Assembly (NCBI GenBank): GCA_030535235.1
Contig: JAUNCL010000019.1
Span: 1-43,510, forward strand
Reading direction: 5' to 3'
Source of the DNA: Bacillota bacterium
Lineage (GTDB): Bacteria > Bacillota > Clostridia > Oscillospirales > Oscillospiraceae
Length of the DNA: 43,510 nt
Below are positions 1 to 43,510 of the stretch, piece after piece (positions within the stretch are counted from its first letter, which is position 1; every line of letters begins with the position of its first letter). Below the pieces are notes generated by a model. It saw only the letters and a program-made list of their open reading frames with translations. It made no database searches and was not told where the DNA came from. Both the position numbers and the translations under genes were made by a program.

Positions 1-1468
1 CCCGCTTGGCGGGGCCGCCGCAGCAGGGGCAGGTGGTGTTGACCCAGTCGGTCATGGGAGCCAGGGGGGACTCGCCGGTGTCGGTGGGCTCATAGCTCTC
101 CACCTCGGGCAGCAGCAGGGGGAGCTCTTCCTCGGGGATCGCCACCCAGCCGCACTTCTCGCAGTTGACCAGGGGGATGGGCTCGCCCCAGTAGCGCTGA
201 CGGGAGAAGACCCAGTCACGGAGCTTGTAGTTGACCTTCTGGTGGCCGATGCCCTTCTCCTCCAGCCATTTGGTGATGGCGGGGATGGCCTCCTTGACGG
301 TCATGCCGTCCAGGAAGTCGGAGTTGACCATAATGCCGGTGTCGTCCTTCAGGGTGAAGGCCTCCTTCTCCACGTCGCCGCCCTTGACCACCTCGATGAT
401 GTCGCAGCCGAACTTCTTGGCGAACTCCCAGTCGCGGTCATCGTGGGCGGGAACGGCCATGATGGCGCCGGTGCCGTAGGACACCAGGACGTAGTCGGAG
501 ATGAAGATGGGAATCTCCTTGCCGTTGACGGGGTTGATGCCCCGGACCCCCTCCAGCTTCACGCCGGTCTTGTCCTTGGCCAGCTCGGTGCGCTCGAAGT
601 CGGACTTCCGGGCAGCGGCTTCCACGTAAGCGGTGACCTCGTCCCAGTTGCCGATGACGTCCTTCCACTGGTTGATATAGGGGTGCTCGGGAGACAGGAC
701 CATATAGGTAGCGCCGAACAGAGTGTCGGGGCGGGTGGTGTAGATGACCAGATCGTCGCCCTGGGTGGTCTGGAAGGTCACCTCCGCACCGGTGGAGCGG
801 CCGATCCAGTTCTTCTGCTGGATCTTCACCCGCTCGATGAAGTCCACATCGTCCAGGTCGTCGATGAGCCGCTGGGCGTACTCAGTGATCTTCAGCATCC
901 ACTGGCTCTTCTCCTTGCGGATGACCTCGGAGCCGCAGCGCTCGCAGCCGCCGTTGACCACTTCCTCGTTGGCCAGGACGCACTTGCAGGAGGTGCACCA
1001 GTTCACGGGCATGGAGGTCTTGTAGGCCAGTCCCTTCTTGAAGAGCTGCAGGAAGATCCACTGGGTCCACTTGTAGTAGTTGGGGTCAGTGGTGTCCACC
1101 ACCCGGTCCCAGTCGAAGGAGTAACCCAGCATCTTCAGCTGCTTGGTGAAGTTGGCGATGTTGTCCTTGGTCACCTGGGCGGGGTGGATGTGGTTCTTGA
1201 TGGCGTAGTTCTCCGTGGGCAGGCCGAAGGCGTCGTAGCCCATGGGGAAGAGAACGTTATAGCCGTCCATGCGGCGCTTTCTGGCCACCACGTCCATGGC
1301 GGTGTAGGGGCGGGCGTGGCCCACGTGCAGGCCCTGGCCGGAGGGATAGGGGAACTCCACCAGGGCGTAGAACTTGGGCTTGTCGCCGCCGGTCTCTGCG
1401 TGGTAGCAGTTTTCCTTGGCCCAGCGGTCCTGCCACTTTTTCTCGATGCGGTTAAATTCGTATTTCAC
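1..1468 (-). CDS. leuS: Leucyl-tRNA synthetase, N-terminal part (runs off window)
   Basis: Class I aminoacyl-tRNA synthetase that charges tRNA-Leu in the cytosol. About 489 residues are visible; the C-terminal part with the KMSKS loop and anticodon-binding domain lies beyond base 1. The reading begins with [16 protein letters not shown]. The HIGH-type signature is [11 protein letters not shown], followed by [14 protein letters not shown] CxxC zinc-type insertion ([10 protein letters not shown] ... GGCERCG) and the CP1 editing region ([25 protein letters not shown]) are present, then a second Cys pair (TTCPCCGG) near the edge. I chose the GTG at 1468 because an AGGAAAG lies about 10 bases upstream; an in-frame GTG 9 bases earlier is too close to it. 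It is the last visible gene of the ftsY-rsfS operon, 79 bases after rsfS. I saw no T-box leader. Confidence 0.96.
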
Positions 1469-1494
1469 TCTGATCACACTTTCCTATTTTTGTC

Positions 1495-1524
1495 CTGACG
1501 GGAAGGGGCCTCCCCTCCCGTCAG
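1495..1524 (-). other. Intercistronic hairpin between rsfS and leuS
   Basis: The arms CTGACGGGA and TCCCGTCAG enclose an inner GGGG/CCCC helix with one bulge. On the minus strand the hairpin is followed by GACAAAAATAGG, not a T-run, so it does not look like an intrinsic terminator. It may be an RNA-processing or stability element that lets leuS be expressed at a different level from the upstream genes. This role is inference. Confidence 0.5.
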
Positions 1525-1547
1525 ATGGGTTAACTGATTTCTCCCCC

Positions 1548-1910
1548 TTAGTCGCCGGGGGCCAGGACCTCGCTCAGGTCCACCACCTTGGCGTCCTGCC
1601 ACAGGCGGTCCAGGTCATAGAACTCCCGGGCCTCCTCGGAGAACAGGTGGACCACCACGTCGCCGTAGTCCTGGAGGATCCAGGTGCCGCCCCGGTGTCC
1701 CTCGATGTGGTGGGGCAGGATCTCGTTGTCCTTCATGCTCTTCTCCACCGCGTCGCCCAGAGCCTTCAGCTGGGGGGCGGAGGAGCCGGAGCACAGGACG
1801 AAGTAGTCGGCCAGGGTGGTGAGGCCGTCGGTCTCCAGCACCAGGATATCCTTGCCCTTCTTGCTGTCCAGGGCTTTGGCCATGGTCAGGGCCATCTCTT
1901 TGGGTGTCAT
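1548..1910 (-). CDS. rsfS: Ribosomal silencing factor RsfS
   Basis: RsfS (DUF143/Iojap family) binds L14 on the free 50S subunit and blocks subunit joining when nutrients are scarce. The 120-residue protein starts MTPKEMALTMAKALDSKKGK and carries the family features ETDGLTTLADYFVLCSG, GHRGGTWILQDYGDVVVHLF and FYDLDRLWQDAKVVDL. A longer in-frame reading to 1988 overlaps the preceding LCP gene and has no ribosome binding site; the ATG at 1910 is preceded by AGGAAG at normal spacing. The order nadD-yqeK, then rsfS, is the conserved Firmicutes order, here with an LCP gene inserted between them. Confidence 0.95.
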   Translation of the reverse strand: MTPKEMALTMAKALDSKKGKDILVLETDGLTTLADYFVLCSGSSAPQLKALGDAVEKSMKDNEILPHHIEGHRGGTWILQDYGDVVVHLFSEEAREFYDLDRLWQDAKVVDLSEVLAPGD

Positions 1911-1971
1911 GCTATCTTCCTTTCTGTCTGCGGGGCCGTAGTCCCGGCCCGGCGGTTCGATTTGATATGGG

Positions 1972-3336
1972 TCACTCCACGGGGACATACTGACCGTCGG
2001 ACAGGTTGTCCACGGTGGTGCCGTGGATCACATGCTGCATGTCGGCGGTGATGGCCGTGGTGTAGGGATTCATATAGCTGTTGACCAGCTCCAGCAGAGC
2101 CCCGTCGTTGACAAAGACATAGCTCTGGTAGTTCTGGTAGGTGGGGCTCCACAGGGAGCCGGTGGCGTCGCCGGGCATGGTATGGAATCGGAGGCCCTCC
2201 TTATTCATCAGGAGGAACCGCTCCCCGAACCACATCATCTCTCCGTAGCTCAGGTTGCTGGTGAGGTTCTGGTCCACAATGCGGGCGATGTCGGCGATGT
2301 TGGTCAGGGTGCTGATGCTCAGGGCCTGGCTCATCATGGCCTTCAGGAAGTCGTGCTGGATCTCCACCCGGCCCACGTCGCCCACGGAGCGGTTCTCGCC
2401 GCTGTTATTTTTCCGCCAGCGGAGGAGTTTTACCGCATCCTCGCCGTTGAAGTGCTGCTTTCCCGGCTCAAAGTGGATGTGCAGATCCTGGGTGGGGTCG
2501 TCGTAGTGCATCCCGAAGGGGACCTCATAGTCCACCCCGCCGATGGCGTCCACCAGCTGGGCCACGATGTCCATCTCCATGAGGAAATAGTAATCGGGGG
2601 CATAGCCGATGAGATTCTTCACCTGCTCCTGCAGCCCCTCCATGCCCTCCCGGTTATAGACCGAGTTGATCTTTTTGATCTCCCAGGGCACGTCCACCAG
2701 GGTGTCGCGATAAATGCTCATCACGTCCAGGGTTCCGTTCTTCACATCGTAGCAGCCCACCATGATGGTGTCGGTGTTGCCGCCGCCGCCATCGTCCCGG
2801 CCCACCAGCAGGAAGGTATAGACATCCTCCCGCCGCCCGGCCTCCAGCAAGGCGGGGTGGACCCCCTCTCCCTGGCTTTCCGGCGCGGGCAGCTCCGGCC
2901 GCCGGACCAGGATGGTATGGGCGGCCAGGGCCAGGAGCATCAGGGCGGCAATGACCACCAGGACGATGACCAGAGCCCGACGTCTCCCGCTTTTCCGCCG
3001 CTTTCGCGGGGGCTGTTTCCCAGCCGGGGCTGGTCGTTTTCCCGTGGGCGGCGGCGGACGGTCGCCCCCCTCCCGGGGCCGTCGGGGAATGGTGTCATAT
3101 TCCTTCTCCCGCCGGGGGATGGTGTCATACTCCTCGATCCGCCGGCGGCTGCGGGGCTCCTCCCACACCGGGAGCCATTCCTCCTCCTGGGGCTCAGGGG
3201 GAAGGGGCTCTCCGTAGATCCGGGCGTGGATGGCCCGCTGGGCATCCCGATAGGCCTGGTCCTGGATGCGCTGGCGGGAGAGTTCCTCCTTCTCCCTCTG
3301 CCGGCGCTCCTCCTCGGAAAGACGGCGTCCCTTCAC
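1972..3336 (-). CDS. LytR-CpsA-Psr (LCP) family cell-wall glycopolymer ligase with a long cytosolic tail
   Basis: LCP enzymes move undecaprenyl-phosphate-linked glycopolymers onto peptidoglycan outside the membrane. The 454-residue protein has a long, highly charged cytosolic N-terminus (1-119), one membrane segment (about 120-144, ALVIVLVVIAALMLLALAAH), then an extracellular LCP domain (about 170-340) with DTIMVGCYDVKNGTLDVMSIYRDT, an INSVYN motif and VDAIGGVDYEVPF. The arginine-rich LLRWRKNNSGE and GDVGRVEIQHDF are typical of LCP pyrophosphate-binding regions. The N-terminal tail contains a tandem EYDTIPRR repeat (residues 69-76 and 79-86) and a Pro/Arg/Lys-rich stretch. The gene overlaps the end of nadD-yqeK by 4 bases, so it is translationally coupled to it. 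The substrate polymer cannot be told from the sequence. Confidence 0.93.
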   Translation of the reverse strand: MKGRRLSEEERRQREKEELSRQRIQDQAYRDAQRAIHARIYGEPLPPEPQEEEWLPVWEEPRSRRRIEEYDTIPRREKEYDTIPRRPREGGDRPPPPTGKRPAPAGKQPPRKRRKSGRRRALVIVLVVIAALMLLALAAHTILVRRPELPAPESQGEGVHPALLEAGRREDVYTFLLVGRDDGGGGNTDTIMVGCYDVKNGTLDVMSIYRDTLVDVPWEIKKINSVYNREGMEGLQEQVKNLIGYAPDYYFLMEMDIVAQLVDAIGGVDYEVPFGMHYDDPTQDLHIHFEPGKQHFNGEDAVKLLRWRKNNSGENRSVGDVGRVEIQHDFLKAMMSQALSISTLTNIADIARIVDQNLTSNLSYGEMMWFGERFLLMNKEGLRFHTMPGDATGSLWSPTYQNYQSYVFVNDGALLELVNSYMNPYTTAITADMQHVIHGTTVDNLSDGQYVPVE

Positions 3337-4541
3337 TGGGACCGCCCCCTCAGTTCATCCAGGGCAGCCTGGGTGTTGCGGTGGACGGGGACCCCCCGCT
3401 GGGTCAGGTCCTCCACGCTCATCTCCAGGCCCAGGACCATGGCCTTGTCCAGGTCCTCCCAGACCAGGCGGCGCATCTCCTCCACCCCGTCGAAGTCCCG
3501 GTTGGGCTCCATGTAATCGGCCAGGTAGATGATCTTGTCAAAGGTAGTCATACCGGCCTTGCCGGTGGTGTGGCAGAAGATGGCCTCGTACACGTCGTCC
3601 GGCTCCCCGAAGACGTGCTTGGCCATGAGGGCGCCGGTCTTGGAGTGGAGGAGCTTAGGGGACTGGGCCTCCAGCTCGTCCAGCTCGATGCCGTGCTTTC
3701 GGCAGAGGGCCACCTGGGGCTCCAGCTCCCAGTATTTGGTGCAGTCGTGGAGGATGGCTGCCCGGCGGGCCTTGTCCGGGTCCACGCCCCAGAATCTGGC
3801 CAGGGCCACGGCGGTCTCCTCGGTCCCCCGGATGTGGGGCAGCCGCTTGGCCTTCACCATGGCATAGGAGATGGCCCGGAGGTGCTTGTCCTCCAGGTGT
3901 TTCAGGTCGGCCTGGGTGCCAAAGAGCCCCTCCTTCAGGATGTACCCGTAGACCGGGAGCCACAGAAACTGGGCTGGGTCCACGTTGCCGCCGGTCCACT
4001 CGGAGGCCAGCATCCGTCTCAGGTCCCGGGAGGCGATCTCGTGGATCTGGGGCAGGTTCACGATGGTGGTCCGGGCGTGGAACCGCTCGGACAGGTACTG
4101 GCTCTGCTCCTCAAACATCTCCCCCGTGTCGTCGTGGCTGCGGGAAAAGGCCGCTACCCCGGCGTACTGGAAGATCCGCTCGGGCTGGTACCAGTTCTGC
4201 ACCGTCAGGAACATGTCGGTGCCCATGAGCAGCCACAGCTCGTCCTGGGGGAACTGCTCGTGGAGCTCCTCCACGGTGTCGGCAGTGTAACTCTTGCCCT
4301 CCCGCTTCAGCTCCAGGTCGGAGACCTCCGCCCGGGGGCCGATGCCGTCGGCCATGAGCCGGGCCATCTCCAGCCGCTGGGCCGGGGAGGCCGCATCGGT
4401 GGGCAGCCCCTTGTGAGGGGGTTCCCGGTCGGGGATGATGATGAGCCGGTCCAGGCCCAGCTGCTCCATGGCGGCCTTGGCCGCCTCCATATGTCCCAGA
4501 TGCGGCGGGTCGAAGGTCCCGCCATAAATTCCGATTTTCAC
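3333..4541 (-). CDS. nadD-yqeK: Fused nicotinate-nucleotide adenylyltransferase (NadD) - HD-domain Ap4A hydrolase (YqeK)
   Basis: A 402-residue fusion of two proteins that are usually separate neighbours. Residues 1 to about 205 are NadD, which makes nicotinate adenine dinucleotide from NaMN and ATP: GIYGGTFDPPHLGH nucleotidyltransferase motif, IIIPDREPPHKG, LMGTDMFLTVQNW, and IASRDLRRML in the place of the usual ISSTxIR. Residues about 210-402 are a YqeK HD domain with H236, the H265-D266 pair (AILHDCTKY), CHTTG (H324) and IIYLADYMEPNRDF (D342). YqeK family members hydrolyse diadenosine tetraphosphate symmetrically. The start is a GTG at 4541 behind AGGTGG with 9-base spacing. Coupling NAD synthesis to removal of a dinucleotide alarmone in one chain is inferred from the domains, not shown. 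Confidence 0.94.
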   Translation of the reverse strand: MKIGIYGGTFDPPHLGHMEAAKAAMEQLGLDRLIIIPDREPPHKGLPTDAASPAQRLEMARLMADGIGPRAEVSDLELKREGKSYTADTVEELHEQFPQDELWLLMGTDMFLTVQNWYQPERIFQYAGVAAFSRSHDDTGEMFEEQSQYLSERFHARTTIVNLPQIHEIASRDLRRMLASEWTGGNVDPAQFLWLPVYGYILKEGLFGTQADLKHLEDKHLRAISYAMVKAKRLPHIRGTEETAVALARFWGVDPDKARRAAILHDCTKYWELEPQVALCRKHGIELDELEAQSPKLLHSKTGALMAKHVFGEPDDVYEAIFCHTTGKAGMTTFDKIIYLADYMEPNRDFDGVEEMRRLVWEDLDKAMVLGLEMSVEDLTQRGVPVHRNTQAALDELRGRSQ

Positions 4542-4597
4542 GTCGTTGTTCCACCTGTTCCTTTCCTTCGCGCAGGCACGCCGCTCTCCGGTGATGC

Positions 4598-4927
4598 TTA
4601 CGCTTTGGTTCCCTTCTTCTTATCCTTGACCAGGACGATCTTGTCCTTCTTCTCCTTGTTGTGGCTCTCCCGGTAGAGGACGAACTTGGTGCCGATGACC
4701 TGAACCACCTCGCTGCGGCTGAGCCTGCCCAGCTCCTGGGCGGCCTCCCGGGCGGTGAGCATGGAATTCTCCAAAACCCGGCACTTGATGAGCTCCCGGG
4801 ATTCCAGGGCGTCGTTGGCCTGCTTTACCAGGTTCTCGCCGATGCCCTCCTTGCCGATGATGAGGATGGTATCCAGGCTGTTGGCCATGCCCCGCAGCTG
4901 GGCTCTCTGTTTACTGGTCAGTTCCAT
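4598..4927 (-). CDS. yhbY: YhbY-type CRM-domain RNA-binding protein
   Basis: Small (109 residues) CRS1/YhbY domain protein that associates with pre-50S ribosomal particles. Sequence MELTSKQRAQLRGMANSLDT, then the family loop IIGKEGIGENLVKQANDALESRELIK and VQVIGTKFVLYRES, with a lysine-rich tail (KEKKDKIVLVKDKKKG). The longer in-frame reading to 5071 lies inside rdgB and is rejected; the ATG at 4927 follows GGGAGAAGAAACGG. It overlaps the end of rdgB by 17 bases, so the two are probably translationally coupled. Confidence 0.93.
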   Translation of the reverse strand: MELTSKQRAQLRGMANSLDTILIIGKEGIGENLVKQANDALESRELIKCRVLENSMLTAREAAQELGRLSRSEVVQVIGTKFVLYRESHNKEKKDKIVLVKDKKKGTKA

Positions 4928-5510
4928 TCCGTTTCTTCTCCCATTCTTCTTTGAATACCCCCAGGGCCTTGCCCCGGTGGGAAATGCGGTTCTTCTCTTC
5001 CGGGGACAACTCCGCCATGGACTTGCCCAGTTCCGGCAGCCAGAACACGGGGTCATAGCCGAAGCCCCCATCTCCCCGGGGGATCTCCGCCACCTGACCG
5101 TGGCACTCCCCCCGGGCCATCAGCTCGGTCCCGTCGGGGAAGGCGCAGCAGATGACGCTGACGTACCGGCAGGCCCGGTTGGTCTGGCCCTCCATGTTCT
5201 TCAGCAGGAGCTGCCAGCGGCCGGCATCGTCCAGGCCCTCGTGGCCGTAGCGGGCGGAGTAGACCCCCGGCGCCCCGTCCAGGGCGTCCACCATCAGGCC
5301 GGAGTCGTCGGCGATGGCGGGCAGGCCGGTAGCCTCCATGATGGCCTTCGCCTTGATGCGGGCATTTTCCTCAAAGGTGGTGCCGGTCTCCTCCGGCTCC
5401 AGGTCCACCCCCACGTCGGCCTGGGAGAGGATCTCCACGTCGATGCCGGCGAGAATGGCCCGCATCTCGGACATTTTCTTCTTATTATGGCTGGCAAGCA
5501 CTGCTTTCAT
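4911..5510 (-). CDS. rdgB: RdgB/HAM1 family non-canonical purine NTP pyrophosphatase
   Basis: Hydrolyses dITP, ITP and XTP to the monophosphates, keeping deaminated purines out of DNA and RNA. 199 residues from MKAVLASHNKKKMSEMRAIL. The N-terminal SHNKKK corresponds to the S/T-x-N-x-x-K substrate motif of the family; TTFEENARIKA, IADDSGLMVDALDGAPGVYSARY and DGGFGYDPVFW are the conserved catalytic and binding stretches. The start ATG at 5510 overlaps the rph stop (ATGA) and has GGGAGG upstream. Pairing of rph with rdgB is common in bacteria. Confidence 0.95.
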   Translation of the reverse strand: MKAVLASHNKKKMSEMRAILAGIDVEILSQADVGVDLEPEETGTTFEENARIKAKAIMEATGLPAIADDSGLMVDALDGAPGVYSARYGHEGLDDAGRWQLLLKNMEGQTNRACRYVSVICCAFPDGTELMARGECHGQVAEIPRGDGGFGYDPVFWLPELGKSMAELSPEEKNRISHRGKALGVFKEEWEKKRNGTDQ

Positions 5511-6232
5511 CGCACGTTCCCTCCCAGAACTTCCTTCTGAATTTTCTGCAGCTCCCGGATGCCCTGGGCGCACAGGGCCACCAGCTCCTGCTGCTCGGCA
5601 ACGGTAAAGGCCCGGCCCTCGCCGGTACCCTGGATCTCCACCAGCTCGCCCTGGCCGGTCATGACGCAGTTCAGGTCCACCATGGCAGAGGAATCCTCCT
5701 CATAGCACAGGTCCAGCATGGGGATGTCGTCCACGATGCCGGCGGAGACAGCCGCTACGGGGGTGAGGATGGGATTTTCCCGGAGGACCCCCTCCTCCAT
5801 CAGCTTCCGGATGGCCAGGCACAGGGCCACGTAGCCCCCAGTCACCGAGGCGGTGCGGGTGCCGCCGTCCCCCTGGAGGACGTCGCAGTCGATGGTGATG
5901 GTATACTCCCCCAGCTTTTTCATGTCCACTGCCGCCCGGAGAGCCCGGCCCACCAGCCGCTGGATCTCAGCGGAGCGGGGGGAGAGCTTCAGCTTGGAGA
6001 TATCTCTCCGGCTGCGCTCCCGGTTGGCCCGGGGGAGCATGGAGTACTCGGCAGTGACCCAGCCCTCCCCATAGGGGACGTGGGGCGGGGTCCGGTCCTC
6101 CACGCTGGCGGTGCAGAGCACCTGGGTGTTGCCGCAGCGGATGAGACAGCTCCCCTCGGCAAACTTGTTGATATTGGGAATGATCTCCACGGGGCGGAGC
6201 TCATTGTTTTTCCGTCCGTCAATTCTGCTCAT
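5507..6232 (-). CDS. rph: Ribonuclease PH
   Basis: Phosphorolytic 3'-5' exoribonuclease that trims tRNA 3' ends. 241 residues starting MSRIDGRKNNELRPVEI, which matches the family N-terminus DGRxxxELRP. Further motifs are SVEDRTPPHVPYGEGWVTAEYSMLP, RSAEIQRLVGRALRAAVDM, DCDVLQGDGGTRTASVTG and DLNCVMTGQGELVEIQGTGEG. I use the ATG at 6232, since AGGAGG lies six bases upstream; a start at 6247 would overlap the ftsY stop and has no better site. Confidence 0.96.
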   Translation of the reverse strand: MSRIDGRKNNELRPVEIIPNINKFAEGSCLIRCGNTQVLCTASVEDRTPPHVPYGEGWVTAEYSMLPRANRERSRRDISKLKLSPRSAEIQRLVGRALRAAVDMKKLGEYTITIDCDVLQGDGGTRTASVTGGYVALCLAIRKLMEEGVLRENPILTPVAAVSAGIVDDIPMLDLCYEEDSSAMVDLNCVMTGQGELVEIQGTGEGRAFTVAEQQELVALCAQGIRELQKIQKEVLGGNVR

Positions 6233-6246
6233 AACGATCCTCCTCA

Positions 6247-7113
6247 TCAGACCAATGCTTCCGCAAAGGCCACGGGGTCGAAGGGCTGCAGGTCATCGAT
6301 GCCCTCGCCCAGGCCCACGTACTTCACCGGGACACCCAATTCCTTGGCGATGGCCAGGACGATGCCCCCCTTGGCGGTGCCGTCCAGCTTGGTGAGGACG
6401 ATGCCGGTGATGCCGGCGCTCTCGCCGAACTGCTTGGCCTGGATGAGGCCGTTCTGGCCGGTGGTGGCGTCCAGCACCAGCAGGACCTCCTTGGAGCTGG
6501 TCTCCCCTTCCCGGTCGATGACCCGGCGGATCTTATTCAGCTCGTTCATCAGGTTCTGCTTGTTGTGGAGCCGCCCGGCGGTGTCCACCAGGACCACATC
6601 GGCCTTTCTGGCCCGGGCGGCGTTCATGGCGTCAAAGACCACGGCGGCGGGGTCGGAGCCCTCCCCGTGCTTGATGATGTCCACCTTGGCCCGGTCAGCC
6701 CAGATGCTCAGCTGGTCAGAGGCGGCGGCCCGGAAGGTGTCTCCGGCGGCCAGCAGGACCCGGTTCCCCTCCTTCTTCAGGGCGTTGGCCAGCTTGCCGA
6801 TGGTGGTGGTCTTGCCCACGCCGTTGACCCCGATCATCAGGATCACGGCGGGCTTGCCGGACAGGTCCAGTCCGCTGTCCCCCACGGCCAGCATCTCCAC
6901 CAGGATCTCCCGCAGGCAGGCCTTCACCTCCTCGGGGTCCTTGAGCTTGCGCTCCTTCACCCGGTTCCGCAGCTCCTCCACGGCCTCCATGGTGGTGTCC
7001 ATGCCCATGTCGGACAGGATCAGGTTCTCCTCCAGCTCCTCGAAAAACTCCTCGTCCACAGAGAACAGGCCGGAGAAAATACTCAGCTTCTTGATTTTAT
7101 TGAACAGTCCCAT
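6247..7113 (-). CDS. ftsY: Signal recognition particle receptor FtsY
   Basis: GTPase that docks SRP-ribosome complexes at the membrane for co-translational insertion. 288 residues, short for the family because the acidic N-terminal A domain is almost absent; the NG domain starts near residue 1 (MGLFNKIKKLSIFSG). P-loop GVNGVGKTTTIGKL at 95-108, AAGDTFRAAASDQL at 122-135, DTAGRLHNK at 177-185, TKLDGTAKGG at 241-250 and the closing KYVGLGEGIDDLQPFDPVAF. The ATG at 7113 follows AGGAGG with eight-base spacing. It is the first gene of the leftward housekeeping operon. The separate ffh gene is not in the window. Confidence 0.96.
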   Translation of the reverse strand: MGLFNKIKKLSIFSGLFSVDEEFFEELEENLILSDMGMDTTMEAVEELRNRVKERKLKDPEEVKACLREILVEMLAVGDSGLDLSGKPAVILMIGVNGVGKTTTIGKLANALKKEGNRVLLAAGDTFRAAASDQLSIWADRAKVDIIKHGEGSDPAAVVFDAMNAARARKADVVLVDTAGRLHNKQNLMNELNKIRRVIDREGETSSKEVLLVLDATTGQNGLIQAKQFGESAGITGIVLTKLDGTAKGGIVLAIAKELGVPVKYVGLGEGIDDLQPFDPVAFAEALV

Positions 7114-7203
7114 CGGGCGTTCCTCCTGATTTTATATGTGCTCGGCAGGGCGTCTGCCTGCTTGCCGTTCTGACCCATCTTATAAAAGATTATAATTCAG
7201 TTT

Positions 7204-7232
7204 ATTATAGCAACTTATCCTGTCTTTTGCAA
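7204..7232 (-). promoter_or_regulatory. Sigma-A-type promoter of the ftsY operon
   Basis: On the minus strand TTGCAA (7227-7232), a 17-base spacer and TATAAT (7204-7209). An inverted repeat TTATAA-tctt-TTATAA lies at 7180-7195, next to the predicted start of transcription, and a GGCAG/CTGCC hairpin follows in the 5' leader. Either could be regulatory, but nothing in the sequence says how. Confidence 0.75.
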
Positions 7233-7270
7233 CGGGAAGCCATAGGTTTTTTCATTCTGTTCACAGACAG

Positions 7271-7301
7271 CAAAAGGGCCGCCGGTTTCCCGACGGCCCT
7301 T
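7271..7301 (-). terminator. Terminator after the Rh-type ammonia channel gene
   Basis: On the minus strand AAGGGCCG-t-CGG, a GAAA loop and CCG-g-CGGCCCTT form a 12-bp stem with one G-U pair, directly followed by TT. The T-run is short but the position, 23 bases after the stop codon, fits. Confidence 0.75.
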
Positions 7302-7323
7302 ACAGCACATGTTATAAATGGGA

Positions 7324-8529
7324 TCACTCTTCCAGAATGAAGTCGCTCTCGTCGCCGTAGGTGTCTTCCTTGTCGCCAAAAAGGCCAAGGATGGCGCCGC
7401 AGACCCGGCCCAGGACCAGGCCCACCACCACGGTGCACACCACAGCCCCCACCTGGACGCCCACGTTGCCGGTGATGGCGATGGCGAACAGGCCGCCCAG
7501 CAGACCGGGCATGCCGTGGAGGTTATGGACACCGCAGGTATCAGTGCCCCGGATGAGCTTGCAGACCTTGGGGGCGATGACCGCGAAGCCCAGGGTGCTC
7601 AGGATACCGGCGCAGATGCCGATGACCATGGAGAAGCCGGGGTTGGCGGTGGAGCAGGTGGAGCCGATGCAGACGCCGCCGGCCAGAGCCGCGTTGGCGA
7701 TGTCCTCGATCTCAACCTTGCCCCGGATGAGCTTGCTGAAGATGAAGGTGGCCAGGGTGGAGCCGCACAGGGCCAGCACAGTGTTCAGCACGGTGGAGTA
7801 GCCCAGCTCGGGGGCCACCACGGAGCTGGTGAAGGAGGGCCAGAAGACCCACAGCACCATGCTGCCCAGCAGGCAGAACTCGTTGCTGATCTTGTCCGCC
7901 TGGGGGGCGGGCTTGCCTGCGAACTTCTTATCAGTCATGGCCACGACGCCCAGACCGAAGTAGGCGCCGAAGGCATGGATGGCCACGGACCCGCCGGTGT
8001 CCAGGAAGCCCTGGAAGATCCCGCTCTCCAGCAGGAGCCACTCATTGAAGATATAGGCGATGGTGAAGAGGATGCCCAGCACGAAGTACTGGTCCAGCTT
8101 CAGGCGGCCCAGCACGGCACCCATGCAGATGAGCAGGCTGGCCGCGGCGAACTCGGCAAAGAGGAAGCCGTTGATGTGCATGACCTCGAACTCCCCGGGG
8201 AGGAAGCTCTTCACAATCATATACACGGGGATGGAGATGCTCACCGCCAGGAAGGTGGCGGTCAGGGAGGTGAACTCATGCCCCCGCAGGAAGGCCATCA
8301 GGAAGCCGAAGCCCAGCAGGAGCATCGCCAGGATGTGGATGGACCGGGCGTAGGTAATGGAGTCGAAAATGGTTCTCGTTGCGCCGTCAAGACCGTTCAG
8401 GTCAATGGCGGTGATGGAGGCCATACCCTCCGCGACATTGTGGTTGACAGACGGGAAGAAGGCTGCTGCCATCGCTACCGTGATGAGCAGGAAGACGATC
8501 AGAATCCCGACATTTCTGTTGGTTTTCAT
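7324..8529 (-). CDS. Rh-type (Rhesus family) ammonium/ammonia channel
   Basis: A 401-residue polytopic membrane protein of the Amt/Rh superfamily that conducts ammonia. The motifs are those of Rh rather than Amt: LLGFGFLMAFL at 71-81, INGFLFAEF...GAVLGRL, FNEWLLL, LDTGGSVAIHAFGAYFGL (D177, twin-His partner H185), LWVFWPSF, ANAALAGGVCIGS, and DTCGVHNLHGMPGLLGG (second His H338) at 330-346. Amt proteins instead carry a DDSLDVFGVHGVGG-type motif there. No PII (glnK/glnB) gene is adjacent, as would be usual for a bacterial amt operon. The start ATG at 8529 follows GAGAGGA, about 12 bases upstream; a GTG at 8562 has no ribosome site. The C-terminal tail is short and acidic (GDKEDTYGDESDFILEE). It is a single-gene unit with its own promoter and terminator. 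Confidence 0.9.
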   Translation of the reverse strand: MKTNRNVGILIVFLLITVAMAAAFFPSVNHNVAEGMASITAIDLNGLDGATRTIFDSITYARSIHILAMLLLGFGFLMAFLRGHEFTSLTATFLAVSISIPVYMIVKSFLPGEFEVMHINGFLFAEFAAASLLICMGAVLGRLKLDQYFVLGILFTIAYIFNEWLLLESGIFQGFLDTGGSVAIHAFGAYFGLGVVAMTDKKFAGKPAPQADKISNEFCLLGSMVLWVFWPSFTSSVVAPELGYSTVLNTVLALCGSTLATFIFSKLIRGKVEIEDIANAALAGGVCIGSTCSTANPGFSMVIGICAGILSTLGFAVIAPKVCKLIRGTDTCGVHNLHGMPGLLGGLFAIAITGNVGVQVGAVVCTVVVGLVLGRVCGAILGLFGDKEDTYGDESDFILEE

Positions 8530-8559
8530 TTGCTTACACTGTCCTCTCTCAAAATAAAT

Positions 8560-8595
8560 CACGCAAGGGACCGGGGCGAAGCGGTCCCTTGCGTG
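8560..8595 (-). promoter_or_regulatory. Perfect 14-bp hairpin at the 5' end of the Rh channel mRNA
   Basis: Arms CACGCAAGGGACCG (8560-8573) and CGGTCCCTTGCGTG (8582-8595) with an 8-base loop. The predicted transcription start of the promoter at 8601-8629 falls at the outer edge of the hairpin, so the RNA would begin with it. On the minus strand it is followed by ATTTATTTTG, so it could act as a weak terminator or attenuator, as a 5' mRNA stabiliser, or, as DNA, as an operator covering +1 to +36. Confidence 0.7.
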
Positions 8596-8600
8596 GATTC

Positions 8601-8629
8601 ATGGTAGCACCAGATACTTTCAGTGTCAA
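8601..8629 (-). promoter_or_regulatory. Promoter of the Rh-type ammonia channel gene
   Basis: On the minus strand TTGACA (8624-8629), a spacer of exactly 17 bases, and TACCAT (8601-8606) with TG one base before it. The -35 element is a perfect consensus. Transcription should start near 8594-8595, at the edge of the hairpin. Confidence 0.75.
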
Positions 8630-8697
8630 CTATTTCTGAAGAAAAATTTGACGAAATCATCAATTTTTTTACAAAATTCGAGAGGGCATTGGTCTCT

Positions 8698-11085
8698 TTA
8701 GACATCCAACAGGGTCTGGGCGTAGTGAACGGTCTCCATGGCGTCGGGGGCGTAGTGGTCGGCCCCGATGCTGTCGGCGTAATCCTGGGTGATGACCGCG
8801 CCCCCCACCACGATCTTGCAGGGCAGCCCCGCCGCCCGCAGCTGGCGGATGGTCTCCTCCATGTAGGGGGCCGTGGTGGTCATCAGGGCGGACAGGCCCA
8901 CCAGGGGGATCTGCTTCTCCCGGGCGGTCTCCACAATGGTCTCAGGGGCCACATCCTTGCCCAGGTCCAGAACCCGGAAGCGGTAGCTCTCCAGCAGGAC
9001 TTTTACGATGTTCTTGCCGATGTCGTGGATGTCCCCCTTGACGGTGGCCAGGATGATCTGGGGCTCCCCGGCGTTCTCCGCCGGAGGCAGGTAGTCCTTC
9101 AGCACCTGGAAGGCCTCCTTGGCGGCCTCGGCGCTCATAAGGAGCTGGGGCAGGAAGAGGGTCCCCTTCTCAAAGCCCTTGCCCACCTCATCCAGAGCGG
9201 GGACCAGCTCCCCGTTGATGATGTCCAGAATCTCCCGGCCGGAATCCGCCTGGGCCTTGGCCTGGGCGGCAGCGGCCTCCTTGAGTCCCTTGCACACCGC
9301 CTGGTGGAGGGTCACCTCCCCGCCGGTGGTCTTGGGGGCGGGGGCAACGGCAGGGGCCGCATCCCGGAAGGCCTCCATGTAGGTCTGGCACTGGTCGTCC
9401 AGGCCGGTCAGGGCGCAGTAGGCCCGGTAGGCCCCCATCATGGCCTCGCTCTTGGGGTTGATGATGGCCCCGTCCAGGCCGCTCTGAAGGGCCATGGTGA
9501 AAAAGGCCTGGTTCAGCAGCTCCCGCTTGGGCAGGCCGAAGGAGACGTTGGACACACCCAGGGCAGTCTTGACCCCCATGGCCTTGGCCGCTTTCAGGGT
9601 CCCCAGGGTCACGTTGGCATTCTCGCCGCCGGCGCTGACAGGCATGGTCAGGCCGTCCACCAGCAGCTCCCGCCGGGGGATGCCCAGGGCCTCCGCCCGC
9701 CGGATGATCTTTTCCGCAATGGCCACCCGGCCCTCCACGGTCTCGGGGATGCCGTCGTCGTCCAGGGCCAGACAGACCAGACCGCCGCCGTACTTTTTCA
9801 CCAGGGGCAGGATGGTGTTGAGGCTCTCCTCCTTGCCGTTGACCGAGTTCACCAGGGCCTTACCGTTGTACCGGCGCAAGGCCCGCTCCATGGCCTCGGG
9901 GTTGGAGGTATCCAACTGCAGGGGCAGGGCAGTGACCTCCTGGATGGCCTCCATGGTCCGGGTGAGGACCTCCGGCTCATCCAGGCCGGGCAGGCCCACG
10001 TTCACATCCAGGATGTGGGAGCCGGCCTCCTCCTGGGTGAGGGCCTCGTTGAGCACATAGCCCGTGTCCCCCTCCCGCAGGGCGGCCTGGAGCTTCTTCT
10101 TCCCGGTGGGGTTGATCCGCTCGCCGATGACCACCGGGGTCCTGCCGTCCAGGGCCACTGTCTGGCAGTAGGAGGAGATGAAGCAAACGTCCTTCTGGGT
10201 GATCTCCGGCAGAGGGATCTCCCGGGTGGCGTCGATGAGGGCCTTCAGGTGGGCAGGGGTGGTGCCGCAGCAGCCCCCCATCACCGTGGCCATGGGGGCC
10301 AGGGGGAGCATCTGCCGGGCGTAGTCGGCGGGGTCCACGTCGTAGACCGCCTTGCCCCCCTCGCTCCGGGGCAGACCGGCGTTGGGCTGCAGGAGCAGCG
10401 GCGTGGAGGAATCCCCCCAGAAAGCCTCAAAGACGGGGGCCATTTCCTTGGGACCCAGGCCGCAGTTGATGCCGAAGACATCCACCCCCAGGCCCTCCAG
10501 CAGGGCCACGGCCGCCCGGGGCGAGCCGCCGGTGAGGAGCTTGCCGGTGGCGTCGAAGATCAGGCTGGCAAAGATGGGCAGGCCGCAGTTCTCCTTGGCG
10601 GCCACCACAGCGGCCTTCATCTCGTACAGGTCGCTCATGGTCTCGATGAGGATGGCGTCAGCCCCGGCGGCGGCTGCCGCCCGAACGGGCTCGGCAAAAG
10701 CGGCCACCGCATCCTCAAAATCCAGGTCGCCGTAGGGCTTGAGGAGCTTGCCCGTGGGGCCGATGTCGGCCATCACATAGCCGTCGTCTACCCCGGCCTG
10801 ATCCATGGCCGCCCGGACGTTGGCCACGGCGGCGGTCATGACCTCCCCGCAGGTGACGCCATAGGACTCCAGCTTCCCGGGGGTGGTGCCGAAGGTGTTG
10901 GTGGTGATCAGGCGGCAGCCGGCCTCCAGATACTGGCGGTGGACGCTCTGCACGGCCTCGGGGTTCTGAATACTCCACAGGTCAGGGAGCAGCCCCTCGG
11001 GCAGGCCGGCGGCCTGGAGCATACTCCCCAGCCCACCATCCAGATAGAGTCGGCGTTCTCGGATGGCTTCCAGTATGGTTTTCAC
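8698..11085 (-). CDS. metH: Cobalamin-dependent methionine synthase, short form without activation domain
   Basis: Transfers the methyl group of 5-methyltetrahydrofolate via cob(I)alamin to homocysteine. 795 residues in three modules: an N-terminal homocysteine methyltransferase barrel (about 1-290; LDGGLGSML, TNTFGTTPGKL, zinc ligands in FGINCGLGP and VMGGCCGTTPAHL), a pterin-binding barrel (about 315-560; VIGERINPTGKKKL, ILDVNVGLPG, QLDTSNPEAMERAL, NSVNGKEES), and the B12 cap and binding modules (about 585-795; VKGDIHDIGKNIVKVLL with the cobalt-ligand His, then GLSALMTTT). The AdoMet-binding reactivation module that ends E. coli MetH is missing and is supplied by the next gene upstream. Starts with GTG at 11085 behind GGGGAG. 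Confidence 0.95.
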   Translation of the reverse strand: MKTILEAIRERRLYLDGGLGSMLQAAGLPEGLLPDLWSIQNPEAVQSVHRQYLEAGCRLITTNTFGTTPGKLESYGVTCGEVMTAAVANVRAAMDQAGVDDGYVMADIGPTGKLLKPYGDLDFEDAVAAFAEPVRAAAAAGADAILIETMSDLYEMKAAVVAAKENCGLPIFASLIFDATGKLLTGGSPRAAVALLEGLGVDVFGINCGLGPKEMAPVFEAFWGDSSTPLLLQPNAGLPRSEGGKAVYDVDPADYARQMLPLAPMATVMGGCCGTTPAHLKALIDATREIPLPEITQKDVCFISSYCQTVALDGRTPVVIGERINPTGKKKLQAALREGDTGYVLNEALTQEEAGSHILDVNVGLPGLDEPEVLTRTMEAIQEVTALPLQLDTSNPEAMERALRRYNGKALVNSVNGKEESLNTILPLVKKYGGGLVCLALDDDGIPETVEGRVAIAEKIIRRAEALGIPRRELLVDGLTMPVSAGGENANVTLGTLKAAKAMGVKTALGVSNVSFGLPKRELLNQAFFTMALQSGLDGAIINPKSEAMMGAYRAYCALTGLDDQCQTYMEAFRDAAPAVAPAPKTTGGEVTLHQAVCKGLKEAAAAQAKAQADSGREILDIINGELVPALDEVGKGFEKGTLFLPQLLMSAEAAKEAFQVLKDYLPPAENAGEPQIILATVKGDIHDIGKNIVKVLLESYRFRVLDLGKDVAPETIVETAREKQIPLVGLSALMTTTAPYMEETIRQLRAAGLPCKIVVGGAVITQDYADSIGADHYAPDAMETVHYAQTLLDV

Positions 11086-11100
11086 GGGACAACTCCCCTT

Positions 11101-11733
11101 TCAATCCTTTGATATGGCTTCTCCTGCCCGGAAGGGGCAGTCTTTTTTCTGACAGCGCATGCACTTCTGGCCGCAGAGCTCCTCCTCCCGGTCGCTGATG
11201 CCCACCACGGCGGTGACGGACTTCTCCGGCACCAGCATCCCGGCGGCGGTGAGGGTCAGGCCCATGCGCTTGGGGGCCTCCAGCAGAGACAGGACCTGCC
11301 CCTGGGCGGACAGATCCCAGTCCCCGTAGCCGGGGCTGAAGGGCGGGGTCAGGTACTCCCCCGGGCCCAGGCTCTCCTGGAGCTCCCGGCAGTAGTCGGC
11401 GCAGAGCTGGTCCAGCCAGGCGGCGCACACCGCCTGACCCACGGCGGCCTTGGCCATGGACTGGGCGGTCCACCGGCGCAGGAGACGGTCGGTCTCCCCG
11501 CCCAGAGTCACGGCATAGAGGAACCCCTCCCGGCAGTGGCGCAGGTGGTGGGCCAGATCCCGACTCCCGGCGGTCAGCCGGTCCAGGTCCAGCCGCCGCC
11601 CCAGGGTCCGGGGGTGGACGGCCCTCTCCAGCTCGGTTTGACAGGACTCGGCCAGCCGAACCACCTCCGGCGACAGCGCCGCCCCCCGATATCCTAAGTA
11701 ACGGGAAATTTCTTTCCAATCCAGTTCCATCAT
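11101..11733 (-). CDS. Stand-alone methionine synthase reactivation-domain protein
   Basis: A 210-residue protein resembling the C-terminal AdoMet-binding module of MetH, which re-methylates oxidised cob(II)alamin. The family's PPFSPGYGDWDLSAQ matches the RxxGY-type AdoMet-binding region of MetH, followed by KRMGLTLTAAGMLVPEKSVTAVVGIS. It ends with a Cys cluster CGQKCMRCQKKDCPF, which may bind a metal or an Fe-S centre; that is a guess. It sits between metF (ATGA stop/start overlap) and the short metH (15-base gap), so the three should be made together. Split MetH systems of this kind are known in Thermotoga and Clostridia. GGAGG lies 10 bases before the first ATG. Confidence 0.88.
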   Translation of the reverse strand: MMELDWKEISRYLGYRGAALSPEVVRLAESCQTELERAVHPRTLGRRLDLDRLTAGSRDLAHHLRHCREGFLYAVTLGGETDRLLRRWTAQSMAKAAVGQAVCAAWLDQLCADYCRELQESLGPGEYLTPPFSPGYGDWDLSAQGQVLSLLEAPKRMGLTLTAAGMLVPEKSVTAVVGISDREEELCGQKCMRCQKKDCPFRAGEAISKD

Positions 11734-12596
11734 CGGCCCAGCACCTCCGAGAGGTTGTCCCGCAGCCTGGCGGCCACGTCGGGCTTGTTCATGGTGTACA
11801 CGTGGATGCCCCGGACGCCGTTGGCCACCAGATCCACGATCTGCTCGGCGGCATAGACGATCCCCGCCTGCTTCATGGCGTCGGGCCTGTCCCGGAACTT
11901 GTCCAGGATCATCCGGAACCGGGTGGGCAGGGTGGTCCCCGACAGGGACAGGATGCGGGTCATCTGGGCGGCGTTGGTCACCGGCATGATGCCCGCCAGC
12001 ACCGGCAGGTCGATGCCCACCCGCTGGGCCCGGAACAGAAAGCTGTAGAGGGCGCTGTTGTCAAAAAACATCTGGGTGGTGAGAAAATCCACCCCGCAGT
12101 CCACCTTTTCCTTCAGGTGGAGAAGGTCCTCCTCCTGGCTGCGGCATTCGGTGTGGCCCTCCGGATAGCAGGCCGCGCCGATGCAGAAGCCGCCGTAGGC
12201 TTTGATCTCCCGCACCAGGTCGGCGGCGTAGCGGTAGTCCCGGGGGGCAGCGGGGTCGTAGCCCGCAGGATAGTCCCCCCGGAGGGCCAGGATATTCTCG
12301 ATGCCGGCGGACCGCAGGTGCTCCAGCTCCTGGTGGATGCGGTCCCGGTTGGAGGACACGCAGGTCAGATGGGCCAGAGCGGGAACCCCATGACCCGCCT
12401 GGACGATCCGGGCGATCTCCGCCGTGTAGGCGGAGGAGCCGCCGCCGCCGTAGGTCACGCTCATAAAGTCGGGCTTCAGCTCGGCGATCTGCTCCACCGC
12501 GAAGCGGACGGAGTCAAAGTCGTCGTCCCTCTTGGGCGGAAAGGCCTCGAAGGACAGGGTCACCGGTTTTTCTCTCCAGAGCTCACACACCTTCAC
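11730..12596 (-). CDS. metF: 5,10-methylenetetrahydrofolate reductase
   Basis: Reduces methylene-THF to methyl-THF, the methyl donor for MetH. 288 residues, a FAD-binding TIM barrel: LSFEAFPPKRDDDFDS (catalytic Glu region), PDFMSVTYGGGGS, ALAHLTCVSSNRDRIHQEL, NILALRGDYP, IGAACYPEGHTEC, DFLTTQMFFDNSALYSF, LPVLAGIMPVTNAAQ and GIHVYTMNKPDVA. The start is the GTG at 12596, with GGAGG eight bases upstream, placed inside the last codons of the O-antigen-ligase-like gene (14-base overlap); a longer reading has no support. Its coupling to a polysaccharide gene is unusual. Confidence 0.95.
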   Translation of the reverse strand: MKVCELWREKPVTLSFEAFPPKRDDDFDSVRFAVEQIAELKPDFMSVTYGGGGSSAYTAEIARIVQAGHGVPALAHLTCVSSNRDRIHQELEHLRSAGIENILALRGDYPAGYDPAAPRDYRYAADLVREIKAYGGFCIGAACYPEGHTECRSQEEDLLHLKEKVDCGVDFLTTQMFFDNSALYSFLFRAQRVGIDLPVLAGIMPVTNAAQMTRILSLSGTTLPTRFRMILDKFRDRPDAMKQAGIVYAAEQIVDLVANGVRGIHVYTMNKPDVAARLRDNLSEVLGR

Positions 12597-14148
12597 GGAG
12601 ATCCCCTCCCTTCGCCTCCTCCCAGGCGGCCAGACGAATGCCCGCCAGGGCCAGAGCACAGACGAACCAGAAGACCAGCATGACCCGGGGATAGTTCCAG
12701 ATATAGTCGGCCATGCCGCAGAGCATGGTGCCCATGAGAGCGGTGATGCCCCCCAGGATGACCATGCGGACCGAGGGGTCGCAGGCGGCTTTCAGCACCG
12801 CCTTAGCCCCCTTCTTGGCCGTCCAGAGGATGCCCCCCACGAAGGAGATCAGACCCAGCAGGCCGGTCTCGCACCAGACCTGGAGATAGATGTTGTGGCA
12901 GTGGACGAACCGGTCATAACCGTGGAAGAGGTTCAGGTCGCTGATGGCCTGCCGGACCGCGTCGGAGCCCAGGCCCGCCCCCAGAAGGGGCCGCTGGGTC
13001 AGAAACTCCCCGGCGGCATAGTACAGGGGGAAACGGCTGCTGGTAGACGTATCGGAAGAGTCGAAGATGGTCAAGAACCGGTTAAGAATGTTGTCCGGCA
13101 GAAGGGGGATGGCTGCGAAGACCACCAGGATGCAGGCCGGGATGAGCTTTCGGTTCCACAGCAGCACAAACAGCGCCGCCGCAAAGAACAGGCCGATCCA
13201 GCTTGCCCGGGAATAGGTCATGATGAGCGCCCCGCAGCCCATTGCCGCGGAGAAGCCCCCCAAAATCCGGCCGCCCCAGCCTCTGCTGCCCAGCATCAGG
13301 CCAACTGCCACCGGGATCAACAGGAGCAGAACCTCGCCAAAAGCGTTCGGATTTTCAAAGAAGGAAAAGACTCGACCCGGAATATTTTTGTTTAACTCCA
13401 GGTTCATATCTATGAAAAGGGGGTTCGCCTCAATCCCACTTGCCCGCTGGTAGAAAGCATACGCAGACATAACTATAAGCGCCAGGGAAGACATTCCCGC
13501 CAGCCGCATCAGGTGTTCTTTCCGCTCCACCGTGCTCACGATCACAATGACGCATAAAATACAGGCTCCGTAATACTTCAGAAAGCGAGCCGACAGCTCC
13601 GGGTAGGCAGACATGGGAAACGCCAGAAGCAGAGCAAAGAAGAACGCAATCAACCAAGGGCCCAGGGCTGCCAGATCCAGCTTCCAGTTCTTTCTCCGCA
13701 TACCGGCAAAGAGCGAGAGGCCCATGCACAGGACAAACCCGGCAAAGCTGTAGCCGTTGCTCCACTTTTCATAGGGGATGACCAAAAAGAGCAGCATGAG
13801 CCAGCCCACCAGGAAGGGCAGATCCTCCAGGACGCCGAAGGCCAGCCGGGCGAAAAAGCTGTCCTCAAAGGCGGCCTTTCCCTTTTGGTAGATCCACTGG
13901 AGGATCTTTGTCGGGATATTCATGAGGAAGGTCACACCCCGGCAGAAGAGGCTGTCCTCCCAGGCCCGGGACAGGACCCCCTCCCGGGCAGCGAACCGGA
14001 CGATGGCGCTGCCGCCGCACCAGTTTTTCATGCCACCGGCAACACTCCGGATCATCACAGCCAGGAGACTGCCGCTATACCACCCCGCTAATTTTCGACA
14101 CAAAGGGATCAGCAACTGACAGAAAATACTGCTGTTTACTGTTTCCAC
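12583..14148 (-). CDS. O-antigen ligase / polymerase-like (Wzy_C) membrane protein
   Basis: A 521-residue polytopic membrane protein with about 11-12 hydrophobic segments, resembling the O-antigen ligase / Wzy polymerase / teichuronic-acid polymerase superfamily, which joins lipid-linked surface sugars outside the membrane. Family-type features are the conserved loop GRVFSFFENPNAFGEVLLLLIPVAVGL, the MTYSRASWIGL motif, and a large extracellular loop before HNIYLQVWCETGLLGLISF (catalytic His region). About 120 N-terminal residues before the first strong membrane segment (EDLPFLVGWLMLLFLVIPYEKW) are less typical. Downstream it overlaps metF by 14 bases. The first half has a lower GC third position than the methionine-cycle genes. 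The polymer is unknown. Confidence 0.85.
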   Translation of the reverse strand: METVNSSIFCQLLIPLCRKLAGWYSGSLLAVMIRSVAGGMKNWCGGSAIVRFAAREGVLSRAWEDSLFCRGVTFLMNIPTKILQWIYQKGKAAFEDSFFARLAFGVLEDLPFLVGWLMLLFLVIPYEKWSNGYSFAGFVLCMGLSLFAGMRRKNWKLDLAALGPWLIAFFFALLLAFPMSAYPELSARFLKYYGACILCVIVIVSTVERKEHLMRLAGMSSLALIVMSAYAFYQRASGIEANPLFIDMNLELNKNIPGRVFSFFENPNAFGEVLLLLIPVAVGLMLGSRGWGGRILGGFSAAMGCGALIMTYSRASWIGLFFAAALFVLLWNRKLIPACILVVFAAIPLLPDNILNRFLTIFDSSDTSTSSRFPLYYAAGEFLTQRPLLGAGLGSDAVRQAISDLNLFHGYDRFVHCHNIYLQVWCETGLLGLISFVGGILWTAKKGAKAVLKAACDPSVRMVILGGITALMGTMLCGMADYIWNYPRVMLVFWFVCALALAGIRLAAWEEAKGGDLREGV

Positions 14149-14203
14149 TGGTAATCACTCCTTTCGTCAGGGTATTGGGGAAACATTCCGATTGCAGTGT
14201 CTT

Positions 14204-15571
14204 TCACTTATGTCTTCCGCCTGCTTTTCCCCGCTTTCCGATATTCTTATCCAGAAAATACAGGAGAAGGCAGAGCAGCCCACCCAATGCAACCCCGATC
14301 CCCAGCCCCAAAAGGCTCCGGATGACAGATATGCGCAGAGGCGCCACACCGTGGCAGAAGGTATTGACTACAGAGACACATTCAAGACAGACACCCAGAC
14401 CGCACAACAATTTGAGCGCTGCTTTTCCCCGCCGGCATGCCCACAAAAAGATCGGGATACAGGGGGCAGCGAATATCAATTCCTTCGTGCGGGGGCGGAC
14501 ATAGAGCGTATGCTCCAGCCAAGTACGCAGCGCAGCCTCCACCTCAGACGTCCACCCCGGATAATCTCCGGAACGAGTGGTAAGCAATAAATACACTCCG
14601 CAAACAGCGGCCAGAACCAGGAGCAGGGTCAGCCAGCTTTTCCACCCGTTACGCAACAGCAAGTCATGACGCAGTGTCCATACAAGCAATCCGCCGGACG
14701 CAGCCATAGGAAGCAGCAGGGCGATCTTGACCCCGGAGAACACATCAAGACCCAGCAGATAGCGCGGGTCTGTCATCAGCGCAGATACCACAGCAGCTCC
14801 TGCCGCAGTACACAGCAGGAGCCCCAGCAGGCAGCGACGCACGCTCCGGCCATCTGCATTGGTTCTTGCCGTACTTGCCACTACGATGGCGGCCCCGCAC
14901 GGAAACACTGCCGCCGACAGCAGCATCAGCATCTTCTGCAACAGAATCGGAAGGGGCAGATCCGCTCGGCTGTCCAACACCATGCAGGAAAACTCCCCAT
15001 TCAAAGTGAGTCCTCGCGCCTCTATCCGGGTTTGCAGAGCAGAAAGACACCCGGCATATACCGCAGGCTCCGTATAGATCTTGCCATCCTGATCGGAAAA
15101 CGGCGTAAGGATCAAAAGACGCATTCCTCGATCGACAGCAGCGCGGAACAGCAAATCCTCAATTTGCGCAGAATCATCGCCCACCATGCGATTGGCATAA
15201 TCATCATACATATATAATGTCTTTACCATTGGGTTAGCCTGTCCGGGCAATGGACTCGTATTAACGCCTGTTCTGGTGTGATTTTCCACCAGAGCCAGAG
15301 GGATGGATCCGTCATCCGTCGCTGTCAGGGTGAAAACAGGACGATCCATCCGGTCATACCCGTACCCGTCCCGAATGACATAATCTATCCCTGAGGCAGC
15401 CAGCCAACCAGCTGGATCATCGGTAAGTTTCTCCAGCTGATCCGCCTCGATGGCCGTAGCGCAAGCACGGTCATTGCTCTCTGCCGCGGCACGAAAATAC
15501 AGCTGATGACCACAGAATAACAAAAGTACCGCCGCCACAAAAGCGGCCGTAAGGCGCGCAATTCGTTTCAC
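14204..15571 (-). CDS. Polytopic membrane protein, DUF5693-like
   Basis: 455 residues: an N-terminal membrane anchor (ARLTAAFVAAVLLLFCG), an extracytoplasmic region of about 180 residues that looks like a degenerate sugar-metabolising or deacetylase-like fold (DYVIRDGYGYDR, LLILTPFSDQDGKIY), then about seven membrane segments with the conserved-looking LEHTLYVRPRTKELIFAAPCIPIFLWA between them. I recall this layout from DUF5693 proteins encoded next to S-layer-anchor polymer genes in Clostridia, but the assignment is from memory. The start is a GTG at 15571 just after the flippase stop. Function unknown; its neighbours imply surface polysaccharide assembly. Base composition is lower in GC than the flanking metabolic genes. 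Confidence 0.65.
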   Translation of the reverse strand: MKRIARLTAAFVAAVLLLFCGHQLYFRAAAESNDRACATAIEADQLEKLTDDPAGWLAASGIDYVIRDGYGYDRMDRPVFTLTATDDGSIPLALVENHTRTGVNTSPLPGQANPMVKTLYMYDDYANRMVGDDSAQIEDLLFRAAVDRGMRLLILTPFSDQDGKIYTEPAVYAGCLSALQTRIEARGLTLNGEFSCMVLDSRADLPLPILLQKMLMLLSAAVFPCGAAIVVASTARTNADGRSVRRCLLGLLLCTAAGAAVVSALMTDPRYLLGLDVFSGVKIALLLPMAASGGLLVWTLRHDLLLRNGWKSWLTLLLVLAAVCGVYLLLTTRSGDYPGWTSEVEAALRTWLEHTLYVRPRTKELIFAAPCIPIFLWACRRGKAALKLLCGLGVCLECVSVVNTFCHGVAPLRISVIRSLLGLGIGVALGGLLCLLLYFLDKNIGKRGKAGGRHK

Positions 15572-15577
15572 GAACCC

Positions 15578-17113
15578 TTACCTCTCCTTTCTATTCCGCA
15601 GTTTTTCCAAAATCTCACGGGTGGGCACCATGGTACCCATCAACAGCAGATAAAGCAGCATCCCTACCACTCCAATGCATAGGCACACGACCACCATTGT
15701 CAGCTTGCTGGCTGTGTTTCCCAAAAAGAAGTGATAGCTCCAGAATGCGGCTACCCCTAACAAGACAGACAGGACCGTTCCCCAGAGCAGTTGCTTGACG
15801 GGCATCTTGACCCCTTGCCCGCCACGGGCAAAGCGGATATACAACACTATGCCGCCCAGCAAAAATCCCAACGAGGTCCCAAGCGCCAGCAGCATTGGCT
15901 TTTCGGGAAACCGGGTAACACACCAGGTATTAAACAGAACGCAGAAAGCCAAAATGCCCCCGGAAACACACAAGGGCACCATCGTCTTACCCATGGCATA
16001 ATAGGCTTTGTTGAGGATGTCCAGCATAAAGAATCCCGCCATACCCATAGCATATATGGAGAAGATGCCGCCGCACAGCAGGCTGTCCTGCATGGTAAAA
16101 CTGCCGCCCTCAAACAGCACCCGAATCACCGGCGTGCCAAAGGCCGAGAACAGCATGGACACAGGGAGGACCAAGAGAAGGGTATTCTTCATCATATATA
16201 CCACCGACTGCTGATACTCTTCCTGAGACACCTTCTGATATTGCTGGCTGAACTTGGGAAACAGCACAATACTCACACTGTAGGCCAAGGTACTGGTCAG
16301 CGGTTCATACAGCTTATCCGCATAGAAGAAGGCGGACACTGTCCCCGCCGGGGCAGAGGCAGCAAACAGCGTATTCACCAGATAGCATAACAAAAACAAC
16401 GCTGAATTGAAGGCAGTGATGACGCCGGTACGAAGGAAATCCCAATATTCCCGGTCCCGCAGGTTCAATCGCAGGCGAGGATAATAGCCTTCCTTCCGCA
16501 TGGCAGGAAAAATCATACTCAGCTGCAAAAGCCAGCACACCGCAGTGAGCAGAGCAAACAAACGGATACTCATTTTCCCGGCCAGCAGCACCAACGCCGC
16601 AGAGAGAACAAGGTTATATAACAGACCTAACGTACCCTGCAAGGCAAAATGCCCCAGGGACTGGAACATGGCTAACAGCAAATATGTAAGCACCACCACA
16701 GGCAGTGTAGCGGACAGCGCAACAAAGCAGAATTTGAACACACTTTCCTGGTCTATGCCCAGCAACATCTCAGGAATCCCGGCCAATCCCAGCACTATGA
16801 GTACGATCATCACCAACACCGATAACAGCATCGTGTTAGAAATCAGTCGGTCAGCAGTACGCTTTGCCGCATCCCTCGACTGCATCAGCATACCGGAAAT
16901 GCGTGGAATCGCCGCCACACACAAGGCGTAAGCCACCGTGGTGAAGAGTGCCACTGTATAATTGCTTGCCTGGATAAACGCGTCTACATCCACACCTGCG
17001 CCAAATTCCTGCGCCTGCAAAATCGAACGCAGCATAGCCAGCAGTTTGGAAAAAACCATCACAAAGGTAACTCCTGTAATAGCACGAACGATTTTATTAT
17101 TCTCAGCGCTCAC
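15578..17113 (-). CDS. MurJ/MviN-type lipid-linked oligosaccharide flippase
   Basis: A 511-residue MOP-superfamily transporter with about 13-14 membrane helices, which flips undecaprenyl-linked sugar units across the membrane. The MurJ-type N-terminus KIVRAITGVTFVMVFSKLLAMLRSILQAQEFGAG is followed by DAFIQASNYTVALF, and the ALLTAVCWLLQL and FYADKLYEPLTSTLAYSVSIVLFPKFS segments are typical. It may carry peptidoglycan lipid II or, from its neighbours, a secondary polymer precursor; the sequence does not decide. The start is the GTG at 17113, with AAAGGAGG six bases upstream; the longer reading to 17152 has no such site. Codon use is lower in GC than in metK or metH. Confidence 0.9.
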   Translation of the reverse strand: MSAENNKIVRAITGVTFVMVFSKLLAMLRSILQAQEFGAGVDVDAFIQASNYTVALFTTVAYALCVAAIPRISGMLMQSRDAAKRTADRLISNTMLLSVLVMIVLIVLGLAGIPEMLLGIDQESVFKFCFVALSATLPVVVLTYLLLAMFQSLGHFALQGTLGLLYNLVLSAALVLLAGKMSIRLFALLTAVCWLLQLSMIFPAMRKEGYYPRLRLNLRDREYWDFLRTGVITAFNSALFLLCYLVNTLFAASAPAGTVSAFFYADKLYEPLTSTLAYSVSIVLFPKFSQQYQKVSQEEYQQSVVYMMKNTLLLVLPVSMLFSAFGTPVIRVLFEGGSFTMQDSLLCGGIFSIYAMGMAGFFMLDILNKAYYAMGKTMVPLCVSGGILAFCVLFNTWCVTRFPEKPMLLALGTSLGFLLGGIVLYIRFARGGQGVKMPVKQLLWGTVLSVLLGVAAFWSYHFFLGNTASKLTMVVVCLCIGVVGMLLYLLLMGTMVPTREILEKLRNRKER

Positions 17114-17198
17114 AAACAGCCTCCTTTCATAAAAACAGTCTTCAATATTCAAAGAAGCAATGTTCTATTCCTTGTCTTTCCGCGGCCAAGAAAACCCT

Positions 17199-17227
17199 AT
17201 TTTATATTCGACCGTTTCCCCTCACAA
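17199..17227 (-). promoter_or_regulatory. Possible internal promoter before the flippase gene
   Basis: On the minus strand TTGTGA (17222-17227), 17-base spacer and TAAAAT (17199-17204). It lies just after the end of the GT2 gene in an AT-rich 124-base gap. It would allow the polysaccharide genes, and metF-metH beyond them, to be transcribed without the SAM-controlled promoter at 21.1 kb. Confidence 0.5.
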
Positions 17228-17237
17228 TAGATCTTGC

Positions 17238-18263
17238 TCAATGATTACGGTTCTTATACCAATACAGCATAGACAGGGTAAAGAACCGCCCCCTGCACAC
17301 CAGGTCGGCCACCATCTGCTTGTTACGGCTCAGACCCTGGGGCTGGATGGCCCGGATGGCCTCCGCCATCTCCGCCCGGGCGCAGAACTCCTTGACCCTC
17401 TGGCGCTTCTTGGCCAGAGGTGCAGGATTCCCGGCGGCGAACTCGTTGCCGATGGCGATGAGCAGCCCGGCCCAGTTGGAGTTCTCCTGCCAGAGGGGCA
17501 GGTCCTCCCCCAGGCCCTCCTGCTCCGCCAGGGCAATCTTGGCCTCCATGAACCGCTCAAAGGTGTGGATATAGTCGGGCAGATACCGGCGGGTGACAGA
17601 CACGGGGTTCTGGAGATAGTAGTACACCGGCTCGTCGATCATGGCCAGCTTGTCCACATGGCAGAAATACTCCAGAAGGAAGAGCTCGTCCTCCAGATAG
17701 GCTCCCTCGAAGGTGATTTGGTTCGCCGCAATGATCTCCTTGGAGAACAGGAACCGCCAGATGAACCCGTTGAGGACCTCGCCGGGCTTGCCCAGGCGCT
17801 CCCCCAGCAGGCGGTTGAGGATGCCCTTGCGGATCTCCTCCCGGCCGTAGACGCCGGCAGGCAGAGCCCCGGGCTCCGGCTCGCTGCGGCCGTCCACCTC
17901 CACCCGGTTGTGGGAGCCGCCGGCGGCGTCCGCCCCATTCTTTCCCAGGGCGGCGTGGAGCAGAGCCAAGGCGTCAGGGGGCAGCCAGTCGTCGGCGTCG
18001 GCAAAGGCGATGTACTTCCCCCGGGCCTCCTCTATCCCCAGGTTCCGGGCGGAACTGACCCCGCCGTTGGCCTTGTGAAAGACCCGCACCCGGGGGTCCT
18101 CCCCGGCAATGACATCGCAAAGCTCCCCGCTCTTGTCCGGGGAACCGTCCTCCACCAGGAGAAGCTCCAGGTCGGAAAAGGTCTGGCTTAAAATGGATTC
18201 GGTGCATTTACGCAAAAAGGCTTCTGCCCGGTACACAGGCACGATAACCGAAATTTCCGGCAT
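17238..18263 (-). CDS. Family 2 glycosyltransferase (GT-A)
   Basis: A cytosolic or membrane-associated 341-residue enzyme that adds a sugar from a nucleotide donor. GT2 features: ISVIVPVYRAEAFLRKCTESIL, LLLVEDGSPDKSG, ANGGVSSARNLGIEEARGKYIAFADADDW (DxD-type motif about residues 94-97) and an ED/EDELFLLEYF general base region. No membrane segment is evident. The ATG at 18263 has AAAGGAGG seven bases upstream. The gene follows metK by 28 bases and precedes the flippase by 124 bases. Its composition is GC-rich like metK, unlike the flippase behind it. Donor and acceptor are unknown. Confidence 0.9.
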   Translation of the reverse strand: MPEISVIVPVYRAEAFLRKCTESILSQTFSDLELLLVEDGSPDKSGELCDVIAGEDPRVRVFHKANGGVSSARNLGIEEARGKYIAFADADDWLPPDALALLHAALGKNGADAAGGSHNRVEVDGRSEPEPGALPAGVYGREEIRKGILNRLLGERLGKPGEVLNGFIWRFLFSKEIIAANQITFEGAYLEDELFLLEYFCHVDKLAMIDEPVYYYLQNPVSVTRRYLPDYIHTFERFMEAKIALAEQEGLGEDLPLWQENSNWAGLLIAIGNEFAAGNPAPLAKKRQRVKEFCARAEMAEAIRAIQPQGLSRNKQMVADLVCRGRFFTLSMLYWYKNRNH

Positions 18264-18291
18264 GTCGAATCCTCCTTTCCGTTCATTTGTC

Positions 18292-19473
18292 TCAACGGCA
18301 GGCGCGTTTTAACTGCTCGGCCCGGTCGGTCTTCTCCCACAGGACCCCCAGGTCCTCCCGGCCCATGTGACCGTAGGCGGCCAGCTGGCGGTAGATGGGC
18401 TTCTGAAGCTCCAGATTCCGGATGATGGCGGTGGGGCGCAGGTCGAAGGTCTCACGGACGGCCTTCTCCAGAACCTCGTCAGCCACGGTGCCGGTGCCGA
18501 AGGTATCCACCAGGATGGAGACGGGCTGGGCCACGCCGATGGCATAGGCCAGCTGGATCTGGCAGCGCTTGGCCAGGCCGGCGGCCACCACGGTCTTGGC
18601 CACCCAGCGGGCGGCGTAGGCGGCGGAACGGTCCACCTTGGTGGGGTCCTTGCCGGAGAAGGCGCCGCCGCCGTGGGGAGCGGAGCCGCCGTAGGTATCC
18701 ACGATGATCTTGCGGCCGGTGAGGCCGGTGTCCCCCTGGGGACCGCCAATGACGAAGCGGCCGGTGGGGTTCACATAGATCTTGGTGTTCTCGTCCATGA
18801 GATCGGCGGGGACGGTAGGCTTGATGACCAGCTCGATCATGTCCTTGCGGATCTGCTCCAGGGTCACGTCGGGGCTGTGCTGGGTGGAGAGAACCACGGT
18901 GTCCACCCGGACGGGGACCTTATTCTCGTCGTACTCCACAGTGACCTGGGTCTTGCCGTCGGGGCGCAGGTAGTCCACCACACCCTCCTTACGGACGTCG
19001 GTGAGCCGCTTGGCCATCTTGTGGGCCAGGGAGATGGCCAGGGGCATCAGCTCGGGGGTCTCGTCGCAGGCGTAGCCGAACATCATGCCCTGGTCGCCGG
19101 CGCCGTTGTCCAGGCCGGTGTCTCCGCCTTCCTTGGCCTCCAGGGACTTGTCCACGCCCATGGCGATGTCAGCGCTCTGCTCGTCGATGTTGGTGATGAT
19201 GCCGCAGGTGTCGCAGTCAAAGCCGTACTTGGCCCGGTCGTAGCCGATCTCCCGAATCACCTGACGGGCGATCTTGGGGATGTCCACATAGCAGTGGGTG
19301 CTGATCTCACCCATGATATGGATGAGGCCGGTGGAAGCGGTGGTCTCGCAGGCCACCCGGCCGGCGGGGTCCTGCTCCAGGATGGCGTCCAGAACCGCAT
19401 CAGAGATCTGGTCGCAGATCTTATCGGGATGTCCTTCCGTAACGGACTCAGAAGTAAAAAAACGATGGCTCAT
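18292..19473 (-). CDS. metK: S-adenosylmethionine synthetase
   Basis: Makes SAM from methionine and ATP. 393 residues covering the whole family: [21 protein letters not shown] (ATP and Mg site), [91 protein letters not shown] and RDFD-type ending [10 protein letters not shown]. The ATG at 19473 has TGGAGGA eight bases upstream. It lies 200 bases after ahcY, separated by a palindrome-rich spacer. With ahcY, metF and metH it forms a full methyl cycle. Confidence 0.97.
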
Positions 19474-19508
19474 TGTTGTATCCTCCAGATAGTATTTGTC
19501 TCACAGAG

Positions 19509-19671
19509 TTTTCCTGCCGCGGCAGGAAAATAAATTCCGATCATGTTTTCCGGCGGCATGTACGGCGGAAAACATACTTCTCACGCAGCGAACGTTCGGC
19601 CCGTAGGGCCGTGCGCTGAGCGGAGTGCACGCTTTCAAATCCTGGAGCCCAGCGAAGCGGGTCCAGGATTT
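19509..19671. repeat. Cluster of four palindromes between ahcY and metK
   Basis: In 163 bases there are a perfect 22-bp palindrome (19509-19530, TTTTCCTGCCG and its complement), an arm pair ATGTTTTCCGGCG / CGGCGGAAAACAT (19543-19555 and 19563-19575, one mismatch), CGGCCC-gta-GGGCCG (19597-19611) within a larger CAGCG/CGCTG frame, and AAATCCTGGA / TCCAGGATTT (19637-19646 and 19662-19671) with inner CCC/GGG. The last one starts directly after the ahcY stop but is not followed by a T-run. They look like extragenic palindromic repeats or RNA-processing sites between ahcY and metK. Confidence 0.75.
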
Positions 19672-19672
19672 C

Positions 19673-20914
19673 TTACACGCTCCAGCTGTTCAGATAGGCC
19701 TCCTGCTCAGGGGTCAGGGTATCAATGGACAGTCCCAGGGCGGCCAGCTTGGCCCGGCCGATCTCGTCGTCGATGGAGTCGGGGATGGCGTAGACCTTCT
19801 TCTCCAGGCCGGTCTGCCTGGTCAGCCACTCGGCGGCCAGGGCCTGGACAGCAAAGGACATGTCCATGATCTCGGCGGGGTGGCCGTTGCCGGCGGCCAG
19901 GTTCACCAGCCGGCCCTCGGCCAGGACGTTCAGGGTGCGGCCGTCGGCCAGAGTGTAGCCGATGATGTTCTCCCGGCGGAGCTTCTGCTCTACGGACATG
20001 GCCCGCAGCTCAGCCACAGCCACCTCGCAGTCGAAGTGGCCGGCATTGGCCAGCAGGACGTTGTCCTTCATCTTCTCAAAGTGACGGGGAGTAATCACGT
20101 CCTTGCAGCCGGTGACGGTGACAAAGATGTCCCCCAGGGGGGCCGCCTCGTCCATGGTCATCACCCGGAAGCCGTTCATGGTGGCGTCCAGAGCCTTGAA
20201 GGGGTCGATCTCGGTGACGATCACGTTGGCCCCCATGCCGGCGGCCCGCATGGCCACGCCCTTACCGCACCAGCCATAACCGGCCACCACCACGGTCTTG
20301 CCGGCCACCACCAGGTTGGTGGTGTGCATGATGCCGTCCCAGGCGGACTGGCCGGTGCCGTACTTGTTGTCGTAGTAGTGCTTGGCCTTGGCGTCGTTGA
20401 CAGCCATCATGGGACAGGGCAGGATACCCTCCTTCTCCCGGGCCTTCAGGCGGAGGATGCCGGTGGTGGTCTCCTCGCAGCCCCCCATGAGGCAGTCGGC
20501 GTATTCCTTACACTTGCCCCCCAGCAGGTCGATCAGGTCGCCGCCGTCGTCGATGACGATGTGGGGGTGGCACTTGAGGGTCTCGGTGAGATGGTGCTCA
20601 TACTCCTCGGGGGAGGCCCCGTAGATCCCAAAGGTCTCCACCCCCAGGGAGGCCAGGCCGGCGGCCACGTCGTCCTGGGTGGACAGGGGGTTAGATCCGG
20701 TCAGGTAGACCTCCGCGCCGCCTTTGGACAGAACATAGCCCAGGTTGGCGGTCTTGGCCTCCAGGTGGACGGACACCGCCACCCGCAGGCCCCGGAAGGG
20801 CTGCTCCTTCTCAAAGCGGGCCTCGATCTGGGACAGGGCGGGCATGAAGTCCCGGACCCACTGGATTTTTCTCCGGCCGGACTCGGCCAGAGACATGTCT
20901 TTTACAATACTCAT
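19673..20914 (-). CDS. ahcY: Adenosylhomocysteinase (SAH hydrolase)
   Basis: NAD-dependent enzyme that splits S-adenosylhomocysteine into adenosine and homocysteine, which MetH then methylates. 413 residues: FRGLRVAVSVHLEAKTANL, GSNPLSTQDDVAA, DDGGDLIDLL, GGCEETTTGILRL (catalytic Glu), MMAVNDAKAKHYYDNKYGTGQS (Lys and Asp), NAD site GKTVVVAGYGWCGKGVAMRAAG, and NAGHFDCEV. The start is the ATG at 20914 (MSIVKDMSLAESG) behind AGGAAA; the reading upstream to 20977 runs through the leader RNA and is rejected. First gene behind a SAM-I-clan riboswitch. Confidence 0.96.
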   Translation of the reverse strand: MSIVKDMSLAESGRRKIQWVRDFMPALSQIEARFEKEQPFRGLRVAVSVHLEAKTANLGYVLSKGGAEVYLTGSNPLSTQDDVAAGLASLGVETFGIYGASPEEYEHHLTETLKCHPHIVIDDGGDLIDLLGGKCKEYADCLMGGCEETTTGILRLKAREKEGILPCPMMAVNDAKAKHYYDNKYGTGQSAWDGIMHTTNLVVAGKTVVVAGYGWCGKGVAMRAAGMGANVIVTEIDPFKALDATMNGFRVMTMDEAAPLGDIFVTVTGCKDVITPRHFEKMKDNVLLANAGHFDCEVAVAELRAMSVEQKLRRENIIGYTLADGRTLNVLAEGRLVNLAAGNGHPAEIMDMSFAVQALAAEWLTRQTGLEKKVYAIPDSIDDEIGRAKLAALGLSIDTLTPEQEAYLNSWSV

Positions 20915-20960
20915 TGGTTCGTTTCCTTTTCCTTCAAAATTAGTGGGATAGTGATCCAAC

Positions 20961-20985
20961 AAAAAAGAGCTCCCCAAGGAAGCTC
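20961..20985 (-). terminator. Riboswitch expression-platform terminator
   Basis: On the minus strand GAGCTTCC-ttg-GGGAGCTC folds into an 8-bp stem with one G-U pair, followed at once by TTTTTT. Its 5' half (GCTTCCTT) can pair instead with AAGGGAGC at the 3' end of the aptamer's P1 region (one G-U), which gives a clear terminator/antiterminator switch. Confidence 0.85.
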
Positions 20986-20998
20986 AGTCGCAAACTGC

Positions 20999-21098
20999 GG
21001 CGCTCCCTTATCGCTGTTAGCGGAACCACCTTGCCTCCCGGGCAGGTTGGTGTGGGGTCATGGAGCTAACTCTCTCGCCCACTCTTGATAACGCGCTC
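20999..21098 (-). promoter_or_regulatory. SAM-I-clan (S-box) riboswitch aptamer upstream of ahcY-metK
   Basis: On the minus strand the RNA runs GUUAUCAAGAGUGGG, a k-turn-like CGAGAG opposite AUGA, CCCCAC, ACCAACC, AAGGUGG, UUCC and GAUAAGG. These match the conserved core of SAM-I leaders (UUAUCAAGAG, AUGA, CAACC, AAGGUG, UUCC, GAUAAG). Helices: P1 UUAUC/GAUAA, P2 GUGGG/CCCAC, P2b GAG/CUC, P3 CCUGCC/GGCAAGG and P4 CGCU/AGCG. The P2b loop UUAG is fully complementary to CUAA near P4, as expected for the SAM-I pseudoknot. With the terminator beyond it, high SAM should stop transcription of ahcY, metK and possibly everything downstream. A SAM-I/IV variant is an alternative class. Confidence 0.85.
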
Positions 21099-21115
21099 AT
21101 ATTCATTATTTATAG

Positions 21116-21144
21116 ATTATACGGCGGTTCCCACAAAAAGGCAA
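21116..21144 (-). promoter_or_regulatory. Promoter of the SAM-cycle locus
   Basis: On the minus strand TTGCCT (21139-21144), a 17-base spacer and a perfect TATAAT (21116-21121), about 15-20 bases before the riboswitch aptamer begins. Confidence 0.8.
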
Positions 21145-21203
21145 GAGGGAATTTCTCCTTTCCGTGGGAAATACAAAGAATTGGAAATGTTCACAGTTTA
21201 GGG

Positions 21204-21232
21204 TAGACTTCCCGGCCCAAAGCGGGTAAAAT
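21204..21232 (+). promoter_or_regulatory. Probable promoter of the rhomboid-like / cdd / acetyltransferase unit
   Basis: TAGACT (21204-21209), 17-base spacer, TAAAAT (21227-21232), about 44 bases before the coding start. Divergent from the SAM-cycle promoter, 60 bases away. Confidence 0.5.
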
Positions 21233-21275
21233 ACATCTTGTATCTATCTATCGTTTTTTAAGGAGGTCATGTCTT

Positions 21276-22145
21276 TTGCGTGCCATGCAACAGTGGCTGG
21301 ATCGCTTCTGCTACAAGCATCCCCGCCTGGGCATCCCCGGTCTCATGCGGTATATCGTCATCGGCAACGTTCTGGTCTACCTGCTGGACATGTTCAGCAT
21401 CGGCGGGGGAGCTATGGGCTCCAGCCTGTTCAGCTTCAACACCGCCGCCATCCTCTCCGGCCAGGTCTGGCGTCTGGTCACCTTTATCTTTGTGCCGTAC
21501 AGCAGCCAGGGCATCTTTTTCTTCGCCATTACCCTCTATTTCTACTACTTCATCGGCAATGCCTTGGAGCGGGAGTGGGGCGCCAATAAGTTCACCGTCT
21601 TCTACTTCTTCGGTGTCCTGCTGAATCTCCTCATCGGCTTCCTGGTGGGCGGCGCGTCCATGTACTATGTGAACATGTCCATGTTCTTCGCCTTTGCCAC
21701 CCTGTACCCCGACCTGCAGTTCCTGCTCTTCTTTATCATCCCCGTGAAGGCCAAGTGGTTAGCCTGGATCGACGGGGCCTACTTCGCCATCGCCGTCATC
21801 CAGTATCTGCTGGCCGGGCGGTTCCTGCTGGCCCTCATCCCCATCGTGGCCATTCTCAACTACCTGCTCTTCTTCGCCTCTGATATCGGCAACCTCTTCT
21901 CCGGGATGAAACGCAGGGCCCAGTGGAAGGCCCAGACCCGCCGGGGCCCCTCCTATGGAGGACCCAAGGTGGTGAATTTCCACGACCGCAAGACCCAGAC
22001 CAAGGAGAACTACCTCCACCGGTGCGCCGTCTGCGGCAAGACCGATGTGTCCGACCCCCGGATGGAGTTCCGTTACTGTTCCCGGTGCAACGGCTACTAC
22101 TGCTACTGCGCCGACCACATCAACAGCCACGTTCACATTCAATAG
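21276..22145 (+). CDS. Rhomboid-fold membrane protein without catalytic residues, C-terminal zinc ribbon
   Basis: 289 residues with six predicted membrane helices between about 25 and 210 in a rhomboid-like layout: IPGLMRYIVIGNVLVYLLD, LRxW-like AILSGQVWRLVTFIFVP (the rhomboid WR motif), YFYYFIGNALEREWGANKFTVFYFFGVL. Where proteases have GxSG the sequence reads YVNMSMFFAFATLYPDLQFL, and the last helix (IPIVAILNYLLFFASDIG) has no His. It therefore should not be an active serine protease and may act like derlin- or iRhom-type pseudo-rhomboids. A cytosolic tail ends in CAVCGKTDVSDPRM ... YCSRCNGYYCYCADH, a likely zinc site. The start is a TTG at 21276, with AGGAGG nine bases upstream; the ATG at 21269 is too close to that site and in another frame. 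Confidence 0.8.
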   Translation: MRAMQQWLDRFCYKHPRLGIPGLMRYIVIGNVLVYLLDMFSIGGGAMGSSLFSFNTAAILSGQVWRLVTFIFVPYSSQGIFFFAITLYFYYFIGNALEREWGANKFTVFYFFGVLLNLLIGFLVGGASMYYVNMSMFFAFATLYPDLQFLLFFIIPVKAKWLAWIDGAYFAIAVIQYLLAGRFLLALIPIVAILNYLLFFASDIGNLFSGMKRRAQWKAQTRRGPSYGGPKVVNFHDRKTQTKENYLHRCAVCGKTDVSDPRMEFRYCSRCNGYYCYCADHINSHVHIQ

Positions 22146-22175
22146 TATGAAACAATGGTAAAGGGGGGATTTCCC

Positions 22176-22568
22176 ATGACCGATCAGGAACTGGTGGAGC
22201 TGGCCTTCACCATGCTGGACCGATCCTATGCGCCCTACTCCAACTTCCCCGTGGGGGCCGCTCTGGAGGGCAGCGACGGCGTTGTCTACACCGGCTGCAA
22301 CGTGGAAAACGCCGCCTACGGCTCCTGCATCTGCGCCGAGCGCACCGCCCTGGTGAAGGCGGTCAGCGAGGGCTGCCGGTCCTTCCGCCGTCTGGCGGTG
22401 GTGGGCAACAGCGCCGACTACTGCTGGCCCTGCGGCGCCTGCCGGCAGATGCTCTATGAGTTCGCCCCCGACCTGGAGATCCTGGCCGCCAACAAGGATC
22501 ATCAATTCGTCAAATACACCCTGCGCCAGCTGCTCCCCTGCGGCTTCGGCCCGGACACCCTGGGATAA
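22176..22568 (+). CDS. cdd: Cytidine deaminase
   Basis: Converts cytidine and deoxycytidine to uridine forms in pyrimidine salvage. 130 residues, normal for the tetrameric class: [35 protein letters not shown] (zinc ligand C53, catalytic E55) and [13 protein letters not shown] (C86, C89). The ATG at 22176 has AGGGGGG seven bases before it; a longer reading from 22155 is less well placed. It follows the rhomboid-like gene by 30 bases. Confidence 0.96.
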
Positions 22569-22635
22569 CTCCGAACCGACCACGACGCCGAGTGTTCCGT
22601 CAATCCCAAGTGATACCAGAAAAGGAGGTATCTTT

Positions 22636-23271
22636 ATGGATCTGCAGGAATATTTGGATCGCATGAACAGCGGCGAGCCCGTCACCGGCGAGGGAGACAT
22701 GCACCACTTCATGCGTCAGATCAGCGAAGAGACCATGCGCCTCACCTGCGAGCTCAACAACCAGTACCACACCCAGGAGGAGGTCCGGGCGATCTTTTCC
22801 AAGATCATCGGCAAACCCGTGCCGGAGGGCTTTCGCCTCTTCCCCCCCTTCTACGCCAACTGCGGCAAGAACATCACCGTGGGCAAGGGGGTCTTCATCA
22901 ACACCGGCTGCCACTTTCAGGACCAGGGCGGCATCACCCTGGGGGACGGCACCTTTCTGGGGAACAACGTGATCCTCACCACCATGAACCACGACTTTGA
23001 CCCGGCAAAGCGCCGGACCACCTACCCCGCCCCCATCGTCACGGGGAAAAACGTCTGGCTGGCCTCCAACGTCACCGTGGTCCCGGGGGTACATATCGGC
23101 GACGGCGCCATTGTGGCCGCCGGGGCGGTGGTCACCCGGGATGTCCCCCCCAACACCATCGTGGCCGGGGTCCCCGCCCGGGTCATCCGGACCATCGACC
23201 CCACCGAACGCCCCCGCCAGCGGCAGGATCTGGCCAAGCTCCGAAAGGAGCTGGAGGACGCGAAGCCCTGA
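22636..23271 (+). CDS. Sugar O-acetyltransferase (maltose/galactoside acetyltransferase family)
   Basis: A 211-residue left-handed beta-helix acetyltransferase that transfers acetyl from acetyl-CoA to a sugar or sugar derivative. N-terminal Mac-type cap (about 1-60) and hexapeptide repeats: [52 protein letters not shown] (catalytic His in NHD), [48 protein letters not shown]. The ATG at 22636 follows AAAGGAGG by six bases; the longer reading from 22456 overlaps cdd and is rejected. It could detoxify sugars or decorate surface glycans; the sequence does not decide. Confidence 0.92.
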
Positions 23272-23290
23272 CGGAACCCTTTATTATAAT

Positions 23291-23332
23291 GTAAAAGAAC
23301 TCCCTTGCCGGTGGGCAAGGGAGTTCTTTTAC
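23291..23332. terminator. Bidirectional terminator between the acetyltransferase and DUF378 genes
   Basis: A perfect 19-bp inverted repeat GTAAAAGAACTCCCTTGCC / GGCAAGGGAGTTCTTTTAC with a 4-base loop. Both outer parts are A/T-rich, so it can stop transcription from either side. Its right arm contains the TAA stop of the DUF378 gene. Confidence 0.9.
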
Positions 23333-23553
23333 ACAGTGCCTCTGGCCTGGCGCTCGCTGCCTTCCTCCCGGAAGAACATGGTGATGCACCAGATGGCCGA
23401 CGCACACACCAGGATATACACCAGTCGGCTCACAAAGCTGGCAGAGCCGCCAAAAAGGGCAGCCACCACATCCAGGCCGAACAGCCCGATCCCGCCCCAG
23501 TTCAGCCCGCCAATGATCAGCAGCGCCAGGGCGATCCGATCGATGATCTTCAT
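23329..23553 (-). CDS. Small DUF378 (YuzA-like) membrane protein
   Basis: 74 residues with two membrane segments: MKIIDRIALALLIIGGLNWGGIGLFGLDVVAALFGG, then FVSRLVYILVCASAIWCITMFF. The LLIIGGLNWGxxGLF pattern is the DUF378 signature. Function unknown. The start ATG at 23553 has GGGAGG eight bases upstream; a longer reading to 23646 lacks such a site. It is divergent from the SLH gene, and the 121 bases between contain two inverted repeats (23589-23619, GATGGGT / ACCCATC; 23640-23674). Confidence 0.88.
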   Translation of the reverse strand: MKIIDRIALALLIIGGLNWGGIGLFGLDVVAALFGGSASFVSRLVYILVCASAIWCITMFFREEGSERQARGTV

Positions 23554-23639
23554 ACAGAAAACCTCCCAGAATCGAAATTGGTTCCTCTGATGGGTAGTAT
23601 GCGCAGGGTGAAACCCATCTTTCCTGGAAATTTTTACAA

Positions 23640-23674
23640 GCCCCAAACAGTCTATGCTCAGATGATTTTGGGGC
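23640..23674. repeat. Inverted repeat ending exactly at the SLH coding junction
   Basis: Arms GCCCCAAA (23640-23647) and TTTGGGGC (23667-23674) with a 19-base centre. The right arm ends at the base before the CTG that begins the recognisable signal peptide. It could be a leader hairpin, a recombinase site or a boundary left by rearrangement. Confidence 0.5.
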
Positions 23675-26218
23675 CTGCGGAATCAGAAGAAGGTTCTGAG
23701 CCTGGTGCTCTGCATGGCCGTGATGCTGTCCGTCATGGTCGTGGGCGCAGGCGCAGCGTTCTCTGATCAGTCCAAGATCAAGAACACCGAGGCTGTTGAT
23801 GCATGTGTCGCACTGAACATTATCAACGGTTACACCGATGGTTCCTACAAGCCTGAAGGCACCATCACCCGCGCAGAAGCTTGCAAGATGATCTGCATCG
23901 CTCTGAACGGCGGCAAGGAGCCCGTCCTGGGCACCAACGCTACCCCCACTTTCACCGACATCAAGGGTCACTGGGCAGAAGCATATATTGAGTACTGCGT
24001 GTCCCTGGGCGTCGTTGCTGGCGTGGGCGGCGGCAAGTTCGACCCCAACGGTAACGTGACCGGCTCTCAGTTCGCCAAGATGTTGCTGATCGGCCTGGGC
24101 TACAATGCTGAGCACGCTAAGTTCCTGGGCAATGCTTGGGAAGTCAACGTCAACGTCGTCGCTTCCGAGAAGGGCCTGTATGACGAACTGAGTTCCATGG
24201 ATCCCACCAAGGCTCTGACCCGTGACAATGCTGCTCAGATGGTCTGGAATACTCTGCAGGCTATCGAAGTGTACTATGACTACACTCTGGTCAGCGATAA
24301 TGGCACCTTGACCTCTCAGGTTGTTGTGAAGGACAAGACCAGTGACAAAGGCAACGAATATGCAACCCTGCTGTGGACTAAGTACAACGCAGTTGTCAAG
24401 GAAGGCATCATGGTTGCCGTGAAGTATGACGACAAGAACGACGATTACAACACCAAGGTTCTTGACGTTAATGGCGATAAGGCTTTTGATGCAAATCAGG
24501 ACTACTCTGAGCTGATGGGTCAGAGCGTCAAAGTTATGTACAAGGAAAAGAGCGATAAGCTGGATTCTCTGTATGGTATCTATGCTACCGACAAGAACAA
24601 CACTGTCACTGCTATTTATGGCGATGTGAAGGATGACAATACGGCCGACAGCATCGTCGAAATCGACAGCAAAGAGTACAAGCTGGCAAGTGGATTCCAG
24701 ACTGTTGCAACCAACGGCGAACTGATTCTGGATAGCGACTATACTTGGGGTGGCACTCCCTATGCAGAAGTCACTTTAATCGATAACGACAACGATGACT
24801 ACTATGAGTACGCTGTGGCTAATCCCTTTAAGGTGGGTAAGGTTTCTACTCTGACCTCCTCTAAGATTTATATTTCCGGCACTAATGTTAACTCTGCCAA
24901 ATTGGAAAACTGCAATGTGTATGACGGAATCGCTCAGGACGATTACGTTGTTGTTACCGAAAGCAAATATGCTGTTTCTGTTAAGAACGAAATTAGCAAG
25001 GCTGAAGTTGTGACTGGCAAGGTTGACGGTACTCGCGCAAACGAAGTCCGTATCGATGGCACTTGGTATACCCAGGCTCCTGGCGCACAGGCTCCCACTT
25101 CCGCCAGCGGCGATGCCGAAGCCATTGTTGTGAATGGCTACTATTTCAATCTTGAAACCTCCAAGTCCAAGACTACCGACGTTGCCTATGTTGCTGATAT
25201 TACCTTGTCCGATTGGTCTTCCAACTATGACGGTAAGGCCCTGATCTATCTGCCTGATGGCACGTCTGTTACTACCCACTACAATCTGAAATCCGGTTCT
25301 GTCGCCAAGGGTGATCTTGTCCTCTATTCTCAGAAGGACGGTTTCTATGAAATCGAAAAGGCAACTACCGATAACACTGGCTTTGATCAGGCTGTTGCTT
25401 CCCAGTCCTACTATGACGATGAGAAGATTGGCACCAACCGTATCGCAGATGACGCTGTCGTATATGTTAAGTATCAGGATAGCGATAGCAAGGATGCCTA
25501 TAAGGTCATTACCGGTAAAGCTCTGAAGGCTTGGGGCGATGTTGCTGACAACACTTGGGCTGCTACTGGCTTCTTCAATAAGGTTGACGGCGTTCTGTAC
25601 GCAAAGGCACTGACTATCACTGCTAGCGCTTCTATGCCTGGTGCAAACGGCGATAAGGCTTACGGCATCATCGCAGACAGCAAGGCTTGGCTGGTCGAAG
25701 ATGAAATCAACAACAACGATTACATCCATGTTATGATCAACACCAGCGGCGAGGCTAAGGAGTATAAGTTTGAAGACAACGCCGACAATGCAGATCTGGG
25801 TGCAGTCGCTGTCAAGGGTGCTCTGGTCCAGTTCGATGTGATCGATGGTGATGTCATCAACAATGTCAGTGTCCCGTCCCTGACCGAGGGTGTTATCACC
25901 GGCTTTACCGGCACTGCTAAGGATGACGTGATCTATGTTTCTAAGAATGGCGAAGATACGAACGCACATGCCCTGAAGATCACTGATGACACCAAGATTG
26001 TCTATATCGATGCAGAAGAGGCTGAGGCTCAGGCTAACGGCAACATTATGAAGCCTCAGGCTACCGGTGATGCTAAGCAGTACTACGCTAACGTGTATTT
26101 CATTAATTCTGAACTGGATGGAAATGCTTCCGTTATCTTTGTGGATTACACCAACTCCATTGATGGTTCCGATAGCTCCCCCAAGGTTGTTACTCTGACT
26201 TCTGAGGTCAAGTGGTAA
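23675..26218 (+). CDS. S-layer homology (SLH) surface protein with non-standard 5' end
   Basis: A large secreted protein (847 residues if read from CTG 23675). The signal peptide reads LRNQKKVLSLVL... to GAGAAF, matching what I recall of MRN-type signal peptides in this group. Three SLH repeats follow (about 30-80, 90-145, 150-195): NGYTDGSYKPEGTITRAEACKM, FTDIKGHWAEAYIEYC...GKFDPNGNVTGSQFAKML, ALTRDNAAQMVWNTL. SLH repeats bind cell-wall polymers. The remaining 640 residues are Asp/Lys/Tyr/Val-rich, probably beta-sandwich S-layer body. There is no in-frame ATG before the signal peptide (TGA at 23663) and no ribosome site; a GTG at 23705 would cut off the basic N-region. Codons resemble highly expressed genes (GCT, AAG, GAC, GTT) and GC is well below the neighbours. 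Confidence 0.85.
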   Translation: MRNQKKVLSLVLCMAVMLSVMVVGAGAAFSDQSKIKNTEAVDACVALNIINGYTDGSYKPEGTITRAEACKMICIALNGGKEPVLGTNATPTFTDIKGHWAEAYIEYCVSLGVVAGVGGGKFDPNGNVTGSQFAKMLLIGLGYNAEHAKFLGNAWEVNVNVVASEKGLYDELSSMDPTKALTRDNAAQMVWNTLQAIEVYYDYTLVSDNGTLTSQVVVKDKTSDKGNEYATLLWTKYNAVVKEGIMVAVKYDDKNDDYNTKVLDVNGDKAFDANQDYSELMGQSVKVMYKEKSDKLDSLYGIYATDKNNTVTAIYGDVKDDNTADSIVEIDSKEYKLASGFQTVATNGELILDSDYTWGGTPYAEVTLIDNDNDDYYEYAVANPFKVGKVSTLTSSKIYISGTNVNSAKLENCNVYDGIAQDDYVVVTESKYAVSVKNEISKAEVVTGKVDGTRANEVRIDGTWYTQAPGAQAPTSASGDAEAIVVNGYYFNLETSKSKTTDVAYVADITLSDWSSNYDGKALIYLPDGTSVTTHYNLKSGSVAKGDLVLYSQKDGFYEIEKATTDNTGFDQAVASQSYYDDEKIGTNRIADDAVVYVKYQDSDSKDAYKVITGKALKAWGDVADNTWAATGFFNKVDGVLYAKALTITASASMPGANGDKAYGIIADSKAWLVEDEINNNDYIHVMINTSGEAKEYKFEDNADNADLGAVAVKGALVQFDVIDGDVINNVSVPSLTEGVITGFTGTAKDDVIYVSKNGEDTNAHALKITDDTKIVYIDAEEAEAQANGNIMKPQATGDAKQYYANVYFINSELDGNASVIFVDYTNSIDGSDSSPKVVTLTSEVKW

Positions 26219-26271
26219 TTTCCTTCTCCAGCGAAAGAAACGGACTTCGATCCAAAAGTCATTAAATTATC

Positions 26272-26308
26272 AAAACTCGGACCTCACATCTGTGGGGTCC
26301 GAGTTTTT
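26272..26308 (+). terminator. Terminator of the SLH gene
   Basis: AAAACTCGGACCTCACA and TGTGGGGTCCGAGTTTT form a 17-bp stem with one G-T pair around a 2-base tip, followed by a T-run. 53 bases after the stop codon. The A-run on the left arm lets it work in both directions. The 110 bases beyond, up to 26418, show no gene or signal. Confidence 0.9.
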
Positions 26309-26418
26309 GCAGATGGCGGTGTATTATGATCAGTGTGCAGACAGATTTCTCATGTGTAGGGCGGGTGTTGCGTAGATTGACCTGCACGGCAAAGGAAAAC
26401 CGCAAACCAACAAAACAA

Positions 26419-26456
26419 CCCCCTGATGCAAAAAAGAAGTGCATTGCATCAGGGGG
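26419..26456 (-). terminator. Terminator of the glyoxalase gene
   Basis: Perfect 12-bp stem CCCCCTGATGCA / TGCATCAGGGGG with a 14-base loop; on the minus strand it is followed by TTGTTTTGTTGG. It lies 20 bases after the stop codon. Confidence 0.8.
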
Positions 26457-26476
26457 TGTCAGTATGTCAAACCGCG

Positions 26477-26842
26477 TTATCGGTTCTTCAGCAGAATCTC
26501 CAAAATGTGTCCATCCGGGTCCTTGATGAAATAAATCCCGGAAGGCAGTTCGTCAAAGACCAGTCCCATGGCCCGGTGCTTTGCCTTGAGACCGTCGAAG
26601 TCCTCGGCCACCAGGGCCACGTGGGGGGTGTCGTCCCCCAACTGATAGGGTTCCGTCCGGGCGGTCTCCTTGCACAGCTCCAGCTGGAAGTCGGTGACGC
26701 CGTCCCCCAGGAAGATCAGCTTCCAGCCCCGGTCGGGCATGTCCAGCTCCCGCTGGATGGTCAGCCCCAGGGTTTCCTGATAAAATGCGGTGCTGCGGGC
26801 CAGATCCAGCACCCGCACGCAGACATGATTCATTGCGATCAT
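26477..26842 (-). CDS. gloA: Glyoxalase I (lactoylglutathione lyase) family protein
   Basis: Metal-dependent isomerase of the VOC fold that removes methylglyoxal as its thiol adduct. 121 residues, MIAMNHVCVRVLDLARSTAFYQETLGL. All four metal ligands expected for glyoxalase I are in place: H6, E55 (DFQLEL), H74 (DTPHVAL) and E115 (GHILEIL). That makes it a better match to GloA than to a generic VOC protein. Start ATG 26842, with GGGAGG nine bases upstream; the longer reading to 26902 covers the promoter. Single gene. The thiol cofactor in this organism is unknown. Confidence 0.88.
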   Translation of the reverse strand: MIAMNHVCVRVLDLARSTAFYQETLGLTIQRELDMPDRGWKLIFLGDGVTDFQLELCKETARTEPYQLGDDTPHVALVAEDFDGLKAKHRAMGLVFDELPSGIYFIKDPDGHILEILLKNR

Positions 26843-26873
26843 AGGTAATTCCTCCCTGCCTTTGTTTTTCTCC

Positions 26874-26902
26874 ATTTTACCACGGAGACCGAACCGGGGC
26901 AA
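26874..26902 (-). promoter_or_regulatory. Promoter of the glyoxalase gene
   Basis: On the minus strand TTGCCC (26897-26902), 17-base spacer, TAAAAT (26874-26879), 32 bases before the start codon. Confidence 0.6.
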
Positions 26903-27053
26903 GGCCCCCGCCTTTTTTCGGAAAAAGGGAAAATCCCTCTATGCAAATAGACAAAAATGGAGTATGATATGGGGTAAAGAAAGTAAAATCCATCCCCCGG
27001 TTCCTTTTCTTTCCGGAGCCGGGAGAACATATTTTGTTAAGGGAGGTCCTGTT

Positions 27054-28658
27054 ATGAAACTGACCTTTTTCGGCGCGGCCAAAGCGGTCACCGGAAGCTG
27101 CCACTGCCTGGAGGTGTGTGGCAAGAAGATCCTCGTGGACTGCGGTCTGCAGCAGGGAAAAGACGAACGCGACAACGCCGTCCTGGACTTTCATGCCGGC
27201 GACATCGACTATGTGATCGTGACCCACGCCCACATCGACCACTCCGGCCGTCTGCCCCTTCTGGTCAAGCAGGGCTTCCACGGCCAGATCTTTACCACCC
27301 GCCTCACCGGCGAACTCCTGTCCGTCATGCTCCAGGACTCCGCCCACATCCAGGAGATGGATGCCCAGTGGAAGAACCAGAAGGGCAAGCGCGCCGGCCG
27401 GGAGCCGGTGGAGCCCCTGTACACCGTGGCCGAGGCCACCCAGGCCATGGCCCAGGTGGTGACCTTCGAGTACGGCCAGATCATTGACCTGTTCCCCGGC
27501 GTGAAGATCCGCTTCGTGGACGCCGGCCACCTGCTGGGCTCCGCCTCCGTGGAGGTCTGGGCCACCGAGAACGGCGTGGAGAAGAAGATCGTCTTCTCCG
27601 GCGACCTGGGCAACATCAACCAGCCCGTCATCCGGGACCCCTCCTTCGTCCAGGGGGCGGATTATGTGGTCATGGAGAGTACATACGGCGACCGGAACCA
27701 CGAGCCCGTGGCCTCCTACACCGCCGAGCTGGCCAAGATCATCGACGACACCTTCTCCAAGGGCGGCAACGTTATCATCCCCTCCTTCGCCGTGGGCCGC
27801 ACCCAGGAGCTGCTCTACTTCATGCGGGAGATGAAGCGGGACGGAATGGTCAAGTCCAACCCCAACTTCACTGTGGTGGTGGACTCCCCCCTGGCCAACG
27901 TGGCCACCAAGATCTTCTCCGGGGACCTGCGGGGCTACCTGGATGAGGAGGCCATCGAGCTGGTGCGGGACGGAGAAAAACTCTTCACCTTCCCCGGCCT
28001 GACCATGACCGAGAGCGGCGAGGAGTCCAAGATGCTGAACATGGATAAGAGCTCCAAGGTCATCATCTCCGCCTCCGGCATGTGCGACGCCGGCCGTATC
28101 CGCCACCACCTGAAGCACAACCTGTGGCGGGAGGAGTGCGCCATCGTCTTCGTGGGCTACCAGGGCGAGGGTACCCTGGGCCGCCATCTGCTCAACGGCG
28201 CCAAGCAGGTCCGCCTCTTCGGCGAGGACATCGCGGTGAATGCCTCCATCCACAACTTCAAGGGCCTGTCCTCCCACGCCGACCGGGACCATCTGCTGGA
28301 CTGGATCGACCATGTGACCGACCCCGCCCCCCAGCAGGTCTTCGTGGTCCACGGTGACGCCCAGGTGACAGAGATCTTTGCCAACACCCTGCGGGAGAAG
28401 GGCCTCCCCGCCCACGCCCCCCTCTATGAGGAGGTCTACGACCTGGCCGCCAACAAGATGCTGGCCGCCGGCGTGGAGCTGGCTCCCAAGAAGTTCAGCT
28501 ACGAGTCCTCCGGCCATGTCTCCGCCGCCTACCACGACCTGGAGAGCGCCGCCATGGACATCATGACCCTCATCCGGGCCAGCAAGGGCAGCCCCAACAA
28601 GGACCTGAAGAAGATGGCCAGCCAGCTCCGGGCGGTCATCGAGCGCTGGCAGAGCTGA
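27054..28658 (+). CDS. MBL-fold beta-CASP RNA-processing metallohydrolase
   Basis: A 534-residue metallo-beta-lactamase-fold nuclease of the CPSF/YSH1 type, which cuts RNA in the cytosol. Motifs in order: THAHIDHSGRLP (HxHxDH, about 60-70), DAGHLLGSASVEV, FSGDLGN (Asp ligand), ESTYGDRNHE, the beta-CASP region IPSFAVGRTQELLYFMREM, IISASGMCDAGRIRHHL, FVGYQGEGTLGRHLL, and NFKGLSSHADRDHLLDWI. No KH domain precedes it, so it is the bacterial stand-alone form. The ATG at 27054 follows GGGAGG by seven bases; the upstream extension to 26862 is intergenic. Only a weak -35/-10 pair (TATGCA-17-TATGAT, 26940-26968) is visible. The RNA targets are unknown. Confidence 0.93.
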   Translation: MKLTFFGAAKAVTGSCHCLEVCGKKILVDCGLQQGKDERDNAVLDFHAGDIDYVIVTHAHIDHSGRLPLLVKQGFHGQIFTTRLTGELLSVMLQDSAHIQEMDAQWKNQKGKRAGREPVEPLYTVAEATQAMAQVVTFEYGQIIDLFPGVKIRFVDAGHLLGSASVEVWATENGVEKKIVFSGDLGNINQPVIRDPSFVQGADYVVMESTYGDRNHEPVASYTAELAKIIDDTFSKGGNVIIPSFAVGRTQELLYFMREMKRDGMVKSNPNFTVVVDSPLANVATKIFSGDLRGYLDEEAIELVRDGEKLFTFPGLTMTESGEESKMLNMDKSSKVIISASGMCDAGRIRHHLKHNLWREECAIVFVGYQGEGTLGRHLLNGAKQVRLFGEDIAVNASIHNFKGLSSHADRDHLLDWIDHVTDPAPQQVFVVHGDAQVTEIFANTLREKGLPAHAPLYEEVYDLAANKMLAAGVELAPKKFSYESSGHVSAAYHDLESAAMDIMTLIRASKGSPNKDLKKMASQLRAVIERWQS

Positions 28659-28689
28659 CCCACCTGCCCCAGAACATCTGCAAACAGCA

Positions 28690-28718
28690 CGGGGACATTC
28701 GGTTGCCGAATGTCCCCG
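28690..28718 (+). terminator. Terminator after the beta-CASP gene
   Basis: CGGGGACATTCGG-ttg-CCGAATGTCCCCG is a perfect 13-bp stem followed by TTTCTGT. It lies 31 bases after the stop and 30 bases before the S41 protease start. Confidence 0.85.
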
Positions 28719-28747
28719 TTTCTGTCCGGCGAGACAAGGAGGAACCC

Positions 28748-30652
28748 ATGAAACACCTTTGGAAAAAGCTGACCGCCCTCATGCTCACCCTGGCCCTCTG
28801 CCTGGCCCCCGCGGCCCAGGCGCTGACCGCCGATCAGCTGAAGGAGCTTTTGGAAACGTATTATATCGACGAAGTCCCCCAGGCGGCCCTGGACGCCGAG
28901 ACAGTGGAGGAGGTCATCCAGGCTCTGGGGGACCCCTACACCATGTACATGACCCCGGAGGAGTTTGAAGCCTTCCTGGCCTCCATGAAGGACAGCTCAG
29001 TGGTGGGCATCGGCATCTCCGCGCTGCCCGACGAGGACGGCCTGCTGGTGGTGGGCGTATATGCCGGGTCCCCGGCGGAAAAGCTGGGCCTGGTGGCCGG
29101 CGACCGCATCATCAGCGTGGACGGCCACCAGGCCGCCGGCCAGCCGGCCGACACCATCACCGGATGGCTCAAGGGGGAGGAAGGGACCCAGGTGACCTTC
29201 ACCGTCCGCCACGCCGACGGGACCCAGGAGGACTGCACCGCCACCCGGGCCCAGGTGACCATCCCCGCCACCACCACGGAGCTGCTGGAGGATGGGACCA
29301 CCGGCTACATCGCCTGCACCACCTTTGGCGAGGAGACCCTGGGCCACTTCACCGAGGGCATCCAGGCCTATGACGACGTGAACCTGTGGATGGTGGACCT
29401 GCGGAACAACGGCGGCGGCGACGTCTACGCCGTCACCCAGACCCTGGGAACCTTTCTCGGGGAGGGGACCCAGGTCTACCTGCGGGACAGCGAGGACCAG
29501 TACTACCGCTATGTGTCCCAGCAGGAGAGCCTGACCATCTCGCCGGCCATCGTTTTGGTCAGCCCCCAGACTGCCTCGGCGGCGGAGATCTTCTCCCTGG
29601 CCATTAAGGACAAGCAGGGGGGCATGGTCATCGGCTCCAACACCTACGGCAAGGGCGTAGCCCAGATCATCCTCACCGAGGCGCAGCAGCCTGAGGCTCT
29701 GGACGGCGACGCCCTGCGAATCACCGCCTATCAGTATTATGGCGTCAGCGGCAACACCGCCAACCGCATCGGCGTGGTCCCCGATCTGCTGGTGGAGGCC
29801 GAGGACGCCGACGAGATCGCCCGGCTCTTCTCTGCCCGGGAGCCCAGCGGGGACAAGAGCGGCTGGCTCCGCATCCACCTGGGGGGCTGGCGCTGGTTCG
29901 TGGACACAGAAAATGCCATGAGCCAGGAGAACGCCCCCTACTTCGGCAAAATGCTCTCCGCTCTGGCCCCCGGCTGTGTCATCATGCGGGGGGAAGGAGA
30001 CAACTGGACCAAAACCACCGCCCAGGCGGTGGCGGCAGAGTATAACGTACCCAACTACATCCCCCGGACCTTCTCCGATGTGGAAGGAATGGACTGCCAG
30101 CAGGCCGCCAACACCCTGCGGACCTATGAGATGCTCCTGGGCTATAAGGACGGCACCTTCCGGCCTGACAACACCCTGACCCGGGCGGAGCTGTGCGCCC
30201 TGCTGGTCCAGGCCATGGGCCTGCCTGCCGCCGGGTCGGGGGTGACCTTCACCGATGTGGCCGAGGACAGCTGGTATGCCCCCTCTGTTAAAGCGGCCTG
30301 CGCCGCCGGTTACATGGAGGGCGTGGGCCAGGGCCGCTTCGATCCCAAGGGAACGGTGACCCACGAGGAGATGATTACCGTTCTGGGCCGTCTGGCCGCC
30401 GAGCTGAACCTGAACTTCTATCAGGCCTCCAAGGAGACGCCGGCGGAGACCGGCGTGCCGGAGGGCTACAGCGACTGGGCGGAACCCTGGGCCTGGCTGC
30501 TGGCCAAGAGCCAGAGGAATATCCTGGGTCAGACCCTGAACATGCTGTATGACGACCTGGAAAACATCGATCCCCGGACTTCCGCCACCCGGGGCGAGAC
30601 TGCCCAGGTGCTGTACACTATTCTCTCGGCGGTGGAAGTGATCAAATACTGA
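28748..30652 (+). CDS. Secreted S41 C-terminal-processing protease with PDZ and SLH repeats
   Basis: 634 residues: signal peptide (about 1-25, KKLTALMLTLALCLAPAAQA), N-terminal helical part, PDZ domain (about 85-165, VVGIGISALPDEDG ... SPAEKLGLVAGDRIISVDG), S41 catalytic domain (about 185-345) with DLRNNGGGDV, the catalytic Ser in PQTASAAEIF (S277) and Lys in NTYGKGVAQ (K302), then two or three SLH repeats (about 440-635: LLGYKDGTFRPDNTLTRAELCALL, GRFDPKGTVTHEEMITVL, DPRTSATRGETAQVLY). The SLH tail should fix the protease to the same wall polymer as the S-layer. The ATG at 28748 follows AAGGAGG by five bases. The asparaginase gene begins 21 bases after it. Confidence 0.94.
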   Translation: MKHLWKKLTALMLTLALCLAPAAQALTADQLKELLETYYIDEVPQAALDAETVEEVIQALGDPYTMYMTPEEFEAFLASMKDSSVVGIGISALPDEDGLLVVGVYAGSPAEKLGLVAGDRIISVDGHQAAGQPADTITGWLKGEEGTQVTFTVRHADGTQEDCTATRAQVTIPATTTELLEDGTTGYIACTTFGEETLGHFTEGIQAYDDVNLWMVDLRNNGGGDVYAVTQTLGTFLGEGTQVYLRDSEDQYYRYVSQQESLTISPAIVLVSPQTASAAEIFSLAIKDKQGGMVIGSNTYGKGVAQIILTEAQQPEALDGDALRITAYQYYGVSGNTANRIGVVPDLLVEAEDADEIARLFSAREPSGDKSGWLRIHLGGWRWFVDTENAMSQENAPYFGKMLSALAPGCVIMRGEGDNWTKTTAQAVAAEYNVPNYIPRTFSDVEGMDCQQAANTLRTYEMLLGYKDGTFRPDNTLTRAELCALLVQAMGLPAAGSGVTFTDVAEDSWYAPSVKAACAAGYMEGVGQGRFDPKGTVTHEEMITVLGRLAAELNLNFYQASKETPAETGVPEGYSDWAEPWAWLLAKSQRNILGQTLNMLYDDLENIDPRTSATRGETAQVLYTILSAVEVIKY

Positions 30653-30673
30653 GGAATTTGGGAGTGACAGACC

Positions 30674-31675
30674 ATGAAACGGATTTTAATGATCGGCACC
30701 GGCGGCACCATCGCCTCGGAGATGACCGACGCGGGCTTAAGCCCCGGCCTTCGCGGCGCAGATTTCCTGCAATACGTCCCTGCGGTGGAGAAGCTCTGTC
30801 AGGTGGACTGCCTGCAGGTGTGCAACATCGACTCCACCAACATGACCCCCGACCACTGGCTGATGATCGTCCGGGCGGTGAAGGAGCACTACCGGGAATA
30901 CGATGGGTTTGTGATCAGCCACGGCACCGACACCATGGCCTACACGGCGGCGGCCCTGAGCTACCTGATCCAGAACAGCCCCAAGCCCATCGTTCTCACC
31001 GGCAGCCAGAAGCCCATCCACATGGACGTCACCGACTCCAAGACCAACCTGATGGACAGCTTTACCGTGGCCTGCGACGGCCGCATTCCCGGGGTGTCCG
31101 TGGTTTTCGGCGGCGTGGTCATCCTGGGCACCCGGGCCAGAAAGACCTATTCCAAGAGCTACGGCGCCTTTTCCAGCATCAACTATCCCATCCTGGGGGT
31201 GGTCCAGGACGGGCGGCTGATCCCCTATATCCAGCCCACCGCCGGCAAGGAGCCGCGGTTCTATGAGAGCCTGAACACCCGGGTGTCCCTGGTGAAGCTC
31301 ATCCCCGGCATCACCCCCACCTACCTCTCCTTCGCCCTGCTGGAGAGCGACGCGGTCATCGTGGAGAGCTACGGCGTGGGCGGCATCCCCTCCGGGGATC
31401 AGGGCAGCTTCTACGGCCTCATTCGCTCGGCCTGCAGCCAGGGCAAGGTGGTGGCCATGACCACCCAGGTCCAGAACGAGGGCAGCGACCTGTCGGTGTA
31501 CAACGTAGGCCACCGGCTGAAGAGCGACCTGGGGGTGCTGGAATCCTACGACATGACCATTGAATCCGTGGTGGCCAAGCTCATGTGGGCCCTGGCCCAG
31601 ACCAAGGACAGCGGGGAAGTGGCCAAACTCTTCTACACCCCCGTGGCGGGCGACATGCTCTGCATGCCGGAATAA
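30674..31675 (+). CDS. ansA: Type I L-asparaginase
   Basis: Hydrolyses asparagine to aspartate and ammonia; the absence of a signal peptide places it in the cytosol. 333 residues. Nucleophile T12 in the GTGGTIAS motif, the second triad ISHGTDTMAYTAAAL with T85 and D86, and the Lys in LGTRARKTYSK. IVLTGSQKPIHMD and SYGVGGIPS are typical of the type I family. Its distance from the S41 protease (21 bases) suggests one transcript, though the functions are unrelated. Ammonia release may connect to the Rh channel, but nothing in the sequence shows this. Confidence 0.93.
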   Translation: MKRILMIGTGGTIASEMTDAGLSPGLRGADFLQYVPAVEKLCQVDCLQVCNIDSTNMTPDHWLMIVRAVKEHYREYDGFVISHGTDTMAYTAAALSYLIQNSPKPIVLTGSQKPIHMDVTDSKTNLMDSFTVACDGRIPGVSVVFGGVVILGTRARKTYSKSYGAFSSINYPILGVVQDGRLIPYIQPTAGKEPRFYESLNTRVSLVKLIPGITPTYLSFALLESDAVIVESYGVGGIPSGDQGSFYGLIRSACSQGKVVAMTTQVQNEGSDLSVYNVGHRLKSDLGVLESYDMTIESVVAKLMWALAQTKDSGEVAKLFYTPVAGDMLCMPE

Positions 31676-31678
31676 AAG

Positions 31679-31714
31679 AAAAAGCTCCATTGGAATCTTC
31701 CGATGGAGCTTTTT
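31679..31714. terminator. Bidirectional terminator between ansA and the SH3b gene
   Basis: AAAAAGCTCCAT / ATGGAGCTTTTT arms with an inner TGG/CCG pair. T-runs follow on both strands (TTTTT on plus, TTTTTCTTTTATT on minus), so it serves both convergent genes. Confidence 0.9.
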
Positions 31715-31719
31715 GCTGG

Positions 31720-32517
31720 TCAGTTGTTCTTCTTTTTTCTGACGGCCAGGACGACCAACAGGATGAGGATGGCGGCCAGCAGGCCAATGATGATCCCCAG
31801 GGCCATGGTGGTGAGAGCGGAGCCGTCCTCCCCGGCGGTGGGGGCAGGTTTCACTGTCGGCGCGGTCTGGTCAGGGACAGCGGGGGTGTCGTCCTCCTGG
31901 ACAGGGGGCGTTTCGGGCTGGACGGTCTCGGTCTGTTTGGGGGTGGGATCGTAGGTGGTGGTCTCCACCAGACAGACCCAGCCGGAGGTCCCGTTATAGC
32001 TGGTGTAGCCCCAGAGGAGGTTTGCCTGGGAGTAGGCGGTCTGGACGATGTGGAGTCTGGTGTACATGGGGATGGGGTTGGACCGCACCTTGGAATACTC
32101 AGTGCCGGGACCGGACCGGAGATTCAGCCCCAGGCCGTCCTTGGCGTTGACGTAGATGTGGTAGTCCGCGGCGGTGTAGGCTGCGGCGGGGGGCTGGCTG
32201 GGGCGGGGATCATAGGTGGTGGTCTCCACCAGACAGACCCAGCCGGAGGTCCCCTCATAGCTGGTGTAGCCCCAGGAGTTGCCGGCGGCGGAGGTCTCGG
32301 TTTGGGAGATGGTCAGGGCGGTGTACATGGGGATAGGGTTAGACCGCACCTTGGAATACTCGGTGCCGGGGCCGGACCGGAGGTTCAGACCGACGCCGTC
32401 CTTGGCGTTGACGTAAATGGTGTAGTTGGCCCCGGCCGGGATAGCCAGCAGGCCGGTGAGCAGAACCAAGCACAGGGTCAGGCTCAGTACCCGGGGGAGA
32501 AGGGGGCAGCGCTTCAT
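31720..32517 (-). CDS. Membrane-anchored extracellular protein with two SH3b domains
   Basis: 265 residues: signal peptide (about 1-30), two bacterial SH3 domains (about 31-105 and 118-190), a Pro/Thr/Glu-rich linker (about 190-230) and a C-terminal membrane helix (ALGIIIGLLAAILILLVVLAV) ending RKKKNN, so the SH3 domains face outside. Each repeat has IYVNAKDG-x-GLNLRSGPGTEYSKVRSNPIPMYT and SGWVCLVETTTYDP. SH3b domains of this kind usually bind peptidoglycan. The two repeats are nearly identical in DNA (261-base offset). Start ATG 32517. It lies 24 bases after the GNAT gene, so it is probably co-transcribed. No catalytic domain. Confidence 0.85.
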   Translation of the reverse strand: MKRCPLLPRVLSLTLCLVLLTGLLAIPAGANYTIYVNAKDGVGLNLRSGPGTEYSKVRSNPIPMYTALTISQTETSAAGNSWGYTSYEGTSGWVCLVETTTYDPRPSQPPAAAYTAADYHIYVNAKDGLGLNLRSGPGTEYSKVRSNPIPMYTRLHIVQTAYSQANLLWGYTSYNGTSGWVCLVETTTYDPTPKQTETVQPETPPVQEDDTPAVPDQTAPTVKPAPTAGEDGSALTTMALGIIIGLLAAILILLVVLAVRKKKNN

Positions 32518-32541
32518 AGGGATCCATCCTCTCTCTTTGGA

Positions 32542-33060
32542 TTACACTTTTTTCTCCAAGCAGACCAGCGGGACGTCGGGGATGCCGTTGAACTGGCAGG
32601 TAACGACGCCCACCTCCCGGTAGCCCAGCTTTTTGTACAGAGTCCGGGCGGCCAGGTTTCGCTGGTTGGTGTCTATGCGCAGGTAGGGGCAGCCCTGTTC
32701 CCGGGCATAGGTCTCGTAAAAGGCCACGCATTGGGTGCCGTAGCCCTTCCCTTTGCCGGCAGGCGCGACCACCAGGGTGTGGAGGACCATGACCTGCTCC
32801 TCGGAGGCAGGATAGTCCCATCGGGCGTTTTTATACTCTGGGACCTGCTCCTGGTTGATCTTGGCGGCGGCCACCACAACGTCCTCTGACTCCAGGACGA
32901 ACATATCGCCGTTGGCGATGGAGTCTGCCGCACTCTCTCGGGTGGGGTAGACGCCCCGGACCCAGCCGATGGAAGCCCGTCCGGCCTCCTCCTCGGTGTG
33001 GATGGCGTCATAGATGGCGGCAATGGCGTCCAGATCGCCAGGGGTTGCTTTTCGTACCAT
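32542..33060 (-). CDS. GNAT family N-acetyltransferase
   Basis: 172 residues. Transfers acetyl from acetyl-CoA to an amine; the substrate is unknown. GNAT features: N-terminal VRKATPGDLDAIAAIYDAIH, motif A LHTLVVAPAGKGKGYGTQCVAFYETYA (acetyl-CoA pyrophosphate loop) and motif B LRIDTNQRNLAARTLYKKLGYREVG. ATG at 33060 behind GAGAGGA, about 12 bases away. First gene of a two-gene unit with the SH3b gene. Confidence 0.9.
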   Translation of the reverse strand: MVRKATPGDLDAIAAIYDAIHTEEEAGRASIGWVRGVYPTRESAADSIANGDMFVLESEDVVVAAAKINQEQVPEYKNARWDYPASEEQVMVLHTLVVAPAGKGKGYGTQCVAFYETYAREQGCPYLRIDTNQRNLAARTLYKKLGYREVGVVTCQFNGIPDVPLVCLEKKV

Positions 33061-33096
33061 GACAGCTGCGTCCTCTCGTTGGTTTTTGTTGGGATA

Positions 33097-33125
33097 AGGA
33101 TACCATAGATTCCGTCGGAAGGCAA
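33097..33125 (-). promoter_or_regulatory. Promoter of the GNAT-SH3b unit
   Basis: On the minus strand TTGCCT (33120-33125), 17-base spacer, TATCCT (33097-33102), 37 bases before the start codon. Confidence 0.6.
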
Positions 33126-33171
33126 GGAAAAGTACCCCACCCCACGCAGGGAACGGGCAGCCTTTAATGCC

Positions 33172-34335
33172 TCAGGGCTTATTCTGGTCGTTCAGAATGG
33201 GCTGCAGGTGCATGAGAAGGTCTACCTTGCTGTTGACCTCGAATTTCTTATAAATGTTGGCAATGTGGGTGCGGACCGTGTATATACTGATGTGCAGCTC
33301 CTCGGCGATCTGCTCGTTCTTCCTGCCGGAGGCCAGGTAGTAGACGATCCGCCTCTCCTGCTGGGTCAGGCTGTTGTAGGGGTGGTCCATGTTCTTGGGC
33401 ATCTCCTTGGTCTGGCAGGTGATGAGCATCAGGTGCCAGGTCTGGATCAGCCCCGCCGGGGTGGAGGACAGGAAGGCTGTGTGGTAAAAGGTGATATCCC
33501 GGGCCAGGGAGGTGATGGTCTGGCTGCTGCTGCCCTGGGCGCTGAGCCGCTCCGCCACCTCGTTGACCATGGTCTGGACATCCCGGAACTGGGGGTCCCC
33601 CTGGTAGCTGCTCCGGAGGAAGTGGCCCTGGTTGTGGCGGTACTGCTCCCAGAAGATCTGGCTGATCTCCTGGGCGGCGGCGTTGCACTGCATCACCGTC
33701 ATATCCTGGTTCAGCAGGACTGCCCCCTGCTTCACATCCTGGAAAAAGAGCTGGAAGTTGTCCTGGAACCGGGCCTCGCCGCTGTGGCGGAGATAGCTCT
33801 GGTAGTTGGCCTCTACCAGGCTCCCCAGGTACTCCAGCAGCGCCCGGTCATCCTCCCCGAACTTCTTCTGCTCCCGGGACCGGAAGAGGGCCATGGAGCC
33901 GATGACCCGCTCCCCGTGGAAGAAGAAAATAACCGCCTGATAGTACAGGTCCTCCCCGGTCATGTGGATCCCGTAGGGGGTGCGCTCATACTCCTCCAGG
34001 GGCATCACATCGTCGGTGAAGAGGACCCGCCGCCCCTTCAGGTGGTCGGGCAGGTTGGCGTAGCGGAAGATATCGTGCTTGTAGACCCGCTCCTTGTAGT
34101 CGTACATGGGGCCGTAGCGGATGCCGTAGGTTATGTAGTTGTTCATGGCCCCCACCCTTCGTGGGGAGGCCCCCACGAAGGGCGACATGCCGTGGGTGAA
34201 GAAAATACTGCGCCGGTATCCGAAGTGTTTGTCAAAGAGAGAGAGGACCTTTTTGGGGAAATTTTCGCTGTCTCTGGCCAGGCCAAGGGAAAACTCCATG
34301 ACAGCGTCGTGCCATTTTTCCGGAACCTTGCTCAT
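33172..34335 (-). CDS. LuxR-family regulator with GAF- and PAS-like sensor domains
   Basis: 387 residues. An N-terminal region (about 1-185; KVLSLFDKHFGYRRSIFF, YYQAVIFFFHGERVIGSMALFRS, FGEDDRALLEYLGSLVEANYQSYL) looks like GAF. The middle (about 195-310; VKQGAVLLNQDMTVMQCNAAAQEI) resembles PAS. The C-terminus (about 320-387; NSLTQQERRIVYYLASGRKNEQIAEELHISIYTVRTHIANIYKKFEV) is a clear LuxR HTH. There is no receiver domain, so it likely senses a small molecule rather than a kinase. The ATG at 34335 follows AAAGGAGG by seven bases. It is divergent from the thiolase gene and may control it; that is inference. A 12-bp palindrome lies in the coding sequence (34155-34182). Confidence 0.88.
   Translation of the reverse strand: MSKVPEKWHDAVMEFSLGLARDSENFPKKVLSLFDKHFGYRRSIFFTHGMSPFVGASPRRVGAMNNYITYGIRYGPMYDYKERVYKHDIFRYANLPDHLKGRRVLFTDDVMPLEEYERTPYGIHMTGEDLYYQAVIFFFHGERVIGSMALFRSREQKKFGEDDRALLEYLGSLVEANYQSYLRHSGEARFQDNFQLFFQDVKQGAVLLNQDMTVMQCNAAAQEISQIFWEQYRHNQGHFLRSSYQGDPQFRDVQTMVNEVAERLSAQGSSSQTITSLARDITFYHTAFLSSTPAGLIQTWHLMLITCQTKEMPKNMDHPYNSLTQQERRIVYYLASGRKNEQIAEELHISIYTVRTHIANIYKKFEVNSKVDLLMHLQPILNDQNKP
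34155..34182. repeat. Palindrome inside the LuxR coding sequence
   Basis: Perfect 12-bp arms CCCTTCGTGGGG and CCCCACGAAGGG, 4-base centre, encoding PFVGASPRRVG in the GAF-like region. It resembles the extragenic palindromes of the window in base pattern and may be a small in-frame repeat insertion. Confidence 0.5.
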
Positions 34336-34401
34336 GGGAGCGCCTCCTTTGTCCGGCGTCAGGGGAGAACTTCTCCGCCGCTCGCCGGTCTTTCTGTCTA
34401 C

Positions 34402-34430
34402 ATTATACATAGTTTATACGAACAGGACAA
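34402..34430 (-). promoter_or_regulatory. Promoter of the LuxR-type regulator
   Basis: On the minus strand TTGTCC (34425-34430), 17-base spacer, TATAAT (34402-34407). Confidence 0.65.
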
Positions 34431-34484
34431 GGGGATTTACCGAAAAAGCATCAGAAAAAATTTGTATACTTTTTCGAGTTCTTC

Positions 34485-34512
34485 TTGACACCCTATTTTT
34501 TAGGTGTATAAT
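34485..34512 (+). promoter_or_regulatory. Strong promoter of the thiolase gene with an overlapping operator-like repeat
   Basis: TTGACA (34485-34490), 16-base spacer, TATAAT (34507-34512); both elements are perfect. ACACC-c-TA ... TAGGTGT (34488-34508) forms an inverted repeat across the spacer, and CGAAAAAG / CTTTTTCG (34441-34448 and 34469-34476) lies just upstream. These are candidate binding sites for the divergent LuxR-type regulator or another repressor. Confidence 0.8.
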
Positions 34513-34587
34513 AAATGTTGCAAGATTTGAATCAGTACATTTTATATAAAATGAACAAATACATGTTTTGACAGGAGGATATCTCAA

Positions 34588-35808
34588 ATGAGAGAAGTCG
34601 TTATCGTCAGTGCTTGCCGTACTGCTATCGGTAAGTTCCAGGGCCAGTTCAAGGATGTTTCCGCCCGCGAGCTGGCTATCCACGCTGGTAAGGAAGCCAT
34701 CCGCCGTTCCGGCATCGACATCAACCTGATCGACGAGATCGTGATGGGCGAGTGCTATCCCGGCATGCAGGGCTCCCTGCCCGCACGTCAGGTCTCCATG
34801 CGCATCGGCCTGCCCATCGAAAGCTCCGCTGTTACCGTCAACCAGAACTGCGCTTCCGGTATGCGCGCTCTGGAGATCGCCTGCCACAACGTCATGCTGG
34901 GCAAGACCGACATCGGTCTGGTCGTCGGCGTGGAGAACATGACCCAGGCTCCCTTCATGCTGCCCAAGGCTCGTATGGGCTACCGCATGGGCGGCATTCC
35001 CACCGAAGGCGGCGCCGAGCTGTTCGACTCCCTGATCCACGACGCACTGTATGACGCTCTGGTCCCCGGCCACATGGGCGTCACCGCCGACAACGTGGCT
35101 AAGCTGTGCAACGTCTCCCGTCAGGAGTGCGACGAGCTGGCCGTCATCAGCCACAACCGCGCCTGCGCCGCCATCGACGCCGGCAAGTTCAAGGAAGAGA
35201 TCGTCCCCTATGTCATCCACAACAAGAAGAAGGGCGACATCATCATCGACACCGACGAGCACCCCATCCGCAACTGCAGCATTGAGACCCTGTCCAAGAT
35301 GAAGGCTGTCTTCACTCCCGACGGCGTCACCACCGCTGCCAACGCCTCCGGCATCAACGACGCAGCCGCCGCTGTCATCGTCATGACCCCCGAGAAGGCC
35401 AAGGAGCTGGGCTGCACCCCCATGGTCAAGCTGATCAACTCCTGCTCCGCCGGCGTGGAGCCCAAGTACATGGGCATCGGCCCCGCTTACGCCATCCCCA
35501 AGTGCTTCAAGGGCACCGGCCTGTCCTTCAACGACGTGGACTACTGGGAAATCAACGAGGCCTTCGCCGCTCAGTTCCTGGGCGTCGGCCGCAAGCTGAA
35601 GGAAGAGCAGGGCTGGACCGTCGACCTGGCTAAGACCAACCTGAACGGCTCCGGCATCTCCCTGGGTCACCCCATCGGCTGCACCGGCCTGCGCATCATC
35701 GTCTCCATGATCCACGAGATGCAGCGCCAGGGCACCACCATCGGCGGCGCATCCCTGTGCGTCGGCGGCGGCCCCGCTATGGCTTCCCTGTGGACCAGAG
35801 ATATCTGA
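34588..35808 (+). CDS. Acetyl-CoA C-acetyltransferase (thiolase)
   Basis: 406 residues. Condenses two acetyl-CoA to acetoacetyl-CoA, the first step of butyrate formation, or cleaves a 3-ketoacyl-CoA. Thiolase signatures: active Cys C88 in NQNCASGMRAL, NEAFAAQFL, and NGSGISLGHPIGCTGLR with H361. The C-terminal Cys C391 is in LCVGGGPAMASLW, where most family members have CxGGGQG; the Gln-Gly to Pro-Ala change is unusual. Codon choice (CGT, GCT, GGT, AAG, strong C-ending bias) indicates high expression. AGGAGG precedes the ATG at 34588. No other butyrate genes are adjacent, so the gene is regulated alone. Confidence 0.92.
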   Translation: MREVVIVSACRTAIGKFQGQFKDVSARELAIHAGKEAIRRSGIDINLIDEIVMGECYPGMQGSLPARQVSMRIGLPIESSAVTVNQNCASGMRALEIACHNVMLGKTDIGLVVGVENMTQAPFMLPKARMGYRMGGIPTEGGAELFDSLIHDALYDALVPGHMGVTADNVAKLCNVSRQECDELAVISHNRACAAIDAGKFKEEIVPYVIHNKKKGDIIIDTDEHPIRNCSIETLSKMKAVFTPDGVTTAANASGINDAAAAVIVMTPEKAKELGCTPMVKLINSCSAGVEPKYMGIGPAYAIPKCFKGTGLSFNDVDYWEINEAFAAQFLGVGRKLKEEQGWTVDLAKTNLNGSGISLGHPIGCTGLRIIVSMIHEMQRQGTTIGGASLCVGGGPAMASLWTRDI

Positions 35809-35837
35809 TCTCTTTCCACGCTCTGAATCAACGGTTC

Positions 35838-35868
35838 GACACCGGCATTGCGATGCAATGCCGGTGTC
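35838..35868 (+). terminator. Terminator of the thiolase gene
   Basis: A perfect 14-bp stem GACACCGGCATTGC / GCAATGCCGGTGTC with loop GAT, followed by TTCTCCTTTTC. It lies 29 bases after the stop. Confidence 0.88.
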
Positions 35869-35982
35869 TTCTCCTTTTCGGGACCCCATGATTTCCCAGG
35901 GTTTTCCATTCCTTCCGGCTCTTTTATGCAACTGGTCCACCCCGCCCCCTTTCTGGTGAAAATAAATGAGAGGGTTGACAAA

Positions 35983-36011
35983 TTGTATTTTCCTGACTTT
36001 GCTGATATACT
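35983..36011 (+). promoter_or_regulatory. Candidate promoter of the sulP-prmA-phosphoesterase unit
   Basis: TTGTAT (35983-35988), 17-base spacer, TATACT (36006-36011). A perfect TTGACA lies eight bases further upstream (35975-35980) but at the wrong spacing for this -10. The 60 bases before it and those after show no other signal. Confidence 0.4.
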
Positions 36012-36054
36012 GGAAGAGCTTGACTATTATAAATGAAAGAATGGGGAACCGAAC

Positions 36055-37710
36055 ATGAACCAGTTCAAACCGATGCTCTTCTCCTGTCTCCGGAACTACA
36101 GCCGGGATCAATTCCTCAAGGACCTCATTGCCGGCGTCATCGTGGCCATCATCGCCCTGCCGCTGTCCATCGCCCTGGCCCTGGCCTCCGGGGTGGGGCC
36201 GGAACAGGGCCTGTACACGGCCATTGTGGCGGGCTTCCTGATCGCCCTGCTGGGTGGCAGCACCGTGCAGATCTCCGGCCCCACGGCGGCCTTCGCCACC
36301 ATTGTTGCGGGCATCGTGGCGGAAAACGGCCTGTCAGGCCTGGCCCTGGCCACCCTGATGGCCGGTGTCATCCTCATCGTCATGGGCCTGTGCCGGTTCG
36401 GCAGTCTCATTAAATTCATTCCCTATACCATTACCACCGGCTTCACCGCCGGCATCGCTGTGACCATTCTGATCGGCCAGCTCAAGGACTTTCTGGGCCT
36501 GACCTATGCCGAGGGTCTGGCCCCCGTGGAGACCATGGAGAAGCTGGAGGCCGTGGTGGCCAGCATCGGCACCATCAACCTGCAGGCGGTGCTGGTGGGC
36601 GTGGCCTGCCTGGCCATCCTCATCCTCTGGCCCAAGGTCAGCGCCCGGATCCCCGGCTCCCTCATCGCCGTTCTGGCGGGGATCGCCATGGTCCAGTGCC
36701 TGCACCTGCCGGTGAACACCATCGGGGACCTCTATGAGGTGAGCAACCAGCTGCCCGCCCCCCACCTCCCCGATTTCAGCTTCCATCTGGCGGCCAAGCT
36801 GGCTCCCGACGCCTTCACCATCGCCATCCTGGCGGCCATCGAGTCCCTGCTCTCCTGCGTGGTGGCCGACGGCATGACCAACACCAAGCACCGCTCCAAC
36901 ACCGAGCTGATGGCCCAGGGCGTGGGCAACATCGGCTCCGCCCTCCTGGGCGGCATCCCTGCCACCGGCGCCATCGCCCGCACCGCCGCCAACATCAAGA
37001 GCGGCGGCAAGACCCCCGTCTCCGGCATGGTCCACGCGGTGGTCCTGCTGCTCATCCTGGTGGTGCTGATGCCCTACGCCTCCCTCATCCCCATGCCCAC
37101 CATCGCCGCCATCCTCTTCCAGGTGGCTTACAATATGTGTCAGTGGCGACCCTTTGTCCATCTGGTCCGCACTGCCCCCCACAGCGACGTGGTGGTGCTG
37201 GTGCTGTCCTTTGCCCTCACCGTGCTCTTCGACCTGGTGGTGGCCATTGAAGTGGGCCTGCTGCTGGCCTGCCTGCTGTTCATGAAGCGAATGAGCGACG
37301 AGACCGAGGTCCGGGGTTGGATCCACGCCGACGACGGAGAGGACGACGACCGCCTGATGCCCGTGCCTGACGGGGTCCGGGTCTATGAGATCACCGGCCC
37401 CCTGTTCTTCGGGGCGGCGGGACGCATCGCGGAGATCAGCACGAAGCAGTCCACCAGATGCCTCATCCTCCGCATGGGCGGCGTCCCCGCCGTGGACGCC
37501 ACCGCCATGAACGCCTTGGAGGGGCTCCAGGAGCGCTGTGAGAAGCAGGGCATCCACCTGATCTTCTCCCACGTAGGGGAGCAGCCCATGCGCACCATGA
37601 TCCGGGCGGGCTTTGTGGACAAGCTGGGCCTGGACCACTTCTGCGCCCACCTGGACACCGCCCTGGCCATGGCCCAGCGCATCATGGACCGGGAACGGGC
37701 ATCCGTCTAA
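36055..37710 (+). CDS. SulP (SLC26) family anion transporter with STAS domain
   Basis: 551 residues: about 12-14 membrane segments (20-400) and a cytosolic STAS domain (about 435-545). Family motifs: FLKDLIAGVIVAIIALPLSIALALASGVGPEQGLYTAIVAGFL, GGSTVQISGPTAAFATIV, and TNTKHRSNTELMAQGVGNIGSALLGGIPATGAIARTAANI. STAS: VYEITGPLFFGAAGRI and LILRMGGVPAVDATAMNALEGL, with the usual D-[ST]-type loop as VDATA. Transports sulfate, bicarbonate or another anion; no neighbour (for example a carbonic anhydrase or sulfate genes) gives the substrate. Start ATG at 36055 with only a weak GGGGAA upstream. Confidence 0.93.
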   Translation: MNQFKPMLFSCLRNYSRDQFLKDLIAGVIVAIIALPLSIALALASGVGPEQGLYTAIVAGFLIALLGGSTVQISGPTAAFATIVAGIVAENGLSGLALATLMAGVILIVMGLCRFGSLIKFIPYTITTGFTAGIAVTILIGQLKDFLGLTYAEGLAPVETMEKLEAVVASIGTINLQAVLVGVACLAILILWPKVSARIPGSLIAVLAGIAMVQCLHLPVNTIGDLYEVSNQLPAPHLPDFSFHLAAKLAPDAFTIAILAAIESLLSCVVADGMTNTKHRSNTELMAQGVGNIGSALLGGIPATGAIARTAANIKSGGKTPVSGMVHAVVLLLILVVLMPYASLIPMPTIAAILFQVAYNMCQWRPFVHLVRTAPHSDVVVLVLSFALTVLFDLVVAIEVGLLLACLLFMKRMSDETEVRGWIHADDGEDDDRLMPVPDGVRVYEITGPLFFGAAGRIAEISTKQSTRCLILRMGGVPAVDATAMNALEGLQERCEKQGIHLIFSHVGEQPMRTMIRAGFVDKLGLDHFCAHLDTALAMAQRIMDRERASV

Positions 37711-37737
37711 TTCTATGAAAAAAAGGAGGCACACGCT

Positions 37738-38682
37738 ATGGACAGCATGTGGCTTGAGATCATCCTGAACGCCAAATCCGAGGAGCTGGACAACCTCTGC
37801 GCCACCCTCATCGCCAACGGGGTCCCCGGCCTGGCGGTGGAGGAGGAAGAGGAGTTCCGCACCTTTTTAGAAGAAAACCGCCAGTACTGGGACTACGTGG
37901 ACGACGAGCTCATGGAGCAGATGAAGGGGGTCTCCCGCATCAAGTTCTACGTCACCGACGACGAGGACGGCCAGAAGCAGTTAAAGGGGTACCTCCAGGG
38001 CATTGACCTGCCCTATACCTCCGTCCGCCTGCGGGAGTACGACTGGGCCCACAGCTGGCAGAAGTACTACCGCCCCCTGGCCATCGGCAAGAAGCTGTAC
38101 ATCGTCCCCGAGTGGGAGCGGGACACCGCCGAGATCCCGGAAGGCTGCACCACCCTGCTGATGAACCCCGGCCTGACCTTCGGCACCGGCTCCCACGCCT
38201 CCACCCAGCTCTGCCTGGAGGGGGTGGAGGAGTACGTGATCCCCGGCCGTCCCGTGCTGGATCTGGGCTGCGGCAGCGGCATCCTGGCCATCGCCGCCCT
38301 GCGCCTGGGGGCCTCCCACGCCACCGGCGTGGACATTGACCCCAAGGCCGTGGACGTGGCCTATGAGAACGCCGCCCTCAACGGCATCGGCAAGGACCGC
38401 TGCCGGTTCCTGGCAGGCAACGTCATCGCCGACCGGGGGCTGGTGGAGGAGCTGGCCCAGGTCCAGGCCCCCCTGGTCCTGGCCAACATCGTGGCCGACG
38501 TGATCATCCCCCTGGCCCCCGTGGTCCCCGCCCTGCTGGCCCAGGGAGGGACCTTCCTGTGCTCGGGCATCATCGACAAGCGGGGGGACGAGGTAGCCGC
38601 CGCCCTGGAGCGGAGCGGCCTGAAGGTCATTCAGCGGTTCGAGAAGAACGGCTGGATCGCCCTGGCGGCCCAGGCAGGCTGA
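37738..38682 (+). CDS. prmA: Ribosomal protein L11 methyltransferase
   Basis: 314 residues; uses SAM to trimethylate L11. N-terminal substrate-binding domain (about 1-125), then FGTGSHASTQLCLEGVEEY, the SAM-binding LDLGCGSGILAIAALRLGASHATGVDID and LANIVADVIIPLAP (catalytic Asn). The ATG at 37738 follows AAAGGAGG by nine bases. 27 bases after sulP and 2 bases before the phosphoesterase. As a SAM user it yields SAH, the substrate of AhcY. Confidence 0.94.
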   Translation: MDSMWLEIILNAKSEELDNLCATLIANGVPGLAVEEEEEFRTFLEENRQYWDYVDDELMEQMKGVSRIKFYVTDDEDGQKQLKGYLQGIDLPYTSVRLREYDWAHSWQKYYRPLAIGKKLYIVPEWERDTAEIPEGCTTLLMNPGLTFGTGSHASTQLCLEGVEEYVIPGRPVLDLGCGSGILAIAALRLGASHATGVDIDPKAVDVAYENAALNGIGKDRCRFLAGNVIADRGLVEELAQVQAPLVLANIVADVIIPLAPVVPALLAQGGTFLCSGIIDKRGDEVAAALERSGLKVIQRFEKNGWIALAAQAG

Positions 38683-38684
38683 GT

Positions 38685-39785
38685 ATGGATCAGAAAGCTG
38701 TTGTTCGCCCGGTCTCCCTGCCCAGAGACAGACGGGTCCTGGTCATCAGCGATATCCACGGAAATCTTCCCTTTCTGAAAGGCCTGCTGAAAAAAGCAGG
38801 CTTTTCTTCTTCGGATATCCTCATCGTCCTGGGCGATATTCTGGAAAAATCCACCGGCAGTCTGGACACCCTCCGGTATCTCATGGACCTGTCCGGAACC
38901 CACACCGTCTACTTCGTCCAGGGCAACTGCGACGCCACCCCCCTGGGCTTCCTCAGCGGCATGTGGCCCGACGACGTGACCGCCCGGTACGGGGGCTTCT
39001 GGGGGGAGAAATCCACCTGGGTGGCCATGGCCCACCAGGCCGGGGTTTCTGTGGACCATCCCCGGACCTATCCCGCCGCCCGGAAGGCCATCGAGGCCCG
39101 CTTCCCGGAGGAACTGGCCTTTCTCCGGCGCATGCCCACCATCCTCCTCCACGAGAATTACCTGTTCGTCCACGGGGGCGTACCCCGGGAGGACCACCTG
39201 GAGGACCTCCGGGCCTGGGACTGCATGAAAAACGACGCGTTTCTCCGTCAGAATCACACCTTTCACCGGTGGGTCATTGTGGGCCACTGGCCGGTGTCCC
39301 TCTACCACCCGGACATCCCCGCCGCCAATCCCCTGATCCTCCCTGACCGGCACATCGTCTCCATTGACGGGGGCTGCACCCTGAAGGAAGACGGCCAGCT
39401 CAACGCCCTCATCCTCCCACGGGAGCCCGGCGGGGACTTCACCTGGCTGGCCTACGACGGCCTGCCCACGGTGGTGGCCCTGGAGGACCAGGCCCCCTCC
39501 CCGGACCCTCTGAACATCCGTTGGGGACACAGCGGCCTGGAGGTCCTGGAGCCGGGGGAGGAATTCTCCCGCTGCCGTCATCTGGAGACCGGCCGGGAGG
39601 TGGACATCCCCACCGATTTTCTGCGGGAAGGCCCCCAGGGGACCTACTGCCAGGACGTCACCGACTACCGCCTGCCGGTGAAGGCCGGAGACGCCCTCTC
39701 CCTCCTCCGGCAGACCAGCCGGGGGGCCCTGGTGAAAAAGGACGGCGTCACCGGCTGGTATCTGGGCCGGCTGGCCCGGCCGTGA
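38685..39785 (+). CDS. Calcineurin-like metallophosphoesterase
   Basis: 366 residues. Metal site motifs in order: VISDIHGNLPFLKGLL, IVLGDILEKSTGS, VQGNCDATPLGF, LFVHGGVPREDHLED, and VGHWPVS, followed by SIDGGCTLKEDGQLNALIL. This is the Ser/Thr phosphatase-type (PPP-like) order, so its substrate may be a phosphoprotein or a nucleotide such as Ap4A. The last 90 residues (about 275-366) form a separate beta-rich tail, perhaps SH3-like. The ATG lies two bases after the prmA stop, which suggests translational coupling. Confidence 0.85.
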   Translation: MDQKAVVRPVSLPRDRRVLVISDIHGNLPFLKGLLKKAGFSSSDILIVLGDILEKSTGSLDTLRYLMDLSGTHTVYFVQGNCDATPLGFLSGMWPDDVTARYGGFWGEKSTWVAMAHQAGVSVDHPRTYPAARKAIEARFPEELAFLRRMPTILLHENYLFVHGGVPREDHLEDLRAWDCMKNDAFLRQNHTFHRWVIVGHWPVSLYHPDIPAANPLILPDRHIVSIDGGCTLKEDGQLNALILPREPGGDFTWLAYDGLPTVVALEDQAPSPDPLNIRWGHSGLEVLEPGEEFSRCRHLETGREVDIPTDFLREGPQGTYCQDVTDYRLPVKAGDALSLLRQTSRGALVKKDGVTGWYLGRLARP

Positions 39786-39855
39786 CGGTATAGGAATGGC
39801 CACGACCAGGGAAAATCGGGGCTGCCGCAAAATTTTTCCGACCTGCCAAAAACCC

Positions 39856-39884
39856 TTGACTTTTGGCCTGTCCGCTGATATAAT
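39856..39884 (+). promoter_or_regulatory. Promoter of the rplU-prp-rpmA operon
   Basis: TTGACT (39856-39861), 17-base spacer, TATAAT (39879-39884). Confidence 0.85.
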
Positions 39885-39889
39885 TTCAG

Positions 39890-39986
39890 AGCCGCTTTGA
39901 ATGGGTGATAAGTGGACTGTGACAGGAACAGTCCCGGTCCCGCCCCCGACAGCGAGCCCGTAATTAAGGAAAGAGGTGCACACAGC
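39890..39986 (+). promoter_or_regulatory. Structured leader of rplU (possible L21 leader)
   Basis: About 95 bases of untranslated leader. GGACTGT / ACAGTCC (39914-39920 and 39928-39934) forms a 7-bp hairpin and a C-rich stretch follows before GAGG. Firmicutes rplU transcripts often carry an autoregulatory L21 leader; I cannot confirm the family by eye. Confidence 0.45.
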
Positions 39987-40295
39987 ATGCATGCAATCAT
40001 CGAGACCGGTGGTAAGCAGTACAAGGTCGCAGAAGGCGACGTCCTGTTCATCGAAAAGCTGAACAACGAGGCCGGCGACGAGATCAAGTTCGACAAGGTC
40101 CTGGCGATCCTGGGCGACGAGCCCAAGTTCGGCGCTCCCGTGGTGGAAGGCGCTTCCGTTGACGCTTCCGTTGTCAAGAACGGCAAGGGCAAGAAGGTCG
40201 TCATCTTCAAGTACAAGCCCAAGAAGGGCTACCGCCTGCGTCAGGGTCATCGTCAGCCCTACACCAAGGTTGAGATCAAGAAGATCAACGCTTAA
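39987..40295 (+). CDS. rplU: 50S ribosomal protein L21
   Basis: 102 residues, [25 protein letters not shown], ending [29 protein letters not shown], the L21 signature. Binds 23S rRNA in the large subunit. The ATG at 39987 has GAGG 10 bases upstream; a longer reading from 39912 passes through the leader and is rejected. Its stop codon overlaps the prp start (TAATG). Confidence 0.97.
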
Positions 40296-40624
40296 TGACA
40301 ACCGCATCCTTTGCAACTGACGGCAGCCGCATCGTCTCCTTTACGGTAAAGGGGCACAGCGGCCTGGCCGAATCCGGGGAGGATATCCTCTGCGCCGCCG
40401 TCACCAGCGCCGTCCGCCTCACCGAGTGCGCCATCAATGACGTGCTGGGGCTGGAGGCCGCCGTGAAGGTCAGCGAAAAGGATGCTTCCATTTCCCTCAA
40501 ACTCCCCCGCAACCTGGAGGGAGAGGCCGACCAGGTCTGCCAGACTCTGCTGGCGTCCCTGATGGTCTACTTCGTTCAGCTGCAGGAGGAATATCCCGAA
40601 AACATTACTGTCATGGAGGTGTAA
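40295..40624 (+). CDS. prp: Ribosomal-processing cysteine protease Prp
   Basis: 109 residues (YsxB family). Removes the N-terminal extension of L27 so that its mature N-terminus can reach the ribosomal active site. The catalytic pair is H21 in VKGHSGLAESGEDILCAAV and C33. Start ATG overlaps the rplU stop by one base. The substrate, rpmA, is the next gene, three bases away, and carries the matching cleavage site. Confidence 0.95.
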   Translation: MTTASFATDGSRIVSFTVKGHSGLAESGEDILCAAVTSAVRLTECAINDVLGLEAAVKVSEKDASISLKLPRNLEGEADQVCQTLLASLMVYFVQLQEEYPENITVMEV

Positions 40625-40627
40625 CCT

Positions 40628-40915
40628 ATGCTTCATATCGGACTTCAGTTCTTCGCACATAAGAAGGGCGTTGGCTCCACCCGTAACGGCCGTGACTCTA
40701 TGGCTCAGCGCCTGGGCGTCAAGCGCGGCGATGGTCAGTTCGTTCTGGCCGGCAACATCCTGGTCCGTCAGCGCGGTACCCACATTCATCCCGGCACCAA
40801 CGTGGGCATCGGCAAGGACGACACCCTGTTTGCTCTGAAGGACGGCCGCGTCAAGTTTGAGCGGATGGGTAAGGACCGCAAGAAGGTCTCCATCGTGGAG
40901 GCTGTTGCAGAATAA
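40628..40915 (+). CDS. rpmA: 50S ribosomal protein L27 with a Prp-cleaved N-terminal extension
   Basis: 95 residues. N-terminus MLHIGLQFF, then [28 protein letters not shown]. The LQFF/AHKKG junction is the Firmicutes Prp cleavage site, giving mature L27 that starts with Ala. A ribosome site (GGAGG) overlaps the end of prp. Confidence 0.97.
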
Positions 40916-40938
40916 TCCTGCTCTTTTTCAGCAACCTA

Positions 40939-40971
40939 AGCCCCGAACGGCAACCCGTTCGGGGCTTTTTT
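40939..40971 (+). terminator. Terminator of the rplU-prp-rpmA operon
   Basis: AGCCCCGAACGG-caac-CCGTTCGGGGCT, 12 bp, followed by TTTTT. 24 bases after the rpmA stop. Confidence 0.95.
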
Positions 40972-41013
40972 AAAACAGATTCCCGAAACGCACCTCAGAA
41001 AAGGAGGTTCCCT

Positions 41014-42294
41014 ATGGCAAACACATTCATTGATACCGCCCGCATCCTGGTCCGGTCCGGCGCGGGCGGCAACGGCGCGGTGGCTTTCCACCGGGAAAAG
41101 TATATCGCCAACGGCGGTCCCGACGGCGGCGACGGCGGCCGGGGCGGCGACGTGATCCTCCAGGTGGACGACCGCATGTCCACCCTGATGGATTTCCGCT
41201 ACAAGCGCAAATACGTGGCTGAGAACGGCGGCAATGGTGCCGGAAAGCTGTGCACCGGCAAGAACGGCGCCCCCCTCATCATCAAGGTCCCCCGGGGCAC
41301 CGTGGTGCGGGACGCCGAGACCAACGAGATCATCAAAGACATGTCCGACGATGAGCCCTTCGTCCTCTGCCGGGGGGGCAACGGCGGCTGGGGCAACAAG
41401 CACTTCGCCACCCCCACCCGGCAGACCCCCCAGTTCGCCAAGGCCGGTCTCCCCGGCAAGGAGAGAAACGTTCTGCTGGAGCTGAAGCTCCTGGCCGACG
41501 TGGGCCTGGTGGGCTTCCCCAACGTGGGCAAGTCCACCCTCCTGTCCGTGGCCACCAAGGCCCGGCCCAAGATCGCCAACTACCACTTCACCACCCTCTT
41601 CCCCAACCTGGGGGTGGTCTTCGTGGAGGAGGGCGTGTCCTTCGTCATGGCGGACATCCCCGGCATCATCGAGGGAGCCGCCGAAGGGGCCGGTCTGGGA
41701 CACGACTTCCTCCGGCACATCGACCGCTGCCGCCTGCTCATCCACGTGGTGGACGTATCCGGCTCCGAGGGCCGGGACCCGGTGGAGGACTTTGAGGCCA
41801 TCTGCGCCGAGCTGAAGGAATACAGCCCCGAGCTGGCCAGCCGCAAGATGCTCGTGGCCGCCAACAAGGTGGATATCCTGGAGGACCGCACCCTGTTGGA
41901 GAAGCTGAAGGCCCACGTGGAGGCCCTGGGGCTTCCCTTCTTCGAGATGTCCGCCGCCGCCCACATGGGCGTCCGGGAGCTGATGAAGGCAGCAGCCGGG
42001 GAGCTGGCCCACCTGCCCCCGGTGATCGTCTACGAGTCCGAGTACGTGGAGCGTCCCCCCGAAGTGGACACTTCCGAGCCGGTCACCATCCGCCACGAGG
42101 ATGACGTGTGGATCGTGGAGGGCCCCTGGCTCCAGAAGATCATGGCCAACGTCAACTTCTCCAACTACGAGTCGAGAAACTGGTTCGACCGGATGCTCCG
42201 CTCTGCCGGTCTCTTCGACCGGCTGGAGGAGATGGGCATCAAGGACGGCGACCTGGTCAGTCTGTACGACCTGGACTTTGAATATCAGAGATAA
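41014..42294 (+). CDS. obgE: GTPase ObgE/CgtA
   Basis: 426 residues; ribosome-associated GTPase needed for 50S assembly. Gly-rich Obg fold (1-158: ILVRSGAGGNGAVAFHREKY, GGPDGGDGGRGGDVIL), G domain (about 160-335: GFPNVGKSTLLSVATKARPKIANYHFTTLFPNLGVV, DIPGIIEGAAEGAGLGHDFLRHI, NKVDI, SAAAH), and C-terminal OCT domain (about 350-426: WFDRMLRSAGLFDRLEEMGIKDGDLVSLYDLDFEY). AAAGGAGG precedes the ATG. Follows rpmA after a terminator, the usual order. Confidence 0.97.
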   Translation: MANTFIDTARILVRSGAGGNGAVAFHREKYIANGGPDGGDGGRGGDVILQVDDRMSTLMDFRYKRKYVAENGGNGAGKLCTGKNGAPLIIKVPRGTVVRDAETNEIIKDMSDDEPFVLCRGGNGGWGNKHFATPTRQTPQFAKAGLPGKERNVLLELKLLADVGLVGFPNVGKSTLLSVATKARPKIANYHFTTLFPNLGVVFVEEGVSFVMADIPGIIEGAAEGAGLGHDFLRHIDRCRLLIHVVDVSGSEGRDPVEDFEAICAELKEYSPELASRKMLVAANKVDILEDRTLLEKLKAHVEALGLPFFEMSAAAHMGVRELMKAAAGELAHLPPVIVYESEYVERPPEVDTSEPVTIRHEDDVWIVEGPWLQKIMANVNFSNYESRNWFDRMLRSAGLFDRLEEMGIKDGDLVSLYDLDFEYQR

Positions 42295-42295
42295 G

Positions 42296-42347
42296 AACAC
42301 AGGCAGCAGCCGGCGTTTCCGCTGGCCGCTGCCTGTGTTTATTTTTT
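42296..42347. terminator. Bidirectional terminator between obgE and the DegV gene
   Basis: ACACAGGCAGC / GCTGCCTGTGT arms, inner GCCGGC / GCTGGC pairs around GTTTCC, then TTTATTTTTT on plus. On minus the arm is followed by the obgE end, with TTCTTATC. The DegV stop codon lies in the T-run. Confidence 0.85.
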
Positions 42348-43238
42348 GTCGGGCTGGCGTTCCTCCCCCAGGAAAAACACCGCCACAGTGCCCGGCCCGC
42401 AGTGGGAGGCAATGATGGTGCCGATGTCGCAGATCCGAATGTCGCCGTCGATGTGGGGGAACCGCTCCTCCAACGCGGCCTTGGTGGCCTGGGCCTCGGC
42501 CAGACAGTTGGAGTGGCACACAAAGCACTTGCCGGCGTAGTCCGCGCCCCCCTCAGCGTGGGCCTCCATGGTGTCCAGCGTGCGGCGAATGGCGTTTTTC
42601 TTGCCCCGCACCTTGTCGTAGGCGATGATGCGGCCGCCGTCGTCTAGGCGCATGATGGGGCAGATGTTCAGGATGGTGGCCAGGGTGGCCATGGCCCCGG
42701 ACATCCGGCCGCTGCGGCGGTAAAAGTCCAGCTGGGTGGAGAAAAATTGGTGGTGGATTCGCTTGCAGTGGTCCCGGACCCACTGGGCGGTCTCCTCCAG
42801 GGAGCAGCCCTTGTCCCGCAGGTCGGCGGCGTAATCCACCAGCATCCCGTAGCCCGAGGAGCTGCACAGGGAGTCGATGATCTCCAGCCTCCGCCCGGGG
42901 TACTTCTCCCGCAGGGTCTCCGCCGCCAGCCGGGCGTTGTTCACCGAGCCGGTCATGCCGGAGCCGAAGTTAATATGGAGGACGTCCCCCTTTTTCAGGA
43001 GCCCGTCGAAAAATTCCTCATACTGATACTGGTTGATCTGGGAGGTGGTGGGCAGCGCGCCGCCGGCCAGCAGGTCATAAAAGTGAGGCAGGGCCTTTGG
43101 GTCCCGTCCCATGTCGTCGGTGTAGGTGGTTCCCTCCGCCTGATAGGTGTAAAACAGCACGGGAATGTCCCGCCCGGTCACATAGGCGTAGGGCAGGTCC
43201 ACCGTGGATTCACAGGACAAAATGAATGAATGTTCCAT
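42339..43238 (-). CDS. DegV family fatty-acid-binding protein
   Basis: 299 residues. DegV proteins bind acyl chains and act as FakB-type partners of the fatty acid kinase FakA. N-terminal SCESTVDLPYAYVTGRDIPVLFYTY, LPTTSQINQYQYEEFFDGLL (TSQ substrate loop), INFGSGMTGSVNNARLAAETL, and a C-terminal SHCGPGTVAVFFLG, all family signatures. FFSTQLDFYRRSGRMSG is the lipid-binding cavity region. No fakA homologue is in the window. The ATG at 43238 has GAGGAGGG seven bases upstream. Confidence 0.92.
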   Translation of the reverse strand: MEHSFILSCESTVDLPYAYVTGRDIPVLFYTYQAEGTTYTDDMGRDPKALPHFYDLLAGGALPTTSQINQYQYEEFFDGLLKKGDVLHINFGSGMTGSVNNARLAAETLREKYPGRRLEIIDSLCSSSGYGMLVDYAADLRDKGCSLEETAQWVRDHCKRIHHQFFSTQLDFYRRSGRMSGAMATLATILNICPIMRLDDGGRIIAYDKVRGKKNAIRRTLDTMEAHAEGGADYAGKCFVCHSNCLAEAQATKAALEERFPHIDGDIRICDIGTIIASHCGPGTVAVFFLGEERQPDKK

Positions 43239-43283
43239 AAAAATTCCCTCCTCTGTAAAAATATTCTACCCTCAAACGATGTA

Positions 43284-43312
43284 ATTATAGCACCAGACAC
43301 CGCCGGTTACAA
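43284..43312 (-). promoter_or_regulatory. Promoter of the DegV gene
   Basis: On the minus strand TTGTAA (43307-43312), 17-base spacer, and an extended TG-c-TATAAT (-10 at 43284-43289). Confidence 0.75.
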
Positions 43313-43379
43313 GCCGGGAGGGCCCGGCAGGCGGGGACCACGCCACCATGCCTTTGTCATACAACCCACCCCATCGTAG

Positions 43380-43401
43380 GGGCCGATGACCACATCGGCC
43401 C
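43380..43401. repeat. Extragenic palindrome (GGGCCGAT / ATCGGCCC)
   Basis: Perfect 8-bp arms with a 6-base centre inside CGTAGGGGCCGATG...CATCGGCCC. Such CGTAGGGGC... palindromes are, from memory, a common extragenic repeat in this group. The rest of 43239-43510 has no gene that I can support. Confidence 0.5.
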
Positions 43402-43479
43402 AACCCACGCTGCGCACCGCACACACGACGGATATACCACAAACACCCCCCCGGGCAAATGGCAGGTGTTTGTAAAACA

Positions 43480-43497
43480 GTGTTAGCCAAATAACAC
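43480..43497. promoter_or_regulatory. Rex-like operator at the window edge
   Basis: GTGTTAGCCAAATAACAC: TGTTA-N6-TAACA, 18 bases, close to the Rex redox-repressor consensus TTGTTAA-N4-TTAACAA (10 of 14 defined positions). Its target would lie beyond the right edge or be the DegV gene, about 240 bases away. Confidence 0.35.
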
Positions 43498-43510
43498 GAA
43501 ATGAGCATCT

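Follow-up and report, generated by a model that had tools for sequence, protein, structure and literature searches.

A headless S-layer gene in an Evtepia genome as a probable silent cassette of a coat-switching system

Background

In Mycoplasma pulmonis (vsa, HvsR) and M. agalactiae (vpma, Xer1), inversion connects one promoter with one silent gene body after another; the vsa promoter brings a 5' coding segment with it, of which 714 nt are shared, and a tyrosine recombinase gene lies near the vsa or vpma locus (PMC2268961). The sapA system of Campylobacter fetus uses one promoter for several surface-layer (S-layer) genes on an invertible segment, according to a title cited in PMC4902306. Lactobacillus acidophilus swaps an active and a silent S-layer gene, slpA and slpB, by chromosomal inversion (PMC7858073), and BT1927 of Bacteroides thetaiotaomicron is a gut S-layer gene under inversion control, with a promoter that flips ON and OFF for this one gene (PMC12548429).

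Here we analyse an S-layer-type gene that a preliminary description had read as a silent cassette awaiting activation by recombination. It lies in a stretch of 43,510 nucleotides, called the window throughout (contig JAUNCL010000019.1 of assembly GCA_030535235.1). The window is contig C34 of genome G000, a 51-contig draft of the genus Evtepia that is 97.7% complete. We call a copy headed if it has its own start signals and headless if it has none.

The cassette system that we propose most likely works like vsa/vpma, C. fetus sap and slpA/slpB, by analogy of working. With vsa and vpma it has in common one promoter, silent bodies and a tyrosine recombinase near the cassettes, a resemblance that is functional only: in Evtepia, a gut bacterium, the proteins belong to the SLH S-layer type, the 5' part in common covers the signal peptide only, the silent bodies often form inverted pairs around blocks of ordinary genes, and many silent sites carry phased repeats. 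A single promoter for several S-layer bodies recalls C. fetus sapA, again by function, but the Evtepia relatives have a candidate recombinase and a defined core. Where slpA/slpB involves one silent gene, there are two in the window's genome and 13 in E. gabavorous. BT1927 is likewise a matter of a gut bacterium, an S-layer and (in Evtepia probably) an inversion, whereas in Evtepia one promoter would serve many bodies. Among the matches listed in a literature search, which covers subscription journals little, no title dealt with S-layer switching in Evtepia.

Results

An intact gene without start signals

The window gene is open throughout, for 847 codons counted from the CTG at 23675-23677 to the TAA at 26216-26218 (Table 1), which agrees with the intact gene of about 2.5 kb described before. 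Its product has both marks of an SLH-type S-layer protein, namely an N-terminus that by eye is hydrophobic and signal-like, and two SLH stretches (PF00395, E 1.1e-27 in a profile search). GC content (0.496) and GC3 (0.59) do not stand out: five other full-length S-layer genes of G000 were compared, and both values fall inside their range. The strong terminator also described before is a hairpin of -26.9 kcal/mol (z -7.4); a consensus terminator scanner gave no report of it, probably as its U-run takes part in the stem pairing.

Table 1. Positions of the window gene, its parts and its neighbours
Feature	Position	Strand	Remarks
Acetyltransferase gene (presumed product)	22636..23271	+	left neighbour block
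DUF378 gene	23338..23553	-	left neighbour; in a block with the acetyltransferase gene, other neighbours in relatives
Left flank of cassette	23554..23685	.	no promoter match, no Shine-Dalgarno sequence, no GTGGGA at -68/-57/-46
Inverted repeat	23637..23677	.	arms 23637-23647 / 23667-23677, 10/11 pairs
In-frame TGA	23663..23665	+	upstream; no start codon from there to the core
Headless SLH S-layer protein frame, silent cassette body	23675..26218	+	intact to TAA
13-bp core GAAGAAGGTTCTG	23686..23698	+	homology to other cassettes begins here; putative crossover site
105-nt signal-peptide block	23686..23790	+	identical to silent copy C24:58830
Intrinsic terminator hairpin	26272..26307	+	behind the cassette
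Glyoxalase-like gene (presumed product)	26477..26902	-	right neighbour block, elsewhere in relatives

The odd start of the gene, with a CTG, an upstream in-frame TGA, no Shine-Dalgarno (SD) sequence and no promoter, was confirmed by reading the frame and by a promoter scan with shuffles. No ATG, GTG or TTG occurs between the TGA and the core, the gene has no SD, and sigma-70-type promoter matches in 23280-23760 number 0, where shuffles give 0.3. The open frame and strong terminator might suggest that the gene is expressed in place, from the CTG or from an internal GTG (23705) or ATG (23714). We consider this very improbable: promoter match and SD are lacking, an internal start loses the lysines of the signal peptide, and the headless design is found in 43 copies (see below).

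The preliminary description had also drawn attention to an inverted repeat (23640-23674) next to the CTG. The repeat exists, with 10 of 11 pairs formed, but its significance does not hold: 20 of 300 shuffles yield a perfect stem of equal length, which places it at chance level, and none of the other cassette left flanks set side by side contains its sequence. With no evident part to play, it was rejected as a recombination site.

Other copies in the same genome

G000 contains the segment after 23686 six more times. In four cases it belongs to an S-layer-type gene that has an SD and an ATG of its own, three of them on C6 and one on C45. We tried the three C6 genes as silent cassettes and rejected them on account of these start signals and of core codons that differ from those of the cassettes; they have one leader type. 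The C45 copy is distant and short. One of the C6 genes, C6:90733, has its own promoter and encodes MRNLKKVLSL as the cassettes do, with other codons, so the uniformity of the core is a feature of the DNA.

A second copy of the 5' segment behind a promoter, an SD and an ATG, which the preliminary description had proposed to look for, does exist. It is C24:55540(-), where the promoter TTTACA-17-TATAGT is followed by a conserved leader, AAAGGAGG and ATGAGAAACCTG, with an ATG start. Over the first 90 nt of the 5' segment, this headed copy (C24:55540/55529) and the window copy differ at one position. Its core is altered and reads GAAAAAGG.

A second headless frame, of 835 codons, begins at C24:58830(+). 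It is identical to the window copy over 105 nt and its left flank is unrelated. Past the SLH part, identity among the bodies drops to about 29%. The promoter scanner, applied to three copies (the window's, the headed one and this one), gave no match upstream of it. An in-frame TTG stands 15 nt before the core-proximal codons and an AAAGGA 1-2 nt before this TTG; since the two nearly touch, we judged them too close to serve as a start signal. In G000, then, silent copies without promoter or start have their 5' segment in common with one headed copy, which is the arrangement of a single expression site.

The two C24 copies are 3.3 kb apart and in opposite orientation, facing apart, with a GAPDH gene and a histidine-kinase-like gene between them; the window copy is on another contig (C34). 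In Lactobacillus acidophilus, slpA and slpB are in opposite orientation, a geometry very like that of the C24 pair. Silent copies also lie inverted to headed ones on contigs of E. gabavorous KLE1738 (G003) and Clostridiales bacterium SUG277 (G010). A large serine recombinase beside C24:58830 was considered as the switch enzyme and rejected: it is present only there among the clustered loci, and we therefore regard it as a passing element.

Headless copies across the genus

The same headless start recurs in the genus and in two records outside it. In named genomes, a 25-nt core pattern occurs in 22 stretches: 10 in E. gabavorous KLE1738, 5 in Ca. Evtepia faecigallinarum (G002), 6 in Clostridiales bacterium SUG277 and 1 in Ca. 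Egerieimonas intestinavium. Our comparison set comprised 16 genomes of Evtepia, one per species. The 24-nt pattern GAAGAAGGTTCTGNSNNTGGTNYT, written from sites already seen, has 46 matches in 9 of them (44 distinct, as two pairs are overlapping contig ends), while the reversed control has 0. No exact match to the 25-nt core region was found in IMG/VR.

Counting at the protein level in the stretches examined gave 56 copies (a site on C3 of G014 lies outside this count): 43 headless with the 13-bp core, one headless fragment without it (G012, cut by a contig end) and 12 headed. The 43 come from 10 genomes, nine of Evtepia and G199, and all begin at the core. For two of them (G003 C43:7382 and C44:6030) the left flank is missing and the headless state is assumed; as two G003 pairs are overlapping contig ends, 39 distinct headless copies with left flank remain. 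The core is exact in four of the 12 headed copies, one each in G002, G003, G010 and G011, and one base off in that of G004. This count found no headed copy in G001, G006 or G014; G015 has one headed gene, with no core match.

Most headless frames are long. Where a stop was available, 19 of 21 have 778-1021 codons, and where the left flank was available as well, 17 of 19 do, the exceptions being G014 C85 (354 codons) and G199 C27 (27 codons). An SD-like string lies no more than 22 nt upstream of codon 1 in 7 of the 43, none of which has an ATG, GTG or TTG there; the copy on G006 C42 has a GTG at codon 1, without SD. In a family sample of 300 genomes, with three candidates scored in each, any DNA match was seen in 15, and outside the genus a strong one only in G199.

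These counts bear on the thought that a one-off small deletion or an assembly error took the promoter and ATG of a normal gene. A single locus alone would look just so. Given that the second headless copy of G000 and the others elsewhere begin at the same base, and that the window copy is inside its contig, at least 17 kb from both ends, we find this explanation scarcely credible.

Expression site, silent sites and shared block

By alignment, promoter, leader and SD are common to the headed copies of G000, G002, G003, G010, G011 and G015 (the scanner was run on that of G000), and in six of six gap adjoins the headed copy. The headless copies have none of the promoter, leader and SD of this expression site.

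Many silent sites carry a mark of their own. In all 25 silent flanks (23 distinct) of G001, G002, G003 and G010, the hexamer GTGGGA stands at -46/-45 and a second one at -68/-67 or -57/-56, in 11-bp phase; these four genomes were picked since the motif had been noticed there, and their flanks are partly alike. None of five headed flanks has GTGGGA within 200 nt. Of 12 other silent flanks, five have it in register (C24:58830 in a weakened version, one in G011, two in G014, one in G199) and seven, the window's included, do not; nor does it occur in four aligned flanks, three from G006 and that of G004 C31. A headless copy not used for finding the motif, in a Ca. Egerieimonas record (L107), has GTGGGA at -68, -57 and -46, counted by hand; this is a metagenome-assembled genome, so mis-binning is possible.

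Unlike the silent sites of G001, G002, G003 and G010, the window's left flank thus has no such repeats. We also asked whether it could be a decayed form of the repeat-bearing silent site. In two parts of the comparison, 0.15 and 0.25 of window positions score equally well, and the inner 30 nt give 0.028 before correction for 7 shifts; these scores are unremarkable, and the idea was dropped.

Behind the core, the ten G003 copies are 100, 99 and 100% identical in successive 30-nt bins, then 88 and 81%. Since species differ in this signal-peptide block, each genome evidently keeps its own copies uniform; as a counterpoint to switching, such uniformity could come from gene conversion alone. The 13-bp core is invariant across species while neighbouring codons vary, and its left edge is sharp, at one nucleotide.

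Contig C43 of G003 ends 2 nt left of the core, yet its body is unique from +33. The break at this point is a hint of mixed junctions in the E. gabavorous culture, and we do not count it as evidence.

A candidate recombinase in relatives

Several relatives encode a tyrosine recombinase of about 370-380 aa (PF00589, E 5.8e-21) that is weakly Xer-like, far below the NCBIfam cut-offs. Its gene adjoins a silent core in G003 and G011 and lies between cassettes in G002 and, on one contig, in G010. Of the 16 genomes, 7 have orthologues of at least 73%; the one in G007 contains an in-frame TGA. In G004, G006 and G007 no cassettes lie beside the gene in the stretches examined, and a 59% relative on G010 C49 is likewise not beside cassettes in the stretch examined. 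An adjoining transporter gene is common to G004 and G003. G001 and G014 yielded no orthologue though they have headless copies, and in the 51-contig assembly of G000 the best match of useful length is 26%. With the recombinase missing or apart from cassettes in some genomes, its link to them is suggestive, not strict, and its absence from the G000 assembly means that 'switchable' may be past tense in the window's species.

The same observations bear on whether a dedicated enzyme acts at all. Campylobacter fetus switches by ordinary homologous recombination. In Evtepia, too, such recombination could run through the roughly 100 near-identical nt, the nearby tyrosine recombinase being incidental. 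Block identity over about 90-105 nt within genomes would suit this, as would headless copies in G000, G001 and G014 without a recombinase orthologue and the separation of recombinase and cassettes in G004, G006 and G007. A left edge that is sharp at the same nucleotide, a core that stays invariant across species while its neighbouring codons vary, and phased repeats at a fixed distance, at many silent sites only, are harder to square with it. We regard this account as possible but doubtful.

Divergent bodies, several of them under purifying selection

Although gap beside the headed copies of G000, G002, G003 and G010 is 89-90% identical to gap of G011, the full-length headed bodies of G000, G003 and G011 are only 28.6-31.1% identical beyond residue 230; they are non-orthologous. 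The window body has no close relative among the bodies compared (best about 29% beyond residue 230), and most bodies, the window's included, have no relative above about 50%. Closer relatives occur at silent or unplaced sites: C24:58830 resembles bodies on G004 C55 and G010 C2, whose heads are not visible, and the silent G002 C191:24193 resembles the silent G003 C32:17660.

We computed dN and dS by simple counting over the whole length. As dS is high and partly saturated, the ratios are rough. The silent G002/G003 pair gave dN 0.207 and dS 1.23 (ratio 0.17); G003 C43 and G010 C69, silent in the assemblies, 0.397 and 1.18 (0.34); two G003 C44 bodies, also silent in the assemblies, 0.34 and 1.05 (0.32); and C24:58830 against the G004 and G010 bodies with heads out of view, 0.232 and 0.79 (0.29), and 0.286 and 1.31 (0.22). 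With dN/dS well below 1, several silent bodies, the window's own not among them, are under purifying selection. This suggests occasional use of bodies that are silent at present.

A double synteny break

The cassette sits at a synteny break on both flanks when compared with G003, G010 and G004. The acetyltransferase-DUF378 block runs on into other genes in G003 and G010 (in G004 this was judged by the outer genes), and the block on the glyoxalase side has other neighbours in G003 and G010, which these two genomes share and which do not appear in the 6 kb of G004 seen. The former neighbours of the two flanks are on C25 and C22 of G000, where we found no S-layer relatives. A single inversion as the source of the window junction was rejected on these grounds; the glyoxalase side of G004 is also unlike that of G003 and G010.

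Discussion

In our judgement the window gene is very probably a silent S-layer cassette of a cassette-switching system, in a species in whose assembly the recombinase was not found and whose sites look worn. Its silent anatomy, the block that it shares and the pattern across the family are observed directly. The preliminary reading stands in these respects; the switching itself is inferred.

Evtepia would, on this reading, express one S-layer gene at a time from an expression site composed of gap, the conserved promoter, the leader, the SD and ATGAGAAACCT, joined to a body at the core, which falls inside the signal-peptide codons. Other bodies would wait without start signals, often inverted. 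Recombination at the core, or in the 90-105 or so near-identical nt behind it, would invert the DNA between two sites and so bring another body under the promoter. A tyrosine recombinase probably carries this out in several species, aided by the phased GTGGGA repeats beside silent sites, which are putative binding sites. The window cassette would now be silent, and homologous recombination across about 100 near-identical nt, a rare event, would be the one route left to it, if any.

The cores might further form asymmetric sites, in an attP/attB-like shuffle by a phage-integrase-like tyrosine recombinase, with up to three phased arm repeats at silent cores and none at the expression site. We put this forward tentatively, as a real possibility. 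If it is true, each switch would invert ordinary genes (GAPDH and a histidine kinase in one case, a branched-chain amino-acid transporter in another), 13 silent coats would be at hand in one strain, the armed site in the Ca. Egerieimonas record would mean that the module travels between genera, and the window's species would show the system after recombinase loss.

The state of the switch in the window's species is a separate matter. It reads as a lineage in which the dedicated switch is worn or lost, given that no recombinase was found in its assembly, that the expression-site core is altered, that the window copy has neither repeats nor a near orthologue, and that synteny breaks on both sides. 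One might go further and take the cassette for a pseudogene not yet decayed, left by a switch that is gone. To the missing orthologous recombinase, the altered core and the breaks at both flanks, such a reading can add that GTGGGA is absent beside the window copy and weakened beside C24:58830, and that the silent copies found in G000 are just two. Yet neither silent frame is broken (847 and 835 codons), the identity of the block (105 nt, and 1 difference in 90 nt to the headed copy) argues for recent exchange, and from a 51-contig draft a recombinase could be absent by chance; we think this rather unlikely. The open frames, together with the 105 identical nt, speak for a recent loss or for homologous recombination that is still at work. 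As a silent member of a worn system, then, the window cassette may lie dormant, or homologous recombination may be its sole means of switching.

The species can be placed in a row: G015 has one headed gene and no core, G003 has arrays that look active, and the array of the window's species looks worn. A human gut genus would thus have a large set of coats to switch between. As its expression site, core sequence and candidate recombinase can be identified, coat variation in such commensals becomes directly testable. Cassettes taking turns behind one promoter would probably let the bacteria change their outer coat, and to judge from the slpA/slpB and BT1927 systems (PMC7858073, PMC12548429), such variation of the S-layer may bear on phage attack, tolerance of bile and recognition by the immune system.

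Surroundings of the core

In the headless S-layer copies of G014, another genome of the genus, and G199, a genome from outside it (L148-L151), an in-frame TGA immediately precedes the 13-bp core, the putative crossover site, and most copies read GGTGAACCCT there; G199 has two cores in tandem, spaced 78 bp apart. The core is also present in a headless copy of Ca. Egerieimonas intestinavium (DVHU01000014.1, L107:3500-3800), with the full set of three GTGGGA repeats to its left, at -68, -57 and -46. The occurrence of this copy under another genus name may reflect transfer of the module, or else mis-binning of the record.

In the E. gabavorous isolate, one contig (G003 C43:7373, the end of L064) breaks off 2 nt to the left of the core. 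The body at the broken end is unique sequence from +33 onward; a break at the core despite such a body is a possible sign of multiple left flanks within the culture.

S-layer genes and neighboring genes

Three S-layer genes with similar leaders lie in a row in the window's genome (C6:75648, 82709 and 90733; L009/L010). Their bodies come nearest to silent cassettes of E. gabavorous, at 40-49%, and they look as if they were one-time cassettes that have since been equipped with their own start signals.

Immediately behind the genome's second silent cassette, and adjoining it, is a large serine recombinase gene, incomplete at the contig end. The window's silent cassette is followed after 2.5 kb by a gene for a second SLH-bearing protein, an S41 peptidase.

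Genes near silent cassettes and inverted cores
Feature	Location	Strand	Content
Large serine recombinase	L008:16474-17907 (end of C24)		Domains Recombinase, Zn ribbon, DUF4368
S41 peptidase	Window 28703-30652	+	PDZ and two SLH stretches (domain matches)
Gene blocks	L062, L063, L066, L069, L071		gap + kinase; branched-chain amino-acid transporter; NADH dehydrogenase-like

The tabulated blocks consist of ordinary genes that lie between inverted cores or adjoin them, so switching would flip housekeeping genes.
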